Source: Caulobacter vibrioides (GTDB taxonomy: Bacteria > Pseudomonadota > Alphaproteobacteria > Caulobacterales > Caulobacteraceae). Taken from it: a DNA stretch of 64,000 nt. Location of the stretch: positions 62,001-126,000 of the forward strand of contig NZ_PJRR01000012.1 in assembly GCF_002858865.1 (NCBI RefSeq), read 5' to 3'. The notes under the pieces are model-generated. The model did not search any database. It was not told where the DNA came from and saw nothing but the letters and a program-made list of their open reading frames with translations. The translations under genes and the position numbers were made by a program. The stretch's first letter is position 1. Each line of letters opens with the position of its first letter. This document shows, one piece after another, positions 1 through 64,000 of this stretch.

Positions 1-509
1 GCGCCGTGCCCGGCGCCATCGTCCGCCGCGGCGCCCATATCGGCAGGAACGTGATCCTGATGCCCTCGTTCGTGAACATCGGCGGCTATGTCGACGAGGG
101 CACGATGGTCGACACCTGGGTGACGGTCGGCTCGTGCGCCCAGATCGGCAAGAACGTCCACCTGTCGGGCGGCGTCGGCATCGGCGGCGTGCTGGAGCCC
201 CTGCAGGCCAACCCGACCATCATCGAGGACAACTGCTTCATCGGCGCTCGCTCGGAAGTGGTCGAGGGCGTGGTGGTTGGTGAGGGCAGCGTGCTCTCGA
301 TGGGCGTGTTCATCAGCGCCTCGACCAAGATCATCGACCGCAAGACCGGCGCCGTCCACATCGGCAAGGTGCCGCCCTACAGCGTCGTGGTCCCCGGCAA
401 CCTGCCCGACCCGAACGGCGGTCCGGGCCTCTACTGCGCCGTGATCGTCAAGACGGTGGACGCTCAGACCCGGTCGAAGACCAGCATCAACGATCTGCTG
501 CGGGATTGA
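1..509 (+). CDS. dapD: 2,3,4,5-tetrahydropyridine-2,6-dicarboxylate N-succinyltransferase, 3' part
   Basis: This is the C-terminal part of DapD, cut by the window edge; the reading frame is open from base 3. DapD transfers a succinyl group from succinyl-CoA to tetrahydrodipicolinate in the succinylase branch of lysine/meso-diaminopimelate synthesis in the cytoplasm. The visible portion shows the left-handed beta-helix hexapeptide pattern, with runs such as [19 protein letters not shown] and the family segment [18 protein letters not shown]. It ends in [11 protein letters not shown], the usual C-terminus. dapE of the same pathway lies 3.3 kb away on the other strand. The 3' end is followed directly by a palindromic repeat. 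Confidence 0.95.
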
Positions 510-518
510 TGCGTCAAA

Positions 519-631
519 ATCCTCCCCCTCACGGGGGCGGTGTTCGCGAAGCAAACGGAGGGGGAAGAAGCCGGATAGCCCGCACCTCCCCCTCCGGCCT
601 TTCGGCCGCCTCCCCCACGGGGGGAGGATTT
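519..631. repeat. Palindromic intergenic repeat, family A copy 1
   Basis: The outer arms are aatcctccccct at the left and ggggaggatt at the right. Inner hairpins include ccggcctttcggccgcc. The same layout recurs at 2737-2859, 14063-14181 and, more loosely, 34839-34963, always at gene ends. It lies between convergent dapD and the small lipoprotein gene, and its right edge supplies the first T of that gene's stop codon. A role as a bidirectional terminator or REP-like element is inferred. Confidence 0.8.
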
Positions 632-953
632 ACTTCGTCGCGTCCTTGATCTGCTTCTTGCTCTCGGCCGCGCCTTCCTGGACGTCGTGCTTCAGGTCCT
701 TGCCGGCTTCCTTGAGCTCTTGCCCGGCCTCGCCGGCGGCTTCCTTAAGCTCCGCGCCCGCTTCCTTGGCGCTTTCCTTGATCGCAGCCCCAGCGTCCTT
801 GACGTCCGGGTCGTTGGCGATCTCGCGGGCCGCCTCCTTCACGTCGGACGCGGCGGCTTTCGCGCCTTCCTTCACCTCGGTGGCGTGTTCCTGAGAACAG
901 GCGCCCAGCGACAGGGCGACGGCGCAGCTGGCGACAAACAGGATCGAACGCAT
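630..953 (-). CDS. Small lipoprotein with amphipathic helical repeats
   Basis: The 107-residue product has a lipoprotein signal peptide: a hydrophobic stretch, then lipobox LGAC with Cys19 as the lipidated residue. The mature part is almost entirely Ala, Glu and Lys, with repeating units such as KEAGAELKEAAGEAGQELKEAG. This resembles the 11-mer amphipathic helix pattern of LEA-like or apolipoprotein-like proteins. It probably sits at the inner face of the outer membrane as a helical rod. No enzymatic motif is visible. The stop codon overlaps the edge of the adjacent palindromic repeat. Its function is unknown; a link to envelope stress is only a guess. Confidence 0.75.
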   Translation of the reverse strand: MRSILFVASCAVALSLGACSQEHATEVKEGAKAAASDVKEAAREIANDPDVKDAGAAIKESAKEAGAELKEAAGEAGQELKEAGKDLKHDVQEGAAESKKQIKDATK

Positions 954-1066
954 GGTCGTGCTCCTCCAATAGGCCTGCTGAATAACGGCGGCCCAAGGCC
1001 AAGGTTCCGTCTTCCCCCATGGCTCCGGGCTTTGCGCGAAGCCGCCAAGGCGTCTAAACCCCCGCC

Positions 1067-1993
1067 ATGCGCATCGCCTTCCTCGGCACTCCCGATTTCG
1101 CCGTCACCTGCCTCGCCGAACTCGTCGCCTCGGGCCACGAGATCGTCTGCGTCTATTCCCAGCCCCCGGCCCCGCGCGGACGCGGCCAGGAGCTGAAGCC
1201 CTCGCCGGTCCACGCCTTCGCCGAAGGCCTGGGCCTGCCGGTGCGCACGCCAGTGTCGATGAAGACCCCGGAAGAGATCGCGGCGTTCCAGGCGCTGGAC
1301 CTCGACGCCGCCGTCGTGGTGGCGTTCGGCCAGATCCTGGTGAAGGCCGTCTTGGACGCCCCCCGGTTCGGCTGCTTCAACCTGCACGCCAGCCTGTTGC
1401 CGCGCTGGCGGGGCGCCGCGCCGATCCAGCGGGCGATCATGGCCGGCGATCCGGTCACCGGCGTTCAGGTCATGCGGATGAGCGAGGGCCTCGACGAGGG
1501 GCCGATCCTGATGTCCGAGCAGGTGGCCATCGGTAACGATGACACGGCCGCCAGCCTGCACGACAAGCTGGCCGCCGTCGGCGCGCGGCTGCTGCCCGTG
1601 GCCCTGGCCGCGATCGAGCGCGAGGTCGTCCAGGAAACGCCCCAGGCCGAGGACGGCGTCACCTACGCCAAGAAGATCAAATCGGCCGAAGCCCGCATCG
1701 ACTGGACCCGCCCGGCCGCCGAGGTCGACCGCCACATCCGCGGCCTCTCGCCCTTCCCCGGCGCCTGGTTCGAGGCGCCGTCGGAGAAAGGGCCTGTGCG
1801 TGTGAAGGCCCTGCTGTCGCGCGTCGAGGCCGCGTCGGGCGCGCCAGGAACGGCGCTGGACGATGCCCTCCTGATCGCCTGCGGCGAAGGCTCCATCCGT
1901 CTGCTGAAGGCCCAGCGCGAGGGCAAGGGCGTGCAGGACGCACAGACCTTCACGCGCGGGTTCCCGATCGCGGCTGGGACCGTGCTGGCCTGA
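1067..1993 (+). CDS. fmt: Methionyl-tRNA formyltransferase
   Basis: Fmt formylates the amino group of Met-tRNA(fMet), using 10-formyltetrahydrofolate, to make the initiator tRNA. The 308-residue length is normal. The N-terminal domain starts [13 protein letters not shown]. The active-site loop is [18 protein letters not shown] with Asn105 and His107, and the catalytic Asp143 lies in GLDEGPIL. The C-terminal OB-like tRNA-binding domain follows. The stop codon overlaps the truA start (tgATG), so the two are translationally coupled. In many bacteria def is next to fmt; here def is 5 kb away on the other strand. Confidence 0.97.
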
Positions 1994-2772
1994 TGCCCCG
2001 CTACCGCCTCCTCGTCGAGTATGACGGCCGTCCCTATGCGGGGTTCCAGGCCCAGGCGACCCTGCCCAGCGTGCAGGGCGCGATCGAGGCGGCGGTGAAG
2101 GCCTTCTGCGGCGAAGAGGTGCGCATCGCCGCCGCCGGCCGCACCGACACCGGCGTCCATGCGACCGGCCAGGTCGTCCATGTCGACCTCGAAAAGGACT
2201 GGCCGGCCCAGACGGTGTTCAACGCCCTGAACGCCCACCTGACCCGCGAGGCGGTGTCGATCCTGTCGGCAGAAGTCGCCGAGGAGGGCTGGCACGCGCG
2301 GTTCTCTGCTAATGAGCGGCGCTATCTCTACCGGATCCTCAATCGCCGCGCCCCGCCGGCCCTGGACAAGGGCCGGGTCTGGCACATGAAGAAAGACCTC
2401 GACCACGAGGCCATGCATGCGGCGGCTCAACATCTGGTCGGCCTGCACGACTTCACGACCTTCCGCGACATGCACTGCCAGTCCAAGAGCCCGGTAAAGA
2501 CCCTGGACGTCGCCCGCGTACGAAGGGTCGGCGAGGAGATTCACCTCGATTTCGGGGCGCGGTCCTTCCTGCATCGCCAGGTCCGCTCGATGACCGGCAC
2601 TCTGGTTGAGGTCGGCGCGGGGCGCTGGACGGTGGATGACGTCAAGGCGGCGCTGGAGGCGAGGGATCGGCGCGAATGCGGACCCGTCGCGCCGGCCGAT
2701 GGGCTTTATCTGGTGGGCGTGGGGTACGGCCCGATCAATCCTCCCCCTAGCGGGGGAGGTGTCGACGCATAG
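1993..2772 (+). CDS. truA: tRNA pseudouridine(38-40) synthase TruA
   Basis: TruA makes pseudouridine at positions 38-40 of the tRNA anticodon arm. The catalytic Asp52 is in [13 protein letters not shown]. The N-terminal [19 protein letters not shown] and the late [13 protein letters not shown] are family signatures. It starts one base inside the fmt stop codon. The natural C-terminus appears to be near [10 protein letters not shown]. The last ten or so residues ([12 protein letters not shown]) are translated from an invading palindromic repeat that also provides the stop codon. Activity should not depend on this tail (inference). Confidence 0.96.
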
Positions 2773-2859
2773 CGGCGACGGAGGGGGAAGAGGCAAGGTC
2801 TGCAAGACTTCCCTCTCCGGCGCTTCGCGCCACCTCCCCCGCTGGGGGGAGGATTTACC
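2737..2859. repeat. Palindromic intergenic repeat, family A copy 2
   Basis: It begins aatcctccccctagcggggg and ends gctggggggaggattta, with internal arms ggcgacggaggggg and ccctctccggcgcttcgcgcc. The first 35 bases lie inside the truA reading frame. It separates convergent truA and glsA and probably ends transcription from both sides. Confidence 0.8.
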
Positions 2860-2862
2860 GCC

Positions 2863-3783
2863 CTAAAGCACCGAACAGTTCGTGATCTGGCTGAACGCCT
2901 CCAGCGCCGCCGTGCCGACCACGCTCGTTCCAAAGCGATCGAGTTCCGGCGACCACACCGCCACCGTCGCCTTGCCGGGTATAACCGCGACAATGCCGCC
3001 GCCGACGCCGCTCTTGGCCGGCAGGCCGACGCGATAGGCGAAGCTGCCGACGCTGTCATAGATGCCGCAGGTCAGCAGCAAGGCGTTGAGGCGCCGGGTC
3101 AGGCGCTCCGGAAACACCGTCTCCTGCGCGATCGGCGAAAACCCGCCGGCGGCCAGCGGCAGGAAGGCCCGCGCCAACTGGCGGCAGCTCATGGTTAGGG
3201 CGCACTGGCGGCAATAGGCGGCCACCACCGCCTCGGGATCGTGCGTGATCGTGCCCTGGCCCCGCATCAGGCTGGCGATGGCGCGGTTCTGCCAGGCGTG
3301 CGCCAGCTCCGAGGTCGCCACCGCCGGATCGATCTCCACCCGCTCACCGCACAGGAAGCCGGCGAAGTCGCGCACCAGGGCCGCCGGGTCGCGGGTGACG
3401 TCCATCAGCACGTCGGTCACCGCCAGGGCGCCGGCGTTGATGAAGGGATTGCGCGGCACGCCCTGCTCGGCTTCCAGCAGGGACAGGTGGTTGAACGGCG
3501 TGCCCGAGGGCTCCTTGCCCACCCGGGTCCAGATCTCATCGCCCAGCCGGTTCAGGGCCAGGCCCAGGGCGAAGACCTTGGTGATGCTCTGGACCGAAAA
3601 GCCCTCGTCCGCGTCACCGATCACATGCTCATCGCCATCGACCATCCGCACGGCCATGCCGAACTTGCCGCCGGGCACAGTGGCCAGTTGCGGGATGTAG
3701 TCGGCGGGCTTGCCCTTGCCGAAGTGCGGCCTGACCAGCACCGCCACCTCGGCCAGCACGTCGGGGATCGAGAGCGCCTTCAT
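2863..3783 (-). CDS. glsA: Glutaminase
   Basis: This enzyme hydrolyses L-glutamine to glutamate and ammonia. It has the serine beta-lactamase-like glutaminase fold. The nucleophile motif is Ser66-Ile-Thr-Lys69 (in FSVQSITKVF). The family segments NHLSLLEAEQG, RNPFINAGA and the late GVGGGIVAVIPGKATVAVWS are present. The ATG at 3783 gives 306 residues; an in-frame GTG at 3795 would add four. The gene lies just downstream of dapE on the same strand with about 18 bases between them, so co-transcription is likely. Confidence 0.95.
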   Translation of the reverse strand: MKALSIPDVLAEVAVLVRPHFGKGKPADYIPQLATVPGGKFGMAVRMVDGDEHVIGDADEGFSVQSITKVFALGLALNRLGDEIWTRVGKEPSGTPFNHLSLLEAEQGVPRNPFINAGALAVTDVLMDVTRDPAALVRDFAGFLCGERVEIDPAVATSELAHAWQNRAIASLMRGQGTITHDPEAVVAAYCRQCALTMSCRQLARAFLPLAAGGFSPIAQETVFPERLTRRLNALLLTCGIYDSVGSFAYRVGLPAKSGVGGGIVAVIPGKATVAVWSPELDRFGTSVVGTAALEAFSQITNCSVL

Positions 3784-3801
3784 CCTCGTCCCCACGCAGC
3801 T

Positions 3802-4962
3802 TTAAGCGAACGTCGCGAAGTAGCGGCGGATCAGCGCCTGATAGGCGCCCGCCAGCTGGCGAACCTCCTCGACGGGCACGCGCTCGTCGACCTGGTGCAT
3901 GGTCGAGCCGACTAGACCGAACTCGACGACCGGGCACAGGGCCCGGATGAAGCGGGCGTCGCTGGTGCCGCCGGTGGTCGACAGCTCCGGCGCGCGGCCG
4001 GTGGCGTCGGTCACGGCCGCAACGATCACGTCGGTGAAGTCGCCCGGTTCGGTCAGGAAGGCCTCGCCGCTGATCTTGCACAGCGCGGTGGCGGTTCCGT
4101 CGAAACCTTCCGCGGCCTTGGCGCACTCGCCCTCGATCCAGGCGGCCAGGTCCTTGCCCTTGTGGGCCGGGTTGAAGCGGATGTTCACCCGCGCCTTGGC
4201 CGAGGCGGGGATGACGTTGGTGGCGGTGTTGCCGACGTCGATCGTGGTGATCTCGAGGTTCGACGGCTGGAAACCGGTATAGCCGTCGTCCAGCACCCGC
4301 GCCTTAAGGGTCGACAGGATGTCGACCAGCACCGGAACCGGATTGGCCGCGCGATGCGGATAGGCCACGTGGCCCTGGCGGCCCTCGACGGTGATCCAGG
4401 CGTTGATGCTGCCGCGCCGGCCGATCTTGACCATGTCGCCCAGGAGGTTCGCCGAGGTGGGCTCGCCGACGATGCAGTGGTCGATGATCTCGCCCTCGGC
4501 GGCCAGGGCCTCGACGACCTTGACCGTGCCGTCCTCGGCCACGCCTTCCTCGTCGCCGGTGATCAGGAAGCTGATCGAGCCGGGATGGTCGGGGACGTTC
4601 GCCACGGCGGCGACGAAGGCGGCGATGGCCGACTTCATGTCGACCGCGCCGCGCCCATAGAGCACGCCGTCCTTGATCTCTGCCTCGAACGGCCCGGCGG
4701 TCCAGGCCGCGTCATCGCCCACGGGCACCACGTCAGTATGGCCCGCGAAGCACAGGTTCGGCCGCGCCGTCCCACGCCGGGCGTAGAGGTTCTCGATCTC
4801 GCCGAACTTCATCCGGCGGCAGGTAAAGCCCAGGGCCTCCAGCTGGCGCTGCAGCGTGTCCATCGCGCCGGCGTCGGCCGGCGTCACCGACGGACGCCGG
4901 ATCAGGGCTTGAGCGAGCTCAACGGGATCGATGCTGACGGAAACGGGCGCGGGGCTGGTCAT
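3802..4962 (-). CDS. dapE: Succinyl-diaminopimelate desuccinylase
   Basis: DapE is a dinuclear zinc M20-family hydrolase. It removes succinate from N-succinyl-LL-diaminopimelate in lysine and peptidoglycan precursor synthesis. Metal-binding segments are CFAGHTDVVPVGD, GRGAVDMKSAIAAF, TGDEEGVAEDGT and the late GLVGSTMHQVDERV. The ATG at 4962 gives 386 residues, the usual family size. The frame stays open further upstream, but that part has no family similarity and would run into the divergent cupin gene. Gene order is dapE then glsA. Confidence 0.96.
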   Translation of the reverse strand: MTSPAPVSVSIDPVELAQALIRRPSVTPADAGAMDTLQRQLEALGFTCRRMKFGEIENLYARRGTARPNLCFAGHTDVVPVGDDAAWTAGPFEAEIKDGVLYGRGAVDMKSAIAAFVAAVANVPDHPGSISFLITGDEEGVAEDGTVKVVEALAAEGEIIDHCIVGEPTSANLLGDMVKIGRRGSINAWITVEGRQGHVAYPHRAANPVPVLVDILSTLKARVLDDGYTGFQPSNLEITTIDVGNTATNVIPASAKARVNIRFNPAHKGKDLAAWIEGECAKAAEGFDGTATALCKISGEAFLTEPGDFTDVIVAAVTDATGRAPELSTTGGTSDARFIRALCPVVEFGLVGSTMHQVDERVPVEEVRQLAGAYQALIRRYFATFA

Positions 4963-5026
4963 GGTGCAGGCTTTAAGCTTCCCCTTGCGTCCGCGCAAAT
5001 CCCGCACGCTTGTTCCAAGGTAGGTC

Positions 5027-5506
5027 ATGCCCAAGATCGATCTCGCCGCCGCCCCCACCCGCATCGGCACGGCCTATCCCGCCCCGTTCAACCAGCCCTG
5101 CCTGCAGCGTCACCGCACCAAGCTGGGCGACGCGGCCGGCCTCACCCAGTTCGGCGTCAACCTGCTGCGCCTGGCGCCCGGCGTCTGGTCCAGCCAGCGC
5201 CACTGGCACACGGCCGAGGACGAATTCACCTGGGTCGTCGAGGGCGAGGTGGTGCTGGTCGAGAATGACGGCGAGACGGTGCTGCGGGCCGGCGACTGCG
5301 CGGGCTTCAAGGCCGGAGTGGCCAACGGTCACTGCTTCCAAAACCGGTCGAACCGGGATGTGCTGCTGCTGGAGGTGGGGTCGCGGCGGCCGGACGCGGA
5401 CGGCTGTGACTATCCGGATATCGACCTAGTGTTGCGGGATGGGGAGACGGTTTACCGGCATCGGGACGGGACGCCGTATGAGACGGAAAGTGGGCGGACG
5501 CGGTAG
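5027..5506 (+). CDS. Cupin domain protein
   Basis: The 159-residue protein has a single cupin barrel. Motif 1 with metal ligands reads QRHWHTAEDEFTWVVEGE (two His and a Glu), and motif 2 includes GDCAGFKAGVANGHCFQN. The C-terminal DGCDYPDIDLVLRDG followed by a Tyr/His-rich stretch is typical of a group of proteobacterial cupins sometimes annotated as transcriptional regulators. No DNA-binding domain is present here. It is divergent from dapE, with about 64 bases between the starts. The substrate is unknown. Confidence 0.85.
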   Translation: MPKIDLAAAPTRIGTAYPAPFNQPCLQRHRTKLGDAAGLTQFGVNLLRLAPGVWSSQRHWHTAEDEFTWVVEGEVVLVENDGETVLRAGDCAGFKAGVANGHCFQNRSNRDVLLLEVGSRRPDADGCDYPDIDLVLRDGETVYRHRDGTPYETESGRTR

Positions 5507-5520
5507 GGAGCGGATCGCTG

Positions 5521-5545
5521 GGTCCGCAATGGGTGGGGAGCCGCC
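5521..5545. repeat. Direct repeat flanking an orphan gene, left copy
   Basis: The 14-mer ggtccgcaatgggt followed by four variable bases and agccgcc is repeated at 6022-6046 (14 identical, 4 different, 7 identical). This copy ends where the orphan gene's stop codon begins. The other copy lies beyond the gene's 5' end, so the gene is bracketed like an inserted segment. Confidence 0.8.
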
Positions 5546-5974
5546 TCAAGCTGCGTTCGCGGAAGCCCAAACCATCGCTTCATCGTGGCTATCGAAGGCG
5601 TAAATAGAAGGCTCCGCAAAACTGAGAACCTCATAGCAGTAGTCGCCGCCCACGAAGAGGAAGTGGCGAACGCGCGCAGTCGGGTCGCAGTAGGCCTGTG
5701 CTCTCAGCAGAGCAGAGTCCATCGTCTCCTTGATGTACACTCCTCCATCGTAAGTCCCGGCAACATCACCATGTCCGGCATTGGAATAAAATAGCTCCTC
5801 GACCCCGAAGTAGGCTTGGCAACGCATCTCAAGCCCGAAGGCCTGTCTTGCGAAAAGTACGGTCAGGTATAAGACGCCACGATTTGTCCCATGCGCGAAG
5901 ACGAATGGTGGTTGCTGAATACCATCGAGGATGGACGGAAACGGCCGCCATATTAGTTTCGGATCTGGAAACAA
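5546..5974 (-). CDS. Orphan hypothetical protein in an AT-richer island
   Basis: I do not recognise this 142-residue protein. The chosen start is TTG at 5974, because ggagag lies seven bases upstream of it. The frame remains open further upstream with protein-like sequence running into the repeat at 6022-6046, so the gene could instead be 5'-truncated. It contains the aromatic-rich segments LIWRPFPSILDG, YFGVEELFYSNAGHGD and FLFVGGDYCYEVLSF, with no signal peptide or clear membrane segment. Composition is visibly poorer in G+C than the neighbours (31 of 60 bases at 5581-5640). It is flanked by direct repeats and by structured element copy 1, which suggests acquired DNA. Confidence 0.6.
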   Translation of the reverse strand: MFPDPKLIWRPFPSILDGIQQPPFVFAHGTNRGVLYLTVLFARQAFGLEMRCQAYFGVEELFYSNAGHGDVAGTYDGGVYIKETMDSALLRAQAYCDPTARVRHFLFVGGDYCYEVLSFAEPSIYAFDSHDEAMVWASANAA

Positions 5975-6021
5975 GCGAATTCTCTCCGAAAAGTAGAGCC
6001 CATTATCGAGAGAAGTGTCCA

Positions 6022-6046
6022 GGTCCGCAATGGGTCGAAAGCCGCC
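6022..6046. repeat. Direct repeat flanking an orphan gene, right copy
   Basis: This is the second copy of ggtccgcaatgggt followed by cgaaagccgcc. It lies 48 bases upstream of the TTG start of the orphan gene and 11 bases from the start of structured element copy 1. Confidence 0.8.
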
Positions 6047-6056
6047 CTTGGGCGAG

Positions 6057-6227
6057 GCGATCCTTGAATCTCTTGGAGGCTGCAGCGTGCAGGGCTGATC
6101 AGGTCAGTCAAGGACCGCCTCCGGCGACCGCGCGCGGCGACGCGCAGCGTCGTCCTTGAGTGACCTGATCAGCCCTGCGATCGTCTCGCCGTGAGATGTA
6201 AGGATGGCTCCTTCCGGGCGGAAGGAA
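6057..6227 (+). repeat. Structured repeat element, copy 1 (possible ncRNA or mobile repeat)
   Basis: The element can be read as one closed structure. The outer stem pairs atcctt (6060-6065) and atctc (6068-6072) with gagat (6193-6197) and aaggat (6200-6205). Inside are a small hairpin ctgca-gcg-tgcag (6080-6092) and a 25-bp stem pairing 6091-6115 with 6152-6176, broken only by a G-G mismatch at 6107/6160. A 3' hairpin tccttcc-gggc-ggaagga follows (6209-6226). The apical 36 bases are G+C-rich. A second copy is at 21836-22013 with compensatory changes in the stems. The strand shown is arbitrary. Function unknown. Confidence 0.8.
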
Positions 6228-6251
6228 GCTCGAAACCACAGCCACAACCCC

Positions 6252-6363
6252 GTCATCCCGCGCTTCATGCGCGGGACCCATGGTTCAGCGTCCACGTGAG
6301 AGCCCCATCCTGCTCCGCACCTGCGGCGGACGGATGGGTCCCGCGCATGAAGCGCGGGATGAC
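6252..6363. repeat. Perfect 30-bp inverted repeat, family B
   Basis: The arm at 6252-6281 (begins gtcatcccgcgcttcatgcg) and the arm at 6334-6363 are exact reverse complements over 30 bases, separated by 52 bases. Weaker relatives with gtcatccc...gggatgac ends lie at 9613-9695 and 49683-49720. It sits downstream of def and probably acts as a REP-like terminator. Together with the structured element it fills the gene-free stretch 5975-6395. Confidence 0.85.
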
Positions 6364-6395
6364 GGCGGTAGTTGGATCTAAGGCGCCGGCAGCCC

Positions 6396-6917
6396 CTAAG
6401 CCGCGCGGCGGGCCTTCTTGACCTTGGCCATGGCGCGATCGCGGCGCAGGCGCGAGAGGTGGTCGATGAAGAGCACGCCTTCCAGGTGGTCCATCTCGTG
6501 CTGGATGCAGACGGCGAACAGGCCCTCGGCCTCCTCGACGACCGTCTCGCCCTGGTAGTTCATGTAGCGCAGGGTGACCTTGGCCGGGCGCTCGACCTCG
6601 TCATAGTACTCGGGCACCGACAGGCAGCCTTCTTCATAGCCCTGCAGGTCCTCGGACGAGGCCAGGATCTCAGGGTTCACGAAGTAGCGCGGGGCCTTGT
6701 CCTCGCCCTCGCGGGCCAGGTCCATGACGATCACGCGCACGGGCTCGCCGACCTGAACGGCGGCCAGGCCGATGCCGGGGGCGTCGTACATGGTCTCAAG
6801 CATGTCATCCATCAGAGCGCGCAGCTCATCGGTGACGGCCTCCACGGGCGTGGAGATCTTCTTCAGCGTCGCCAGGTCGGCGGCGTTATCGACGGTGAGG
6901 ATGCGACGGATAGCCAT
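6396..6917 (-). CDS. def: Peptide deformylase
   Basis: Def removes the formyl group from nascent N-formylmethionine. All three motifs are present in 173 residues: [10 protein letters not shown] (motif 1; the usual AAxQ is kept), EGCLSVP with the metal-binding Cys, and QHEMDHLEG (HExxH) with the two His ligands. The C-terminus is basic and short. It lies directly downstream of rmuC on the same strand with 8 bases between them, so the two probably share a transcript. Confidence 0.97.
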
Positions 6918-6925
6918 GATGAGCG

Positions 6926-8215
6926 TCAGGTAGGCGTGTCATTTCCGAGCGTCAAGGTGGGGGATTGTCCCACGGCCTTCAGCTTGGTCAACGGACGCAC
7001 CGCCTGATCGACCATGGGCGGCTCCGGAATCTCCTTGCCCTCATGGTCGACGGACAGGTCCTCGAAGCGGCGGGCCTGGGTCAGGACCTGGCTCTCCAGC
7101 GAGCCGACGAACTGGTTGTACTTGCCCACGGCGCTCTCCAGCGCCTTGCCCATGGCGCCGGCGTGGGCGCCCATGACCGAGACGCGCTTGTAGAGTTCAC
7201 GGCCCACCTCGACGATGCGGGCGGCGTTCTTGGCCTGGTCCTCGGCCCGCCAGCCATAGGCGACGGCCTTGCAGAGGGCGAACAGGGTCGTGGGCGTGAC
7301 CAGCACCACCCGGCGATCCATGGCCTCGGCCATCAGCTCGGGCAGGCGATCCAGAGCGGCGGCCAGGAAGCCGTCGCCGGGCACGAACATGGCCACGAAG
7401 TCGGGCGAGCCCTCGCCGGCGAACTGGTCCCAATAGGCCTTGGACGACAGGCCCTGCATGTGGGTGCGCACGCTCTGGGCGTGGCGGGCCATGGCGGCCT
7501 CGCGCAGGACCTCGTCGGTCACATCCTGCGCTTCAAGGAAGGCGTTCAGCGAGCACTTGGCGTCGATCACAAATACCCCGCCGCCCGGCAAGGTGACCTT
7601 GACGTCGGGCCGGCGACGGCCCTCCTCGCTGTCGACGCTGAACTGTTCCTGGAAGTCGAAGCGGCTGTTGAGGCCAGCGGCCTCCAGCACGTTGCGCAGG
7701 GTCTGCTCGCCCCAGCGGCCTTGCACCCCGGCCCCGCGACGCAGGGCGGCCGACAGCTTGCGGGCCTCGGCCTGGGTGGCGGTGGAGGCCTCCAGCAGGG
7801 CGGTGATCTGGGCCTTGAGGCCGCCGGTCTCTTCGGCGCGGGCCTTCTCCACGGCGGTGACCTGGGCCTCGAACTTGGCGAGCGTTTCGGCGACCGGCTT
7901 CAGCTGGGCCTCCAGCCGGGCCTCGGCCAGGCGCTCGCGGCTCTTGGCGTTCTCGTCGGCGCGCTTGATCAGCTGCTCGGCGATGGCGTTGGCGCTCTGG
8001 GCGGCCTGGGCCTTGATCAGCTCGATCTGGGTGGCGCTCTGATCCTCCAGCAGGCGATGGCGCTCCTCGGCCTGGGTCAGGCGTTCGGTGAGCAGCCAGG
8101 CCTGGGCCTCGGCCTTGGCGGCCCGGCGCTGAGCGGCGACGGCCCACAGTCCCAAGGCCACGGCGGCCAGGGCGAAGACGAGGGCCAGGATCAGATAAGG
8201 ATCGGAGAAGTTCAT
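6926..8215 (-). CDS. rmuC: DNA recombination protein RmuC
   Basis: This is an RmuC-family protein of 429 residues. An N-terminal membrane segment ([20 protein letters not shown]) is followed by a long coiled coil (residues about 30-160). The PD-(D/E)xK nuclease-like domain has [20 protein letters not shown]. In E. coli RmuC limits inversions at short inverted repeats, which is notable given the many inverted repeats here. It is followed closely by def and is preceded by a 50-aa gene on the same strand. Confidence 0.93.
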
Positions 8216-8236
8216 GCTCCGTTCCTAGCTGAAGTC

Positions 8237-8260
8237 GGCGGCGGCATAAAGGCCGCCGCC
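8237..8260 (-). terminator. GC hairpin between the 50-aa gene and rmuC
   Basis: ggcggcggc-ataaag-gccgccgcc forms a nine-base-pair stem immediately after the stop of the 50-aa gene. There is no T-run, so it may only attenuate or stabilise RNA. Confidence 0.4.
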
Positions 8261-8268
8261 GCCTCCCA

Positions 8269-8421
8269 TCACTCGTCGCCGTCGGCGATGTCGGCGATCA
8301 GGCCGTTGATCGGCTCCTCATTGAAGCTCGTCACGTTATGGCCCTTGTCGTGTACGCCGACCTTGGCGACGTGCGGGGTTTCGATCTCGGCCTCGGGGGC
8401 CTTATCGTCTGGCGTACTCAT
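8269..8421 (-). CDS. Small acidic 50-residue protein
   Basis: This short reading frame fills the gap between recR and rmuC. The ATG at 8421 is preceded by gaggga seven bases upstream, a good ribosome-binding site. The product starts MSTPDDKAPEAEIETPHVAK and ends LIADIADGDE. It is acidic and soluble, with a conserved-looking core VGVHDKGHNVTSFNEEPING. No domain is recognised. Its position, Shine-Dalgarno match and codon pattern support a real gene; the function is unknown. Confidence 0.65.
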   Translation of the reverse strand: MSTPDDKAPEAEIETPHVAKVGVHDKGHNVTSFNEEPINGLIADIADGDE

Positions 8422-8530
8422 GAAAATCGTCCCTCTACAGACGCATCGGCGGTCCCGACGCGACGGCGGCGAGCTTGGCTTTCGAAAGCGGGGCTGTCAG
8501 CCGATTTCCCGAAGAACGCTCGGGAATTTG

Positions 8531-9133
8531 TCAGGCCGGACGCCGGGCGCGCAGCGCTTGGGCGATCGTGCCGTCGTCCAGCCAGTCGAGATCGCCGCCC
8601 ACCGGCACGCCGCGCGCCAGCATGGTCACCGGCACATTGGTCTGGGCCAGCCGGTCGGCGATGTAGTGGGCGGTCGTCTGGCCATCGACCGTGGCGGGCA
8701 GGGCCAGGATCACCTCCGCGACGGATCCGTCCGTAACCCGGCCGACCAGCTCGCCGATCCGCAAGGCCTCGGGTCCAATCCCGTCCAGCGCCGAAAGCAG
8801 ACCGCCCAGCACATGGTAGCGCCCCTTGAACGAGCCGCCGCGCTCCATCGCCCAGACCGAGCCCACCTCCTCGACCACGCACAGCAGGCGGCCATCGCGG
8901 GAGCCGTCCGCGCAGACGGCGCAGGGGTCGGTGACGTCCAGCGAGCCGCAGGTCCCGCAGGTGCGAACCTTTGCCTGCGCTTCTGCCATGGCGGTGGCCA
9001 GCGGCGCCAGCAAGGTGTCGCGCTTCTTGAGCAGGGCCAGGGCCGCGCGCCGACCCGAGCGCGGTCCCAGGCCCGGCAGCTTGGACAGCAAGGCGATCAG
9101 GCGCTCGATCTCGGGTCCGGCGGAGGCGGCCAT
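8531..9133 (-). CDS. recR: Recombination mediator protein RecR
   Basis: RecR works with RecO (and RecF) to load RecA at single-strand gaps. The 200-residue protein has the N-terminal helix-hairpin-helix [20 protein letters not shown], the zinc finger starting [13 protein letters not shown] and ending CAVC, and a Toprim domain ([17 protein letters not shown] and the acidic segment near [14 protein letters not shown]). It lies in the common dnaX-ybaB-recR order on the minus strand. About 125 bases with an inverted repeat separate it from ybaB. Confidence 0.96.
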
Positions 9134-9161
9134 CAGGTCCTTCGGATAGGCGGTACGTCCG

Positions 9162-9242
9162 CCTCGCCCTTCGACAAGCTCAGGGTGAGGCGGAGGGTCG
9201 GCTCAGTAGACATCCTCACCCTGAGCCTGTCGAAGGGCGAGG
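9162..9242. repeat. Inverted repeat, family C copy 1
   Basis: Arms 9162-9190 and 9214-9242 are 29 bases each with a single mismatch and contain cccttcgacaagctcagggt. A degenerate second copy lies at 29937-30014. It sits in the ybaB-recR gap and is a likely transcript-stabilising or REP-type repeat. Confidence 0.8.
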
Positions 9243-9259
9243 ATGGCGGCTCCACCGCT

Positions 9260-9589
9260 TTAGAACTTCATCCCGGGCAGACCGCCCATCAGGCCCGCCA
9301 TCGGACCGGCGGCGTCCTGCATCATCTGGGCCTGCTTGGCGTCGAGCTTCTTCTTGGCGTCAGCGTGGGCGGCGATGATCAGGTCGGCGATGACCTCGCC
9401 CTCGCCGGGTTGAACCAGGCTCTCATCCATCAGCACGCGGACAAGCTCACCATTGCCCATCAGGGTGACGGTAACCATGCCGCCGCCCGACGTGCCATCG
9501 ACCGTGGTCTCCGCCAGGCGCGCCTGGGCGTCCTGGAGCTTCTGCTGCATGGCCTGGGCCTGCTTCATCAGGCCGCCGAGGTCTTTCAT
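9260..9589 (-). CDS. ybaB: YbaB/EbfC family nucleoid-associated protein
   Basis: This is a small DNA-binding protein of the YbaB/EbfC family, forming dimers with a tweezer shape that bind DNA non-specifically or with mild preference. It starts MKDLGGLMKQAQAMQQKLQD and carries the central VTVTLMGNGELVRVLMDESL, both typical. The ATG at 9589 with ggaga eight bases upstream gives 109 residues; a TTG at 9604 would add five. It lies between dnaX and recR, the classical arrangement, although a repeat separates it from each. Confidence 0.93.
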   Translation of the reverse strand: MKDLGGLMKQAQAMQQKLQDAQARLAETTVDGTSGGGMVTVTLMGNGELVRVLMDESLVQPGEGEVIADLIIAAHADAKKKLDAKQAQMMQDAAGPMAGLMGGLPGMKF

Positions 9590-9612
9590 GATCTTGGTCT
9601 CCAAACCTATTT

Positions 9613-9695
9613 GTCATCCCGGCGAAAGCCGGGACCGCCGGATACGCCGGCGCTCGCCGTGGTCCCGGGTCTGCGCTGCGCTGGCCCGGGATGAC
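9613..9695. repeat. Family B repeat between dnaX and ybaB
   Basis: The segment begins gtcatcccggcgaaagccgg and ends cccgggatgac. Its ends are inverted and it contains smaller hairpins. It fills the gap between dnaX and ybaB. Confidence 0.7.
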
Positions 9696-9706
9696 AGCTT
9701 CCTTTG

Positions 9707-11533
9707 TCAGCCCTCTTCCTCGTCCGGCTCCAGCGGGGCCGTCTCGGGGGTGAGGATCTTGCGGATTTCGACGATCTCGGCGCCGGGGAAGGCCGACAGC
9801 ACCGAGGCGACGAAGGGGTCCTGCTTGATGGCCTCCAGCGCCTCGCGCTCCTCGCGCTTCTGGCGCTCCATCAGGCTCTCGGCCCCGCCGCCGCCTTCGG
9901 CCGCCACCAGCCAGGGCTGACCGGAATGTTCCTTCAGGAAGCGAACCAGGCGTCCCGCCAGGTTGCCGGGCGCGCCGGGCGCGGCCTCGAAGGTGAGCGC
10001 GCCGGGGCGGAAATTGATCGGGCGGACATACTGCTCGACGTCCAGCCGCAAGCCGATATCGCGTTTGGCGGCGATCAGGGCCATCACGTCGTCGAACGAG
10101 GCCAGCACCGGCATGGCCTGGGCGCCGGGCGCGGCCATCATGACCGGAGACTGGGCCGAGGCCGTCGCCCCGCCCGCGCCACCGCCGCCGATCGCAACGC
10201 CACCGCCCGGACCGCCCCCCCCCACAGGCGCGCCGTCGCGCAGGGCCTTCAAGGCCTCCTCCGGACCGGGCAGGTCAGCGGCGTAGCACAGGCGGATCAG
10301 CGCCATCTCGGCCGCGGCCATGGCGTCGGGCGCGCGCCGCACCTCGTCGTGGGCCTTCAGCAGCATCTGCCAAAGGCGGGAAAGGGTTCCAGCCGAGGTG
10401 TGGGCGCCGATGGCGGCCAGGCGCGCGGCCTGCTCCTTGGGCATCGACAGGGCGTCAGGCCCCAGCGCCTTGGACACCGCCGAGGCGTGACAGTGGTCCA
10501 GCACATCGAGCATGACCACCGCCGGATCGGCGCCAAAGCCCCAAAGGGCGCGGAAGCCTTCCAGGGCGTCCTTGGTCTTGCCGGCCATCACATGTTCGTA
10601 GAGGGCGATGGTCTGGCTGCGGTCAGCCAGACCCAGCATGTCACGGACGACCGTCGAGGTGACCGTCTGGCCACGCTCGGTCTGGACGATGGCTTGGTCC
10701 AGCAAGGACAGACCATCGCGCACCGAGCCCTCGGCGGCGCGGGCGATCAGCGCCAGGGCGTCCATCTCGATCCGCGCGCCTTCCTTGGCCGAGATGCGGT
10801 CGAAGTGCTTGACCAGCACGTCCGGCTCGACCCGGCGCAGGTCGAAGCGCTGGCAGCGCGACAGGATCGTCACCGGAACTTTTCGGATCTCGGTGGTGGC
10901 GAAGATAAACTTGGCGTGCGGGGGCGGCTCTTCCAGCGTCTTCAGCAGAGCGTTGAACGCCGCCGTCGACAGCATATGCACTTCGTCGATGATGTAGACC
11001 TTGTAGCGCGCCTCGACCGGGGCGTAGCGCACCCCGTCCAAGAGCTCGCGCATCTCGTCGACCTTGGTGCGCGAGGCGGCGTCGAGTTCCAGCACGTCCA
11101 TGTGCCGCCCCTCGATGATCGAGCGGCAGTGATAGCCTTCGACGGTGAGGTCGACCGAGGGGCCCTTCACCGTGTCGGTCTCGTAGTTGAGCGCCCGGGC
11201 CAAGAGGCGCGCGGTCGTGGTCTTGCCCACCCCGCGAACGCCGGTGAGCATGAAGGCATGGGCGATGCGGCCGGTCGAGAACGCATTGGCCAGGGTGCGG
11301 ACCATGGCCTCCTGGCCGATCAGGTCCTCGAAGGTGCGCGGCCGGTATTTCCGCGCCAGAACGGTATAGGCGTCGCCCTTCTCGCCCTCGGGCGGGGTTT
11401 CGACCACGGGGCGCGCCTCGGCGGCCGGCGCGGGCGCATCGCCGAAGATGTCGGCGGTGTTCTCGTCCCGCTCGGCGGGCGCCTCGTCCCACGGCGGCGC
11501 GGAATCAGGCGAGAGATCGTCGTGGTCGGCCAT
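9707..11533 (-). CDS. dnaX: DNA polymerase III subunits gamma and tau
   Basis: DnaX is the ATPase of the clamp loader, and tau also tethers the polymerases. The ATG at 11533 gives 608 residues. After an acidic N-terminal extension comes YRPRTFEDLIGQEAMVRTL, Walker A GVRGVGKTTTARLL, Walker B YIIDEVHMLS and the SRC motif (LSRCQRFDLRRV). Domain III and a Gly/Ala-rich linker (about residue 440) follow, then the C-terminal tau domain ending PLEPDEEEG. Between Walker A and B the usual four-Cys zinc module is nearly gone: only one Cys remains, in VEGYHCRSIIEGRH. The SRP RNA gene lies directly upstream. Confidence 0.96.
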   Translation of the reverse strand: MADHDDLSPDSAPPWDEAPAERDENTADIFGDAPAPAAEARPVVETPPEGEKGDAYTVLARKYRPRTFEDLIGQEAMVRTLANAFSTGRIAHAFMLTGVRGVGKTTTARLLARALNYETDTVKGPSVDLTVEGYHCRSIIEGRHMDVLELDAASRTKVDEMRELLDGVRYAPVEARYKVYIIDEVHMLSTAAFNALLKTLEEPPPHAKFIFATTEIRKVPVTILSRCQRFDLRRVEPDVLVKHFDRISAKEGARIEMDALALIARAAEGSVRDGLSLLDQAIVQTERGQTVTSTVVRDMLGLADRSQTIALYEHVMAGKTKDALEGFRALWGFGADPAVVMLDVLDHCHASAVSKALGPDALSMPKEQAARLAAIGAHTSAGTLSRLWQMLLKAHDEVRRAPDAMAAAEMALIRLCYAADLPGPEEALKALRDGAPVGGGGPGGGVAIGGGGAGGATASAQSPVMMAAPGAQAMPVLASFDDVMALIAAKRDIGLRLDVEQYVRPINFRPGALTFEAAPGAPGNLAGRLVRFLKEHSGQPWLVAAEGGGGAESLMERQKREEREALEAIKQDPFVASVLSAFPGAEIVEIRKILTPETAPLEPDEEEG

Positions 11534-11619
11534 GGCGCGGAGTGTAGTGGGGCGGAGGGCGCAGCAAAAGCCTCGCACCCAACCGCGCGCGCAACTGCTG
11601 ACAGAATTTCGAGGAAAAT

Positions 11620-11723
11620 GAGGTGGAGACCGGCAGACGACCCAGAGGTGATCTCGTTGTGGCTGCTGCCTCTCGGCCCTGACCAGGTTGGCGAGGACTC
11701 CGTCCGCGCCGATCTCCGAGGCC
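11620..11723 (-). ncRNA. ffs: 4.5S RNA, signal recognition particle RNA (small bacterial type)
   Basis: Read on the minus strand, the segment contains the SRP domain IV core GGTCAGGGCCGAGAGGCAGC (followed by AGCC). It has a GAGA tetraloop closed by CC/GG and the Ffh-binding asymmetric loop ending GCAGC. The ends pair: ggagatcggcgcggacg near 11700-11717 is complementary with few mismatches to cgtctgccggtctcc near 11624-11638. The position just upstream of dnaX matches the common ffs-dnaX order. With Ffh it targets membrane proteins. The exact ends are estimates. Confidence 0.88.
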
Positions 11724-11790
11724 TATATCGCGACTCATCGCGCAGGATGCAAGGCTGACGAGTCATTCCGCTCACGCTACAGAGTGGCGC

Positions 11791-12732
11791 ATGCCTCTTT
11801 CGATCATCACCAACACCTTCGCCGGCAACCCCCTGGACCGCGACAGCGAGCGCCGCGGCGACGAGGCCTTCCTCGCCGAAAAGCTGGCCGATCCCGAGTC
11901 GCTGGCCGTCGCGCTGTGGAACGGCAAGCCGCTGGTCGAGGACATCCTCGGCGAAGACGGCAAGCCGACGGGCGTACAGATCGCCTATCTGCGCGCCGAC
12001 ATGGCCCAGGACCTGGCGGGCGGCAGCGAGAAGCTGCTCTATATGGGCCTGTGGAAGGACATCGCGGTCTTCGCGGTCGACATCGAGGGCGCGGCGGATC
12101 CGGCCGAAGGCCCCCTGCAGGGCCTGGGCCGTTTCGAGGAGTTGCGCGGCGCGGCCGCCTCCATGCCGCCCGCCGACGCCGGCATCCTGGCGACCGCCAA
12201 GTCGATGTTCGAATGGCGCCGTCGCCACCGCTGGTGCAGCGCCTGCGGCCAGAAGACCGAGGTGTCGGACGGCGGCTGGAAGCGCGTCTGCCCGTCCTGC
12301 GAGGCCGAGCACTTCCCCCGCACCGATCCGGTGGCGATCATGCTGGCCATTCATGACGGCAAGTGCCTGCTGGGCCGCCAGGCGATGTGGCCCCAGGGCA
12401 TGTTCTCGGCCCTGGCCGGCTTCATCGAGCCTGGCGAGACCATCGAGGAAGCCTGCGCCCGCGAGCTGCAGGAAGAGGCCGGCCTGAAGGCGACGGCCGT
12501 GCGCTATCATTCCAGCCAACCCTGGCCCTGGCCCAGCTCTCTGATGATGGGCCTGATCGCCGAGGTCGACAGCGACGAAGCCGCGCCCGACCAGACCGAG
12601 CTCGAGGAGGTCCGCTGGTTCACCCGCGAGGAGGCCCTACAGCTGATCCGGGGTGAGCTCGACGGCCTGTTCGCCCCACCGCCGCTGGCCATCGCCCACC
12701 AGCTGATCAAGGCCTGGGCCGAAGAGGCGTAA
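11791..12732 (+). CDS. nudC: NAD(+)/NADH diphosphatase (Nudix), RNA decapping type
   Basis: NudC hydrolyses NADH to NMNH and AMP and removes NAD caps from RNA. The 313-residue protein has an N-terminal NUDIX-like domain. A four-Cys zinc site follows (WCSACGQKT... VCPSCEAEHFPRTDP). The Nudix box is GFIEPGETIEEACARELQEE plus AGL. The NudC-specific motif appears as SQPWPWPSS (usually SQPWPFPxS), so one aromatic differs. It is a lone gene, divergent from ffs/dnaX. Confidence 0.95.
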   Translation: MPLSIITNTFAGNPLDRDSERRGDEAFLAEKLADPESLAVALWNGKPLVEDILGEDGKPTGVQIAYLRADMAQDLAGGSEKLLYMGLWKDIAVFAVDIEGAADPAEGPLQGLGRFEELRGAAASMPPADAGILATAKSMFEWRRRHRWCSACGQKTEVSDGGWKRVCPSCEAEHFPRTDPVAIMLAIHDGKCLLGRQAMWPQGMFSALAGFIEPGETIEEACARELQEEAGLKATAVRYHSSQPWPWPSSLMMGLIAEVDSDEAAPDQTELEEVRWFTREEALQLIRGELDGLFAPPPLAIAHQLIKAWAEEA

Positions 12733-12762
12733 AACCTCTGGACTGCCCCAGCGGCGCCTCCC

Positions 12763-12812
12763 GTTCAGTTCGCATCGAGCCCGGCCAGCAAGACCGGCGA
12801 TGTGAACTGAAC
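12763..12812. promoter_or_regulatory. Inverted repeat in the leader of the thiolase gene
   Basis: gttcagttcgcatcg (12763-12777) and cgatgtgaactgaac (12798-12812) are reverse complements at 14 of 15 positions, with a 20-base spacer that itself holds ccgg...ccgg. The repeat ends two bases before the gggagg ribosome-binding site. It could be an operator for a dimeric repressor or an RNA hairpin affecting translation. Confidence 0.6.
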
Positions 12813-12825
12813 ATGGGAGGGCCCG

Positions 12826-14064
12826 ATGGCCGAAGCCTACATCATCGACGCCTGCCGCACGCCGCGCGGCATCGGCAAGGTCGGCAAGGGAGCCCTGGCC
12901 GACTTTCACCCGCAGCACCTGGCCGCCACGGTCCTGAAGGCCCTGGCTGAGCGTAACGGCCTCAACACCGCTGAAGTCGACGACATCATCTGGGGCACCT
13001 CCAGCCAGCGCGGGGCGCAGGCCGGGGACCTTGGCCGCATGGCCGCTCTGGACGCCGGCTATGACGTGCGCGCCAGCGGCGTCACCCTGGACCGCTTCTG
13101 CGGCTCGGGCATCACCACGGTGAACCTGGCGGCGGCCTCGATCATGTCGGGCATGGAGGACCTGGTCATCGCCGGCGGGACCGAGATGATGTCCTACACC
13201 TCGGCGACCGCGAACGTGACGTCGCCGCCGATGCTGGACAGCGGCAACCTGCGCCTGCGCGCCCGTCATCCGCAGTCGCACCAGGGCGTCTGCGCCGACG
13301 CCATCGCCACGCTGGAAGGCATCACCCGCGCCGATGTCGACGCCCTGGCCCTGGAAAGCCAGCGCCGCGCCGATCTCGCCATGCAGGGCGGGCATTTCGC
13401 CAAGAGCCTGATCCCGGTGCTGCGCGACGACGGCTCGGTCGCCCTGGACCACGAGGAGTTTCCGCGTCCGCAGACGACGGCCGAAGGGCTGGCCAGCCTC
13501 AAGGCCTCATTCGCGGCCCTGGCCGAGATCCCGGTCGATGAGGCGGGCAACACCTATGGCGGCTTGATCCGGCAGGTCTATCCGGACCTCAAGATCCAGC
13601 ACATGCACCATGCGGGCAATTCGTCGGGCGTCGTGGACGGCGCGGCGGCGGTGCTGCTGGCCTCGCCCGCCTACGCCCAGCGCCATGGCCTCAAGCCTCG
13701 CGCCAAGGTCATCGCCATGGCCAATGTCGGCGACAGCCCGACCCTGATGCTGAACGCGCCGGTCCCGGCCGCGCGCAAGGCGCTCGCCAAGGCCGGCCTG
13801 ACCGTGGACGACATCGATCTTTGGGAAATCAACGAGGCCTTCGCGGTCGTGGCCGAGAAGTTCATCCGCGACCTGAAGCTGGATCGCGACAAGGTCAATG
13901 TGAACGGCGGCGCCATGGCCCTGGGCCACCCGATCGGCGCGACGGGCTCGATCCTGATCGGCACGATCCTGGACGAGCTGGAACGCCGCGACCTCAAGCG
14001 CGGCCTGGTGACCATGTGCGCCGCCGGCGGTATGGCGCCCGCGATCATCATCGAGCGGATCTAA
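12826..14064 (+). CDS. Acetyl-CoA C-acetyltransferase (thiolase)
   Basis: A 412-residue thiolase. The nucleophile Cys92 is in LDRFCGSGITTVN. The C-terminal signatures are NVNGGAMALGHPIGATGS and the second catalytic Cys in VTMCAAGGMAPAI, and the NEAF motif is present. It condenses or cleaves acyl-CoA and is probably involved in fatty acid or ketoacid breakdown; chain-length preference cannot be read. gggagg lies six bases before the ATG. No other beta-oxidation gene is adjacent. The stop codon overlaps the start of a palindromic repeat. Confidence 0.93.
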   Translation: MAEAYIIDACRTPRGIGKVGKGALADFHPQHLAATVLKALAERNGLNTAEVDDIIWGTSSQRGAQAGDLGRMAALDAGYDVRASGVTLDRFCGSGITTVNLAAASIMSGMEDLVIAGGTEMMSYTSATANVTSPPMLDSGNLRLRARHPQSHQGVCADAIATLEGITRADVDALALESQRRADLAMQGGHFAKSLIPVLRDDGSVALDHEEFPRPQTTAEGLASLKASFAALAEIPVDEAGNTYGGLIRQVYPDLKIQHMHHAGNSSGVVDGAAAVLLASPAYAQRHGLKPRAKVIAMANVGDSPTLMLNAPVPAARKALAKAGLTVDDIDLWEINEAFAVVAEKFIRDLKLDRDKVNVNGGAMALGHPIGATGSILIGTILDELERRDLKRGLVTMCAAGGMAPAIIIERI

Positions 14065-14181
14065 ATCCTCTCCCCGTGGGAGAGGTGTCGGCGAAGCCGA
14101 CGGAGAGGGGAGAGGCCGGATCAGGCCAACTTCCCCCTCCGGTCGCTTCGCGACCACCTCCCCCGCTAGGGGGAGGATTTA
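14063..14181. repeat. Palindromic intergenic repeat, family A copy 3
   Basis: The segment runs from aaatcctctccccgtgggag to gctagggggaggattta. Inner arms are ggtgtcggcgaagccgacgg and ccggtcgcttcgcgacc. It lies between the convergent thiolase and amn genes and touches the thiolase stop codon. Confidence 0.8.
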
Positions 14182-14192
14182 GTCGTCTAACC

Positions 14193-15647
14193 TCACCTAA
14201 ACGGCGGCTCGTCGAACGCCCGCAGCTTGCGTGAGTGCAGGTTCGGGCCTTCGGCGTGCAGCAGCTTGCAGGCCAGGATGCCGATCTGCAGATGCTGGCT
14301 GATCGCCCGCTCGTAGAAGGCGTTGGCCTGACCGGGCAGCTTGATCTCGCCGTGCAACGGCTTGTCCGACACGCACAGCAGCGTCCCGTAGGGCACCCGG
14401 AAACGGTACCCCTGGGCCGAGATCGTGGCGCTCTCCATGTCGATCGCCACCGCGCGGCTCTGATTGAAGCGCAGGGCCGAGAGGCTGTGGCGCAGTTCCC
14501 AGTTGCGGTCGTCGGTGGTGACGACCGTGCCCGTGCGCAGGCGCTTCTTCAGCTGGTCGCCGCTGTCACCGCTGATCGCCTTGGCCGCGTCGTAGAGGGC
14601 GCGCTGCACCTCGGCGATCGACGGCACCGGGATCTCCGGCGGCAGCACCGCGTCCAGCACGTGGTCGTCGCGCAGATAGGCGTGGGCCAGGACGTAGTCG
14701 CCGATGGTCTGGGTGTCGCGCAGACCGCCGCAGTGACCGATCATCAGCCAGGCCTGCGGACGCAGCACCGCCAGGTGGTCACAGATCGTCTTGGCGTTGG
14801 AGGGGCCGACGCCGATATTGACCAGGGTCACGCCCGAACCGCCCGGGGCCATCAGGTGGTAGGCCGGCATCTGGTGCTTGCGCCAGGTCGACTCCGCCAC
14901 CGCCAACTCTGGATTGACCGTGTTGGCGGTGATGGTCAGGCCGCCCGCGCACGACAGCGCGGTGTAGGGGCTGTCGGGCTGCTGCAGCTGCTCGATGCCC
15001 CAGCGGACGAACTCGTCGACATAGCGGTTGTAGTTGGTGAACAGGATGAACTGCTGCACGTCCTCGGCCGGGGCGCCGGTGTAGTGCTTCAGGCGCGCCA
15101 GCGAAAAGTCGGTGCGCAGACCGTCGAACAGCGACAGCGGGTGGTTGTCTTCCAGCACCGAGTTCCAAAGGCCGTCGGCGATCTCGTCGCCGATGAAGGC
15201 CAGATCCGTGGTCGGGAAGAAACGGGCGATGTCCTCGCTGCGCACGTCGGCCTGGTTCAGGTCGATCGTGGCGTCCAGCACATACGGATAGGGGATTTCC
15301 TGGCGCGAGCGGTCGATCTCAATCTCGACGTCGAAATCGTCCAGCAGCAGCGTAAGCTGTTCGACCAGGTAATCGCGGAACTGGGCCGGCTTGGTCACCG
15401 TGGTCGCATAGATCCCCGGACGGCTGACCCGGGCGTACGAGCGGGCCAGCTTCGGCGGCAGCGCTTCGGGATTGTAGGTCAGCCGCAGCTCGGGATAGGC
15501 GAACGTCCCGTCAAAGCGGGCGGCCGGATCCGGGCGGGTTCCATCTTCGAGATAGGCGCGGAGCGCGTCGCGCAGAGCGCCGACGGCGCGTTCGTATTCG
15601 TCATTGAGCCGTTCGACGACGGCGATTGCTTTTTCTTGGTTTGACAT
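14193..15647 (-). CDS. amn: AMP nucleosidase
   Basis: Amn splits AMP into adenine and ribose 5-phosphate, controlling the adenylate pool. The 484-residue length equals the E. coli enzyme. Family segments are RFDGTFAYPELRLTYNPE near residue 45, the nucleoside phosphorylase-fold region MAPGGSGVTLVNIGVGPSNA, IGHCGGLRDTQTIGDYVLAH and the late AIDMESATISAQGYRFRVPY. The ATG lies after an AT-containing leader. The gene stands alone between repeats and a 379-base gap. Confidence 0.96.
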   Translation of the reverse strand: MSNQEKAIAVVERLNDEYERAVGALRDALRAYLEDGTRPDPAARFDGTFAYPELRLTYNPEALPPKLARSYARVSRPGIYATTVTKPAQFRDYLVEQLTLLLDDFDVEIEIDRSRQEIPYPYVLDATIDLNQADVRSEDIARFFPTTDLAFIGDEIADGLWNSVLEDNHPLSLFDGLRTDFSLARLKHYTGAPAEDVQQFILFTNYNRYVDEFVRWGIEQLQQPDSPYTALSCAGGLTITANTVNPELAVAESTWRKHQMPAYHLMAPGGSGVTLVNIGVGPSNAKTICDHLAVLRPQAWLMIGHCGGLRDTQTIGDYVLAHAYLRDDHVLDAVLPPEIPVPSIAEVQRALYDAAKAISGDSGDQLKKRLRTGTVVTTDDRNWELRHSLSALRFNQSRAVAIDMESATISAQGYRFRVPYGTLLCVSDKPLHGEIKLPGQANAFYERAISQHLQIGILACKLLHAEGPNLHSRKLRAFDEPPFR

Positions 15648-16026
15648 GGCGCCTTATAGCGACGTTTTGCGAACTTGGCGAGACGGTCGGGCGACGCAAA
15701 TAATAAAATTATTACTTGGTGAACTCCCGACTGGCGACTGCCTCTGCGCGCGCCGCCTTGTGGGCTGATCGTCAGGAGCTTGGGGGCGACCAGATGACCC
15801 CCGCCAAAGATCGCTCGGCGCTTGGACGGCTGATGACCTCGACGCGGCGTTGACGCCTCCAATCATGGCTCGGCGCGTTAAGAGCATGGACGAACCCGCC
15901 CGTGTCGGCCACAAGGGCTGAAATGCTCAACGAAGGAGCTAATGGCGGCGCGGGCGTTCTCGCGCGTCGTTCCTTCCGACAACCAGAACAAGCCGTCGAC
16001 GCCGCAACAGGCGCCAGGGGGACTAG
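15648..16026. other. Gene-free stretch between amn and the symporter
   Basis: These 379 bases lie between divergent amn and the DAACS symporter, so they should hold both promoters. The only feature I can point to is the AT-rich inverted repeat aataat-aaa-attatt at 15699-15713, close to amn. Short reading frames here lack ribosome-binding sites. gggggac precedes the symporter ATG. Confidence 0.6.
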
Positions 16027-17280
16027 ATGAATAAACGCTTCGCCTATCTGATCATCGCCTCGATGATCCTCGGGGTGCTGGTCGGCTGGACCTGCAATCA
16101 GTTCCTTGACCCGGCCGGCGCCAAGTCGGCCGCCGACAACCTGTCGATCATCACCGACATCTTCCTGCGCCTGATCAAGATGATCATCGCGCCGCTGGTC
16201 TTCACCACCCTGGTGGCCGGCGTCGCGCATATGGAAGACGCCGCCGCCGTGGGCCGTATCGGGGCCAAGACCATGACCTGGTTCATCGGCGCCTCGGCCG
16301 TGTCGCTGCTGCTGGGCCTCCTGATGGTCCACCTGCTGGATCCGGGCGCGGGCCTGAACATGGCCCATGTCGATGTGTCGATGAAGACGACGGCGACCAC
16401 CGACGCCTTCACCCTGAAGGGCTTCATCACCCACCTGGTGCCGACCTCGATCTTCGACGCCATGGCCAAGAACGAGATCCTGCAGATCGTGGTGTTCTCG
16501 CTGTTCGTCGGCACCGCCGTCGCGGCGCTGGACGACAAGGCGCCGCAGATTCTGGAGCTGGTCGAGCAGGCCGCCCAGATCATGCTGAAGGTCACCGGCT
16601 TTGTGATGAAGCTGGCCCCGCTGGCCATCTTCGCGGCCCTGGCCTCGACCATCGCCACCCAGGGCCTGGGCATGCTGGCCACCTATGGCAAGTTCGTGCT
16701 GGGCTTCTATCTGACCATGGGCGTGCTGTGGGCCCTGCTGTTCGTCGCCGGCCTGATGGTGCTGGGCAAGCGGGTCGTGCCGCTGTTCGGCGTGATCCGC
16801 GACCCGGTGCTGCTGGCCTTCTCGACCGCCAGCTCCGAAGCGGCCTATCCGCGTATCCTCGACAGCCTGCCCAAGGTGGGCGTGCGCCGCCGGATCGTGT
16901 CGTTCGTGCTGCCGCTGGGCTACTCGTTCAACCTCGACGGATCGATGCTGTACTGCACCTTCGCGACGATGTTCATCGTCCAGGCGCACGGCGTGGAGCT
17001 GTCTGTTCAGCAGCAGATCTTCATGCTGCTGCTGTTGATGGTGACCTCCAAGGGCATCGCCGGCGTGCCGCGCGCCTCGCTGGTGGTGATCATGGCCACC
17101 CTCACCTATTTCGGCCTGCCCGAGGCCTGGATCGCGCTGGTCCTGGGCGTCGATCACCTGCTGGACATGGGTCGCAGCGCCACCAACGTCGTCGGCAACA
17201 GCGTCGCCGCCGCCGTCGTGGCCAAATGGGAGGGCGAGCTGGACGACATGCCGCCCGAGGGCGAAGCCGCCAAGGCCTGA
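16027..17280 (+). CDS. Dicarboxylate/amino acid:cation symporter (DAACS family)
   Basis: A 417-residue inner-membrane transporter of the GltP/DctA fold with eight helices and two re-entrant hairpins. The N-terminal helix is followed by LRLIKMIIAPLVFTTLVAGVAH. The HP1 hairpin region is LLAFSTASSEAAYPRI. The substrate/Na-binding stretch GYSFNLDGSMLYCTFATMF (the NMDGT-like motif is NLDGS) and the HP2 segment GIAGVPRASLVVI follow. It probably imports C4-dicarboxylates or glutamate/aspartate; the exact substrate cannot be read. A strong terminator follows it. Confidence 0.92.
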   Translation: MNKRFAYLIIASMILGVLVGWTCNQFLDPAGAKSAADNLSIITDIFLRLIKMIIAPLVFTTLVAGVAHMEDAAAVGRIGAKTMTWFIGASAVSLLLGLLMVHLLDPGAGLNMAHVDVSMKTTATTDAFTLKGFITHLVPTSIFDAMAKNEILQIVVFSLFVGTAVAALDDKAPQILELVEQAAQIMLKVTGFVMKLAPLAIFAALASTIATQGLGMLATYGKFVLGFYLTMGVLWALLFVAGLMVLGKRVVPLFGVIRDPVLLAFSTASSEAAYPRILDSLPKVGVRRRIVSFVLPLGYSFNLDGSMLYCTFATMFIVQAHGVELSVQQQIFMLLLLMVTSKGIAGVPRASLVVIMATLTYFGLPEAWIALVLGVDHLLDMGRSATNVVGNSVAAAVVAKWEGELDDMPPEGEAAKA

Positions 17281-17308
17281 CCCCGCCTATCAGCGGCTTT
17301 CTGAGATC

Positions 17309-17339
17309 GCCCGCTCCGCCTCGGCGGGGCGGGCTTTTT
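17309..17339 (+). terminator. Rho-independent terminator after the symporter gene
   Basis: gcccgctccgc-ctcg-gcggggcgggc forms an eleven-base stem followed directly by ttttt. It lies 29 bases after the stop codon. Confidence 0.9.
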
Positions 17340-17427
17340 CGTGTCCAGTTTCAAATGTACAGTAAAAACTTGACAACGGCCGCGCGACGTCCAATCTCGA
17401 TAGGCGAGGGACTAAGAGGATGATGTC

Positions 17428-17850
17428 ATGAGCAAGATCACCCCCCTGGCGCACGCCGCGCTGATCGGGCTCGCGATCGCGGGCTTCTCGGCCTCGACCG
17501 CCATGGCCCAGGCGCCCGCCGAGCCTTCCAAAGCCGCCAAGCCGGCGCGCCAGTGCTTCTATCTGTCGGACTGGCGCGGCTGGTCGGCGCCGGACAGGAA
17601 CACGCTGTACATGAAGGTGCGCGGTCGCGACGTCTATCGCGTCGACCTGGCCTATGGCTCGAACCAGCTGACCTGGCCGGGCACGCACCTTGTTTCGGTC
17701 GTGCGCGGCCCCGACAGCGTCTGCCATCCGCTGGACCTGGACCTGCGGGTCTCGGACGGCTTTGGCATGCCCCTGCCGATCCGCGCCAAGACCATCACCA
17801 AGCTGACGCCGGAAGAGGTCAAGGCCCTACCGAAGAACCACCGGCCTTAA
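17428..17850 (+). CDS. Secreted DUF6491-like hypothetical protein
   Basis: The 140-residue protein has a Sec signal peptide with cleavage after STAMAQA. The mature part contains QCFYLSDWRGWSAPDRNTLY, then a conserved-looking core (VYRVDLAYGSNQL) and a Cys pair (one in QCFYLS, one in SVCHPLDLDL) that may form a disulfide. The pattern matches the small alphaproteobacterial DUF6491 family. It is periplasmic by prediction. aagagg lies upstream of the ATG. No function is known to me. Confidence 0.75.
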   Translation: MSKITPLAHAALIGLAIAGFSASTAMAQAPAEPSKAAKPARQCFYLSDWRGWSAPDRNTLYMKVRGRDVYRVDLAYGSNQLTWPGTHLVSVVRGPDSVCHPLDLDLRVSDGFGMPLPIRAKTITKLTPEEVKALPKNHRP

Positions 17851-17871
17851 GGCCTCGGCGGCGCGCGCGCC

Positions 17872-18744
17872 TCAGAGCGCCGCCGCGTTCAGCAGCGCCA
17901 CCACCATGGCGTTGGCGGGCGTCGCGATCCCGTGCGCGGCGCCCCGGCGGACGATGACGCCGTTGCGGGCGTCCAACTCCATGGCCCGGCCCGCCGCGCG
18001 GTCGGCGTGCAGCGAGTTGACCGAGCCCGGATCGGCGGCGCGATAGCCGGCGATGACCTGATCGGGCAGATCGTCGGAGAGATCGGCGCCCTCGGCCCGG
18101 CCCACGGCCACGCACTCGGCCACCAGCGACCGCATGACCTGGGCCGCGCCCTCGTCATGGGCGATCCCGGCGGGCTTGAGCACCAGGGCGTTGACCGCCC
18201 CGGCGCAGTTGAGGGCCAGCTTCTTCCAGGCCTCGGTGACGAAGTCGTCGACGACGTGCAACTCTATGGGCGTGTGGGCGAAGAGGCCTGCAAAGGCCTC
18301 ACCGGCCGCGCCCGCCGGAACCTTGATCCAGCCATTGCGCCGCTGCAGCATCCGCCCCGGCGCCGAGCGCTCGGCCGGGATGTCGACCACCGCCGGAACC
18401 AGCCGCTCGGCGGCGATCTTGCCCACGAACGGCGCGACGTGCTCGACGCCGTTGCGCAGGATGGCCACGCGGGTCTGCGGCCCCACCAGAGCGTCCAGCC
18501 AGGTCCAGGTCGCGTCGGTGTCGTAGGTCTTGGTCGTGACCAGCACCCAGTCGACCGGCGCAAGACTCTCCGGCGATGTCGCCACGCGCGGGGTGGCGCT
18601 AATGGCCCCCTCCGGCGTCTCGACCGCCAGGGCCTCGAACGGCGTGCGGACACAGACGGTCACCACGTGGTCAGGCTTCTGGGCCAGCCAGGCGGCGAGC
18701 GTTCCACCGACGGCGCCCGGGCCGATCACGGCGATGCTGGTCAT
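17872..18744 (-). CDS. panE: 2-dehydropantoate 2-reductase family oxidoreductase
   Basis: A 290-residue PanE/ApbA-type protein. The N-terminal Rossmann fold has IAVIGPGAVGGTLAAWLAQ, with TTKTYDT after the cofactor site. Family residues of the C-terminal domain are EAWKKLALNCAGAVNALV (the active-site Lys and Asn) and PGSVNSLHADRAAGRAMELD. If it is the true PanE, it makes pantoate with NADPH for CoA synthesis; paralogues of unknown substrate exist in this family, so panE is likely but not certain. It is convergent with the DUF6491 gene. Confidence 0.8.
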   Translation of the reverse strand: MTSIAVIGPGAVGGTLAAWLAQKPDHVVTVCVRTPFEALAVETPEGAISATPRVATSPESLAPVDWVLVTTKTYDTDATWTWLDALVGPQTRVAILRNGVEHVAPFVGKIAAERLVPAVVDIPAERSAPGRMLQRRNGWIKVPAGAAGEAFAGLFAHTPIELHVVDDFVTEAWKKLALNCAGAVNALVLKPAGIAHDEGAAQVMRSLVAECVAVGRAEGADLSDDLPDQVIAGYRAADPGSVNSLHADRAAGRAMELDARNGVIVRRGAAHGIATPANAMVVALLNAAAL

Positions 18745-18761
18745 GGGATGCTCCGCTCAAA

Positions 18762-18920
18762 ACAAAACCCTCTCCCCTTGCGGGAGAGGGTGGCCCGGCC
18801 CTCGCCGGGCCGGGCGAGGGGTCGCGCGGGCGACGCCGGGAAACCCCTCATCCGTCAGCTTCGCTGACACCCCGGATCAAGTCCGGGGCAGGCTCTTCTC
18901 CCGCAAGGGGGAGAAGGACG
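18762..18920. repeat. Composite palindromic repeat between panE and nrdB
   Basis: Arms ccctctccccttgcgggaga and ctcttctcccgcaaggggga lie at the ends. Inside are ggcccggccctcgccgggcc, gtcagcttcgctgac and ccccggatcaagtccgggg. This looks like several repeat units combined, related to family A. It lies in the gap between nrdB and panE (both minus strand). Confidence 0.75.
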
Positions 18921-18927
18921 CCAAACA

Positions 18928-19968
18928 TCATTCCGCCAGGATCGTGTCGACCGAGCGCTTCTTCATCATCTCGTCGAAGCTGGTCCACACGCCGTCCGAA
19001 CCGTGCCACTGACCCTTGGTGGCGGCCTTGGAATATTCGGTGGCGCGGGCTTCGAAGAAGTTGGCGTGCTCCACGCCCGACAGCAGCGACTGCAGCCAGG
19101 GCAGCGGGTTTTCCTTCACGCCGTACACTTCGGGCAGGTGCAGCTGGCGCAGGCGCCAGTCGGCGACGAAGCGGATATAGGCCTTGATGTCGTCAGGCGT
19201 CATGCCCTGGATGTCGCCGGCCTCGAAGGCCAGGTCGATGAAGTTGTCTTCCATGCCGACCACAGTCTTGCAGCAGTCGACGATGTCGTCGGCCACGGCC
19301 TTGGTCACCGCGCCGGTTTCCTTGTTGAAGGCGTGGTACAGCTTGATGATGCCGTCGCAGTGCAGGCTCTCGTCGCGGATCGACCACGAGACGATCTGGC
19401 CCATGCCCTTCATCTTGTTGAAGCGTGGGAAGTTCATCAGCATCGCGAACGAGGCGAACAGCTGCAGCCCCTCGGTGAAGCCCCCGAACATGGCGAGCGT
19501 CCGGCAGATGTCGGCGTTCGAGTCGACGCCGAAGGTCTGCATGTAGTCATGCTTGGCCTTCATGGCCTCGTATTCCATGAACGCCGAGAACTCGGTCTCG
19601 GGCATGCCGATGGTTTCGAGCAGCAGGGCGTAGGCCGCGATATGGATCGTCTCCATGTTCGCGAACGAGGCCAGCATCATCTTCACTTCGGTGGGCTTAA
19701 ACACCCGACCGTAGCGCTCCATGTAGTTGTCCTGCACCTCGACGTCGGACTGCGTGAAGAAGCGGAAGATCTGCGTCAGCAGGTTCCGTTCCTTGTCGTT
19801 CAGCTTGACGGCCCAGTCCTTGAGGTCCTCGCCCAGCGGCACCTCTTCGGGCATCCAGTGGACCTGCTGCTGCTTCTTCCAGAAGTCGTAGGCCCAGGGA
19901 TAGCGGAACGGCTTGTAGCCGCCCGAGGGGGTCATCAGGCCGGGCAGGGTGATAAGCTTTGCGGACAT
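18928..19968 (-). CDS. nrdB: Ribonucleoside-diphosphate reductase, beta subunit (class Ia)
   Basis: NrdB holds the di-iron tyrosyl radical for ribonucleotide reduction. The ATG at 19968 gives 346 residues. Iron ligands are seen in VEVQDNYMERYG, METIHIAAYALLLETIG (Glu, His and the radical Tyr four residues after the His), FMEYEAMKAKHDYM and RDESLHCDG. The partner nrdA is not in the window. A pair of NrdR-type boxes lies upstream, in the region shared with the divergent GST gene. Confidence 0.97.
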   Translation of the reverse strand: MSAKLITLPGLMTPSGGYKPFRYPWAYDFWKKQQQVHWMPEEVPLGEDLKDWAVKLNDKERNLLTQIFRFFTQSDVEVQDNYMERYGRVFKPTEVKMMLASFANMETIHIAAYALLLETIGMPETEFSAFMEYEAMKAKHDYMQTFGVDSNADICRTLAMFGGFTEGLQLFASFAMLMNFPRFNKMKGMGQIVSWSIRDESLHCDGIIKLYHAFNKETGAVTKAVADDIVDCCKTVVGMEDNFIDLAFEAGDIQGMTPDDIKAYIRFVADWRLRQLHLPEVYGVKENPLPWLQSLLSGVEHANFFEARATEYSKAATKGQWHGSDGVWTSFDEMMKKRSVDTILAE

Positions 19969-20039
19969 CGACAACGGCTCCAAGGGCGGACGGACACGAA
20001 TCGGACGGACGAGTTAGGCTTTCTTGGTAGCGCGGCCGA

Positions 20040-20086
20040 CCGGATCATCTAGTGGTCAGGTGGTCGCAGCACACAACATGTTGTGG
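20040..20086. promoter_or_regulatory. Pair of NrdR boxes upstream of nrdB
   Basis: Box 1, ccggatcatctagtgg (20040-20055), keeps the right half ATCTAGTG intact. Box 2, acacaacatgttgtgg (20071-20086), matches the known NrdR consensus ACACWATATMTWGTGT at 13 of 16 positions. The 15-base linker is the spacing typical of NrdR sites. NrdR represses ribonucleotide reductase genes when (d)ATP is high. Box 2 also lies just before the divergent GST start. Confidence 0.8.
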
Positions 20087-20101
20087 GTAGTTTTCTAATC
20101 A

Positions 20102-20794
20102 ATGGTTAAGGCAGCATACACCATCTATGGGGCGCTTGGCTCGGGTTCCGTGCCCGTCGAGGCGGCCCTGACCCTGATCGGGGCGCCCTACGACATCGTC
20201 GAGGCGCCGACCTGGGAGGGCGAGGCGCAAGCGGCCAAGGTCGCGGCGGTCAATCCGCTGAAACAGATCCCCGCCCTGGTCACCCCGGACGGCGAAACCC
20301 TCACCGAAAGCGCCGCCATCCTGATCTGGCTGGCCGACCGCTATCCGCAGGCGAAGCTGGGCCCCGCGATCGACCACCCGATGCGCGCCCAGTTCCTGCG
20401 CTGGATGACCTTCATCCCGGCCTCGATCTATTCGCTGTTCTGGGTGCGGGATGAGCCCTCGCGCCTGGGCGGGCCCGACCCGGAGGTGCAGGCGCGGATC
20501 AAGGCGGCGACCGCTGACCGCATCGCCGACTGCTGGGCGATGATGGAAAGCCAGCTCGCGCCGCTGATGGACCGGCACGGCGGCCGCTATCTGCTAGGCG
20601 ATGAGCTGGGGGTGCTGGATCTCTATGTCGCGGTCGTCAGCCGCTGGGGGCCCCGGCGCGTGCGGTTCTATGAGGCCGCGCCGAGGATGGCGGAGGCTGT
20701 GCGGCGGGTGGACGCGGAGCCGCGGCTGACGGCATTCTGGGCGGAGCGGTTCCCGTTCTTTGACGGGTGGGAGCGGTTGGGGCAGCAGGGGTGA
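20102..20794 (+). CDS. Glutathione S-transferase family protein
   Basis: A 230-residue protein with an N-terminal thioredoxin-fold GST domain: IYGALGSGSVPVEAALTLIG, then VNPLKQIPALVTPDGETLTE with the conserved cis-Pro and Glu-Ser glutathione-binding residues. A helical C-terminal domain contains LLGDELGVLDLYVAVVSRW, where the Asp is structural. Substrate unknown. It is divergent from nrdB and its ATG is 15 bases from NrdR box 2, so it could respond to the same signal. Confidence 0.88.
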   Translation: MVKAAYTIYGALGSGSVPVEAALTLIGAPYDIVEAPTWEGEAQAAKVAAVNPLKQIPALVTPDGETLTESAAILIWLADRYPQAKLGPAIDHPMRAQFLRWMTFIPASIYSLFWVRDEPSRLGGPDPEVQARIKAATADRIADCWAMMESQLAPLMDRHGGRYLLGDELGVLDLYVAVVSRWGPRRVRFYEAAPRMAEAVRRVDAEPRLTAFWAERFPFFDGWERLGQQG

Positions 20795-20821
20795 GGGCGA
20801 CCTCTAGTCGCCCTCACGCTC

Positions 20822-21826
20822 CTACTGCGCGTACGGAGCGAGATTTGCTTCCCAGTTTGCGTCATGAATTATACGTGCATGGTGATGGCCGCCCGCCAAA
20901 ATCTGAGACTTGGTCAAGTGCGCTACAGCCGCCCAGTTTCCTGCAAAGACGTAGGTCGCATTTGCAGGCATCACACTCTCCAAAACGGTCATCCCTGTAC
21001 CGGGAAAGACGTAAGCCACGTAGGCGTGAAAGCCACCGTGCCCTAGATAGACCTCAGCGGGATCACGGCTAGCGAGGAAAGTGAGCCGCTGCATAATCGG
21101 CCCTTGGGAAGTTGGTGCGGTACGAGCAACAAGCCCAGCCACGTGGGCGGAAACACCACCAACATTGTTACCCGGCGGGAGTAGCGTCCAATTTACTCTA
21201 CGCGTCTGCGGAGGAAGAAACGACGCCAAATCATCGTGGCGAATTTCCAACTCGCCAAATATTTCCAAGATAAGATTTATGGCGTGAAGAACTTCAGATT
21301 CTGGTGATTGCAGCCAATGATACACTGGCGAGACGACCAACCGAGCTCCATTATAATCAGCCACCGTCAGCTCCAAGCCTTGCGGCGGAACAAACGTTCG
21401 CGGATAGCAATCGCGGTAGATGTCGACGGTTTCCGTCACGGTGCGCGTTTCCCCGCGCCCCGCCCATTCTTGCCGGGTCCACTCGCGCCTACCTACCAGC
21501 CGACTTTCTTTGGGTCGGTTGCGATGAACAACAAAAGTACCCTCAGAATTGACGCGGCTTATACGCCCCACGGCCGGTGGCAACAGCGTATCGCCATCGA
21601 CTAGATTGCGAAAACCAGAACGGTCGAGTTTAGCTGCAGGCACATTCGCTACATCCACAGCTAGCTTGAATGCCGTGTTCGGGATCAGTCCACCGAGATA
21701 GCTGGATAAAGAACGTACGTACTTCTTTCGGATCAGCATCTTCCATTCCCGAACAACAACGTTCTTGCAGAAATGGTTAAGCCCCCGAGCAATTCCATAG
21801 GTTGTGACCGCGACAAGTTGTCGCAC
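20822..21826 (-). CDS. Orphan hypothetical protein in an AT-richer island
   Basis: I do not recognise this protein. A GTG at 21826 gives 334 residues without a clear ribosome-binding site; an ATG at 21739 gives 305 and follows a purine-rich stretch. The basic N-terminus (LIRKKYVRSLSS) is followed by a mixed-composition body with DVANVPAAKLDRSGF, FVVHRNRPKESRLVGRREW, EIRHDDLASFLPPQTRR and the C-terminal ILAGGHHHARIIHDANWE, a His-rich stretch. Codon use is visibly less G+C-rich than the neighbours, suggesting horizontal gain. It lies next to structured element copy 2, like the orphan gene at 5546-5974. Confidence 0.6.
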   Translation of the reverse strand: MRQLVAVTTYGIARGLNHFCKNVVVREWKMLIRKKYVRSLSSYLGGLIPNTAFKLAVDVANVPAAKLDRSGFRNLVDGDTLLPPAVGRISRVNSEGTFVVHRNRPKESRLVGRREWTRQEWAGRGETRTVTETVDIYRDCYPRTFVPPQGLELTVADYNGARLVVSPVYHWLQSPESEVLHAINLILEIFGELEIRHDDLASFLPPQTRRVNWTLLPPGNNVGGVSAHVAGLVARTAPTSQGPIMQRLTFLASRDPAEVYLGHGGFHAYVAYVFPGTGMTVLESVMPANATYVFAGNWAAVAHLTKSQILAGGHHHARIIHDANWEANLAPYAQ

Positions 21827-21835
21827 TATGCGGGT

Positions 21836-22013
21836 GCGATCCTTAAATCTCTTGGAGGCTGCAGCGTGCAGGGCTGGGCAGGTCAGTCAAGGACGACGCT
21901 CGCGCGTCGCCGCGCGGCGGCCGCCCGGAGGGCGGTCCTTGAGTGACCTGCCCAGCCCTGCGATCGTCTCGCCGTGAGATGTAAGGAGGGCTCCTTCTCG
22001 GGGCGAGAAGGAC
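21836..22013 (+). repeat. Structured repeat element, copy 2 (possible ncRNA or mobile repeat)
   Basis: Same architecture as 6057-6227. The 25-bp stem pairs 21870-21894 with 21935-21959 and has the same G-G mismatch. Two pairs that are A-T and T-A in copy 1 are G-C and G-C here. The closing 3' hairpin is tccttctc-ggggc-gagaagga (21992-22012), again with matched changes. The 40-base apex resembles the reverse complement of the apex in copy 1. It sits between the 5' end of the orphan gene and ahcY and fills most of the 301-base gap. Confidence 0.8.
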
Positions 22014-22038
22014 GCAAACGCGGAGCCTCGCGCCCTGA

Positions 22039-22056
22039 CATAAAGATATCTTTATG
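22039..22056. promoter_or_regulatory. ahcY: 18-bp perfect palindrome upstream of ahcY (possible SahR-type operator)
   Basis: cataaagatatctttatg is a perfect palindrome 71 bases before the ahcY start. An AT-rich dyad in this position resembles, as I recall it, the operators of the ArsR-family regulator SahR that controls S-adenosylhomocysteine recycling in Proteobacteria. The palindrome is certain; the regulator is inference. Confidence 0.6.
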
Positions 22057-22127
22057 CGTTAATTGCTCGGAAGGGGTCTCCAGCGTATAAGGCCGGCAAG
22101 ATCCCCACCCGACCGCAGGAGCCGACC

Positions 22128-23519
22128 GTGGCCGACTATATCGTCAAGGACATCTCGCTCGCCGATTTCGGCCGCAAGGAAATCGCCATCGCCGAGACCG
22201 AAATGCCGGGCCTGATGGCCACGCGCGCCGAGTACGGCCCCCAGCAGATTCTCAAAGGCGCCCGCATCGCCGGCAGCCTGCACATGACCATCCAGACCGC
22301 CGTGCTGATCGAGACCCTGACGGCGCTCGGCGCCGAGGTCCGCTGGGCCTCGTGCAACATCTTCTCGACCCAGGACCACGCCGCGGCCGCCATCGCCGCC
22401 GCCGGCGTCCCCGTCTTCGCCTTCAAGGGTGAGAACCTGGTCGAGTACTGGGAATACGCCCACAAGATCTTCGAGTGGCACGACGGCGGTTATCCGAACC
22501 TGATCCTGGACGACGGCGGCGACGCCACCCTGCTCTGCGTGCTGGGCCCCAAGGCCGAGAAGGATCCCTCGATCCTGAACAACCCGCAGAACGAGGAAGA
22601 AGAAGCCCTCTATGCGGTGATGAAGAAGTACCTGGCCGAGAAGCCGGGCTTCTATTCGGCGATCCGCGCGGCCATCGGCGGCGTCTCGGAAGAGACCACC
22701 ACGGGCGTGCACCGCCTGTACCAGATGGCCCAGAAGGACGAGCTGCCGTTCCCGGCCATCAACGTCAACGACAGCGTCACCAAGTCCAAGTTCGACAACC
22801 TCTATGGCTGCCGTGAGAGCCTGGTCGACGCCATCCGTCGCGGCACCGACGTCATGCTGTCGGGCAAGGTCGCCGTGGTCTGCGGCTATGGCGACGTGGG
22901 CAAGGGCTCGGCCGCCAGCCTGCGCCAAGGCGGCGCCCGCGTGATCGTCACCGAAGTCGACCCGATCTGCGCCCTGCAGGCGGCGATGGAAGGCTATGAG
23001 GTCCAGACCCTGAACGACGTCGCCGATAAGGCCGACATCTTCGTCACCGCGACGGGCAACAAGGACGTCATCACGGTCGACGACATGCGGAAGATGAAAA
23101 ACAACGCCATCGTCTGCAACATCGGCCACTTCGACTCCGAAATTCAGATCGCCGGCCTGCGCAACTTCAAGTGGGACGAGATCAAGCCGCAGGTCCACCA
23201 CGTGGAATTCCCGGACGGCAAGAAGCTGATCGTGCTGTCGGAAGGCCGCCTGGTGAACCTGGGCAACGCCACCGGCCACCCCAGCTTCGTGATGTCGGCC
23301 AGCTTCACCAACCAGACCCTGGCCCAGATCGAACTGTGGACCAACAAGGCCAAGTACGAGAACCAAGTCTACACCCTGCCCAAGCACCTCGACGAGAAGG
23401 TCGCCTTCCTGCACCTGGAAAAGCTGGGCGCGAAGCTGACCACGCTGCGCAAGGATCAGGCCGATTACATCGGCGTTCCGGAAGCTGGTCCGTTCAAGCC
23501 GGATCACTACCGGTACTAA
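22128..23519 (+). CDS. ahcY: Adenosylhomocysteinase
   Basis: AhcY reversibly splits S-adenosylhomocysteine to homocysteine and adenosine, keeping the methyl cycle running. It uses tightly bound NAD. The start is GTG at 22128 with caggag six bases upstream; 463 residues is the normal size. The NAD motif is [15 protein letters not shown]. Substrate-site segments are [28 protein letters not shown] and the C-terminal [20 protein letters not shown] plus Y. It is a single-gene unit with an upstream palindrome and a strong terminator. Confidence 0.98.
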
Positions 23520-23550
23520 GATCGGACGAAGTCTGATTTCCCATAGGGAA

Positions 23551-23579
23551 GGCCCGCCGCCTGGCGGGCCTTTTCTTTT
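23551..23579 (+). terminator. Rho-independent terminator after ahcY
   Basis: ggcccgcc-gcct-ggcgggcc is followed by ttttctttt, 31 bases after the ahcY stop codon. Confidence 0.92.
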
Positions 23580-23637
23580 GCGGGAGTGAGCGAAGACGCC
23601 CTGTTCAAGGCCGCCTTGCTCGGCTAATCGCTTTGCC

Positions 23638-24489
23638 ATGCCGCTAGCCTTGATCATCTCCAGCCACGTCGCCGGCAGTCAGGTCGGCGCGACGGCCCAG
23701 GCCACAGCCCTGGCGCAGTTCAAGATCGACTCGATGGTCGTCCCGACCGTGCTGTTCGGCCGCCATCCCGGCTGGGGCATTCCCGGCGGCGCGCCCGTGC
23801 CGATCGAGGTGTTCGAGGGCATGCTGGACGGCATCGAGGCCAACGGTCTCTTCGGCCTCGTCGATCTGGTCATCACCGGCTATTTCGCCACCGCCGCTCA
23901 GGTGCGCGCTGCCGCGCGGGTGATCGACGCGGTACGCGAGTCGCCCCGTCCGAACGGCGCGGCCATGCGCCGCCCGACCGTGATCGTCGACCCCACCATG
24001 GGCGACGCCGGCAAGGGCCTCTACATCCCGGCCGAGACGGCTGACGAGATCATCGCTGACCTCATTCCCCGCGCCGATGTCGTGGCCTGCAACTCTTGGG
24101 AGCTGCAGAAGCTGACCGGAACCGACGCCCGCGATCCGCAGTCGGCCATGCGCGCCGCCCGGCTGCTGGGCAAGACCACGCTGGTCTCCTCGGTGCATCG
24201 CGGGGCCGAGATCGGCGCGGTGCTGGCCGACAAGAAGGAAGCCTGGCTGGCCGCCCACGCTAAGTCCGACCGCTCGCCCAACGGCACCGGCGACTTGCTG
24301 ACCGCGCTCTACGCCGCCTCGATCCTGGAGGGGCAGACCTTCTCGTACGGCCTGGCGCGCGCCGTCGGCGGTGTGGCCGAAACCGTGACCGCCGCCAACA
24401 TCTGGAACGCGCCCGAACTGCCGATCGTGGCCATGGGCGCGCGCATCAAGCAGACCTCGCCGACCGTTCGGATCGAACGGCTGGCCTAG
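23638..24489 (+). CDS. pdxY: Pyridoxal kinase PdxY
   Basis: PdxY phosphorylates pyridoxal in the vitamin B6 salvage pathway. The 283-residue ribokinase-fold protein begins with LALIISSHVAGSQVG, the PdxK/PdxY signature. It has VIVDPTMGDAGKGLYIP and the anion-hole/catalytic motif SDRSPNGTGDLLTALYAA with the catalytic Asp in GTGD. It lies 18 bases upstream of the beta-lactamase-fold gene, so the two may be co-transcribed. Confidence 0.9.
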   Translation: MPLALIISSHVAGSQVGATAQATALAQFKIDSMVVPTVLFGRHPGWGIPGGAPVPIEVFEGMLDGIEANGLFGLVDLVITGYFATAAQVRAAARVIDAVRESPRPNGAAMRRPTVIVDPTMGDAGKGLYIPAETADEIIADLIPRADVVACNSWELQKLTGTDARDPQSAMRAARLLGKTTLVSSVHRGAEIGAVLADKKEAWLAAHAKSDRSPNGTGDLLTALYAASILEGQTFSYGLARAVGGVAETVTAANIWNAPELPIVAMGARIKQTSPTVRIERLA

Positions 24490-24507
24490 AGCCCGCAAGG
24501 CCCGACC

Positions 24508-25632
24508 ATGACCGACATCACCGGCGTTTGCCCTGACCGCTTCGCAGCAGTGCGAGAGGTCTTCGAACAGAACTTCGCCGACGGCGGCGAGCTGGGCGCG
24601 CGCTTTGCCTTCGCCATCGAGGGCGAGATCGTCGTCGATCTGATGGGCGGCTTCGCCGATCGCAAGCGCCAGATCCCGTTCGGCCCCGACACCCTGACCG
24701 CCCTGTTCTCGACCACCAAGGCCGTCGCGGCCCTGATGATCGCCCGTCTGGTCGACGAGGGGCGGCTCGCCTACGACCAGCCCGTCGCCGAGGTCTGGCC
24801 CGAGTTCGCCCAAGCCGGCAAGGATGCGGTGACCGTCGAGCAGGCGCTGTCGCACCAGGCGGGCCTGTCAGGGTTCCCGGACGAGACCGATCCGGCCATC
24901 TGGTTCGACTGGGACGCCACCTGCGCCAAGCTGGCGGCCATGGCGCCGCTGTTCCCGATCGGCTCGGCCAGCGGCTACCACCCGGTGACCTACGGCTACC
25001 TGGCCGGCGAGATCTTCCGCCGCGTGGACGGCCGCACCATGGGAAAGGCGCTGCGCCAGGACATCTGCGAGCCGCTGGGCCTCGACCTCTGGATCGGTCT
25101 GCCCGACAGCGAGCACGACCGGGTCGCCGACCTGATGCGCCCGACGGCCATGCCGCAGTTCGGCGAGATCAACCCGGCCGTCGAGGCCGCCTTCTTCAAG
25201 CCGTGGTCCTCGCCCGGCGGCAAGGGCGCGGCCGAGTGGCGGCGGGTCGAGATCCCCTCGGCCAACGGCCACGCGACCGCCCCGGCTCTGGCGCGGCTGA
25301 TGGGCGCGCTGGCCAATGGCGGAACGCTGGACGGCCGCTCGCTGATCACCCCCGCCGGGATCAAGGCGGCCACCGCCGAGCGCCTCCGCGGCCGCGACCT
25401 CGTCCTGCCCTACGAGATCAGCTGGGGCGCGGGCTTCATGCGCAATGAGCCGAACTTCTACTACGGCCCGACCGCCGAGGCGTTCGGTCACTCCGGCTGG
25501 GGCGGCTCGTGCGCCTTCGCCGACCCGACGCGCGGCGTGTCGGGCGCCTATGTGATGAACAAGCAGGGCAATGCGCTGATCGGCGATCCCCGGTCGGTGC
25601 GCCTGATCGAGGCGGCGTACGCCAGCCTCTAG
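24508..25632 (+). CDS. Serine hydrolase, beta-lactamase class C/esterase family
   Basis: A 374-residue protein of the class C beta-lactamase/EstB esterase fold, without a signal peptide and therefore probably cytoplasmic. The nucleophile motif is STTK (in LFSTTKAVAALM). The Tyr motif is in PVTYGYLAGEIF, and the third motif is HSGWGGS instead of KTG. Such proteins are usually esterases or amidases rather than antibiotic resistance enzymes. The stop codon overlaps the rarD stop on the other strand by four bases. Confidence 0.87.
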   Translation: MTDITGVCPDRFAAVREVFEQNFADGGELGARFAFAIEGEIVVDLMGGFADRKRQIPFGPDTLTALFSTTKAVAALMIARLVDEGRLAYDQPVAEVWPEFAQAGKDAVTVEQALSHQAGLSGFPDETDPAIWFDWDATCAKLAAMAPLFPIGSASGYHPVTYGYLAGEIFRRVDGRTMGKALRQDICEPLGLDLWIGLPDSEHDRVADLMRPTAMPQFGEINPAVEAAFFKPWSSPGGKGAAEWRRVEIPSANGHATAPALARLMGALANGGTLDGRSLITPAGIKAATAERLRGRDLVLPYEISWGAGFMRNEPNFYYGPTAEAFGHSGWGGSCAFADPTRGVSGAYVMNKQGNALIGDPRSVRLIEAAYASL

Positions 25633-26531
25633 GCGGGCGAAAGCGCCTTGGCCTTGCGCCACGCCCCGTAGGCGAAGGTCGCCACGCCCAGCCAGATGAA
25701 CACGAACGACAGCGCCCGCAGCGGGGTGAACGGCTCGCCGAACGCCACGCCCAGCAGGAACTGGATCGTGGGCGCGATGAACTGCAGGAACCCCACCGCG
25801 CTGAGCGGCAGTCGGCGCGCCGACCAGGCGAACAGGGCCAGAGGAACCACCGTCGCCGGGCCCGCCAGCGCCAGCAGCGCCGTCACACTGGCGCCCGCTC
25901 CGAAATGACCCTGGCCGCTCGACTGCAGGAACCACACATAGGCCAGCCCCGGCAGCGCCAGATAGGCGCACTCGATGAAGAGGCCGGTCTGGGCGTCGGC
26001 CTTCACCTGCTTGCGCAGGATGGCGTAGACGCAGAAGGTCAGGGCCAGACCCAGCGAGACGATCGGGAGGTGACCCAGGGCCACCGTCTGGATGGCCACG
26101 CCCACAGCGGCCAAGCCGATCGCCACCTTGCCCTCCGTGGACATCCGCTCGCGGAACAGCAGCGCGCCGGCCGCCATGTTCATCAGCGGATTGATGTAAT
26201 AGCCCAGGCTAGCTTCGATCACGTGGCCGGCGTTCACGGCGAAGACGTAGATCGTCCAGTTGCTGAAGATCGCCAGGGTCGTGAGCGCCAGCACGCCCAG
26301 CGTCTTGGGCTGGCGCAGCACCTGGGCGACCTGCCCGACCTGCCTGGCGATCAGCACAAGACCCAGCGCCCACAGCACCGACCACAGCGACCGGTGGGCG
26401 ATCATCTCCCACGAGGTCACGCCCAGCTTGGCCAGAAGGTGGAAGTAGAGCGGCAGGAAGCCCCACAGCAGGTAACACCCGACGCCGGCGGCGTAGGCCG
26501 AGCGGCTCTCTGTCTGTGAATGGGGGGGCAT
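25629..26531 (-). CDS. rarD: EamA-family permease RarD
   Basis: RarD belongs to the drug/metabolite transporter superfamily, with ten predicted inner-membrane helices. The ATG at 26531, with gagagg eight bases upstream, gives 300 residues. The N-terminal GVGCYLLWGFLPLYFHLLAK and WEMIAHRSLWSV, and later YYINPLMNMAAG, are RarD hallmarks. Its substrate is not established in general. It is convergent with the beta-lactamase-fold gene and overlaps its stop. Confidence 0.9.
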   Translation of the reverse strand: MPPHSQTESRSAYAAGVGCYLLWGFLPLYFHLLAKLGVTSWEMIAHRSLWSVLWALGLVLIARQVGQVAQVLRQPKTLGVLALTTLAIFSNWTIYVFAVNAGHVIEASLGYYINPLMNMAAGALLFRERMSTEGKVAIGLAAVGVAIQTVALGHLPIVSLGLALTFCVYAILRKQVKADAQTGLFIECAYLALPGLAYVWFLQSSGQGHFGAGASVTALLALAGPATVVPLALFAWSARRLPLSAVGFLQFIAPTIQFLLGVAFGEPFTPLRALSFVFIWLGVATFAYGAWRKAKALSPA

Positions 26532-26667
26532 GGACCAAACCTCTCGGGCGCTTCTCGCAAGTAGGAAGCCCGCCATCCGCCCGCATCTTGCGGAGAGTTG
26601 GGAAATTCTGGGTTTGCGACCAGTAAATCCGCCGTCCTCCGCTGGGCGAAGGACGGCAGGGACCGTC

Positions 26668-27696
26668 CTAGGCCAGGACCTTGCGCTTCAGCAGGCCCTT
26701 GTCGTGCAGCAGCTGGGCGATCTGCACCGCGTTCAGCGCCGCGCCCTTGCGCAGGTTGTCCGACACGCACCAGAACGCCAGGCCGTTCTCGACGGTCGGG
26801 TCCTTGCGGATGCGCGAGATGTAGACCGGGAACTCGCCCTGGGATTCCTTGGGCGTGATGTAGCCGCCGTCCTCGCGCTTATCGACCACGACGATGCCGT
26901 CGGCCTCGCGCAGGATCTCGCGGGCCTCATCCTCGTCCAGCGGGCTCTCGAACTCGACGTTCACCGACTCCGAGTGGCCGACCATGACCGGCACGCGCAC
27001 GCAGGTGGCGGTCAGCTTGATCGCCGGATCCAGGATCTTCTGGGTCTCGACGGCCATCTTCCACTCTTCCTTGGTGAAGCCGTCGTCCATGAAGACGTCG
27101 ATGTGGGGGATGACGTTGAAGGCGATCTGCTTGGTGAACTTCTTGGGCGGCGGCGCGCCCAGGACATAGACGCCCTTGGTCTGGTCCCAGAGCTCGTCCA
27201 TGCCCTCCTTGCCCGCGCCGGAGACAGACTGGTAGGTCGAGACGACCACCCGCTTGATCTTGGCCTCATCGTGCAGCGGCTTCAGCGCCACCACCAGCTG
27301 GGCCGTCGAGCAGTTCGGATTAGCGATGATGTTCTTGGGGATGCTGTTGACGGCTTCCGGGTTCACCTCCGGCACCACCAGCGGCACGTCCGGGTCCATC
27401 CGGAAGTGGCTGGAGTTGTCGATGACGATCGGACCGGCCGCGCCGATCTTCTCGCCCCAGGCCTTGGAGATCGACCCGCCGGCGCTCATCAGCACGAGAT
27501 CCACCTTGGAGAAATCGAACTGCTCCAGGTCCTCGCACTTGAGGATCTCGTTGCCGAACGAGACCTCGACGCCGATGGATTTGCGGCTGGCGATGGCGTG
27601 CATCTTGTCCACGGGGAATTTGACTTCCTCGAGGATGTTGAACATCTCGCGGCCCACATTGCCCGTGGCGCCGACCACGGCGACCCGGTAACCCAT
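26668..27696 (-). CDS. asd: Aspartate-semialdehyde dehydrogenase
   Basis: Asd reduces aspartyl phosphate to aspartate semialdehyde, feeding lysine, threonine, methionine and diaminopimelate synthesis. The NADP site starts VAVVGATGNVGREM. SAGGSISKAW is present, and the catalytic Cys129 is in IIANPNCSTAQLV. The substrate-binding GAGKEGMDEL and the late MVGHSESVNVEFESP follow. The 342-residue length is normal. The gene is unlinked to dapD and dapE but serves the same pathway. Confidence 0.97.
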   Translation of the reverse strand: MGYRVAVVGATGNVGREMFNILEEVKFPVDKMHAIASRKSIGVEVSFGNEILKCEDLEQFDFSKVDLVLMSAGGSISKAWGEKIGAAGPIVIDNSSHFRMDPDVPLVVPEVNPEAVNSIPKNIIANPNCSTAQLVVALKPLHDEAKIKRVVVSTYQSVSGAGKEGMDELWDQTKGVYVLGAPPPKKFTKQIAFNVIPHIDVFMDDGFTKEEWKMAVETQKILDPAIKLTATCVRVPVMVGHSESVNVEFESPLDEDEAREILREADGIVVVDKREDGGYITPKESQGEFPVYISRIRKDPTVENGLAFWCVSDNLRKGAALNAVQIAQLLHDKGLLKRKVLA

Positions 27697-27949
27697 CGCG
27701 CTCTCCTGAAGACTGTCGCCCGGCGGACCTCGCGGGGCGTGGTTCCGTTACGCCTCATGCCCAGCGGGCGCAAGCCGAGGGTTTCTCTCAGGCGCGCCAG
27801 GGAAACGCGGTCCGCGCCAGGGATCGCGCCCGAAAACAGCCGCGTTCATGTCTCGTCAATCTTGTCGCGCGTTTTGTGGGCTTCGGCTAAACCGGTCGCG
27901 CCCTTACGGGGCGTGATCCAGACGTCTGTGCGGTAGGAACAATACGATC

Positions 27950-29911
27950 ATGGCGAACGGACCCTTCGGCGGAAATCCGCCGGCGAAGCCGCAGCGCACG
28001 CCGCTCCAGGCCCTGATCTACTGGGGTTCGGTGGTCGGCGTCTGGGGACTGATCTTCGTCGTCGCCTTCTTCGCCGTGTTCGCCAGCGATCTGCCCGACA
28101 CGTCCAAGCTCTATGACGTCAAGCGTCAGCCCTCGATCAACTATCTGGACCGCTCCGGCGCCCTGCTGGCCGTGCGCGGCAGCCAATATGCGCCGCCGGT
28201 CGATCTGGACGCCCTCCCGAAATATGTCCCGGCGGCGTTCATCGCCATCGAAGACCGCCAGTTCTATCACCACTTCGGCTTCAACCCCTGGGGCATCATC
28301 CGCTCGGCGGCCTGGAACCTGACTCATGATGGCCCCCAGCGCGGCGGCTCGACCATCACCCAGCAGTTGGCCCGTAACCTGTTCCTGAGCCCGGCCCAGA
28401 ACTATCGCCGCAAGGCCCAGGAGCTGATCCTGGCCATCTGGCTGGAACTGAAGTTCTCCAAGAAGCAGATCCTGGCTCTCTATATGAACCGGGTCTATTT
28501 CGGCGCCGGCGCCTACGGCATCGAGGCCGCCTCGCAACGCTACTTCAACAAGCCCGCCAACCAGCTGACCATCGGCGAAGCCGCCCTGCTGGCCGGCATG
28601 ATGAAGGGGCCGGCCCGCTATTCGCCCGTATCGGCCAAGGAACGCGCCGCCCGCCGCGCCACCATCGTTCTGGACGAGATGGTGCGCATCAAGGCGATCA
28701 CCGCCGAGGAACGCGACGAAGCCTTCCGCACCCCCGTTCAGGTGTCGGCCACCCTGGCCAATCAGCGCGCCCAGTATTTCACCGACTATATCGACGCCCA
28801 GGTGCGCTCTCTGGTCGGCGAGCCGACTGAGGATCTGGTGGTCGAAACCACGATGGACCTGCCGATTCAGGTCGCCGCCGAACGCGCCGTGAAGCTGGGC
28901 GTCGAGGGCCATATCAAGCAGGGGGTCCAGCAGGCCGCTCTGGTCGCGATCGACGGCGAGGGCCGCATCCGCGCCTATGTCGGCGGCGCTGACTACAACG
29001 ACAGCCAGTTCGACCGCGCCACCACCGCCCGTCGTCAGGCCGGATCGGCCTTCAAGCCGTTCGTCTTTCTGACCGCCATGGAAGCCGGTCGCACGCCCAA
29101 TGTGATGGTCGTCGACGAACCCGTGAAGATCGGCAACTGGGAGCCGAAGAACTACACCAACAAGTACCTGGGCCCCATCACCCTGCAGACGGCCCTGGCG
29201 CAGTCGATCAACACCGTCGCCGCACGCCTCGCCAATGAGGTCGGCACCAGCAACGTCGCCGCCACCGCGCGGCGCCTGGGGATCACCAGCAAGATCCAGC
29301 TGGACCCGTCGATGGCGCTGGGCGCCGTCGAGGTCTCGCCGATGGAGATGGCCCAGGCCTACGCCCCCTTCGCCAATGGCGGTTTCCTGGCCAAGGGCTA
29401 CGGCATCGAACGCATCCGCACCGCCAGCGGCAAGGTCCTGTATGACCACAGCGTCGACAAGCAGGCCCGCGCCGCCGTGATCGGCTCGCCCAGCCTGCAG
29501 TACATGAACCAGATGATGCGCGAGGTCGTCGCCACCGGAACGGGCACGCGCGCCCGTGTCGCCAGCTACGATATCGCCGGCAAGACCGGCACGACCAGTG
29601 ACTACAAGGACGCCTGGTTCGTCGGCTACACCGGCGGCTTCGTCACGGCGGTCTGGACGGGCAAGGACGACGCCACACCGATGAAGCGCGTCACCGGCGG
29701 CGGCGCACCGGCCGAGGTCTGGCGTGTCTTCATGGCGGCGGCGCTGCCGCGGCTGAAGGCGACCCCCATCCCCGGGGGCTTTATTGAACCGCCCCCCGTC
29801 GCGCCGGTCGATCCCATCGGTGACTTGGTGGACGCGCCGCCGGCGCCGGAGGGCCCCGCAGCCGAGGCGCCCGCCGGCGAGCCTCCGCCCGCGGACCAGT
29901 TGCCGTACTAG
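27950..29911 (+). CDS. Class A penicillin-binding protein (bifunctional glycosyltransferase/transpeptidase)
   Basis: A 653-residue peptidoglycan synthase anchored by one N-terminal membrane helix (residues about 20-45). The GT51 domain has AIEDRQFYHHFGFNPWG and GGSTITQQLARNLFL with the catalytic Glu residues. The transpeptidase domain has SxxK in AGSAFKPFVFL, SxN in AQSINTVA and KTG in AGKTGTTSDYKDAWF. The C-terminus is Pro/Ala/Glu-rich. Caulobacter has several class A enzymes; this may be the one called PbpZ, by genomic position from memory, so I leave the symbol blank. It is divergent from asd with a 253-base gap. Confidence 0.94.
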   Translation: MANGPFGGNPPAKPQRTPLQALIYWGSVVGVWGLIFVVAFFAVFASDLPDTSKLYDVKRQPSINYLDRSGALLAVRGSQYAPPVDLDALPKYVPAAFIAIEDRQFYHHFGFNPWGIIRSAAWNLTHDGPQRGGSTITQQLARNLFLSPAQNYRRKAQELILAIWLELKFSKKQILALYMNRVYFGAGAYGIEAASQRYFNKPANQLTIGEAALLAGMMKGPARYSPVSAKERAARRATIVLDEMVRIKAITAEERDEAFRTPVQVSATLANQRAQYFTDYIDAQVRSLVGEPTEDLVVETTMDLPIQVAAERAVKLGVEGHIKQGVQQAALVAIDGEGRIRAYVGGADYNDSQFDRATTARRQAGSAFKPFVFLTAMEAGRTPNVMVVDEPVKIGNWEPKNYTNKYLGPITLQTALAQSINTVAARLANEVGTSNVAATARRLGITSKIQLDPSMALGAVEVSPMEMAQAYAPFANGGFLAKGYGIERIRTASGKVLYDHSVDKQARAAVIGSPSLQYMNQMMREVVATGTGTRARVASYDIAGKTGTTSDYKDAWFVGYTGGFVTAVWTGKDDATPMKRVTGGGAPAEVWRVFMAAALPRLKATPIPGGFIEPPPVAPVDPIGDLVDAPPAPEGPAAEAPAGEPPPADQLPY

Positions 29912-29936
29912 AGAGGCCCCCGCGTGGTCCTCGTCC

Positions 29937-30014
29937 TTCGACAGGCTCAGGATGAGGACCAGGGCGAGGCCGAGACAGTCGAAAGCCTTATCCTAAGCTT
30001 GTCGAAGGACGAGG
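29937..30014. repeat. Inverted repeat, family C copy 2 (degenerate)
   Basis: Arms around cctcgtccttcgacaggctc and gcttgtcgaaggacgagg flank a short centre and match the copy at 9162-9242. It lies between the convergent PBP and YgjP-like genes. Confidence 0.75.
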
Positions 30015-30033
30015 TTTTCGCGCCTAGGCCCGC

Positions 30034-30753
30034 CTAAGCTCCGATCGCGTGGAGTTCCGCCGCGTGGGCGCGCAGCCACGCACGATGCGGGGTCGGATCA
30101 CCGATCAGCTGTTCGCACAGCGCCCAGAAGCGCGGCCCGTGATTGGCCTCGATCAGATGCGCGCATTCATGGGCGGCGACGTAGTCGGCCACCACCGCCG
30201 GGGCCAGGATCAGACGCCAGCTATAGCGAATGGCGGCCGGCGCCCGGGACGTCGCCGGGCGGCATGAACCCCAACGCGCCTTCGGGTCGGCGATGGCCAC
30301 CGACGGCATGGGACGTCCCAGAGCGGCAGCATGGATCGCCGTTCGCTCGGTCAGGACGGTCAGGGCCTCGCGCTTGGCCAGGCGGATGACCTTCAGCCCC
30401 CAGTTGGCGTCATCGGGGGCGACGATGCGGTCGCCGTCGATCCGGGCGCGGCCGGCGCCGACCTCCAGGCGGAAGGGCTTGTCGTTGAGGCGCAGCACGC
30501 CGCCGGGCGCCAGGCTCATGCGCTCGGGCAGGGCCGCCAGTTGCTTGGCGATCCAGCCGGCCTTTTCCTGGGCGAAGGCGACGGCCTCGTTCAGCCGGCG
30601 CGGGGTGGGCGACAGGGCGACGATCTCGGACCTGGCCCGATCGACCCGCAACGAAATCCGCCGCGCACGACCATCGACCTTGAGTCGCACCGGCCAGCCG
30701 CCGACCTCAAGTCGATCACCATCGGAAAAGCGTTGGGCGGACCGCGCAAACAT
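30034..30753 (-). CDS. YgjP-like metallopeptidase domain protein (M48/DUF45)
   Basis: A 239-residue protein of the YgjP/SprT-like group with zinc motif HECAHLIEANHGPRFW (HExxH, then a downstream His). The preceding WRLILAPAVVADYVAAHECAH and RWGSC (in DPKARWGSCRPATS) are typical of the UPF YgjP family. It is cytoplasmic by prediction. Members are assumed to be zinc peptidases, but substrates are unclear. It may be co-transcribed with the downstream-facing repeat boundary only; no operon partner is evident. Confidence 0.85.
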   Translation of the reverse strand: MFARSAQRFSDGDRLEVGGWPVRLKVDGRARRISLRVDRARSEIVALSPTPRRLNEAVAFAQEKAGWIAKQLAALPERMSLAPGGVLRLNDKPFRLEVGAGRARIDGDRIVAPDDANWGLKVIRLAKREALTVLTERTAIHAAALGRPMPSVAIADPKARWGSCRPATSRAPAAIRYSWRLILAPAVVADYVAAHECAHLIEANHGPRFWALCEQLIGDPTPHRAWLRAHAAELHAIGA

Positions 30754-30801
30754 CGCCTCTAGATCGCGTGCGCGCGCGTTCGCCGCAAGAGCGACCCTAC
30801 G

Positions 30802-32064
30802 TCAGACTTCCTCGCCGAAGTTCGGGTCGCATTTCCGGATGAACTTGCGCACGCGCGGATAGATCTCCTCGCGGAACCGCCGCCCGTTGAACACCCCGTA
30901 GTGGCCGACGCTGGGCTGGACATAGTCCAGCTTCATGTCCTCGGGGATGTTCGCGCACAGGCCGTGCGCCGCCTGGGTCTGGCCGATGCCGGAGATGTCG
31001 TCGTTTTCACCCTCGACCGTCATCAGGCCAATGTCGGTGATCACCTCGGGCTTCACCCGCGTCCCGCGATGCACCAGCTCGCCCTTGGGCAACAGATACT
31101 GCTGGAAGACGATATCGATGGTCTGGAGATAGAACTCCTCGGTCAGGTCCAGCACCGACAGGTACTCGTCGTAGAACTCCAGGTGCTTGTCGGCGCTGTC
31201 GCCGTCGCCACTGACCAGGTGGTTGAAATAGCGACGATGGGCTTCCTGGTGGCGGTCGGCGTTCATGCTCATGAAGCTGGCCAGCTGGACGAAGCCCGGA
31301 TAGACGCGCCTTCCTGCGCCCGCATAAGGCGGCGGCACGTTGTAGATCATGTTCGACTGGAACCAGGTGAACGGCTTTTCCTCGGCCAGCTGGTTGGTGA
31401 CGGTCGGCGACAGGCGCGCGTCGATCGGCGAGCCCATGAAGGTCATGCTGGCCGGACGCGACGGATGGTTCTGCTCGGCCATCAAGGCGGCGGCGGCGAG
31501 GACCGGCGGTCCTGGCTGGCACACGGCCACCACGTTCGGACGCGGGCCCAGCACCTCCAGCATTTGGATGACGTGGTCGATATAGTCGTGGAAGTCGAAG
31601 CGGCCCTCCAGGACCGAGACTTCGCGGGCGTTGACCCAGTCGACGATGAAGACGGCGTGGTCGGGCAGGAAGGCCTCGACCGTGCCGCGCAGCAGGGTGG
31701 CGTAGTGGCCCGACAGCGGCGCGACGATCAGCACCGCCGGATCCAGCGAGAACTTCCCCGCCCGGCGCATGTCAGCCATGTCGCGATCGAACTGGACCAG
31801 GCGCGCCCAGGGGCTTTCCCAGACCACGGTCGGGCGGACGCGGACGTCGACCTGGCCGACCTTGACCTTGTCGATGTTCCACTTCGGCTTGCCGTAGCGC
31901 CGCGTGACGTTGGCGAACAGGTCGGCGCCGGCGTGCATGCGCCGACCGACGGCCGAGTCAGCGGCCGGGTTCAGCGGCGATCCCCAGAAGTCCCGGGCCG
32001 CCAGCGCCGCGAGGCGCATGGGAGTGGAGGCGTAATAGGCCGCCTCGTGCAGGGCGTAGAGCAT
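30802..32064 (-). CDS. phaZ: Intracellular polyhydroxyalkanoate depolymerase
   Basis: PhaZ mobilises stored polyhydroxybutyrate granules. The alpha/beta-hydrolase protein of 420 residues (ATG at 32064) has the intracellular-depolymerase active site NVVAVCQPGPPVLAAAALM. There the nucleophile is Cys instead of Ser, as in R. eutropha PhaZ1. Later GENDDISG and SVGHYGVFNGRRFREEIYP supply the Asp and His. The N-terminus MLYALHEAAYYASTPMR is typical. A 19-base dyad directly upstream could be the operator of a PhaR-like regulator. Confidence 0.93.
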   Translation of the reverse strand: MLYALHEAAYYASTPMRLAALAARDFWGSPLNPAADSAVGRRMHAGADLFANVTRRYGKPKWNIDKVKVGQVDVRVRPTVVWESPWARLVQFDRDMADMRRAGKFSLDPAVLIVAPLSGHYATLLRGTVEAFLPDHAVFIVDWVNAREVSVLEGRFDFHDYIDHVIQMLEVLGPRPNVVAVCQPGPPVLAAAALMAEQNHPSRPASMTFMGSPIDARLSPTVTNQLAEEKPFTWFQSNMIYNVPPPYAGAGRRVYPGFVQLASFMSMNADRHQEAHRRYFNHLVSGDGDSADKHLEFYDEYLSVLDLTEEFYLQTIDIVFQQYLLPKGELVHRGTRVKPEVITDIGLMTVEGENDDISGIGQTQAAHGLCANIPEDMKLDYVQPSVGHYGVFNGRRFREEIYPRVRKFIRKCDPNFGEEV

Positions 32065-32075
32065 GGCGTATCCGC

Positions 32076-32094
32076 TATGTTGCAACGCAACATA
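32076..32094. promoter_or_regulatory. Dyad upstream of phaZ (possible PhaR-type operator)
   Basis: tatgttgc-aac-gcaacata is a perfect inverted repeat with 8-base arms, 11 bases before the phaZ ATG. Its TTGC-N3-GCAA core resembles the TGC/GCA-type sites described for the PHA regulator PhaR. The regulator is inference. The position near the start would suit a repressor. Confidence 0.55.
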
Positions 32095-32144
32095 ACACGC
32101 CGAAGCCTAACAAAGTCCAGCCGATCGCGAATTTTTACGCCGGA

Positions 32145-32735
32145 TCAGCCCTCGCGAACCGCATCCTTGATGCGACGAGCGATCTCGTCGGGCGGCAGGT
32201 TGTAGGGGATCACCGTCTTGAAGCGGCCTTTGGGGTCCATCAGGTAAATCGCCGTGGAATGGTCCATGGTGTAGTCCACGCCGTCTCCGACCTTGGCGTG
32301 GTAGACCCGATAGGCCTTGGCGGCCGCGTCCACCTGCGCCTGGGTCCCGGTGAGACCGAGGGTGGCCTTCGGCACATAGGGGGCCGAGAGATAGGCCTTC
32401 ATCTGCTTCACGGTGTCGCGGGCGGGGTCGATCGAGATGAAGACGATCTGGAAGTCCTTGGCCTTCGGACCCAACTGGTCGGTCGCGGCCGCCAGACCCT
32501 GCAGCGTCCCAGGACAGACGTCGGGACAATAGGTGAAGCCGAAGAAAACCGCGCTCCACTTGCCTTTCAGGGCCTTTTCGCTGGTCGGCGCGCCGTTCTG
32601 GTCGACCAGTTCGAACGGACCGCCCACGGTCACGGCGGGTTCCGAACGGAAGACGCCGACGTTCCAGGCGAGGCCGACAGCGACCGCGAGGCCTAAGACG
32701 CACGCTAGAATGAGTACAAGACGATGGCGGGGCAT
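32145..32735 (-). CDS. SCO1/SenC/PrrC family copper chaperone
   Basis: SCO proteins deliver copper to cytochrome c oxidase or act as thiol-disulfide reductases. The 196-residue protein has an N-terminal membrane anchor (LVLILACVLGLAVAVGLAWN). The copper-binding CxxxC is in FGFTYCPDVCPGTLQ, and the third ligand His is in MDHSTAIYLMDP. It is divergent from the RegB-type kinase with 56 bases between the starts, the classic senC/prrC-regB/prrB arrangement of alphaproteobacteria. Confidence 0.93.
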   Translation of the reverse strand: MPRHRLVLILACVLGLAVAVGLAWNVGVFRSEPAVTVGGPFELVDQNGAPTSEKALKGKWSAVFFGFTYCPDVCPGTLQGLAAATDQLGPKAKDFQIVFISIDPARDTVKQMKAYLSAPYVPKATLGLTGTQAQVDAAAKAYRVYHAKVGDGVDYTMDHSTAIYLMDPKGRFKTVIPYNLPPDEIARRIKDAVREG

Positions 32736-32791
32736 GCGCGGTTCATCCTTTTACTCTCGCCACGCGCGCAATTCTGGACAATCCTGCGGCC

Positions 32792-34192
32792 ATGGCTGAC
32801 GTTTCGTTTGCGAGAGCGCCCGACGATCAACGTCACAAGGGGCTCGATAAGCTGGCCGACGAGCCGGCGCAAGACGACGCCTGGTCCTGGACGGCCCCAG
32901 GGCTTCGCCGCGGTCGCTTGCGGGTGCGCACCCTGCTGGCTCAGCGCTGGGCGTGGGTCGTGGGCCAAACGGCCGTCCTGACCTTCGCCGGCCTGGTTCT
33001 CAAGCTGCAGGTGCCCTGGGCGCTGTGCTTCACCCTGATCGCGCTGTCGGCCTGGCTGAACGTTCTGCTGGGCCTGGCCTCGAGCGGCCAGAGACTGGCG
33101 CGGGACGGCGAGGCCACCGCCCAGATCGCCTTCGACATCTTGCAGCTCTCGGGCCTGTTCTATCTGACGGGCGGCGCGCAGAATCCCTTCTCGCTGCTGC
33201 TGATCGCGCCGGTCACCCTCGCAGCGGCCACCCTGCCGGCGCGCTATGCCCTGACGTTGGGGGCCATGGCCATTCTGTCGTCGATCCTGCTGGCGCTCTT
33301 CCACCTGCCGCTGCCGACCGTCGATGGAAGGCCGCTGCCGGACCTCTCCAACTCCAATCTGTTGTGGTCCATCGTGCTCGCCCGGATCTTCGGGATCGTT
33401 TTTACGGGTCTCTACGCATGGCAGGCCGCCAGCGAGTCCGCCCGCATGGAGCTGGCGCTGAACGTGACCGAGACAGTGTTGGCGCGGGAGCAGCGCCTCT
33501 CGGCGCTCGGAGCCCTCGCCGCGGCCGCCGCGCACGAACTGGGAACGCCGCTCGCCACGATCTCGGTGGTCGCCCGCGAGATGGCCAGGAACGCGCCGAA
33601 CGATGAGGTGCGCGAGGACGCCGAGCTGATGATCGGCCAGGCGGCGCGCTGTCGCGAGATCCTGCAACGCCTGACCGAAATGCCCGAGGCGACCGACGCC
33701 GTTCACGAGCGCATGAGCCTGGTTCAGCTGGTGCAGGACGTGATCGAGCCGCATCTCGTGCACGGCATCCGCGTCGAGGCCGTCGTCAACGGTCCCTCCG
33801 GCGAAACCGCGCCGGATATCTGGCGCAGGCCCGAGATCATTCACGCCATGACCTCGATCGTCGAGAACGCGGTGGACTTCGCGCGTAGCGAGGCGATCGT
33901 CATCGCGCGCTTTGACGCCCGCCATATCGTGATCGAGGCCCGTGACGACGGACCCGGCTTCTCGCCGGAAGTGCTGGCGAAACTGGGTGAGCCCTATGTC
34001 ACGACTCGTCCGGGCGCGGAGGGCTCGCGTACCGGACATATCGGCATGGGCCTGGGCTTCTTCATCGCCAAGACCTTGTTGGAACGAACCGGCGCGACCG
34101 TGGACTTCCGCAATGGTCGCCGGGGCGGCGCGGTGGTGTCTGCACGCTGGCCCAGACCGGCGCTTGAGGCGCCCGGACATACAGGGGCTTGA
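32792..34192 (+). CDS. regB: RegB/PrrB/ActS-type redox-sensing histidine kinase
   Basis: A 466-residue membrane sensor kinase. Six hydrophobic segments span residues about 55-215. The quinone-binding heptad GGAQNPF is at 127-133. His248 lies in AAAAHELGTPLATIS. A conserved redox-active Cys287 (in QAARCREIL) follows the H-box, as in RegB. The HATPase domain has NAVDFARS, DDGPGFSP and GMGLGFFIAK. It senses the electron-transport/redox state and phosphorylates RegA, encoded 77 bases downstream. Confidence 0.94.
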   Translation: MADVSFARAPDDQRHKGLDKLADEPAQDDAWSWTAPGLRRGRLRVRTLLAQRWAWVVGQTAVLTFAGLVLKLQVPWALCFTLIALSAWLNVLLGLASSGQRLARDGEATAQIAFDILQLSGLFYLTGGAQNPFSLLLIAPVTLAAATLPARYALTLGAMAILSSILLALFHLPLPTVDGRPLPDLSNSNLLWSIVLARIFGIVFTGLYAWQAASESARMELALNVTETVLAREQRLSALGALAAAAAHELGTPLATISVVAREMARNAPNDEVREDAELMIGQAARCREILQRLTEMPEATDAVHERMSLVQLVQDVIEPHLVHGIRVEAVVNGPSGETAPDIWRRPEIIHAMTSIVENAVDFARSEAIVIARFDARHIVIEARDDGPGFSPEVLAKLGEPYVTTRPGAEGSRTGHIGMGLGFFIAKTLLERTGATVDFRNGRRGGAVVSARWPRPALEAPGHTGA

Positions 34193-34269
34193 GTTGTGAT
34201 GCGGAAACGCGAAAGTATGATTTGTTATTAGGTCTGCTCAAGTATTAGCGCGGGGAGGCGCTGACTTTT

Positions 34270-34827
34270 ATGGCGGATATCGGAGAACTGGTTGCGGCGC
34301 TGCCGGATAAGTCGCTTCTGCTGCTGGACGACGACGCGCCACTGCGGACCCGACTGGGGCGAGCCCTGGAGCAGCGCGGCTTCGAGGTGACCCTGGCCGC
34401 CTCGGTCGCCGAAGCCCTGACCATTCTCCGGACGCAGGCCCCAGCGCATGCTGTTCTGGACATGCGGCTGGAGGACGGCTCGGGTCTGAAGGTGGTCGAA
34501 GCGGTGCGGGACGCCCGGGCCGACGCCAAGGTCATCATGCTGACGGGCTACGGCAACATCGCCACCGCCGTGGCGGCGGTGAAGGCCGGGGTGGTCGACT
34601 ATCTGTCCAAGCCCGCCGACGCAGACGACGTAGCCCGCGCCCTGCTGGCCGCCAAGGACGCCGCGCCCGCCCCGCCCGAAAATCCGATGAGCGCCGACCG
34701 CGTGCGCTGGGAGCACATCCAGCGGGTCTACGAGATGTGCGGTCACAACGTCTCGGAAACGGCGCGACGCCTGAACATGCACCGCCGGACCCTGCAGCGG
34801 ATCCTGGCGAAACGGGCGCCGCGGTAG
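34270..34827 (+). CDS. regA: RegA/PrrA/ActR-type response regulator
   Basis: A 184-residue two-domain regulator. The receiver has the acidic triad LLLDDD (residues 18-22), phospho-acceptor Asp64 in AVLDMRLEDGSG, and Lys114 in YLSKPAD. A short Pro linker leads to a Fis-type helix-turn-helix (GHNVSETARRLNMHRRTLQR) at the C-terminus, diagnostic of the RegA family. It controls respiratory and energy genes by redox state in relatives. It forms an operon with regB. Confidence 0.95.
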   Translation: MADIGELVAALPDKSLLLLDDDAPLRTRLGRALEQRGFEVTLAASVAEALTILRTQAPAHAVLDMRLEDGSGLKVVEAVRDARADAKVIMLTGYGNIATAVAAVKAGVVDYLSKPADADDVARALLAAKDAAPAPPENPMSADRVRWEHIQRVYEMCGHNVSETARRLNMHRRTLQRILAKRAPR

Positions 34828-34838
34828 AAGCGTTTAAG

Positions 34839-34963
34839 TTGCTCCCTCGCGATGCGGGGGAGCTGTCACGGAGTGACTGAGGGGGCCTTCTCCGCCAACG
34901 TGCAGCTAAACCCCTCCGGCCCTCTGGGCCACCTCCCCCGCATCGCGGGGGAGGAACTTCTAA
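34839..34963. repeat. Palindromic intergenic repeat, family A copy 4
   Basis: Arms ctccctcgcgatgcgggggag and ctcccccgcatcgcgggggag are reverse complements apart from one position. Inside lies a related half ggagtgactgagggggcctt and cccctccggccctctgggcc. It separates convergent regA and the SDR gene. Confidence 0.8.
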
Positions 34964-34968
34964 CTCGA

Positions 34969-35754
34969 TCACATCGCCGAAATGCCGCCGTCGACCTTGA
35001 TCTCGGCGCCGGTCATGAACTTGCTCTCGTCGCTGGCCAGATAGAGCACCGCATTGGCGATGTCGGTCGGCTCGCCGATACGGCCCAGCGGCACCTGACG
35101 GGCAAGCTTGGCGAAGGCCTCCTCCTTGCCGAACCGGGCCGAGAAGCCGTCCAGGATCGGGGTGTCGATGAAGGTCGGGTGGATGGAGTTCGAGCGGATG
35201 TCGAGCTTCATCTTGGCGCAGTACAGCGCGATGTTCTTGCTCAGCAGCCAGACCGCCGCCTTGGAGGCGTTATAGGCGGGCGAGTTGCCGTTGGCGATCA
35301 GGCCGGCGATCGAGGACAGGTTGATGATCGAGCCCGGCTGGTGGGCGCGCATGTGGGTCAGGGCGTGCTTGGCGCCCAGGAACACCGAGTCGACATTGAC
35401 CGACATGACCTTCTTCCAGAGCCCGAAGTCGAGGCTCTCGATGGGACCATCGCCGCCGATGCCGGCGTTATTGACCAGCACCGACAGGCCGCCCATGGCC
35501 GCCGTCGCCTTTTCCAGCACGTCGATCCACTGGTCTTCCTGGGTGACGTCCAGCTCGAAGGCGAAGGCCGTGCCTGCGCCGTGAGCGGCGTTGATCTCGT
35601 CGGCCACGGCTTGGGCGCCGGCCAGATTGATGTCGGCCAGGGCGACCTTGGCGCCCTCCTTGGCCAGCATGCGACCCGCCGCCGCGCCGAGGCCCTGGGC
35701 GCCGCCGGTGATGAAGGCCTTCTTGCCGGCGACCCGGCCCGTGCTCTGCGCCAT
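34969..35754 (-). CDS. Short-chain dehydrogenase/reductase
   Basis: A 261-residue classical SDR. The cofactor motif is FITGGAQGLGAAAG (TGxxxGxG), then LADINLAG with Asp (NAD preference likely) and VNNAGIGG. The catalytic Ser, Tyr and Lys are in NLSSIAGLIANGNSPAYNAS plus the next K. ggagg lies seven bases upstream of the chosen ATG. The substrate is unknown. It is the last gene of a probable HAD-PCD-SDR unit on the minus strand. Confidence 0.9.
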   Translation of the reverse strand: MAQSTGRVAGKKAFITGGAQGLGAAAGRMLAKEGAKVALADINLAGAQAVADEINAAHGAGTAFAFELDVTQEDQWIDVLEKATAAMGGLSVLVNNAGIGGDGPIESLDFGLWKKVMSVNVDSVFLGAKHALTHMRAHQPGSIINLSSIAGLIANGNSPAYNASKAAVWLLSKNIALYCAKMKLDIRSNSIHPTFIDTPILDGFSARFGKEEAFAKLARQVPLGRIGEPTDIANAVLYLASDESKFMTGAEIKVDGGISAM

Positions 35755-35798
35755 TTCGGCGTCCTCCCGATTATAATTCAAACAGCAGTTTGAATTCT

Positions 35799-36083
35799 TC
35801 AGGCGGCGCTGTCCATGAACTTCGCGAGCGTGAGGTCCAGATCGGTGACGCCGTCCGCGTCGTGCGTCGTGAGCAGCACCTCGACGCGGTTGTAGACGTT
35901 GAACCACTCGGGGTGATGGTCGAGCTTGTCGGCCATCAGCGCCACGCGTGTCATGAAGCCGAAGGCCTGGTTGAAGTCGTCGAACCGGAACGTCTTGACG
36001 ATGGCGTCCTTGTGGTTCGGGGCGATAGCCCAACCCTCGAGCTGGGTGATCGCGGCGGCGGCGCCGATCCTGGGACGGGACAT
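35799..36083 (-). CDS. 4a-hydroxytetrahydrobiopterin dehydratase (PCD/DCoH)
   Basis: A 94-residue pterin-4a-carbinolamine dehydratase. The active-site motif [18 protein letters not shown] (His-His-Pro, then Val) is intact. The ATG at 36083 has ggagag five bases upstream. The enzyme recycles pterin after aromatic amino acid hydroxylases; no phenylalanine hydroxylase is in the window. Some bacterial homologues act as pterin-independent accessory proteins. It lies between the HAD hydrolase and the SDR on the same strand. Confidence 0.9.
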
Positions 36084-36111
36084 GTAGACTCTCCGAAAGG
36101 GCTTTGCCCCC

Positions 36112-36753
36112 TCAGAACGCCAATCCGGTCGCCTTCGCAAGGTCGTCGAGCAGTTGCCGCTCGTCCGACACCTTGATCGCCGTCATCCCGAGAGCCGCCG
36201 CGGGCTTGCAGTTGATCCCCAGGTCATCGAGATAGATGCAAGCCTCCGGCGCGACCCCGAGCAACTCGCACATCATCTGGTAGATGCGGGGATCGGGTTT
36301 GCGAACGCCCGCCTTGGAGCTTTCGATCACAGCGTCGAACAGCGCCATGATCTCGCCGACCGCCAGGGCCTTTTCAGCGCTCTGGGCCATGCCCGGACCA
36401 TGCCCCGTCGGCACATTGTTGGTGATGCAGCCGACCTTGAACTGCGCCTTGCAGGTCTTTAGCGCGGCCATGACCGAAGGCCGCAGATCGCCATACAGCA
36501 AGGGCAAGACGTCAGCCCCGCGCACATCGTGGCCGAGGCGCAGCGCCTCTTGTCTGAACAGGCCGTCGAAGGCCACCGCATCTATCTCCGCACGCTCGAA
36601 CCGAGCCCAGGCGTTGGCGTCAGGATCAGTGGCGTTGACCGTGCGGATGAAGTCCTTGGGCAAGCCGCGCTCGGTCTCGTAGCGCCGGAACGCCTCGAAC
36701 GGCGAGGTCGTGAACACCCCACCGAAATCCCAGATCACCGCTTCAACCGCCAT
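36112..36753 (-). CDS. HAD-family hydrolase
   Basis: A 213-residue haloacid dehalogenase-like hydrolase. Motif I is [10 protein letters not shown] (nucleophile Asp, though the usual second Asp is replaced by Gly, as in the epoxide-hydrolase N-terminal phosphatase group). Motif II lies near GCITNN, motif III Lys is in [14 protein letters not shown], and motif IV is [12 protein letters not shown]. The lack of the second motif-I Asp suggests dehalogenase-like or phosphatase chemistry of unknown substrate. It is upstream of the PCD gene. Confidence 0.88.
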
Positions 36754-36895
36754 CGCCGCCTCAAACGCTTGTTTGAGCGCAGGCTAGCGGGCGATGCGCG
36801 TCAGGGGAAGTCGGGGAATGCGCAAGCTCGCCCATCGGGTGAAGGGCGATGACGGGCGCCTTGGAAAGGTTTTGTTAACAATTCAGGAGTCGCTC

Positions 36896-37294
36896 ATGCC
36901 CGTTGTTCGCCACCTTTCCATCCTGGTTCTCGCCGCCGTCAGCCTGGCTGCGGCGCCCGCCCATGCGGGTTCCGAGCGAGGCGGGCACGTCGATCCTCGT
37001 CTGTCGACCGACGTCGCAGGTGGGGGTTGCGAGACCCGGCGGGTGACGGGACCGGGCGGCGCCTATCGTTGGGAACGCGTCGAGTGCGGCGCTGATCGCG
37101 GCTGGTCCGACCACGACCGGTGGGGCTATGGCCATGCGCCCTTGGCGGTGGAAACGCAGGATGACCGTTACGGCGCGCGTGAGTCGTATGCGGAAGACCG
37201 CTACGGCCCTTCGCCGGGGGCCTATGGGCCCAACTACGTCGCCGCGGGGCGGGATCGGATCGGCTACCTGATCTGGCCCGGAAAAAGACCCTGA
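36896..37294 (+). CDS. Secreted hypothetical protein, Tyr/Gly/Asp-rich
   Basis: A 132-residue protein with a Sec signal peptide (LSILVLAAVSLAAAPAHA, cleavage after AHA). Cleaved, it has two Cys (in GGGCETRRV and RVECGADRG), then a Tyr/Asp/Gly-rich C-terminal half with DDRYGARESYAEDRYG. caggag lies upstream of the ATG; the frame opens earlier but without a start signal. Periplasmic or secreted; no domain recognised. Confidence 0.7.
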   Translation: MPVVRHLSILVLAAVSLAAAPAHAGSERGGHVDPRLSTDVAGGGCETRRVTGPGGAYRWERVECGADRGWSDHDRWGYGHAPLAVETQDDRYGARESYAEDRYGPSPGAYGPNYVAAGRDRIGYLIWPGKRP

Positions 37295-37361
37295 AAGGGC
37301 ATGGCGCCACCCTTGCGCCAAACGCGTTCACGTGCACCAAATTGGGACGGGGGAACTGTAA

Positions 37362-37466
37362 ATGCGTACACCGAATAAACCGCTCTTCAAGGCCTACGAA
37401 CTGGTGGCGATCGCCGTCTTCGTCGTGGCGGCCGCCGCTGTCAGCAGCATCGGCCTTGTATACTAG
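37362..37466 (+). CDS. 34-residue membrane microprotein
   Basis: A short frame, MRTPNKPLFKAYELVAIA then a hydrophobic stretch ending SSIGLVY, encodes a positive N-terminus and one transmembrane segment. gggggaa lies seven bases before the ATG. A hairpin (37488-37504) follows the stop. The topology, ribosome-binding site and terminator-like structure support expression. Function unknown. Confidence 0.55.
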   Translation: MRTPNKPLFKAYELVAIAVFVVAAAAVSSIGLVY

Positions 37467-37705
37467 GCCGGCCTTCGAGCGCCGGCGCGAGGCGTAAAGC
37501 CTCGTTTCAAATGGGAACAGGATCGCCGGCCCTGCGGGTTAGGTGGGAACATCCGGAGCCGCGATCCTGTCGAGCCCAGAACCCGTCTGACAGAGACGAG
37601 AGCATCCAAGCGAGAAACCGGACTCTGAAGTCAGATATTCAGAGCCCTTTCTGATTGTTTTGGACGGAGCCGCCCAAGGTCCACAGGCTCAGGAGGCGGA
37701 GGGGG
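37467..37705 (+). other. Intergenic region with strong hairpins, candidate ncRNA
   Basis: Features are: cgaggc-gtaaa-gcctcg then ttt (37488-37504); a ten-base perfect stem pairing 37517-37526 with 37561-37570 around a loop carrying gtgggaac; and ctctgaa-gtcagata-ttcagag (37623-37644) followed by a T-rich stretch (37645-37661) that resembles a terminator. Two gggaac motifs occur (37513 and 37545). No tRNA or known riboswitch is recognised. A small RNA ending near 37660 is possible; the strand is uncertain. Confidence 0.45.
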
Positions 37706-37975
37706 TTACCGCTCCTCGTCGAACCGGTTACCGACCAGCTCGCACAGCGCTTCGATCGCGGCTTCGGCTTCGGGCCCCTCGGCGCTGATGTCGATGGTCG
37801 AGCCAATGCCGGCCGCGAGCATCATCAGACCCATGATCGATCGCGCATCGACGGACGCGCCTTCGCGACTGACGGTCACCTCGGCGTCGAAGCCTGACGC
37901 CATCTTCACGAACTTGGCCGAGGCCCGGGCGTGCAATCCCCGCTCGTTGACGATCTCGACCGTTCTTGAAGCCAT
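37706..37975 (-). CDS. ptsH: Phosphocarrier protein HPr
   Basis: HPr of a regulatory (carbohydrate-transport-incomplete) PTS. The phospho-acceptor His15 is in ERGLHARASAKF, and the regulatory Ser region RSIMGLMMLAAG matches the HprK-phosphorylation site. The ATG at 37975 gives 89 residues; a GTG at 37984 overlapping the EIIA stop would add three. It is the last gene of the chvI-chvG-hprK-EIIA-HPr unit. Confidence 0.93.
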   Translation of the reverse strand: MASRTVEIVNERGLHARASAKFVKMASGFDAEVTVSREGASVDARSIMGLMMLAAGIGSTIDISAEGPEAEAAIEALCELVGNRFDEER

Positions 37976-37980
37976 GCCCG

Positions 37981-38388
37981 TCACTTTTCTCCGGCGAGCA
38001 CGTAGGAGGCCACGGAGATGTACTTGCGTCCAGCCTCCTGGGCGTGAGCGACACAGGCCTGCAACGTCTCGCGCTGGCGCACGCTGGCCAGCTTGATGAG
38101 CATGGGCAGGTTGAGGCCCGCGATCACCTCGGCCTTGGTCTGCTCCATCACCGAGATGGCCAGGTTGCTGGGCGTCCCGCCGAACATGTCGGTCAGCAGG
38201 ATGACGCCGTCGCCGCCCTCATCGACGGCCGCGCACGCCTTCAGGATGTCCGCGCGGCGACGCTCCATGTCGTCTTCCGGACCGATACAGATCGCCTTTA
38301 CGGCGGCCTGCGGCCCCACGACATGCTCCATAGCGGAGACGAATTCTTCCGCCAGACGCCCGTGCGTCACAATCACGAGCCCGATCAT
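37981..38388 (-). CDS. PTS system EIIA component, mannose family
   Basis: A 135-residue EIIA(Man)-type domain. The phosphorylatable His9 is in IGLVIVTHGRLAEEF, and the FGGTPSNLA motif is present in LLTDMFGGTPSNLA. There is no linked EIIB/C/D, so it likely has a regulatory role receiving phosphate from HPr. The start at 38388 is preferred over a longer frame. It is followed by HPr with minimal spacing and preceded by hprK. Confidence 0.93.
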   Translation of the reverse strand: MIGLVIVTHGRLAEEFVSAMEHVVGPQAAVKAICIGPEDDMERRRADILKACAAVDEGGDGVILLTDMFGGTPSNLAISVMEQTKAEVIAGLNLPMLIKLASVRQRETLQACVAHAQEAGRKYISVASYVLAGEK

Positions 38389-38463
38389 GCCTTGTATCTC
38401 AAACGGGATCCCCATTCCCGCCACGACCGGGAGAGTGTCGCGCGGGCGGTCTTGATACGCCCG

Positions 38464-38898
38464 TTAGGATTGGACTCCAAGAGACTGCATCATGCGTCTG
38501 ATTTTCGCCGGCGCGGCGGGTTCTGGCGGCCACAGGTCGAAAACGGGAACATCCACGCCCGCAATCTGCTCGAAACGGGGCTCGGGCAGTCTTTCGACCC
38601 GGCCTGGAGTGTCGACGCAGCGGATGACCAGCGCGATCTCCGCGAAGGAAACGGCGGCGGCGGTGACCACGCCGAGCCCGCGCACCTCGATGAGGCCCGC
38701 CAAGGTCTCGGGCGCGCGTCCGTAGAGGCGCCCGCCCGCAGCGAAAGTCACGACGCGATCATCGGCGACAAGACGGAAGCCCTGATCCAGAGCGCGCAGG
38801 GCCAGGTCGCTTTTGCCGGCGCCCGACGGGCCTTCGATCAGCGCGCCGCGCCAAAGCCCTTGGTGGCGCAGAGCGATCAGGCCGCCGTGGCGGATCAT
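38464..38898 (-). CDS. hprK: HPr kinase/phosphorylase, short form
   Basis: The 144-residue protein is the kinase domain only, as in other alphaproteobacteria. Walker A is GPSGAGKS (residues 23-30), and the signature LIEVRGLGVV is intact. It phosphorylates the regulatory Ser of HPr, linking metabolism to the PTS and, through the operon, to ChvG/ChvI. The ATG overlaps the chvG stop by four bases (ATGA). Confidence 0.93.
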   Translation of the reverse strand: MIRHGGLIALRHQGLWRGALIEGPSGAGKSDLALRALDQGFRLVADDRVVTFAAGGRLYGRAPETLAGLIEVRGLGVVTAAAVSFAEIALVIRCVDTPGRVERLPEPRFEQIAGVDVPVFDLWPPEPAAPAKIRRMMQSLGVQS

Positions 38899-40499
38899 TC
38901 GCGCGCGTCCGGCAACTCGACGACGAAGCGGGCGCCGACCACCGCCCCGTTCGCGTCCTTGCGGTTCTCGGCGTGGACCGTACCGCCATGGGTCTCGACG
39001 ATCTGACGGGCGATCGACAGGCCCAGGCCCGAATTGCCGCCGAACGCCCGTCCCTTGGGGCGCGAGGTGTAAAATCGCTCGAAGATGGTCTCGAGGTTTT
39101 CGGGCGGCATGCCCGGCCCGTCGTCCTCGACAGCCGCGATCAGCCCGCCCCGGGTCCGCGACAAGGTCACGCGCACCTCGCCGTCGGCCGGGCTGAATGA
39201 GCGCGCATTGTCGATCAGGTTGCGGAACACCTGCCCGATCGGCGTCTCGCGCCCCAGGATGATCGCCGGTTGTGAGGGGTCCGCCAGACTGAGGGACACG
39301 CGCACGCTGCCCGGCGCGTCGCCGGGACGCCACTGGTTCTCGTAAAGGCTCACCACCTCCGTCAAAAGACGCCCCAGATCGAGCGCCTTGGGATGCTCGC
39401 GCGACAGCTCCGCGTCGAGGCGCGAGGCGTTGGAGATGTCGGTGACGAGCCGGTCCAGGCGATTGACGTCGTTCTGCAGGATGGCCAGCAGCCTCGCGCG
39501 GGCGGCCGGCTCGGTGACGAGGTCCAGGGTCTCGATCGCCGAGCGGATCGACGTCAGCGGATTCTTGATCTCGTGCGCGACGTCGGCGGCGAAGCGCTCG
39601 ATGGCGTCCATCCGCTCGGACAGCGAATGGGTCATGTCCTCCAGCGAGCGTGACAGGTCGCCCAGCTCGTCTTTCCGTTCCGAGAGGTCGGGAAGCGAGA
39701 TGGCGCGAGCGCCTTGCAGGCGCACATGGTCCGCCGCACGGGCCAGGCGCAGAACCGGCACGGCGATCAGCCTGTGCAGCAGGACGCTGGAGGTCAGGAT
39801 CGCCAGCATGGCCACCGCGATGAACGGCAGCAGAGCCTTGCGCTGGGCGGCGATAATCTCGTCGACGTCGCTGGCCTCCAGTGTCAGGACGCCCAACACC
39901 GCCTTCACATGTTGGATCGGGATGGACACCGACACGACCCGCTCGCCGTTTTCGGCGATCCGGGTGCCCGCGACGGTTCGGCCGCGCATGGCCTGAGCGA
40001 TCTCGTTGGCCAAAGCCTCCTGGGCGCGTTTGGCCTTCGCGGCGCGATCGGGCGTCGTCCGCGCGTCATCGTCCTTCTGATCCGGCTTTCGGGCCGGCGG
40101 CAGAACCTTCCAGTCGACCCGATCGGCCACCACGAACGAGTCAGCCAGCGCCTTGCCTTGGGCGTCGAACAGCCGCGCGCGTTGCGAGCGCGGAATGAAC
40201 AACAGCTGGAAGATCTGGCTGGCCGTGTAGGGGTCCAGCGCCGGCTCGGGCTCACCGACCGTGGCCGACTGGTCGATGACGTTGGCGATCAGCTCGCCCT
40301 GGGTCGACAGGCTGTCGATCCGCGCATTGACCAGGCCGTTGCGCAGCTCGTTGAGGATCAAGGCCCCGACGATGACGATCGCCAGGGCCACGACGTTCAG
40401 GACAACGATCAGCCGCCCCAGCCGCGACCCGCGCGGCCAGGTGAAGCGCCGCTTGGGCTCGGGCGCGATCGCCTCAGGCTTCGCGATAACGGTAGCCAA
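38895..40499 (-). CDS. chvG: Sensor histidine kinase ChvG
   Basis: ChvG is an inner-membrane sensor responding to envelope stress and acid in relatives. It has a first helix ([20 protein letters not shown]), a periplasmic domain, a second helix near [21 protein letters not shown], the H-box [20 protein letters not shown], and HATPase [17 protein letters not shown] and [11 protein letters not shown]. The best start is TTG at 40499, inside the last codons of chvI; the frame is open further upstream over chvI. It phosphorylates ChvI. Start uncertain. Confidence 0.92.
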
Positions 40500-41181
40500 C
40501 GCCGTACAGGGTCTCGATGGAGTCGAATTCCGGGTCGACCTGACGGAACTTCTTGCGCATGCGCTTGATGTGGCTGTCGATCGTGCGGTCGTCGACATAG
40601 ACCTGATCGTCGTAGGCGGCGTCCATCAGGTTGTCGCGGCTCTTCACGAAGCCCGGGCGCTGGGCCAGGGCCTGCAGCAGTAGGAACTCCGTCACGGTCA
40701 GGCGGACGGGCCTGCCGTCCCAAAGGCTGTCGTGGCGCGCAGGGTCGAGCGTGAGCTTGCCGCGCTTCATCACCTTGGAGCCGGCCGCGCCGGCGGCGGA
40801 CGCGGCGTCCTCCTCCTCGGGGCGCGCCCGCCGCAGGACGGCCTTGACCCGTTCCAACAACAGCCGCTGGCTGAACGGCTTGTGCATGTAGTCGTCGGCG
40901 CCGAGGTTGAAACCGAGGATCTCGTCGATCTCGTCGTCCTTGGAGGTCAACATGATCACGGGGATCTCGGACGTCTGACGCAGGCGGCGCAGCACTTCCA
41001 TGCCGTCCATGCGCGGCATCTTCACGTCCAGGATCACCAGGTCCGGCGGACTGGCCTCCACCGCTTCCAGCCCGGAGGCGCCGTCGTAATAGGCCTTCAC
41101 GGTATGGCCATGGCTCTCCAGGGCCAGCGAGACCGAAGCGACGATGTTCTCGTCGTCGTCAATGAGCGTGATCGCGGCCAT
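40474..41181 (-). CDS. chvI: Response regulator ChvI
   Basis: OmpR-family regulator of 235 residues. The acidic pair is in LIDDDENIV, phospho-acceptor Asp52 in [13 protein letters not shown], and Lys101 in DDYMHKPFS. The winged-helix C-terminal domain has [17 protein letters not shown] and [12 protein letters not shown]. In Caulobacter and relatives ChvI controls envelope-stress genes, including the small RNA ChvR (known from the literature). It starts the operon; chvG overlaps its end. Confidence 0.95.
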
Positions 41182-41397
41182 CGGGTCGATACGTGTCCTT
41201 CACCTTCCGTGTTCGCCCGATCCTATCGGTCGGGCGTCACAGCTTCAACGCACGGCGCGGTAAAGCTTTCCCTGCTTCTGGCGACGCTTTGCGGCTCGAG
41301 AAAGGCGCGATTGCGGCGCACGGGTCACCAGAAATTATCCTCAACCTCGCCTTAAGGTCTCGTACGCCATAGTTATCGCTCCTGGAGCGGGTAGGGC

Positions 41398-43095
41398 ATG
41401 GGCCAAGTCCATTACGAGCTTTTTGTCCGACGCAAGGTCGGCGCGCAGTGGACGCTGGAAATCGCCACTGAAAACCGCGCGCACGCCTTGCAGGTGGCTG
41501 AAGACGTCCTGACCCAGAACCGCGCGGTCGCCTCGCGGGTGACCAAGGAGACGCTCGACCCGTCCACCGGCGAGTACAAGTCGATCTCGATCTTCACCAA
41601 GGGCCTCGTCGACGGCGGTAAGCCCAAGAAGGAGGTCGAGGACCGCGATCCGCTCTGCGTCCAGCCGGCCGATCTCTACACCGCCCACGCCCGCGATCGG
41701 ATCGGTCGCCTGCTGGAAGGCTGGCTGAGCCGCCACAAGGCCACGCCGTTCGAACTGCTGCACCGACCCGACCTGGTCGAAAAGCTGGAAGCGTCGGGCA
41801 CGGACCTTCAGCACGCGCTGCAAAAGATCGCCATTCCCGAGGCCGAAGCGCGCGGACAGTCCGTGCACGAGGTCATGCGCCACTTCCACGGGCTGGTCGA
41901 GCGCACCATCGCCAACCTGATGAAGGCGTTCAAGAAGGGCGCGCTTCCCGACCTCGACAAGGAAGGCTTCGCCAGGGCCGCCGAGCGCCTGGTCGCCGAT
42001 CCCGATCGCGCCTTCCTGCTGGGCGCCGGCGTCGCCGCGTCGATCGCGCCCGCCACCAACTGGTCCGACAAGATCGCCCGCCTGCTGGACCTCGCCGACG
42101 CCGCGCCCGCCGAGCCCCGCGCACGCGTCGCGGCCTTGCAGGCCATCGAGACGCCGCTCGCTGAGATCATCGGCTCGCGCGCCGGCATGGCCGACCTTCT
42201 CGACACCAAGGACGACCTGGGCGCCACCCTGGCCGCCATGACCCGCCTGACAGGCGGCGCGGCGGTGGAGGCTCTGATCAAGATCGAGCCGGGCGTCCGC
42301 GCCTGCATGCCTGACCTTTCGGGCACGGCGCGCCGCCTCAGCGAATGGCTGGCCGAGGACCACTTTCCCAGCGTGCGCAAGGCCATCGCCCAGCGCGTGC
42401 TGACCGAGCTCAACGGCGTGCGCCGCCTCAAGCCGCAAGATGCCGAGGCCGAGATCGAATATCTGCGCGCGCTGGCCATGGGCCTGACCGCCGCCGCCGG
42501 GCGCATCTTGCAAGGCGAAGACATCCAGGTCGCCTTCACGACCCGCTCCAAGACCCTGCTGAACGGCGACTTCATCGAGGCTTTGCTCGGCCGCGACCGC
42601 TCGGCGCATGAAGAGATCAAGATGTTGATCCGCCTGGCCGAGAACGTCATGGGCGCGGTCAACAAGCGCAACGCCTCGCGCTGGCTGAACGCCAACATCA
42701 GCGCGATGCGGTTCGAAAAGGAAATGCGGCAAGGCCCGGACTCGCCGGTCGCCAAGCTCAGCCACCTCGCGGCGCTTCAGCGCTCCCTGTCCCGATCAGG
42801 CCTTGTGCGCGAGGATTATGAACCGCTTTGCGCCAAGCTGGGCGAGATCGGCGGTCTGATCGAGGGCGATACGCGCCTTTTGACCATGCTCGTGCGCGCG
42901 CCGGCGCCCCTGCCCCATCGCCTGCAGCTTCTGGCCAAGCTGGCCATGGGCGAGGCCGGTCCCACCGGTCCGGTGGCCGACAAGGCGCGGTTCGAGGCCC
43001 TGAAGCTGGCCAAGGACCCCAGCTCCCGCGAGCAGTTGACGAATTCGCCCCAGACCATGGATCTGATCAAGAGCCTGCTGAGCCACGCGGCTTGA
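41398..43095 (+). CDS. 565-residue hypothetical protein
   Basis: I do not recognise the family. The N-terminus (residues 1-80) looks like a small alpha/beta domain (HYELFVRRKVGAQWTLEIAT, ISIFTKGLVDGGKPK). The rest is largely helical, Ala/Leu-rich, with EVMRHFHGLVERTIANLMKAF, a central DDLGATLAAMTRLTGGAAVE and a repetitive helical C-terminus. No signal peptide or membrane segment. gggcATG follows a gagcggg Shine-Dalgarno-like stretch. It is divergent from chvI, so co-regulation with envelope stress is a testable guess. Confidence 0.8.
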   Translation: MGQVHYELFVRRKVGAQWTLEIATENRAHALQVAEDVLTQNRAVASRVTKETLDPSTGEYKSISIFTKGLVDGGKPKKEVEDRDPLCVQPADLYTAHARDRIGRLLEGWLSRHKATPFELLHRPDLVEKLEASGTDLQHALQKIAIPEAEARGQSVHEVMRHFHGLVERTIANLMKAFKKGALPDLDKEGFARAAERLVADPDRAFLLGAGVAASIAPATNWSDKIARLLDLADAAPAEPRARVAALQAIETPLAEIIGSRAGMADLLDTKDDLGATLAAMTRLTGGAAVEALIKIEPGVRACMPDLSGTARRLSEWLAEDHFPSVRKAIAQRVLTELNGVRRLKPQDAEAEIEYLRALAMGLTAAAGRILQGEDIQVAFTTRSKTLLNGDFIEALLGRDRSAHEEIKMLIRLAENVMGAVNKRNASRWLNANISAMRFEKEMRQGPDSPVAKLSHLAALQRSLSRSGLVREDYEPLCAKLGEIGGLIEGDTRLLTMLVRAPAPLPHRLQLLAKLAMGEAGPTGPVADKARFEALKLAKDPSSREQLTNSPQTMDLIKSLLSHAA

Positions 43096-43157
43096 CGCAG
43101 AACTTGCACGTCACGCGAATATCTCCCCAAGGCTGAAGGCTGAGGAGATCGGTCCGC

Positions 43158-43429
43158 ATGACGCAACGCCCCCGTCAGGACGAACGCGCTAAAGACGTCT
43201 GGTTCGAATACGTCCTGACCGCAGGCCGCTTTTCGGCTTGGCCGATCCGCTGGCAAGGCTGGTTGGCTACGGCTCTCCTGATCGTCGGACCGATCACGGG
43301 GATGATGGCCATCGCCAAACTCGCGCCTGGCGTCCCGCCGTTCGTCCTGGTTTTGGGCGCCATGACCGTCTGCTTCGGCACGGTGTTTCCGCTGGCCTAC
43401 TTCAAGGGCCGCCCCGCGAAGTCACGAGG

Positions 43430-43433
<4 letters not shown>
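43158..43433 (+). CDS. Small membrane protein with two predicted helices
   Basis: A 91-residue protein with two hydrophobic segments (LATALLIVGPITGMMAIAKL and FVLVLGAMTVCFGTVFPLAY) between a charged N-terminus and a basic tail FKGRPAKSRG. gaggag lies upstream of the ATG. It lies 62 bases after the 565-residue gene and probably shares its transcript. The end overlaps the flmB stop on the other strand by four bases. Function unknown. Confidence 0.72.
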
Positions 43434-45687
<2,254 letters not shown>

Positions 45688-45752
45688 TTAACGCCCCTTG
45701 ATGCGCCACCACACGTAAAGAGGACGTCAACCACGTCGCGCTACAAGGCGAT

Positions 45753-46169
45753 ATGCGCCGAGATCGCCTTCTGTCCCTCGCCCTGCTGGCCGTGCTTTCC
45801 ACGGCTCCCCTGCTCGCGCCCACGCCGGCCCTCGCCGGCAAGGGCAAGGACGACAAGAAAGAGCAGGTCACCTATTTCGCGCTGGCGCCGATCAACGCCG
45901 TCATCCTGCGACGCGATGGTCGTCGTGGCGTGATGACGGTCGAGACGGGCCTGGAGATCAAGGACGCCAAGCTGATGGAACGCGCCCAGGCCTCGACGCC
46001 CCGCTTGCGCGCAGCCTTCGCCCAGACCTTGATGGTCTACGCCGCCGGCCTGCGCGGCGGCGCGCCGCCGGACATCGATCATATGGGCCGCGAGTTGCAG
46101 AAGACCGCCGACCAGGTGCTGGGCAAGCCGGGCTCGAAGGTTCTGCTGACCTCGGCGATGGTCAACTAG
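45753..46169 (+). CDS. Secreted FliL-like hypothetical protein
   Basis: The 138-residue protein has an N-terminal hydrophobic segment with an Ala-x-Ala type cleavage site (PALAG). It then has VTYFALAPINAVILRRDGRR, VETGLEIKDAKLMERAQAST, PRLRAAFAQTL and VLGKPGSKVLLTSAMVN. The order of hydrophobic and Pro-Arg positions (a strand, a second strand, P-x-L-R, then the C-terminal strand) resembles the FliL periplasmic domain. Position beside flmA-flmB fits a flagellar or motility role. This is inference from pattern only; I may be wrong. Confidence 0.7.
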   Translation: MRRDRLLSLALLAVLSTAPLLAPTPALAGKGKDDKKEQVTYFALAPINAVILRRDGRRGVMTVETGLEIKDAKLMERAQASTPRLRAAFAQTLMVYAAGLRGGAPPDIDHMGRELQKTADQVLGKPGSKVLLTSAMVN

Positions 46170-46651
46170 ATCTTGGCCTTGCGGCGCGCGCGAAAGAAGC
46201 CGCGCAACAGATCCGCGCTCTCGTCGGCCAGGACGCCGCCGGTCACCTCGGGCCGCCAATGGCAGGTCGGTTGGGCGAAGAATTTCGGACCATGCACCAC
46301 GGCGCCGCCCTTCGGGTCGTCGGCCCCGAACACCACCCGCCCGATCCGCGCATGGCTGATCGCCCCGGCGCACATGGCGCAGGGCTCCAGGGTCACCACC
46401 AGCGTCAGGTCCGTCAGGCGGTAGTTGCCGAGCTTGGCGGCCGCCGCGCGCATGGCGGCGATCTCGGCGTGGGCGGTGGGGTCATGGGCCGCGATCGGGC
46501 CGTTGCCGGCGGTCGCGATCACCTCGCCCGTGCGGGGATCCAGGATCACCGCTCCGACCGGCGTTTCGCCGGCCTCGGCTGCCGCGCGCGCGGCGTCGAG
46601 CGCCAGGCGCATCATGCGGTGGTCTTGATCCTCGCTCTCATCAGTGCGCAT
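46166..46651 (-). CDS. tadA: tRNA-specific adenosine deaminase TadA
   Basis: TadA converts adenosine 34 of tRNA(Arg) to inosine. The 161-residue protein has zinc ligands HAE (His61, catalytic Glu63) in PTAHAEIAAM and PCAMC (Cys91 and Cys94) in LEPCAMCAGAISHARIGRVV. The ATG at 46651 is used; an ATG at 46669 would add six residues. A longer frame upstream overlaps rluB on the opposite strand and is spurious. Divergent from rluB. Confidence 0.94.
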   Translation of the reverse strand: MRTDESEDQDHRMMRLALDAARAAAEAGETPVGAVILDPRTGEVIATAGNGPIAAHDPTAHAEIAAMRAAAAKLGNYRLTDLTLVVTLEPCAMCAGAISHARIGRVVFGADDPKGGAVVHGPKFFAQPTCHWRPEVTGGVLADESADLLRGFFRARRKAKI

Positions 46652-46702
46652 TAGAAACCGAAAGCCCATCGAGAGATGCGCCCAGCCCAAGAAGGACGCG
46701 CC

Positions 46703-47941
46703 ATGACCAAACCCCACGATCCCCTGTACGAGCCTCACCTCGACGGTCAAGACGGAGATCTCGACGGCGGCCCCGGCGAGCGGGTCGCCAAGGCCCTGGC
46801 GCGGGCCGGCGTCGCCTCGCGGCGCGAGGTCGAGCGCTTGATCGAAGCGGGCCGTGTGGCGATCAACGGCAAGGTGCTGACGACGCCGGCGGTCAAGGTC
46901 GCGCCTGGCGATTTCCTCACCGTCGACGGCCAGTTGGTGGCCGAGCGCGAGCCGACGCGGATCTTCCGCTACCACAAGCCCACCGGCCTGATGACCACCC
47001 ACCATGATCCGAAGGGTCGGCCGACGGTTTTCGGCGCGCTGCCCAAGGACCTGCCACGCCTGATCTCGGTCGGTCGCCTGGACTTGAACTCCGAGGGTCT
47101 GCTGCTGCTGACCAATGACGGCGAACTGTCGCGCGCGCTTGAGACGCCCAGCAACGCCTGGGTCCGCCGCTATCGTGCCCGGGCTTTCGGCGACACGACC
47201 CAGGCCAAGCTCGACAAGCTGAAGGACGGCGTCACCATCGAGGGCGTCACCTATGGGGCGATCGAGGCCAAGCTCGACAAGGCCCATGAAAAGGCCGGGG
47301 GCGGCAAGAACGTGTGGATCACGGTGAGCCTGTCGGAAGGCAAGAACCGCGAAGTCCGCAAGGTGCTCGAGTCGATCGGCCTGAAGGTCAATCGTCTGAT
47401 CCGCCTGTCCTACGGCCCCTTCGCCCTGGGGACTCTGGCCGCCGGTCAGATCGAGGAGGTCGGCCCGCGCGTCATTCGCGAGCTGCTCGAAGGCGTTGTC
47501 TCGCCCGAGAACATGCCGACCGGCGACCGGCCCAAGTTCGCGGGGATCGCCAACCCCACCAAGGCCCCGGGCACCGAAGGCGGGGGCGAACTGCAACGCC
47601 GGGGCGCGCCGCGCGCCGATCGGGCGGTGATCCTGGACACGCCGGAGAAGCCCGAGAAGCCGGTCTACAAGCCCGGTTGGGCCAAGCCGAAGAAGAAGGC
47701 CTCGCCCCACGGTCCGCCCAAGGGCGCCGGCAAGGGTCCGGCGAAGGGTCCTGCCAAGGTCAAGCGTCCGGCCAAGTCGATCGAGAGCAAGTTCATCGAC
47801 ATCGGCAAGCCCGCTGTACGCGGGAAGCCGGCCGCGCCCCGTCCGGGCGCAAAGCCGGCCGACGGCGCGGCGCGGCGTCTCTCGGAACGCCCCGGCAAGC
47901 CGACGACGCGCTCAGGCCCTCCGCGCGGCCCCAAACGCTGA
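46703..47941 (+). CDS. rluB: 23S rRNA pseudouridine synthase RluB-like
   Basis: A RsuA/RluB-family pseudouridine synthase of 412 residues. The S4 domain (residues 18-65) has RVAKALARAGVASRREVERL. The catalytic Asp is in SVGRLDLNSEGLLLLTNDG. The C-terminal quarter is a Lys/Pro/Gly-rich tail with KPVYKPGWAKPKKKASPH, likely RNA-binding. gaagga lies upstream of the ATG; the preceding nine codons are excluded. RluB or RluE/F specificity is not certain from sequence alone. Confidence 0.88.
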   Translation: MTKPHDPLYEPHLDGQDGDLDGGPGERVAKALARAGVASRREVERLIEAGRVAINGKVLTTPAVKVAPGDFLTVDGQLVAEREPTRIFRYHKPTGLMTTHHDPKGRPTVFGALPKDLPRLISVGRLDLNSEGLLLLTNDGELSRALETPSNAWVRRYRARAFGDTTQAKLDKLKDGVTIEGVTYGAIEAKLDKAHEKAGGGKNVWITVSLSEGKNREVRKVLESIGLKVNRLIRLSYGPFALGTLAAGQIEEVGPRVIRELLEGVVSPENMPTGDRPKFAGIANPTKAPGTEGGGELQRRGAPRADRAVILDTPEKPEKPVYKPGWAKPKKKASPHGPPKGAGKGPAKGPAKVKRPAKSIESKFIDIGKPAVRGKPAAPRPGAKPADGAARRLSERPGKPTTRSGPPRGPKR

Positions 47942-48916
47942 TCAGGCGGTGGCTGGAGCGGACAGGCCAGTCCAGCGTCGCAGGGCGGGCCAGCGCATCC
48001 AGAGTTCTGAGATCCCGATGAAACCAGCCAGCATCACCACGGCGCTGGCGACCAATCCCGGCTGAAACTCCCGCGCGGCGTCAGGCTGCAAGGTGATCGG
48101 ACGCAGCAGCAATACGATCGCGGCGTTATTGGCCGCGTGGACGCCGATGCCCAGCTCGATGCCGCCCAGGCGTAGCGCCATCCAGGTCAGCCCCGCCCCC
48201 ATGGCGGCGCGGAACAGAAAGGCGTCGAGATTGGGATCCAGGTGAATGGCCGCGAAGAGCAGGCCGTTGAGCGCCATCAGCGCGATCGGGTTGCGGATAT
48301 AGGCCGCGCTCTGCTTCAGCAGCCAGCCGCGAAGCACCAGTTCCTCGGCGGCCGAGGCCAGGATCAGCAGGACGATGGCGATGATGGCGTAGACCGACCG
48401 TCCGACCAGATTGGGCGAGACCTTCAGCACGGCCGGCTCGAAGACGTGGCCAGAGACCACGGCGACGAGACCGATCACCACCGCCATCACCACGCCGACC
48501 AGCACCAGTCCGCCCAGCACCAACCGCCAGCGCAGCGGCTGTCCGTCATTGATGTAGTCGCCGAAGGGCCGGCGCTGGATGGCGGCGGCGGCCATGACGA
48601 ACCCGATGGCCGCGCCCAGGTTCATGCCCGCCAGGCAGGCCAGGATGAAGAGCGACTGCGGCCCCGTAGGCTCGGCGAGATCGGGCTTGGAGAAGACCTG
48701 GAACAGGTCGGTGGCCGCAGCCGCGCCATCCAGACCGCCGACGACAAGCATGAAGGCCAGGATCGCCGCCAATGCGCCGAGCAGGCCCGTCACGGCGCCG
48801 GCGAGGATCCCGACCGGGATGACGAGCGCGGTCCGCCGCAGGTCGCGGTCGTGGGGCGACAGGTCGGCCAGGAAGCGCGAACGCCTCACGGTCTCCATCA
48901 GTCCGCCCATTCGCAT
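47942..48916 (-). CDS. CPBP family intramembrane glutamic endopeptidase
   Basis: A 324-residue membrane protein with CPBP (Abi) motifs. Motif 1 EELVLRGWLL (EExxxR) and motif 2 LFAAIHLDPN, plus HAANNAAIVLLL, hold the catalytic Glu and His residues. About eight hydrophobic segments. The N-terminal basic METVRRSRF is cytoplasmic by prediction. Members process or protect against peptides and are often of unknown substrate. It is convergent with rluB with no gap. Confidence 0.87.
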   Translation of the reverse strand: MRMGGLMETVRRSRFLADLSPHDRDLRRTALVIPVGILAGAVTGLLGALAAILAFMLVVGGLDGAAAATDLFQVFSKPDLAEPTGPQSLFILACLAGMNLGAAIGFVMAAAAIQRRPFGDYINDGQPLRWRLVLGGLVLVGVVMAVVIGLVAVVSGHVFEPAVLKVSPNLVGRSVYAIIAIVLLILASAAEELVLRGWLLKQSAAYIRNPIALMALNGLLFAAIHLDPNLDAFLFRAAMGAGLTWMALRLGGIELGIGVHAANNAAIVLLLRPITLQPDAAREFQPGLVASAVVMLAGFIGISELWMRWPALRRWTGLSAPATA

Positions 48917-49109
48917 CGCCTGTCCATCCTGCTCACGGGGACTAAGACGGGGCGACCGCGATCTTGTAAAGCGCGCGCTTGCCGCGCGACGCGGACGGCG
49001 GCACACATCCGGTTACGACTTGTAAGAGGGCCAGCATGCGCGATCAGGATTCAGGCGCGGGACACAAGCGCCGCGTGATCGCCCGTTCGGTTCGGGAAGA
49101 GGCCGCCTG

Positions 49110-49676
49110 ATGCGCATCGTTTCCGGCCAGTTTCGCGGCAAGGCCATCGCCGCCCCGCCCGGCGACGCGACGCGGCCGACATCGGATCGTGCGAGACAGG
49201 CGGTGTTCAACATCCTGGAGCACGCCGCCTGGGCCCCCGAGCTGCACGGCGCGCGGGTCATCGATGTGTTCGCCGGCTCCGGCGCCCTGGGCCTGGAGGC
49301 TCTGTCGCGCGGGGCGTCCTTCTGCCTGTTCGTCGAGACCGACGATGCGGCGCGCGGCGCCATCCGCGAGAACATCGACGCCATGCACCTGTTCGGCGTC
49401 ACCCGCGTCCATCGGCGCGACGCCACCGATCTTGGCCCGCGCCCGGCCAGCGCCGGCGCGCCCTTCGACATCGTCTTCCTCGACCCGCCCTACGCCAAGG
49501 GTCTGGGCGAGAAGGCCGTGGCGGAGCTGCGCACGCACGGCTGGCTGGCCCCCGGCGCGATCCTGATGTTCGAGCGGGGGCGCGGCGAGGTCGATCCGGC
49601 GCTGGACGGCTTCGAGCAGATCGACGCGCGCGACTATGGCGCCGCGCGCATCCTGTTCTTCAAGCTGACGGGCTAA
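49110..49676 (+). CDS. rsmD: 16S rRNA (guanine(966)-N(2))-methyltransferase RsmD
   Basis: A 188-residue Rossmann-fold methyltransferase. Motif I is VIDVFAGSGALGLEALSRGA, and the catalytic DPPY is in IVFLDPPYAKGLG. The N-terminal MRIVSGQFRGKAIAAPPGD is typical. It methylates G966 of 16S rRNA. It is divergent from the CPBP gene and near rluB, consistent with an rRNA-modification neighbourhood. Short repeats follow. Confidence 0.96.
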   Translation: MRIVSGQFRGKAIAAPPGDATRPTSDRARQAVFNILEHAAWAPELHGARVIDVFAGSGALGLEALSRGASFCLFVETDDAARGAIRENIDAMHLFGVTRVHRRDATDLGPRPASAGAPFDIVFLDPPYAKGLGEKAVAELRTHGWLAPGAILMFERGRGEVDPALDGFEQIDARDYGAARILFFKLTG

Positions 49677-49682
49677 GGGCTC

Positions 49683-49720
49683 GTCATTCCGGAAGCCTCT
49701 GAGAGGCTGTCCGGGACCCA
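49683..49720. repeat. Short family B repeat fragment
   Basis: gtcattccggaagcctctga then gaggctgtccgggaccca shows the family B ends (gtcattcc...gggaccca) with an internal agcctctgagaggct hairpin. It lies between convergent rsmD and the YjhX gene. Confidence 0.6.
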
Positions 49721-49733
49721 GAGGCCAGAAAGA

Positions 49734-50009
49734 TCACCAGGCCTTGGCGCCGACCCGGTTATCGAGTTGGGCGCGAAGGTTGGCCAGGCCCAGCCGGGTG
49801 ATCCGGTAGGGCCCGCCGTCCTGACTGGCGATCAGCCGCTTCCGCTTCAGGGACTGGAAGACGGCGACCGTGCAGTCGGTCAGCGCCCAGCCGTCGCGGG
49901 TGAGGCAGTCGGCCGAGATGATCCGGCCATTGTCATCACGTTCGAGTTCAATGCGGCCGCCTTGGGCCAGCGCGTGCAGCGTGCGTTGCTGCGGCTTTGA
50001 GATGTTCAA
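49734..50009 (-). CDS. YjhX family protein (UPF0386, described as toxin family)
   Basis: The 91-residue product carries the YjhX signature: [20 protein letters not shown], then [20 protein letters not shown] and [24 protein letters not shown] at 50009 places the start directly before NIS, matching the family N-terminus; the frame is open upstream without homology. YjhX homologues were reported as a toxin in E. coli K-12 (literature). No antitoxin gene is adjacent here. Predicted winged-helix-like fold, possibly nucleic-acid-binding. Confidence 0.85.
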
Positions 50010-50475
50010 GGGATTGTCCGAGAGATCGAGGCGTACGATCGCGCTTCCACCAAGCGGGAAACGCGGGCGGAGCGGGCCTGACGACTTTCGAACCGAGGTT
50101 CGGAGCCTGTTAGGCCCGGGCCTCGCGCACAATCTCGGACATGAACCACACAAGAGAGGTTGACGACGCAACCATGCGCCAAGCCGCGCCAAGGCTCAAG
50201 CACGCCAGGGCGCCGGCCCTCGGCAGACGTCGTTTGCGAGGCGATGCGGCGAAAACTTGCGCTCGCTCCAAGGGAGCGGCGAGCTCAGAAAGATGGCGGA
50301 AATAAAGCACTGATCATAAGCAAATCGCGATCATCCAAGTAATGACGCCGGGCAATCGATTGTAGAAAGATGAAAATCTCGTAATGCTATCGGATATGTA
50401 ATCTACATGTCAGGCTTGTAACTTGAGATGAATGTTCGGGGCGTTCAGACCTGTCGCCACTGAGGGGAACCAGTG
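50010..50475. other. Gene-free stretch upstream of a TonB-dependent receptor
   Basis: The first part (50010-50280) is G+C-rich and holds a 54-codon frame (50141-50305) without a convincing ribosome-binding site. From about 50300 it becomes AT-rich toward the receptor start, as expected for a regulated promoter. aggggaac precedes the receptor ATG. No tRNA or riboswitch is recognised. Confidence 0.55.
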
Positions 50476-52518
50476 ATGACCAAGACCATGCTTCTGGCCA
50501 GCGCGGCCGCCATTCTGCTGGCCAGCGCCGCCCAGGCCGCCGACCTGACGCCCGAGCAAGTCGCCGCCCAGGCCGAAGCCGCACAGCGGGGCGTGCTGAT
50601 CTTTCAGCCCGACTTCTTCGCCGCCCAGCGCCCCAACACCGCGCTGGAGATGGTGCAGCGGGTGCCCGGCTTCTCGGTGCAGGACGGCAGCGGCGCCCGG
50701 GGTTTCGAGGGAGCGGTCGGCAATATTCTGATCAACGGCGCTCGCCCGGCCTCCAAGAACGACACGGGCAGCAACGTGTTGTCGCGCACCCAGGCCAACC
50801 GGGTCGAGCGGATCGAGTTGATCCGTGGCGGCGCGCCGGGCGTCGACATGCAGGGCTATTCGGTGGTCGTGAATGTGATCCTGAAGAAGGGCGCCAACCG
50901 CCAGTCGATCGTGAGCTGGAACACCAGCCAGTTCGACGGCGGCCGTGACCTCTACGGCGGCAGCTACCAGTTCACGGCCACCGACGGCGACAAGAGCTGG
51001 GGCGTGACGCTGAGCGACGGCATCGGCAGCAGCGACTCCAATGGTCCGGGGACGAACATTCGCCGCGATAGTACCGGCAAGATCATCCGCGACGAGAAGT
51101 ACCTGAACGACAGCTGGGGCGGCGGACGCAGCATCCGGGGCAACTATTCGGCGCCCCTGGCCGGCGGCAAGATCGAAGCGACGGCCCGCTTTGGCGTTAA
51201 CGACTGGAATCAGTGGCAGACCCTGACTTCGGCGATCGCCGAGCGTCGCAGCAACTATGTCGATGACGAGCAGTCGGGGGAGCTGGGCCTGACCTACACC
51301 CGCCCGCTGGCGCCCAATTGGGCCCTAGAGACGCGGGCCATCCACAGCTTCGAAAACTTCGAAAGCGCCTCGACCAGCGACGAAACGCTGAACGGGGTCA
51401 AGGCGGCGCAGCAGCGCTTCACCGCCGAGGGCGACAGCGGCGAGTCGATCTTCCGCGCCCAGCTCCGCCACGATTGGAGCAAGGCCATCACCGTCGAGAC
51501 CGGCGGCGAGGTGGCCTACAACATGCTGGATGTGAAACAGGCCTATTCGGTCGGGGGCGCCGCCGTGCCGCTGCCCAGCGCCTCGGTCAAGGTCGAGGAA
51601 CTGCGCGGCGAGGCCTTCTCCAAGGCCACCTGGCGGGTCAATCCGCGCCTGACGCTTGAGGGCGGCCTGCGCCTGGAGACCTCGACGATCAAGCAGTCGG
51701 GCGATGCGCAGAACGAGAAGAGCTTCTTCTACGCCAAGCCCCGGTTCCTGGCGACCTGGACGCCTGTGGCCAACAACCAGCTACGCTTCCGCTTCGAACG
51801 GCAGTTGGGCCAGCTGGACTTCGACGACTTCGCCGCCTCGTCGGACCTTGAAGACGGCAATGTCTATGGCGGCAATGTCGAGCTGAAACCCGAGCAGCGC
51901 TGGATCACCGAGATCGGCTATGAGCGTCGCTTCTGGGGCGAGGGCATCTTCGCGATCACCTACCGCCATGACGAGATCATCGGCGTGATCGACCGCCTGC
52001 CCCTGCCAGGCAACCTGTCGGCCGTCGGCAATATCGGCGACGCCACTCTGGACCGGCTCAGCCTGAACATCGTGGTCCCGACCGACAAGCTGGGGATCAC
52101 GGGCGGCCGCTTCACCTTCAAGAACGACTGGAACGAGACCCACGTGAAGGACCCCACGACCGGCAAGGATCGTCCGATCTCCGGCGTGCGCCCGACCCAG
52201 GCCAATATCGGCTTCCAGCAGGACCTGCTGAAGTACAAGACCCAGTGGGGGATCAACTGGCTGCCGCTGCTGGGCCAGGGCACGTACGACGTCGACCAGA
52301 CCAGCGTCTGGCGCGGGGCGCAGTACTATGAGGCCTTCGCCGAGTACAAGCCGACCCCGACCCTGGCGATCCGTGCGCAGCTGAACCTGTGGGATGACTT
52401 CAGTATCCGTCGCACGGTCTTCGCCAACCGCGGCCCTAACCGCGCGATCGCCTTTGTCGAGGACCGCGCGATCAATCCGCGCACCTTCTGGCAGCTGCGG
52501 ATCCGCCAGACGTTCTAG
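50476..52518 (+). CDS. TonB-dependent outer membrane receptor
   Basis: A 680-residue outer-membrane receptor. The signal peptide ends LASAAQA. The plug domain (residues about 40-150) has ALEMVQRVPGFSVQDGSGA and RVERIELIRGGAPGVDMQG, typical TonB plug motifs. A 22-strand beta-barrel follows and ends in a C-terminal Phe (RIRQTF). It has no CarboxypepD-like N-terminal extension. The substrate (siderophore, sugar or other) cannot be read; no adjacent inner-membrane transporter. ATG at 50476 with aggggaac upstream; a GTG three bases before is alternative. Confidence 0.92.
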   Translation: MTKTMLLASAAAILLASAAQAADLTPEQVAAQAEAAQRGVLIFQPDFFAAQRPNTALEMVQRVPGFSVQDGSGARGFEGAVGNILINGARPASKNDTGSNVLSRTQANRVERIELIRGGAPGVDMQGYSVVVNVILKKGANRQSIVSWNTSQFDGGRDLYGGSYQFTATDGDKSWGVTLSDGIGSSDSNGPGTNIRRDSTGKIIRDEKYLNDSWGGGRSIRGNYSAPLAGGKIEATARFGVNDWNQWQTLTSAIAERRSNYVDDEQSGELGLTYTRPLAPNWALETRAIHSFENFESASTSDETLNGVKAAQQRFTAEGDSGESIFRAQLRHDWSKAITVETGGEVAYNMLDVKQAYSVGGAAVPLPSASVKVEELRGEAFSKATWRVNPRLTLEGGLRLETSTIKQSGDAQNEKSFFYAKPRFLATWTPVANNQLRFRFERQLGQLDFDDFAASSDLEDGNVYGGNVELKPEQRWITEIGYERRFWGEGIFAITYRHDEIIGVIDRLPLPGNLSAVGNIGDATLDRLSLNIVVPTDKLGITGGRFTFKNDWNETHVKDPTTGKDRPISGVRPTQANIGFQQDLLKYKTQWGINWLPLLGQGTYDVDQTSVWRGAQYYEAFAEYKPTPTLAIRAQLNLWDDFSIRRTVFANRGPNRAIAFVEDRAINPRTFWQLRIRQTF

Positions 52519-53297
52519 CGTGTGGGGAAACCCGCCAGAAAACCGCTGACCTCGGCGACGAACCAGTCGCGGGCGTCGCGGTGGATGTAATGGCCGCCCT
52601 TCGGGGCGGCCACCAGACGCGCGGCGGGCCAACGCTGAACCAGCTTGGCCTGCTGCTCGAGCCATAGCCCATCGAAGCCGCCCTGCCCGGTATTGGCGCG
52701 TGTCAGGATCAGGGTCGGCGTCGCACCGCCAGGCGTCTCAGCCTCTTGCCGCTCAATACGGTCCAGCGCTTCGACCTCGCGGCGCCCGCCCGGCGGAAAC
52801 GCGTATTTGAGCAGCGGCGGGAACGCGCACCCGCGCATACGCTTAGCCTTACAGGCCGCAGTGAAGCCGGTCGGCCGGGTTTCCTCCAGCACGAGGCCCG
52901 TGACCTCTCCCGGATTGCGGGCCGCGAAGTGGGCGGCGAACACGCCGCCCAGCGAATGCCCCAGAAGCACGGGCTTTCGCACCTTCAACGCCGCCAGCAG
53001 CCCCTTCAGCTCAGCCTCCGCCCGCTCGGCGTCGTGCACACGCGGATCATCGGCGCTGCCGCCATAGCCCGCCCGGTCATAGGCGATGACGCGCCAGCCC
53101 TGGGCCAGCCGGGGGCCGACCGTCTCGAACGTCTCGGCCCCGTCGCCAAGACCGCTGACCATCACCAGGGTCCGCTCGCCACCGCCCCATTCGCGATAAG
53201 CGACCTTGCGCCCGTCGACCGTCACCTCGCCGGCCTGCGCCAACGAGGCCGTCAGCACCAGGACGGCGAAAACGCCGCTGATCGTCAGCCCTCGCAT
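52515..53297 (-). CDS. Secreted alpha/beta hydrolase
   Basis: A 260-residue alpha/beta hydrolase with a Sec signal peptide (cleavage near ASLAQA). The nucleophile motif is GHSLGGVFAA, the oxyanion region MVSGLGDGAETF, and AYDRAGYGGS is conserved. The His is near AAPKGGHYIHRD and the Asp near EALDRIERQE or ILTRANT (uncertain). Periplasmic esterase or hydrolase of unknown substrate. Its stop overlaps the TonB receptor stop (convergent). It lies downstream of pgi on the same strand. Confidence 0.88.
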   Translation of the reverse strand: MRGLTISGVFAVLVLTASLAQAGEVTVDGRKVAYREWGGGERTLVMVSGLGDGAETFETVGPRLAQGWRVIAYDRAGYGGSADDPRVHDAERAEAELKGLLAALKVRKPVLLGHSLGGVFAAHFAARNPGEVTGLVLEETRPTGFTAACKAKRMRGCAFPPLLKYAFPPGGRREVEALDRIERQEAETPGGATPTLILTRANTGQGGFDGLWLEQQAKLVQRWPAARLVAAPKGGHYIHRDARDWFVAEVSGFLAGFPTR

Positions 53298-53305
53298 GGG
53301 ATCGC

Positions 53306-54925
53306 CTAGCGCTTCAGGCGCTGGATCAACCCTGCGGTCGAAGGGTCATGCTGGCCCGAAGCGCCGCTCTCCAGCTCCGGCAGGATGCGGTTCGCCATCA
53401 CCTTGCCCAGCTCGACGCCCCACTGGTCGAAGCTGTTGATCCCCCAGATCACGCCCTCGACGAAGGTCTTGTGCTCATAGAGGGCGATCAGGGCGCCGAA
53501 GGTCTGGGGCGTCAGGCGGTCGAGGAGCACCAGGGTCGAGGGCCGGTTGCCGGCGAAGGTTCGCTGCGGGGCCAGGGTGGCGATTTCGGCGTCAGAGACG
53601 CCCTTGGCCGTGAGCTCGGCCACGACATCGTCCGTGGTCCGCCCGACCATGAAGGCCTCGGCCTGGGCCAAGAGGTTCGAGAGCAGCTTCTCGTGCATGC
53701 CGGCCGGGCCTTCGTCCGACTTGGCGACGCCGATCAGCTCCATCGGCGTGATGTCGGTCCCCTGGTGCATGCACTGGAAATAGGCGTGCTGAACATTGGT
53801 GCCTTCGTCGCCGAACACCACCGTGGCCGTGCCGCGCTTGGCCGGCTGCCCGTCGGGGCCGACCGACTTGCCGTTGCTCTCCATCTCCAGCTGCTGGAGG
53901 AAGGCGGCCAGGCGGCGCAGGCGGTGCGAGTACGGCACGACCGAGCGGGCCCGGCGGTCCAGGCCGTTGCGATTGAAGATCTGGGCCAGGGCCACCAGCA
54001 CCGGCGCATTCTGCTCCAGCGGGGCGGTGCGGAAGTGCTCATCCATGGCCGCGCCGCCGTCCAGGAAACCCTGGAACGCGTCCCAGCCCGCGGCGACGGC
54101 CACCGAAAGGCTGACCGACGACCACAGCGAATAACGGCCGCCGACCCAGTCCCAGAACCCGAACACGCGATCGTCCGGCACGCCGAAGGCGGCGGTCTTG
54201 TCCAGCGCGGTCGAGATGGCGGCCAGATGCTGATTGGCCCCCTGCTCGCCCAGGGCCGCCACCAGCCAGGCCCGCGCCGCGCCGGCGTTGGCCATGGTCT
54301 CCTGGGTCGTGAAGGTCTTGGAGACCACCATGACCAGGGTCTCTTCCGGATCCATGTCGGCGGTGGTCAGGGCGAACTCGGCGCCGTCGACATTGGCGAC
54401 GAAGCGCAGGTCGATCGACGGCTTCACCGGTCGCAGGGCGTCCCACAGCAGGCGTGGGCCCAGGTCGCTGCCGCCGATGCCGATGTGCAGGATCGCCTTG
54501 AACGGCTTGCCCGTCGCGCCCTTGATCGCTCCCGAACGCACGGCCTGCGCGAAAGCCTTCATCCGCTGGCGGACGGCATCGACCTCGGCCATGACCGGCT
54601 GGCCCAGGGCCTTGACGTCCGCTCCCGCCGGAGCACGCAGGGCCGTGTGCAGCACAGCCCGGCCTTCGGACGAATTGATCGCCTCGCCGCCGAACATGCG
54701 GGCGCGCGCGCCCTCGACATCGGCCGCGTGGGCCAGATCGAGCGCGGCCTCAAGGCCCGCCTCATCCCAGGCCTGCTTGGAAAGATCCAGGTGCAGATCC
54801 GCCACGTCCAAGGTCAGAGCTTCAAGGCGTCCCGGCTCGGTGTCGAAGAACTCGACGATGCGCTTGTCGCCCGCAGCCTTGGCGGCGGCTTCCAGGCGGG
54901 TCCAGGCGGCGTCGAGATCAGCCAT
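53306..54925 (-). CDS. pgi: Glucose-6-phosphate isomerase
   Basis: Pgi interconverts glucose 6-phosphate and fructose 6-phosphate. The 539-residue protein has both signatures: KTFTTQETMANAGAARAW and the C-terminal GVIWGINSFDQWGVELGK. The catalytic Glu lies in the FQQLEMESNGKS region, and GDEGTNVQHAYFQCMHQG supplies a second active-site segment. It is followed by the hydrolase with eight bases between them. Confidence 0.96.
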   Translation of the reverse strand: MADLDAAWTRLEAAAKAAGDKRIVEFFDTEPGRLEALTLDVADLHLDLSKQAWDEAGLEAALDLAHAADVEGARARMFGGEAINSSEGRAVLHTALRAPAGADVKALGQPVMAEVDAVRQRMKAFAQAVRSGAIKGATGKPFKAILHIGIGGSDLGPRLLWDALRPVKPSIDLRFVANVDGAEFALTTADMDPEETLVMVVSKTFTTQETMANAGAARAWLVAALGEQGANQHLAAISTALDKTAAFGVPDDRVFGFWDWVGGRYSLWSSVSLSVAVAAGWDAFQGFLDGGAAMDEHFRTAPLEQNAPVLVALAQIFNRNGLDRRARSVVPYSHRLRRLAAFLQQLEMESNGKSVGPDGQPAKRGTATVVFGDEGTNVQHAYFQCMHQGTDITPMELIGVAKSDEGPAGMHEKLLSNLLAQAEAFMVGRTTDDVVAELTAKGVSDAEIATLAPQRTFAGNRPSTLVLLDRLTPQTFGALIALYEHKTFVEGVIWGINSFDQWGVELGKVMANRILPELESGASGQHDPSTAGLIQRLKR

Positions 54926-55029
54926 GTCGTCCTCACAGGTTTGGTAAATCGCTGTTTACGGACCCGGGCTTATCAAACAGGCGCCGCCGCGTCATGGCAG
55001 ACCAATGACGTTTTTTGCGGGAGCTCCCG

Positions 55030-55524
55030 ATGTCCTGTGACGCCGTCGCCTTTTCCGCCATGCTCTGGATGGCGTCGTTCAATCCGGGGCAGACGACCGG
55101 CCCCGCCCTCGCCGTCGCCCAAGCGCCCGCCGCGCCGGCGTCGGTCGCCGGCGAGCCGCTGTTCATCGACATCGTCAAGCGGGCGCGCCAACTCAAGGCG
55201 CAGACCGAGGCCTATCGCGCCCATCTGGCCAAGACCGACCAAGCCGCCGCCGCCTCGCCGCTGAAGGGCTTCGACGCCTTCGCCGGACGGATCGGTGACC
55301 TCGCAGCGCTCGACATGAAGGGCCACGTGACGCTGAAGGAGCGCGGCGCAGTCGACGACCTCAAGTGCATCCTGCGCGGCATCAGCCAGGACCTGCCCGA
55401 GAAGCTCACCGCCGTCCGCGCCGCCACCACGATCAAGGCGCAGGATCTGGCCCTGCGCGACATGGTCTATCTGCTGAACGACAATGTTGAGGTCATCACC
55501 GCACCGCCACAGCCGGCGGCCTAA
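55030..55524 (+). CDS. Hypothetical protein with a helical C-terminal domain
   Basis: A 164-residue protein. The N-terminus is hydrophobic (VAFSAMLWMASF), then Pro/Ala-rich (VAQAPAAPASVAG), perhaps a signal or anchor. A helical domain follows, with FIDIVKRARQLKAQTEAYRA, LKCILRGISQDLPEKLTA and DMVYLLNDNVEVI. gggag lies six bases upstream of the ATG; a TTG at 55015 is possible. No known domain. Divergent from pgi. Confidence 0.75.
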   Translation: MSCDAVAFSAMLWMASFNPGQTTGPALAVAQAPAAPASVAGEPLFIDIVKRARQLKAQTEAYRAHLAKTDQAAAASPLKGFDAFAGRIGDLAALDMKGHVTLKERGAVDDLKCILRGISQDLPEKLTAVRAATTIKAQDLALRDMVYLLNDNVEVITAPPQPAA

Positions 55525-55530
55525 GGGGCC

Positions 55531-56136
55531 TTAAGCGTCCTTGTACTTCACCGAGCATCCATAGGGCGTGACGAACGGCGTGGCGACCTTGCGGCCCGCC
55601 TTCAGATCGCCCAGCGCCGCGGCCACCAGGTTCTTGGAGCCCTGGATGTCCTCGACCTTGTTGGTCGGTTTGTCGTCGATCGCGCCCTCGTAGACCACCG
55701 CGCCGGTCTTATCGATGACGAACATGTGCGGCGTCGTCTTGGCCTTGTAGAGGGTGGCGACCTTGTTGTCGGCGTCGAGCAGGAGGGCCGTGGGCTTGGC
55801 GCCCCTAGCGTTCATCCAGGCCTTGGCGGCGGCGCCGTCGGCGAAATGGCCCTGCTTTCCGGGCGCGGACGAGGCGATCGTCAGCCAGACCACGCCGTCG
55901 GCGCGCGCGGCCTGCTGCAGGCCCTGCATGTTTCCGGAATAGTGCTTGCGAACATAGGGGCAGCCCTCATTTGTCCACTCGAGCACCACGGTCTTGCCCC
56001 GGAACTCCGAGAGCGACCGGGTCTTTCCGTCGGCGTCAATCGCCGTGAAGTCGGGCGCGGGGCGGGCATGGGCGACGGCGGGAACGAAGGCGGCCAACGG
56101 CAGGGCGGCGGCGACGAGGCGGCGCGTGATCGACAT
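55531..56136 (-). CDS. Periplasmic redoxin (AhpC/TSA-like)
   Basis: A 201-residue thioredoxin-fold protein with a Sec signal peptide (cleavage after AHA). The reactive Cys59 is in LEWTNEGCPYVRKHYSG; only one Cys sits in the active site, so it resembles a one-Cys redoxin rather than a CxxC thioredoxin. A cis-Pro region is in TTPHMFVIDKTGAVVYEG. Possibly a thiol peroxidase or a copper/thiol chaperone; substrate unknown. Convergent with the preceding gene. Confidence 0.85.
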   Translation of the reverse strand: MSITRRLVAAALPLAAFVPAVAHARPAPDFTAIDADGKTRSLSEFRGKTVVLEWTNEGCPYVRKHYSGNMQGLQQAARADGVVWLTIASSAPGKQGHFADGAAAKAWMNARGAKPTALLLDADNKVATLYKAKTTPHMFVIDKTGAVVYEGAIDDKPTNKVEDIQGSKNLVAAALGDLKAGRKVATPFVTPYGCSVKYKDA

Positions 56137-56288
56137 GTCGAGTCTCCAGCAGGAAAAACGGCGCTTAAGCTCTCACAAACCCGCGATCTGCGGAAGATTC
56201 GCAGTCGCAATCTTGTGGAGGGTCGAAACTTCGCCATACAGACTTGATCCACAGGCCCTGGCCGCCCAGAAGACCATCTCCAGCCTCC

Positions 56289-57035
56289 ATGTCCCAAGCG
56301 CCGATGTCCCGTTCGAGAACCGCCCCCGCCTTGATCGGCGTCGCCCTGCTGTTGAGCGCCTGCGCGACGCAGACCAGCACGACCGTCTTCGTGCCCGTGG
56401 TCACGCCGACGCCGCCCAGTTCGCTGACGCCGCAACCGATCATGCTGTTCAACCAGACCAAGGACGGCCGCAAGCTGTTCACGCTGGACGCTGAGTTCCC
56501 CTACTGCGACGTCGAGACCGGCAAGGTGATCGTGGTGCCGCGCTGGTACGTCACCGACTTCGCCAGCGTGCCTTGGTATGGCCAAGCCTTCATCGACCCC
56601 CAGGGCCCGACGGCGCGCGCGGCCATCATTCACGACTGGCTCTACACCATCGGTGAGCCGGGCAAGCGCGAGGAAGCCGACCAGATCTTCCTGCGGGCCA
56701 TGCTGAAGTATGGCGTTCAACCGTTCCAGGCCAATGTCGCGTTCAAGGCGGTGCGTCTGGGCGGCGAGAAGGGCTATGGCTTGCCGACCGACTGGCGCTT
56801 CATCGATCCCAAGCGTCAGGACTTCACCCAGCCGGCGCCCTTCGCCAAGCCGCGTGCGGGCATGGTGCGCTACCTGCCCAGGTGCCAGGGCTTCAACGCC
56901 CTGATCCAGACCGGTTGGCGCGCCTATCCGATCAAGACCGCGCCGGTGAACGTGCCGCCGCCGGTAGTGGTGACCAAGACCCCGCTGGACCAGGTCAAGG
57001 AAAAGCTCCCGTTCGGCGGCGACAAGAAGAGATAG
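56289..57035 (+). CDS. DUF1353 lipoprotein
   Basis: A 248-residue lipoprotein: signal with lipobox LLLSAC, lipidated Cys25. The DUF1353 domain contains LDAEFPYCDVETGKVIVVPR, TDFASVPWYGQAFIDPQGP and RAAIIHDWLYTIG. The HDWLY motif with His-Asp is the family hallmark. Function unknown; DUF1353 also occurs in phages. Start ATG at 56289; an ATG at 56304 is also possible. Followed by paired hairpins. Confidence 0.85.
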   Translation: MSQAPMSRSRTAPALIGVALLLSACATQTSTTVFVPVVTPTPPSSLTPQPIMLFNQTKDGRKLFTLDAEFPYCDVETGKVIVVPRWYVTDFASVPWYGQAFIDPQGPTARAAIIHDWLYTIGEPGKREEADQIFLRAMLKYGVQPFQANVAFKAVRLGGEKGYGLPTDWRFIDPKRQDFTQPAPFAKPRAGMVRYLPRCQGFNALIQTGWRAYPIKTAPVNVPPPVVVTKTPLDQVKEKLPFGGDKKR

Positions 57036-57040
57036 GGGCT

Positions 57041-57154
57041 AGAGCCCTTCAGCTTTAGATGGAATCATCTAAAGCGTTTGAAAGGGCTCTAAGTGTTTGA
57101 TTTTAGAGCCTGTTTATCTGGTTTAGATGGTTCCATCTAAACCAGACAGGCTCT
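57041..57154. terminator. Tandem 50-bp palindromes between convergent genes
   Basis: Two independent hairpins of 50 bases each occupy 57041-57090 (agagccctt...aagggctct with centre tttagatggaatcatctaaa) and 57105-57154 (agagcctg...caggctct with centre tttagatggttccatctaaa). They separate the DUF1353 and DsbD genes; the second touches the dsbD stop codon. A likely bidirectional terminator. Confidence 0.85.
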
Positions 57155-59309
57155 AGCTTCCCGCCTTCTCGATCGCCTCGATCACCATGCCCTCGGTCAG
57201 CAGCTGGGGCAGGATGACGGGCTCGCCGCCGTTCTTCGGATAGACGAGGTAGAGCGGCACGCCGACGCGGCCGAAGTCCGCGAGCGCCTTGGCGATGACC
57301 GGATCGCGATTGGTCCAGTCGGCCTTCAGCAGCACCGCGTTCTGGGCCTTGAAGGCCTCGGCGACCTTGGGACCGGAGAGCGCGACCTTCTCGTTGACTT
57401 GGCAGGTCACGCACCAGGCGGCGGTGAAGTCCACCAGGATCAGGCGGCCTTCGGCCTGCAGAGCCTGCACCTTCTCTGGCGACCAGGCCTCGGCCGTGAG
57501 GCCTGGACCGCTGGGCGTCGAGGCTTCGGCGGCGGCGGTCGTCGCAGGCGGCTTGGCCGCCACCGCCGCAGCGCCCGCAAGACCCAAGGCCAGAACAACC
57601 GCCAGAACGCCTGCGCCGCTGGTCAGGGCCCAGCCCCGGCCGGCGGCTCGCCGCGCCTGCGCCAGGCCGTAGAGCCACGCGCCGAACGCCGCCAGGATCC
57701 CCGCAGCCAAGATCTGGCCCAAGGCCATCGGCCCCGTCTGCTGGGCGAAGACCCAGACCAGCCACAGGGCCGCGCCGTACATCGGGAAGGCCAGACCCTT
57801 CTTCAGCACGTCCATCCAGCCACCGGGGCGCGGAAGCAGCTTCAACGCGCCGGGGATGAAGGTGACGGCCACGAACGGCGCGGCGAAGCCCAGCGCCAGG
57901 GCCAGGAAGACGCCCAAGGCGATCACCGGCGGCTGGGTCAGCGCATAGCCCAGCGCGCCGGCCATGAACGGCGCCGTGCACGGCGCCGCCACCACGACCG
58001 CGAGGGCGCCGGTGAAGAAGGCGCCGCCGACGCCGCCCTTCGCCGAGGCGCCGGCGCCGACGCCCTGAACGGACGTCCCGATCTCGAAGATGCCGGACAT
58101 GTTCAGAGCCACCAGCAGCATCAGCAGGGCCAGACCCGCGATCACCAGCGGCGATTGCAACTGGAAGCCCCAGCCCACCGCCGCGCCACCCGCGCGAACC
58201 GCCAGCAGGGCGCCGGCCAGGGCCAGGAAGGTGGCGACGACGCCGAGCAGGAAGGCCAGGCCCTGCAGTCGCGCCTTGGGCGCCTCGTGGGCGTGCCCCG
58301 CCAGGCTCGCGGCCTTCATGGACAGAACCGGGAAGACGCAGGGCATCAGGTTCAGGATCAGACCGCCCAAGAAGGCGAACAGCAACGCCCCGGCGAGACC
58401 GCCGGCCAGGGCGCCGCCGGGGGCGGCTTCCGCCGGCGGCGGCCCCAGGCCAGAGGCGCCCGCCAACGCTTCACCGGCGGTCGCGGTCACTTCCCAGGCC
58501 CCGGCCTTGGTCGCCAGAACGCCCACCAGCTCGGCCGGCGGCGTGCCACCACCGACAAAGTCATAACCGGGCTTCAAGGTGAGGGTCAGCCCCTCGGCGC
58601 CGCGCTCGATCGCCTGCTCGGCCGCATGTTCGATGACCTTCGACGAATAGGGGAAGAAGTAGGCGCCCGCCATGTCCGCGCCCTTCAGCGGACCGCCGGT
58701 CACGGCAAGCTTCAGGGCTTGCCCCTCCAGCTTGAAGACCGCCTTGAGACCGGCGGGCTTGGGCGCGTCGGCCAGCACCTTGCCGATCACCGCGCCCCAC
58801 TTGGGATCCGGCGCCGGCGTGCCGGCCACCACGGGCAGCAGCAGCGAGAGCTTGGCCTGTTCCGGAATACAGACCTGCTCGCACACCAGATAGAAGACGT
58901 CGGCGGTCAGGCTGAGGGTCGTGCCGGGCTGGGCGTTGGCGGCCGCCGTGATCGGCACCGGGATCAGCACCTCGCCCTTGTAGGCGTAGTCCAGCAACGG
59001 CCCCAGGCGGGTCTTCACGGGCGTTGGCCAGACCATGTCGCCGGCGCTCCAGCCTTCCGGCAGGGTCCAGGTGATCTTGGTCGGCTCGCCCGCGTCGCCC
59101 GGATTGCGCCAGTAGGTGTGCCAGCCGGGCGCGATCTTCTGGCGGAGCGCCACATAGATCGTGCCGCCCGGCGCAATCCCCGCCTCCTGGGCCACGAGCT
59201 CGGACTCGACATGGCCAGAGTTCACGACGGGACCCGCCAGGGCATGTCCGCCAAGCATGGCCCCCATCACCAGGGCTTGCAGGGCGAGAACGGCTTTCTT
59301 CAGGAACAT
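57153..59309 (-). CDS. dsbD: Thiol:disulfide interchange protein DsbD/ScsB family
   Basis: A 718-residue inner-membrane protein that carries reducing equivalents to the periplasm. The signal peptide is followed by an N-terminal domain with HTYWRNPGDAGEPTKITWTL (ScsB/DsbD-beta-like). A Cys pair in YLVCEQVCIPEQAK is also present. The central transmembrane domain has PCVFPVLSMKA and APCTAPFMAGALG, the redox Cys of the membrane core. The C-terminal thioredoxin domain has FTAAWCVTCQVNEKVAL (CVTC). The long N-domain points to the ScsB branch. Confidence 0.92.
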   Translation of the reverse strand: MFLKKAVLALQALVMGAMLGGHALAGPVVNSGHVESELVAQEAGIAPGGTIYVALRQKIAPGWHTYWRNPGDAGEPTKITWTLPEGWSAGDMVWPTPVKTRLGPLLDYAYKGEVLIPVPITAAANAQPGTTLSLTADVFYLVCEQVCIPEQAKLSLLLPVVAGTPAPDPKWGAVIGKVLADAPKPAGLKAVFKLEGQALKLAVTGGPLKGADMAGAYFFPYSSKVIEHAAEQAIERGAEGLTLTLKPGYDFVGGGTPPAELVGVLATKAGAWEVTATAGEALAGASGLGPPPAEAAPGGALAGGLAGALLFAFLGGLILNLMPCVFPVLSMKAASLAGHAHEAPKARLQGLAFLLGVVATFLALAGALLAVRAGGAAVGWGFQLQSPLVIAGLALLMLLVALNMSGIFEIGTSVQGVGAGASAKGGVGGAFFTGALAVVVAAPCTAPFMAGALGYALTQPPVIALGVFLALALGFAAPFVAVTFIPGALKLLPRPGGWMDVLKKGLAFPMYGAALWLVWVFAQQTGPMALGQILAAGILAAFGAWLYGLAQARRAAGRGWALTSGAGVLAVVLALGLAGAAAVAAKPPATTAAAEASTPSGPGLTAEAWSPEKVQALQAEGRLILVDFTAAWCVTCQVNEKVALSGPKVAEAFKAQNAVLLKADWTNRDPVIAKALADFGRVGVPLYLVYPKNGGEPVILPQLLTEGMVIEAIEKAGS

Positions 59310-59423
59310 GCGCGGGCCCGGACACGGAAAAGAACGTCACGGTACACATGGACCGCCAGCCCGCTCTCGACAATGGCCAAGCCCCAACGGACAGTTGGTC
59401 TAGGAATCATCCTGGAGACGCCC

Positions 59424-59816
59424 ATGCCCGCCGCCTTCGACGATATCGAGATCGGTCAGGTCGTTTCGCTGGGCACACGCGCGGTCGACGCCAAGGCCCT
59501 GGACGCCTTCATCGCCGCCTTCTCGCCGGGCTGGCCGGTCGACAGCGGGGCGCCGGACGCCATGATCTTCGCGATCTGGACCCGGCTGGATTCCGAAGCC
59601 AGCGCGGCCTGGCCGCAGACCAAGCGCCTGGGCGTCGACGCCCTGCGCTGGATGCGCAATCCGCCGGTCGGCGAGCTTCTGCGCGGCCGCATGACGGTGA
59701 TGGGCAAGGACCCGGTCGGCGAGGGCAAGGGTATCGTCATCGCCCAGCACGACCTCCTCGACGAGGCCGGCCGCCTGGTCTTCTCGTGCCTGACGCGCAG
59801 CATTTTCGCGCGCTAA
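59424..59816 (+). CDS. Hypothetical protein, hotdog-fold-like
   Basis: The 130-residue protein begins MPAAFDDIEIGQVVSLGTRA, the pattern of MaoC/hotdog-fold proteins (FDDIEIGQ), with ALDAFIAAFSP and GRMTVMGKDPVGEGKGIVIA and QHDLLDEAGRLVFSCLTRS as the later strands. The typical MaoC catalytic Asp/His pair is not evident, so it is a hotdog-like protein of unknown activity. ctggag lies upstream of the ATG. The much longer frame upstream overlapping dsbD is spurious. Confidence 0.75.
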   Translation: MPAAFDDIEIGQVVSLGTRAVDAKALDAFIAAFSPGWPVDSGAPDAMIFAIWTRLDSEASAAWPQTKRLGVDALRWMRNPPVGELLRGRMTVMGKDPVGEGKGIVIAQHDLLDEAGRLVFSCLTRSIFAR

Positions 59817-59831
59817 ACCGGCCAAAGAAAA

Positions 59832-59858
59832 AGGGCGACGGGTCCAGCCCGCCGCCCT
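59832..59858. terminator. Bidirectional terminator
   Basis: agggcg-a-cggg-tccag-cccg-c-cgccct forms a ten-base-pair hairpin. A purine stretch aaagaaa lies on the left, so minus-strand transcripts end in a U-rich run, and plus-strand transcripts end with cttcgattt. It lies between the hotdog-like gene and SapC (convergent). Confidence 0.75.
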
Positions 59859-59883
59859 CTTCGATTTCAGCTGACGCTGAACC

Positions 59884-60672
59884 TTAGTTCAGGTTCGCGG
59901 CTTCAGCCTGCTTCATCATCGTCTTGTTGATCAGGCGGTCCCAGCCGAGCAGCGAAACGAGGTGCGCGTAGATCTGAGCCAGGGCGCCGTTCTCTTGCAG
60001 CTCTTTCAGCTTCTCAGCCGACAGGCCGTTCAGCTTCTCTTCCGAGACACCGAAATACTCGGCGACGGTGACGGGTTCGCCCACCGGAGCGCCGACTTCG
60101 TCGGTCGGCTGGAAGGTGGCCTTCTTCAGCTCGAACAGGTCGTTGTCCTTCAGGATCTGGACGAACGAGTCGGTGCGGCGACGCTCGACCTCGAAGTCGT
60201 CGCAGAACTTGATGCAGTTCTGGGTGTATTCGGTGGGCTCGCCCTTGGCGTCGAACAGCGGGGTCTGGCCCTGCTCGCTCAGCAGATCGCTGCCGCGATC
60301 GATGCAGACGATCAGGCGGTCCTGCGTGTCGTCGTTGGCCAGCACGAACGGATAGCGGCGGATATAGGCCGGGATGTAGACGTTGGCTTCGATCGAGCCA
60401 TCGGCGCCGATGAACAGGTTTTCTTGCTGGTTCAGGCCCATCACGGCCAGCGGCACCCGGTCGTCACCGGCGAAGATCACCGGGAAGGTCAGGGCGGCGG
60501 GGGCGAATTCCGAGACGGTCAGCGGCACGGCGGTGCCGGCGGCGGCGAACGCGTACGGCTTGTCCTTGTGGACCAGCGCCAGCTTGGCGTGCTGCTCGCG
60601 GTTCAGCGGCTCGGGCGCGTTGTAGAACAGGACGTTTCCGGTGATTTCGCCGGCGGACTGGGTCGTTGTCAT
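59884..60672 (-). CDS. SapC family protein
   Basis: A 262-residue protein of the SapC family (named after a Campylobacter S-layer cluster gene). Characteristic segments are FYNAPEPLNREQHAKLALVH, LGDDRVPLAVMGLNQQENLF-like (here AGDDRVPLAVMGLNQQENLF), YIPAYIRRYPFVLANDD and the late LSAEKLKELQENGALAQIYA with a C-terminal helix. No signal peptide. Its biochemical role is unknown; in alphaproteobacteria it is often near TonB receptors, as here. gagct lies upstream of the ATG. Confidence 0.88.
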   Translation of the reverse strand: MTTTQSAGEITGNVLFYNAPEPLNREQHAKLALVHKDKPYAFAAAGTAVPLTVSEFAPAALTFPVIFAGDDRVPLAVMGLNQQENLFIGADGSIEANVYIPAYIRRYPFVLANDDTQDRLIVCIDRGSDLLSEQGQTPLFDAKGEPTEYTQNCIKFCDDFEVERRRTDSFVQILKDNDLFELKKATFQPTDEVGAPVGEPVTVAEYFGVSEEKLNGLSAEKLKELQENGALAQIYAHLVSLLGWDRLINKTMMKQAEAANLN

Positions 60673-60980
60673 GAAGAGCTCTACGACAAAAAAATTGGAA
60701 ACGGACGCTCGAACACTTCGAAGACGACCGCAAAGGCTCGCGGTTCTAGCCGATCCCGCCGCATGCGGCAATCTGGCCACCGTTACAGGCGAATCCGGGG
60801 CCCGGGGGAGGATCCGGGCCCCGGCGCTGGGCAAGCCCGCAGGGGGGCTGAGCGTGCTTGCCTGCGGCCGACGCAAGAGTCTGCGCCGAACGGTTGGACA
60901 CTGTCCGTTGAATACGCAGACCCTGATCTCTAGGCCGGGAGCATCATCCGACAGCCGCACGGCGGCTGTCGGTGAGGCGT
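60673..60980. other. Gene-free stretch between sapC and the ZnuD-like receptor
   Basis: It contains two strong hairpins: ccggggcccgg-gggaggat-ccgggccccgg (60795-60824) and ccgacagccgc-acg-gcggctgtcgg (60948-60972). The second lies nine bases beyond the receptor stop codon and is the likely transcript end for that gene. aaaaaaa and an AT-richer patch near 60680 may belong to the sapC promoter. No other gene is seen. Confidence 0.65.
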
Positions 60981-63044
60981 CTAGAAGCGCAGCGCGATCC
61001 CGGCGCGAACTTGGCGGCCCGGCGACGGCGCGATGTCCTTCAGGAAGGAGACATGCTCGCGCACTTCCTCATTCGTCAGGTTGCGGCCATCGAGGAACAG
61101 GCGCACGCGCGCACTACCGGCCGGCTTCCAGGCCAGGGTGGCGTTGAGCACCGTGTAGCCGTCGGTGGGCAGCTCCATCTGCGCGACGCGCTCCTGGCCA
61201 CCGGTGCGGCGCACCTCCACATCGCCCGACCACATCGGCGCTTGGTAAGACGCCTTGAGCGAGACCGAGTAGGGCGGGATCCGGGCGGGCGGTCCAAGGT
61301 CGGACGAGCCCCGGACGAAGTCCGCGCCCGCATGCAGGTTCACCGACCGCTGGCCATCGGTCCAGACGCGATAGGCGAGCTCGGCTTCGAACCCGCGGAA
61401 TTCAGCATCGGTCTGAACGTAGCGATAGACGGCCAGACCATCTTCCTCGTCACCGGTGGGGCGCAGATCGATGAAACCGTCGTAGCGCGCGATATAGAGA
61501 TGCAGATCGCCCGAAACGCGCTCGCCGCCGTAATGCAGCGTCGCCTCCAGGGACGTGGCGGTCTCCTCCTTCAGATCGGCGTCGCCGATCTCGAACCCAC
61601 GCGTCGCCGCGTGGGGCCCTTCGGCGAACAGCTCCGACTCGGTGGGCGCGCGGCTGGAGCGCGACAGCGCCAGGCCCACGAAGCTCTCGGTGGTCGGCCG
61701 CCAGAAGGCGCCGACCGAGCCCGACAGGTTGGTGAAGTCAGCCTTGCCCTTCAGGCTATCGAGTTCGCGGGTATCGATCCGCAGACCGCCCTCGTAGCCG
61801 TAACCGTCAAGCTCGAGGCGTTGCTGGGTGAACGCGCCGAACTCGGTGATCTTGGTCTTGGGCACATAGGCCTCGTCGCCGATGGCGTCGAAGTTGCGGC
61901 GTAGAGCCTGGACGCCCACAGCGCCCTTCCACCCGCCACGCTCGGTCTGAACCAGCTCGAGGCGGCCCTCATAGCCATCCGAGGTGAACTTGGTGCCGAC
62001 CGCGTCACCCTCAAACTCGGTGTGGGTGTAGTCCGCGTGGCCGCCCGAGAAGCGCACCTTGGCGAAGGGGCCCAGATCGGCGTCGTACTCGCCACGCAGG
62101 TCAATACGCGTCTGCTTCAGACCGATGGTGACCGCACTTTCCTCCTCGTGCCCGGCCTCCGCCTCGCCCTCATGCTCATGGGCGTGGCCCGGAACGCCAT
62201 AGGTGGAGTCCGTGCGCTTGATCGACATGCCGACAAAGCCCTTGTCGCCGACATAGGAGAGGCCTGCGCCGAACGTTTCCAGATCGACCGCGCTGTTCTC
62301 AAGGCGACCCGCGCCACCTTCGGCCGTCTCGCCCTCGAGGGCCAACTGACGGGCGGACTCCGGATAGACCGGGATCTTGTAGTCCTTGCTCTCGCGCTTC
62401 AGGGCGTCGAGCGTCAGGACCATCGGCCCGACCGTGGCGTGGACGGCGCCCGACAGCGCGTAGCTGTCGTCACCGGTCCCGCGCGAGGCGAGCAGGCGAC
62501 CGCTCATGCCGTCGGTCGGCTGCTGGGTGGCGATCCGATCATCAATGATGTTGACCACGCCGCCGATCGCCGAGCCGCCATAGGCCAGCGCGGCCGGACC
62601 GCGCAGCACTTCGATCCGCTCGGCTTCGCCGGGATCGGTGGCGACCTGGTGGTCGGGCGACAGCGCGCTGGCGTCGATCTGGCCCACGCCGTTGGTCAGG
62701 ACCTGGACACGCGGCCCCGCCAGACCGCGAACCACCGGCCGGCTGGCGCCCGCGCCGAACGTCGTCGAACGCACGCCCGGCAGACCGGCCAGGGCGTCGC
62801 CCAGCCCCTTGGGGGCCGCCAGATCCAGGTCGGTACGATCCAGCACGGCGACGCTGGCGGTGAGCGCATCAGCCGAGACCCCGTAGGGTGCGGCGGTGAC
62901 GATGACCTTCGAGACCTCGGCGTCTTGCGCCGAAGCGGGCGGCGCGGCGGCGTCCTTGGCGTGAGCGGCGGTGGCGGCGGCGAGCACAAGGAGGCTCGCG
63001 GCGGAGAGGGCGACGCGACGGATCATGTTGGGTCCTGAAACCAC
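60981..63044 (-). CDS. TonB-dependent outer membrane receptor, ZnuD-like zinc importer
   Basis: A 687-residue outer-membrane receptor. The signal peptide ends ATAAHAKD. Plug domain motifs are DRTDLDLAAPKGLGDALAG, RGLAGPRVQVLTNG and RIEVLRGPAALAYGGSAIGG. Near residue 275 an extracellular loop carries a His/Glu-rich stretch GHAHEHEGEAEAGHEEE, as in the zinc receptor ZnuD of Neisseria. The barrel ends in Phe (GIALRF). A Zur-type box lies upstream (63092-63106). It probably imports zinc when zinc is scarce; the Caulobacter name ZnuK may apply (recollection). Confidence 0.92.
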   Translation of the reverse strand: MVSGPNMIRRVALSAASLLVLAAATAAHAKDAAAPPASAQDAEVSKVIVTAAPYGVSADALTASVAVLDRTDLDLAAPKGLGDALAGLPGVRSTTFGAGASRPVVRGLAGPRVQVLTNGVGQIDASALSPDHQVATDPGEAERIEVLRGPAALAYGGSAIGGVVNIIDDRIATQQPTDGMSGRLLASRGTGDDSYALSGAVHATVGPMVLTLDALKRESKDYKIPVYPESARQLALEGETAEGGAGRLENSAVDLETFGAGLSYVGDKGFVGMSIKRTDSTYGVPGHAHEHEGEAEAGHEEESAVTIGLKQTRIDLRGEYDADLGPFAKVRFSGGHADYTHTEFEGDAVGTKFTSDGYEGRLELVQTERGGWKGAVGVQALRRNFDAIGDEAYVPKTKITEFGAFTQQRLELDGYGYEGGLRIDTRELDSLKGKADFTNLSGSVGAFWRPTTESFVGLALSRSSRAPTESELFAEGPHAATRGFEIGDADLKEETATSLEATLHYGGERVSGDLHLYIARYDGFIDLRPTGDEEDGLAVYRYVQTDAEFRGFEAELAYRVWTDGQRSVNLHAGADFVRGSSDLGPPARIPPYSVSLKASYQAPMWSGDVEVRRTGGQERVAQMELPTDGYTVLNATLAWKPAGSARVRLFLDGRNLTNEEVREHVSFLKDIAPSPGRQVRAGIALRF

Positions 63045-63086
63045 GAGATGCGCGGTCGGGGGAGCGACCGCCTAGAGACTGCTAGG

Positions 63087-63109
63087 GAAACTGTTATGAA
63101 ATAACATAT
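63087..63109. promoter_or_regulatory. Zur box upstream of the ZnuD-like receptor
   Basis: The core tgttat-gaa-ataaca (63092-63106) is a perfect inverted repeat, within gaaactgttatgaaataaca (63087-63106). This matches the established proteobacterial Zur operator pattern GAAATGTTAT-N-ATAACATTTC closely. It is 48 bases before the receptor's start codon. Confidence 0.85.
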
Positions 63110-63171
63110 CTTCCCGTCAATCCGCTTTCACTTCGCGGGAGAACTTCTTGTCGGTCCGTGGGCGGATAGCC

Positions 63172-63720
63172 TCAGTCGCCGTCGCGACCGACTTGAGGAT
63201 GCGCCACGAACGTCACATGAGGCCGCAGTGGATCGCCCTCCGCCAATCTGGGATGCAGGAAATCGCGCGCCGGCGCGGGCGTCATGCCGATCCGGCGCAT
63301 CACGGCCTGGGACGCGAGGTTGGTTCGGGCCGTGAAGGCGATGATCTCCGGCCGCTTCAAGACCCCGAAGCCATGCGCAAGCGCCGCTCCGGCGGCTTCG
63401 GTGGCGTAGCCCTGTCCCCAAACCTCGGGCAGAAAGCGCCAACCGATCTCGGTCGTGTCGGGCATGTTCATCGCGGGCGGGACCCGCCAGACGCCGGTCA
63501 TGCCGACAAGGCGGACGTCCGCCTTGCGCTCGACCACCCAGAAGCCGAAGCCATGCTGGGCCTCGTGGGCCATAACCCGATCGACGAAGGCGTCACTTTC
63601 GGCGCGCGAACGCACCCCGCCCAGCCAAGCGCCCACTTCGGGCCGAGCGTTCAGGTCGGCGATCGCGTCCCGATCGGCGTCGACCGCCGGGCGCAACACC
63701 AGGCGGTCGGTCTCGATCAT
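63172..63720 (-). CDS. GNAT family N-acetyltransferase (RimJ/RimL type)
   Basis: A 182-residue GNAT acetyltransferase. ETDRLVLRPAVDADRDAIAD at the N-terminus is the RimJ/RimL-type signature. The acetyl-CoA-binding motif A is EVWGQGYATEAAGAALAHGF, and ARTNLASQAVMRRIGM follows. Substrate unknown. Its ATG overlaps the stop codon of the upstream amidase gene (TCAT on the plus strand), so they are co-transcribed. Confidence 0.9.
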   Translation of the reverse strand: MIETDRLVLRPAVDADRDAIADLNARPEVGAWLGGVRSRAESDAFVDRVMAHEAQHGFGFWVVERKADVRLVGMTGVWRVPPAMNMPDTTEIGWRFLPEVWGQGYATEAAGAALAHGFGVLKRPEIIAFTARTNLASQAVMRRIGMTPAPARDFLHPRLAEGDPLRPHVTFVAHPQVGRDGD

Positions 63721-64000
63721 GCAGGGCGACCGTTGGCCAGGGCCGTATAGAGCTCCGGCCGGCGATCACGGAAGAAGCCCCAGGCCGCGCGGTGCGTCGT
63801 CAGGAAGTCGAGGTCGAACGTCGCGCTGACCAGGCCTTCGTCGGCGCGGCCCAGCTCGCTGACCAGATCGCCGCGATGATCGGCGATGAAGCTGGAGCCA
63901 TAGAAGGTCTGGCCGCCGTTCGGATAGCCGTCCCACGGCTCGAAGCCGATGCGGTTGGCGCCGATCACCGGAATGATGTTGCTGACCGCGTGGCCCTGCA
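63717..64000 (-). CDS. aguB: N-carbamoylputrescine amidase, 3' part
   Basis: The C-terminal part of a nitrilase-superfamily amidase cut by the window edge. The frame is open to base 64000. VIGANRIGFEPWDG and GQTFYGSSFIADHRGDLVSE are characteristic of AguB. The ending YTALANGRPA is usual. AguB converts N-carbamoylputrescine to putrescine in the agmatine route. The N-terminal half with the catalytic Glu, Lys and Cys lies outside the window. The downstream GNAT gene is translationally coupled. Confidence 0.88.
   Translation of the reverse strand, partial: QGHAVSNIIPVIGANRIGFEPWDGYPNGGQTFYGSSFIADHRGDLVSELGRADEGLVSATFDLDFLTTHRAAWGFFRDRRPELYTALANGRPA

Follow-up and report, generated by a model that had tools for sequence, protein, structure and literature searches.

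The window (the whole 64,000-nucleotide stretch of Caulobacter vibrioides DNA that was analysed) carries copies of a structured element whose family is real, widespread and without a name in what we searched. We interpret it as a family of non-autonomous mobile palindromic repeats of Caulobacteraceae, recognised as folded DNA, a reading to which we assign a probability of roughly 55%. According to this interpretation, the unit is about 190-215 bp in size, apparently non-coding and intergenic, and would spread as mobile DNA. It would extrude as a hairpin or cruciform, and a putative recombinase or transposase would read its shape (a 16-bp stem, a G·G mismatch and a branched tip) instead of its sequence. 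Only those copies that still fold would move, and paired sites would change together for that reason, while the tip may be inverted or exchanged at the short TCAAGGAC/GTCCTTGA repeat. If this is true, Caulobacteraceae chromosomes hold a large DNA family constrained in shape and not in sequence, with a branched tip exchanged between copies across that family, and a laboratory model genus would offer many natural copies of a substrate on which to study how cruciforms extrude, how DNA is recognised by shape and how palindromes turn over. It would also mean that near-perfect covariation can originate at the DNA level and does not imply RNA, the warning signs against RNA being a lacking wobble preference and the replacement of paired segments as blocks.

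Fold and anatomy of the element

Both copies lie where the original prediction had placed them (6057-6227 and 21836-22013), and they are homologous (copy 2 versus copy 1, E 3.9e-48), with the same fold and with long identical blocks in their alignment. Compared with shuffled sequences, the fold obtained with RNA parameters had z scores of -9.4 (copy 1) and -8.4 (copy 2) and that obtained with DNA parameters -7.8 and -11.9, with 0 of 200 shuffles equal to either copy under either parameter set. The double change in the stem between the two copies (AT/AT to GG/CC), the G·G mismatch kept in both and the 3' hairpin re-paired with different letters in copy 2 had all been predicted, and they are present in the folds and in the alignment. 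The predicted extent of the unit holds as far as its coordinates go, but a variable 5' hairpin ahead of each copy had been missed (Table 1). The 5' hairpin of copy 1 is present in the minimum-energy fold and absent from the centroid, and a hairpin of differing sequence stands at this position in many copies of the element. The tip of the stem is not a plain loop and can form three short hairpins. The predicted alternative pairing of the atctc and gtctc segments is possible as judged from the letters. By eye, the left loop holds a start-like signal (GGAGG-N7-GTG), which stops early in copy 1.

Table 1. Positions of the parts of copies 1 and 2 in the window
Feature	Position	Strand	Partner	Evidence or remark
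Copy 1 variable 5' hairpin	about 6043..6054	+		Minimum-energy DNA fold; outside the originally predicted coordinates
Copy 1 core	6060..6205	+		Covariance model R1, 162.8 bits
Copy 1 outer stem, left arm	6060..6072	+	6193-6205	Fold and covariation
Copy 1 conserved left internal-loop box TTGGAGGCTGCAGCGTGC	6073..6090	+		Alignment A2
Copy 1 16-bp covarying stem, left arm	6091..6106	+	6161-6176	Fold and covariation
Copy 1 G of the kept G·G mismatch	6107	+	6160	
Copy 1 closing repeat TCAAGGAC	6108..6115	+	GTCCTTGA, 6152-6159	Covariation
Copy 1 tip with short hairpins	6116..6151	+		Folds (RNA, DNA) and tip comparison
Copy 1 closing repeat GTCCTTGA	6152..6159	+	TCAAGGAC	Covariation
Copy 1 16-bp stem, right arm	6161..6176	+		Fold
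Copy 1 conserved right internal-loop box GCGATCGTCTCGCCGT	6177..6192	+		Alignment A2
Copy 1 outer stem, right arm	6193..6205	+		Fold and covariation
Copy 1 variable 3' hairpin	6209..6226	+		RNA and DNA folds
Copy 2 variable 5' hairpin	21821..21839	+		Minimum-energy DNA fold
Copy 2 core	21839..21988	+		Covariance model R1, 161.8 bits
Copy 2 16-bp stem, left arm	21870..21885	+	21944-21959	Fold
Copy 2 G of the G·G mismatch	21886	+	21943	Fold
Copy 2 tip, three hairpins	21895..21934	+		Consistent with an inversion when compared with the G064 orthologue
Copy 2 16-bp stem, right arm	21944..21959	+		Fold
Copy 2 variable 3' hairpin	21992..22012	+		RNA and DNA folds

From its 5' end inward, the element consists of a variable hairpin, the outer stem, the internal loop, the 16-bp stem, the G·G mismatch, the closing repeat and the tip, and the right half mirrors this order back out to end in the second variable hairpin (3'). 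The outer stem is CCTTAAATCTC paired with GAGATTTAAGG, or variants of these, and the internal loop is asymmetric and conserved, with TTGGAGGCTGCAGCGTGC opposite GCGATCGTCTCGCCGT. In the 16-bp stem the letters vary among copies and the pairing is kept, and the closing repeat, an 8-bp inverted repeat, encloses a tip of up to three short hairpins. Copies from other genera follow the same plan with different letters in stem and loops, and most of those read have a stem length of 16 bp. Three hairpins form in 45 of the 82 folded Caulobacter tips, the middle one being GCC..GGC in 41 of these 45, while 10 of the 12 printed tip folds from other genera have three hairpins with no unpaired bases between them, i.e., a four-way junction.

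Several variants of this plan were seen. A second Caulobacter repeat family (L049, L050 and L051) has the same tip and closing repeat (GTCAAGGAC..GTCCTTGAC) with a different outer stem and without the G·G mismatch. A subfamily in genome G251 (L381, L382, L383, L384, L385, L387 and L388) has a conserved outer flank, GCTATTGGAAC.., and is without G·G at the usual place. In L342 (genome G334) the two boxes of the internal loop have the opposite orientation to the core, and the mismatch nevertheless remains G·G on the strand in question, as though the outer part had been rotated with respect to the core. Copy 1 is adjoined, at window positions 6251-6364, by a further long inverted repeat, formed by GTCATCCCGCGCTTCATGCGCGGGACCC with its reverse complement, and stretches similar to it adjoin other copies of the element too.

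Distribution and known families

The original prediction that the element occurs twice is too low, as a whole-genome search of its own genome gave 5 complete copies, plus about 3 that are partial. By BLAST, it was found in 23 of 61 genomes (its own included), every one of the same genus, and an exact 21-base pattern gave 97 matching stretches among named genomes, whose titles are Caulobacter or metagenome bins, the bins being labelled Alphaproteobacteria (KR13_S3), Proteobacteria (CAULO1) or Caulobacterales. A covariance model was built from 70 copies (alignment A2, which holds 70 of 72 copies selected from 90, L090 and L071 having been omitted by choice and without a test), and at E of 1e-6 or better it matched in 101 of 390 Caulobacteraceae genomes and in 9 of 22 genera. 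When 14 of the model-positive genomes were searched again, up to 60 matches per genome were obtained, some of them the same places counted on both strands. The loci that were read comprise 25 from the covariance-model search and 60 fetched stretches. A class-wide search with the core pattern (385 genomes, the element's own family included) matched 5 genomes and the reversed control pattern matched 9, so the core pattern alone is no proof of the element outside Caulobacteraceae. Three core-pattern matches (L324, L327 and L328) fall outside the family, and in two of them (L324 and L328) the same core sits within a long palindrome, so that these two may be distant relatives.

Neither the phage nor the plasmid collection contained a match to a Caulobacter copy, the plasmid collection gave none to a copy from genus g30, and extended pairing was present in 0 of the 33 core-pattern matches in IMG/VR; a phage or plasmid element was rejected on these grounds. 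Known Rfam RNA families were likewise rejected, because in a search of the whole window against Rfam 15 nothing relevant to the element reached the gathering score, and five loci searched at E up to 1 gave only sub-threshold, microRNA-type matches. Elsewhere in the window, positions 11624-11715 on the - strand match the bacterial small SRP RNA, and no other Rfam family reaches its gathering score anywhere in the window.

A literature search over titles and abstract openings, with most subscription journals outside its scope, found no description of the element, and the RNAs in the available part of PMC1273637 are others. Among known kinds of repeat, the MITE-like intergenic repeats of bacteria come closest, judging from the portions available of PMC2229807 and PMC10969869. 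The accessible text of PMC2229807 describes Correia/NEMIS, ERIC, RUP and RU-2 as palindromic multicopy intergenic repeats of 100-200 bp with a long stem-loop and gives bacterial MITE-like repeats as thought to be moved in trans. As far as that text goes, our element resembles these four in its intergenic, multicopy, palindromic long stem-loop plan. It is likewise short, multicopy, dispersed and, with genes called by a home-made finder, apparently non-coding and mostly intergenic, and it is present or absent at orthologous sites (loci L323 and C8, see below). Unlike the MITE-like repeats, however, it has a stem that changes freely with pairing kept, a fixed G·G, a branched tip exchanged between copies and hairpins beyond both ends; terminal repeats or a target duplication are not evident in it.

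Within the genus itself there are the CIR repeats of Caulobacter, reportedly described by Chen and Shapiro in 2003, and we regard it as highly improbable that the element is one of them. The accounts of CIR in the parts available of PMC2229807 and PMC10969869 share with the element the genus, the intergenic position, the multiple copies and the inverted-repeat structure, but the CIR plan in the former (a unit of about 110 bp in which a linker connects two arms and a loop carries a conserved GANTC) differs from the single nested palindrome found here. GANTC is not conserved in the element, occurring in 1 of 90 distinct cores, the sole case being copy 1 of the window, where it lies in the outer stem; it is by the description of CIR, and not by its sequences, that the two are set apart.

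Strand-specific hairpins serve as mobile-element signals in REP/RAYT and IS200/IS605-derived palindromes. The element has a strand-specific hairpin as well, but Y1_Tnp, found in 13 of 41 genomes of the genus, is present in 0 of the 6 copy-rich ones (G002, G005, G007, G026, G030 and G032), and since it does not track the element, an origin of this kind was rejected. A retron or RT-linked RNA was rejected in the same way: RVT_1 does not track the element, being present in 15 of 69 genomes of the genus and lacking in the element's own. A scan of loci L059-L161 and of the window revealed no autonomous version and returned a single box pair, 7.8 kb apart, which we took as chance. Integron attC sites are recognised by the shape of a folded strand and not by sequence; compared by eye, the element has a mismatch and a branched tip where attC has extrahelical bases. 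The terminal repeats of parvoviruses combine a palindromic stem with small tip hairpins that occur in two orders (flip and flop). Stem and tip hairpins of the element are alike to these, but the element is chromosomal and internal and has three tip hairpins, and, in contrast to the viral repeats, its kept G·G would vanish if one arm copied the other.

Covariation, wobble pairs and gene context

Covariation was tested with a pair-counting tool on 70 copies and exceeded both controls. Paired cells made up 94.0%, versus 83.8% with partners shuffled, and two-sided cells numbered 266 versus 78. In the central helix (columns 30-49 with 113-132), two-sided changes account for 225 cells and one-sided changes for 8. 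For the stem count, 101 of 133 anchored copies were used and reduced to 74 distinct stems, in which positions 1-16 were Watson-Crick in 92.3% of cases with arms from the same copy and in 67.3% with arms shuffled between copies. The prediction would have been undermined by many more copies with stems that do not covary; many more copies do exist, and all told they covary. The G·G mismatch is present in 71 of the 74 distinct Caulobacter stems, with C·C in none, and in 60 of 73 elements from other genera, always with the same strand relative to the core, and the pair beside it changes among copies while G·G persists.

Strong covariation, a strand-defined mismatch and conserved loops would also suit a structured RNA that is encoded in many copies on the + strand and has its helices under the usual selection. 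RNA helices usually contain several per cent G·U, and a selected RNA should tolerate G·U on its strand more than A·C. Yet at stem positions 1-16 we counted 16 G·T and 36 A·C (16 of the 36 at position 4), and over all 25 stem positions minus the mismatch 40 G·T and 46 A·C, which weakens the RNA reading. The A·C excess sits at single positions of related copies and makes no case for an RNA from the - strand either. In other genera G·T and A·C numbered 6 and 11, in rows preselected for pairing: this set (73 elements from 85 loci, 51 distinct) was restricted to elements in which at least 11 of 16 stem pairs match, a filter that raises its pairing rate.

Gene context was assessed for 85 Caulobacter copies (locus-edge copies dropped) and for 51 of 56 copies from other genera. 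Among the Caulobacter copies, 58 of 85 have a co-directional gene upstream (p 0.001), a bias that rests on genes called with a home-made finder, and 46 of 85 have one downstream; where the upstream gene lies within 400 bases, 27 are co-directional versus 16. An earlier version of the finder had given 46 of 55 co-directional upstream genes and was replaced, its training set being judged contaminated by antisense frames. Outside Caulobacter, there is no orientation bias to the flanking genes (24/51 and 23/51). The original prediction had left the choice between an RNA and a hairpin recognised as DNA. Since G·T is not favoured and orientation bias is lacking in the other genera, the balance tips towards a hairpin that acts as DNA, whereas the co-directional upstream bias, which is seen in Caulobacter alone, counts against the DNA reading and keeps RNA open. 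With no Rfam family at gathering score in addition, we consider a structured RNA quite improbable.

Exchange of tips, proposed mobility and loss

Nine comparisons at orthologous loci show what becomes of the tip, which was kept in 5, replaced in 3 and changed in an inversion-like manner in 1. Kept tips are 91-98% identical in direct orientation (copy 1, the C11 copy, two at the C8 locus and one pair from genus g30), and the other tips 79-81% (pair A, pair B and L054 at the C8 locus); in L054 two stem pairs adjacent to the tip were also changed on both arms. The remaining case is copy 2 versus G064, where the stem is the same and the tip matches at 93% inverted and 72% direct. Because unrelated or reversed tips score 65-81%, the inverted match stands out, and judged from the sequences it fits an inversion or, equally, the substitution of a tip with the opposite order. 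For 30 of the 45 clean tips, the reversed order of arms also occurs, a figure with no random expectation behind it. As G·G is kept and C·C never appears, an inversion would need its breakpoints within the 8-bp closing repeat, unless inverted mismatches are lost. A bolder form of the DNA reading, in which the element is a new mobile or invertible class of shape-read folded-strand DNA whose recombinase also flips or exchanges the tip at the 8-bp inverted repeat, appears unlikely to us.

These exchanges bear on what the covariation means. That shape is kept over sequence is strongly supported by the two-sided changes and by the same-copy arms described above, but the original argument that both sides changed together, hence selection, is too simple: the tip was swapped as a block in 3 of 9 comparisons, once with two stem pairs, so part of the covariation stems from exchange between copies. 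Loss or shortening of the central hairpin was also seen, affecting 11 of 133 anchored copies (an identical CTGCAGCC junction is shared by at least 4 of these) and G379 relative to G378. Such frequent loss, the block swaps, the near absence of one-sided changes (8 against 225) and the lack of a wobble preference would all suit a neutral palindrome whose fold is not selected, its arms being kept complementary by template switching (quasi-palindrome correction) and by exchange between copies. Neutral upkeep fits poorly, however, with a G·G that persists in 71 of 74 stems while the neighbouring pair changes, with internal loops that remain unpaired and conserved, and with the 16-bp stem length of most copies read from other genera. 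Mismatched stems are inherited at orthologous loci (the C11 pair and pair A), thus suggesting that correction is not fast and, equally, that pairing is not enforced at every locus. On balance, we see a neutral palindrome as a conceivable but rather unlikely explanation.

Mobile DNA, our preferred reading, is consistent with presence and absence of the element at two loci. At locus L323, it is absent in 13 of 13 relatives compared (out of 14 fetched, L441 being without the right flank), the site being a short, plain intergenic stretch in 11 of them and occupied by other inserts in 2; the inserted stretch in G334 contains another repeat as well. At the C8 locus, counterparts of the copy in the window's own genome exist in G026, G030 and bin 32-67-7; in G002 and G032 this locus is a tight junction with the element absent. 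Flanks at both loci are too diverged for reading exact ends or target duplications. Several copies are inherited vertically, standing at the same place in different species, which argues for movement that is occasional and not frequent.

The C8 locus (L059 and L254-L263) lies beside an ispH-like gene, and its insert differs between species. In the window's own genome and in G026 it is the element next to a small open frame, in G030 the element by itself, and in G029 an open frame in which a Fic/Doc-like motif was recognised by eye; G002 has no insert there. Half copies were also observed (e.g., L117, L122 and L159), in which the right box and the 3' hairpin are kept and the left half is lost, the breaks falling in or near the stem.
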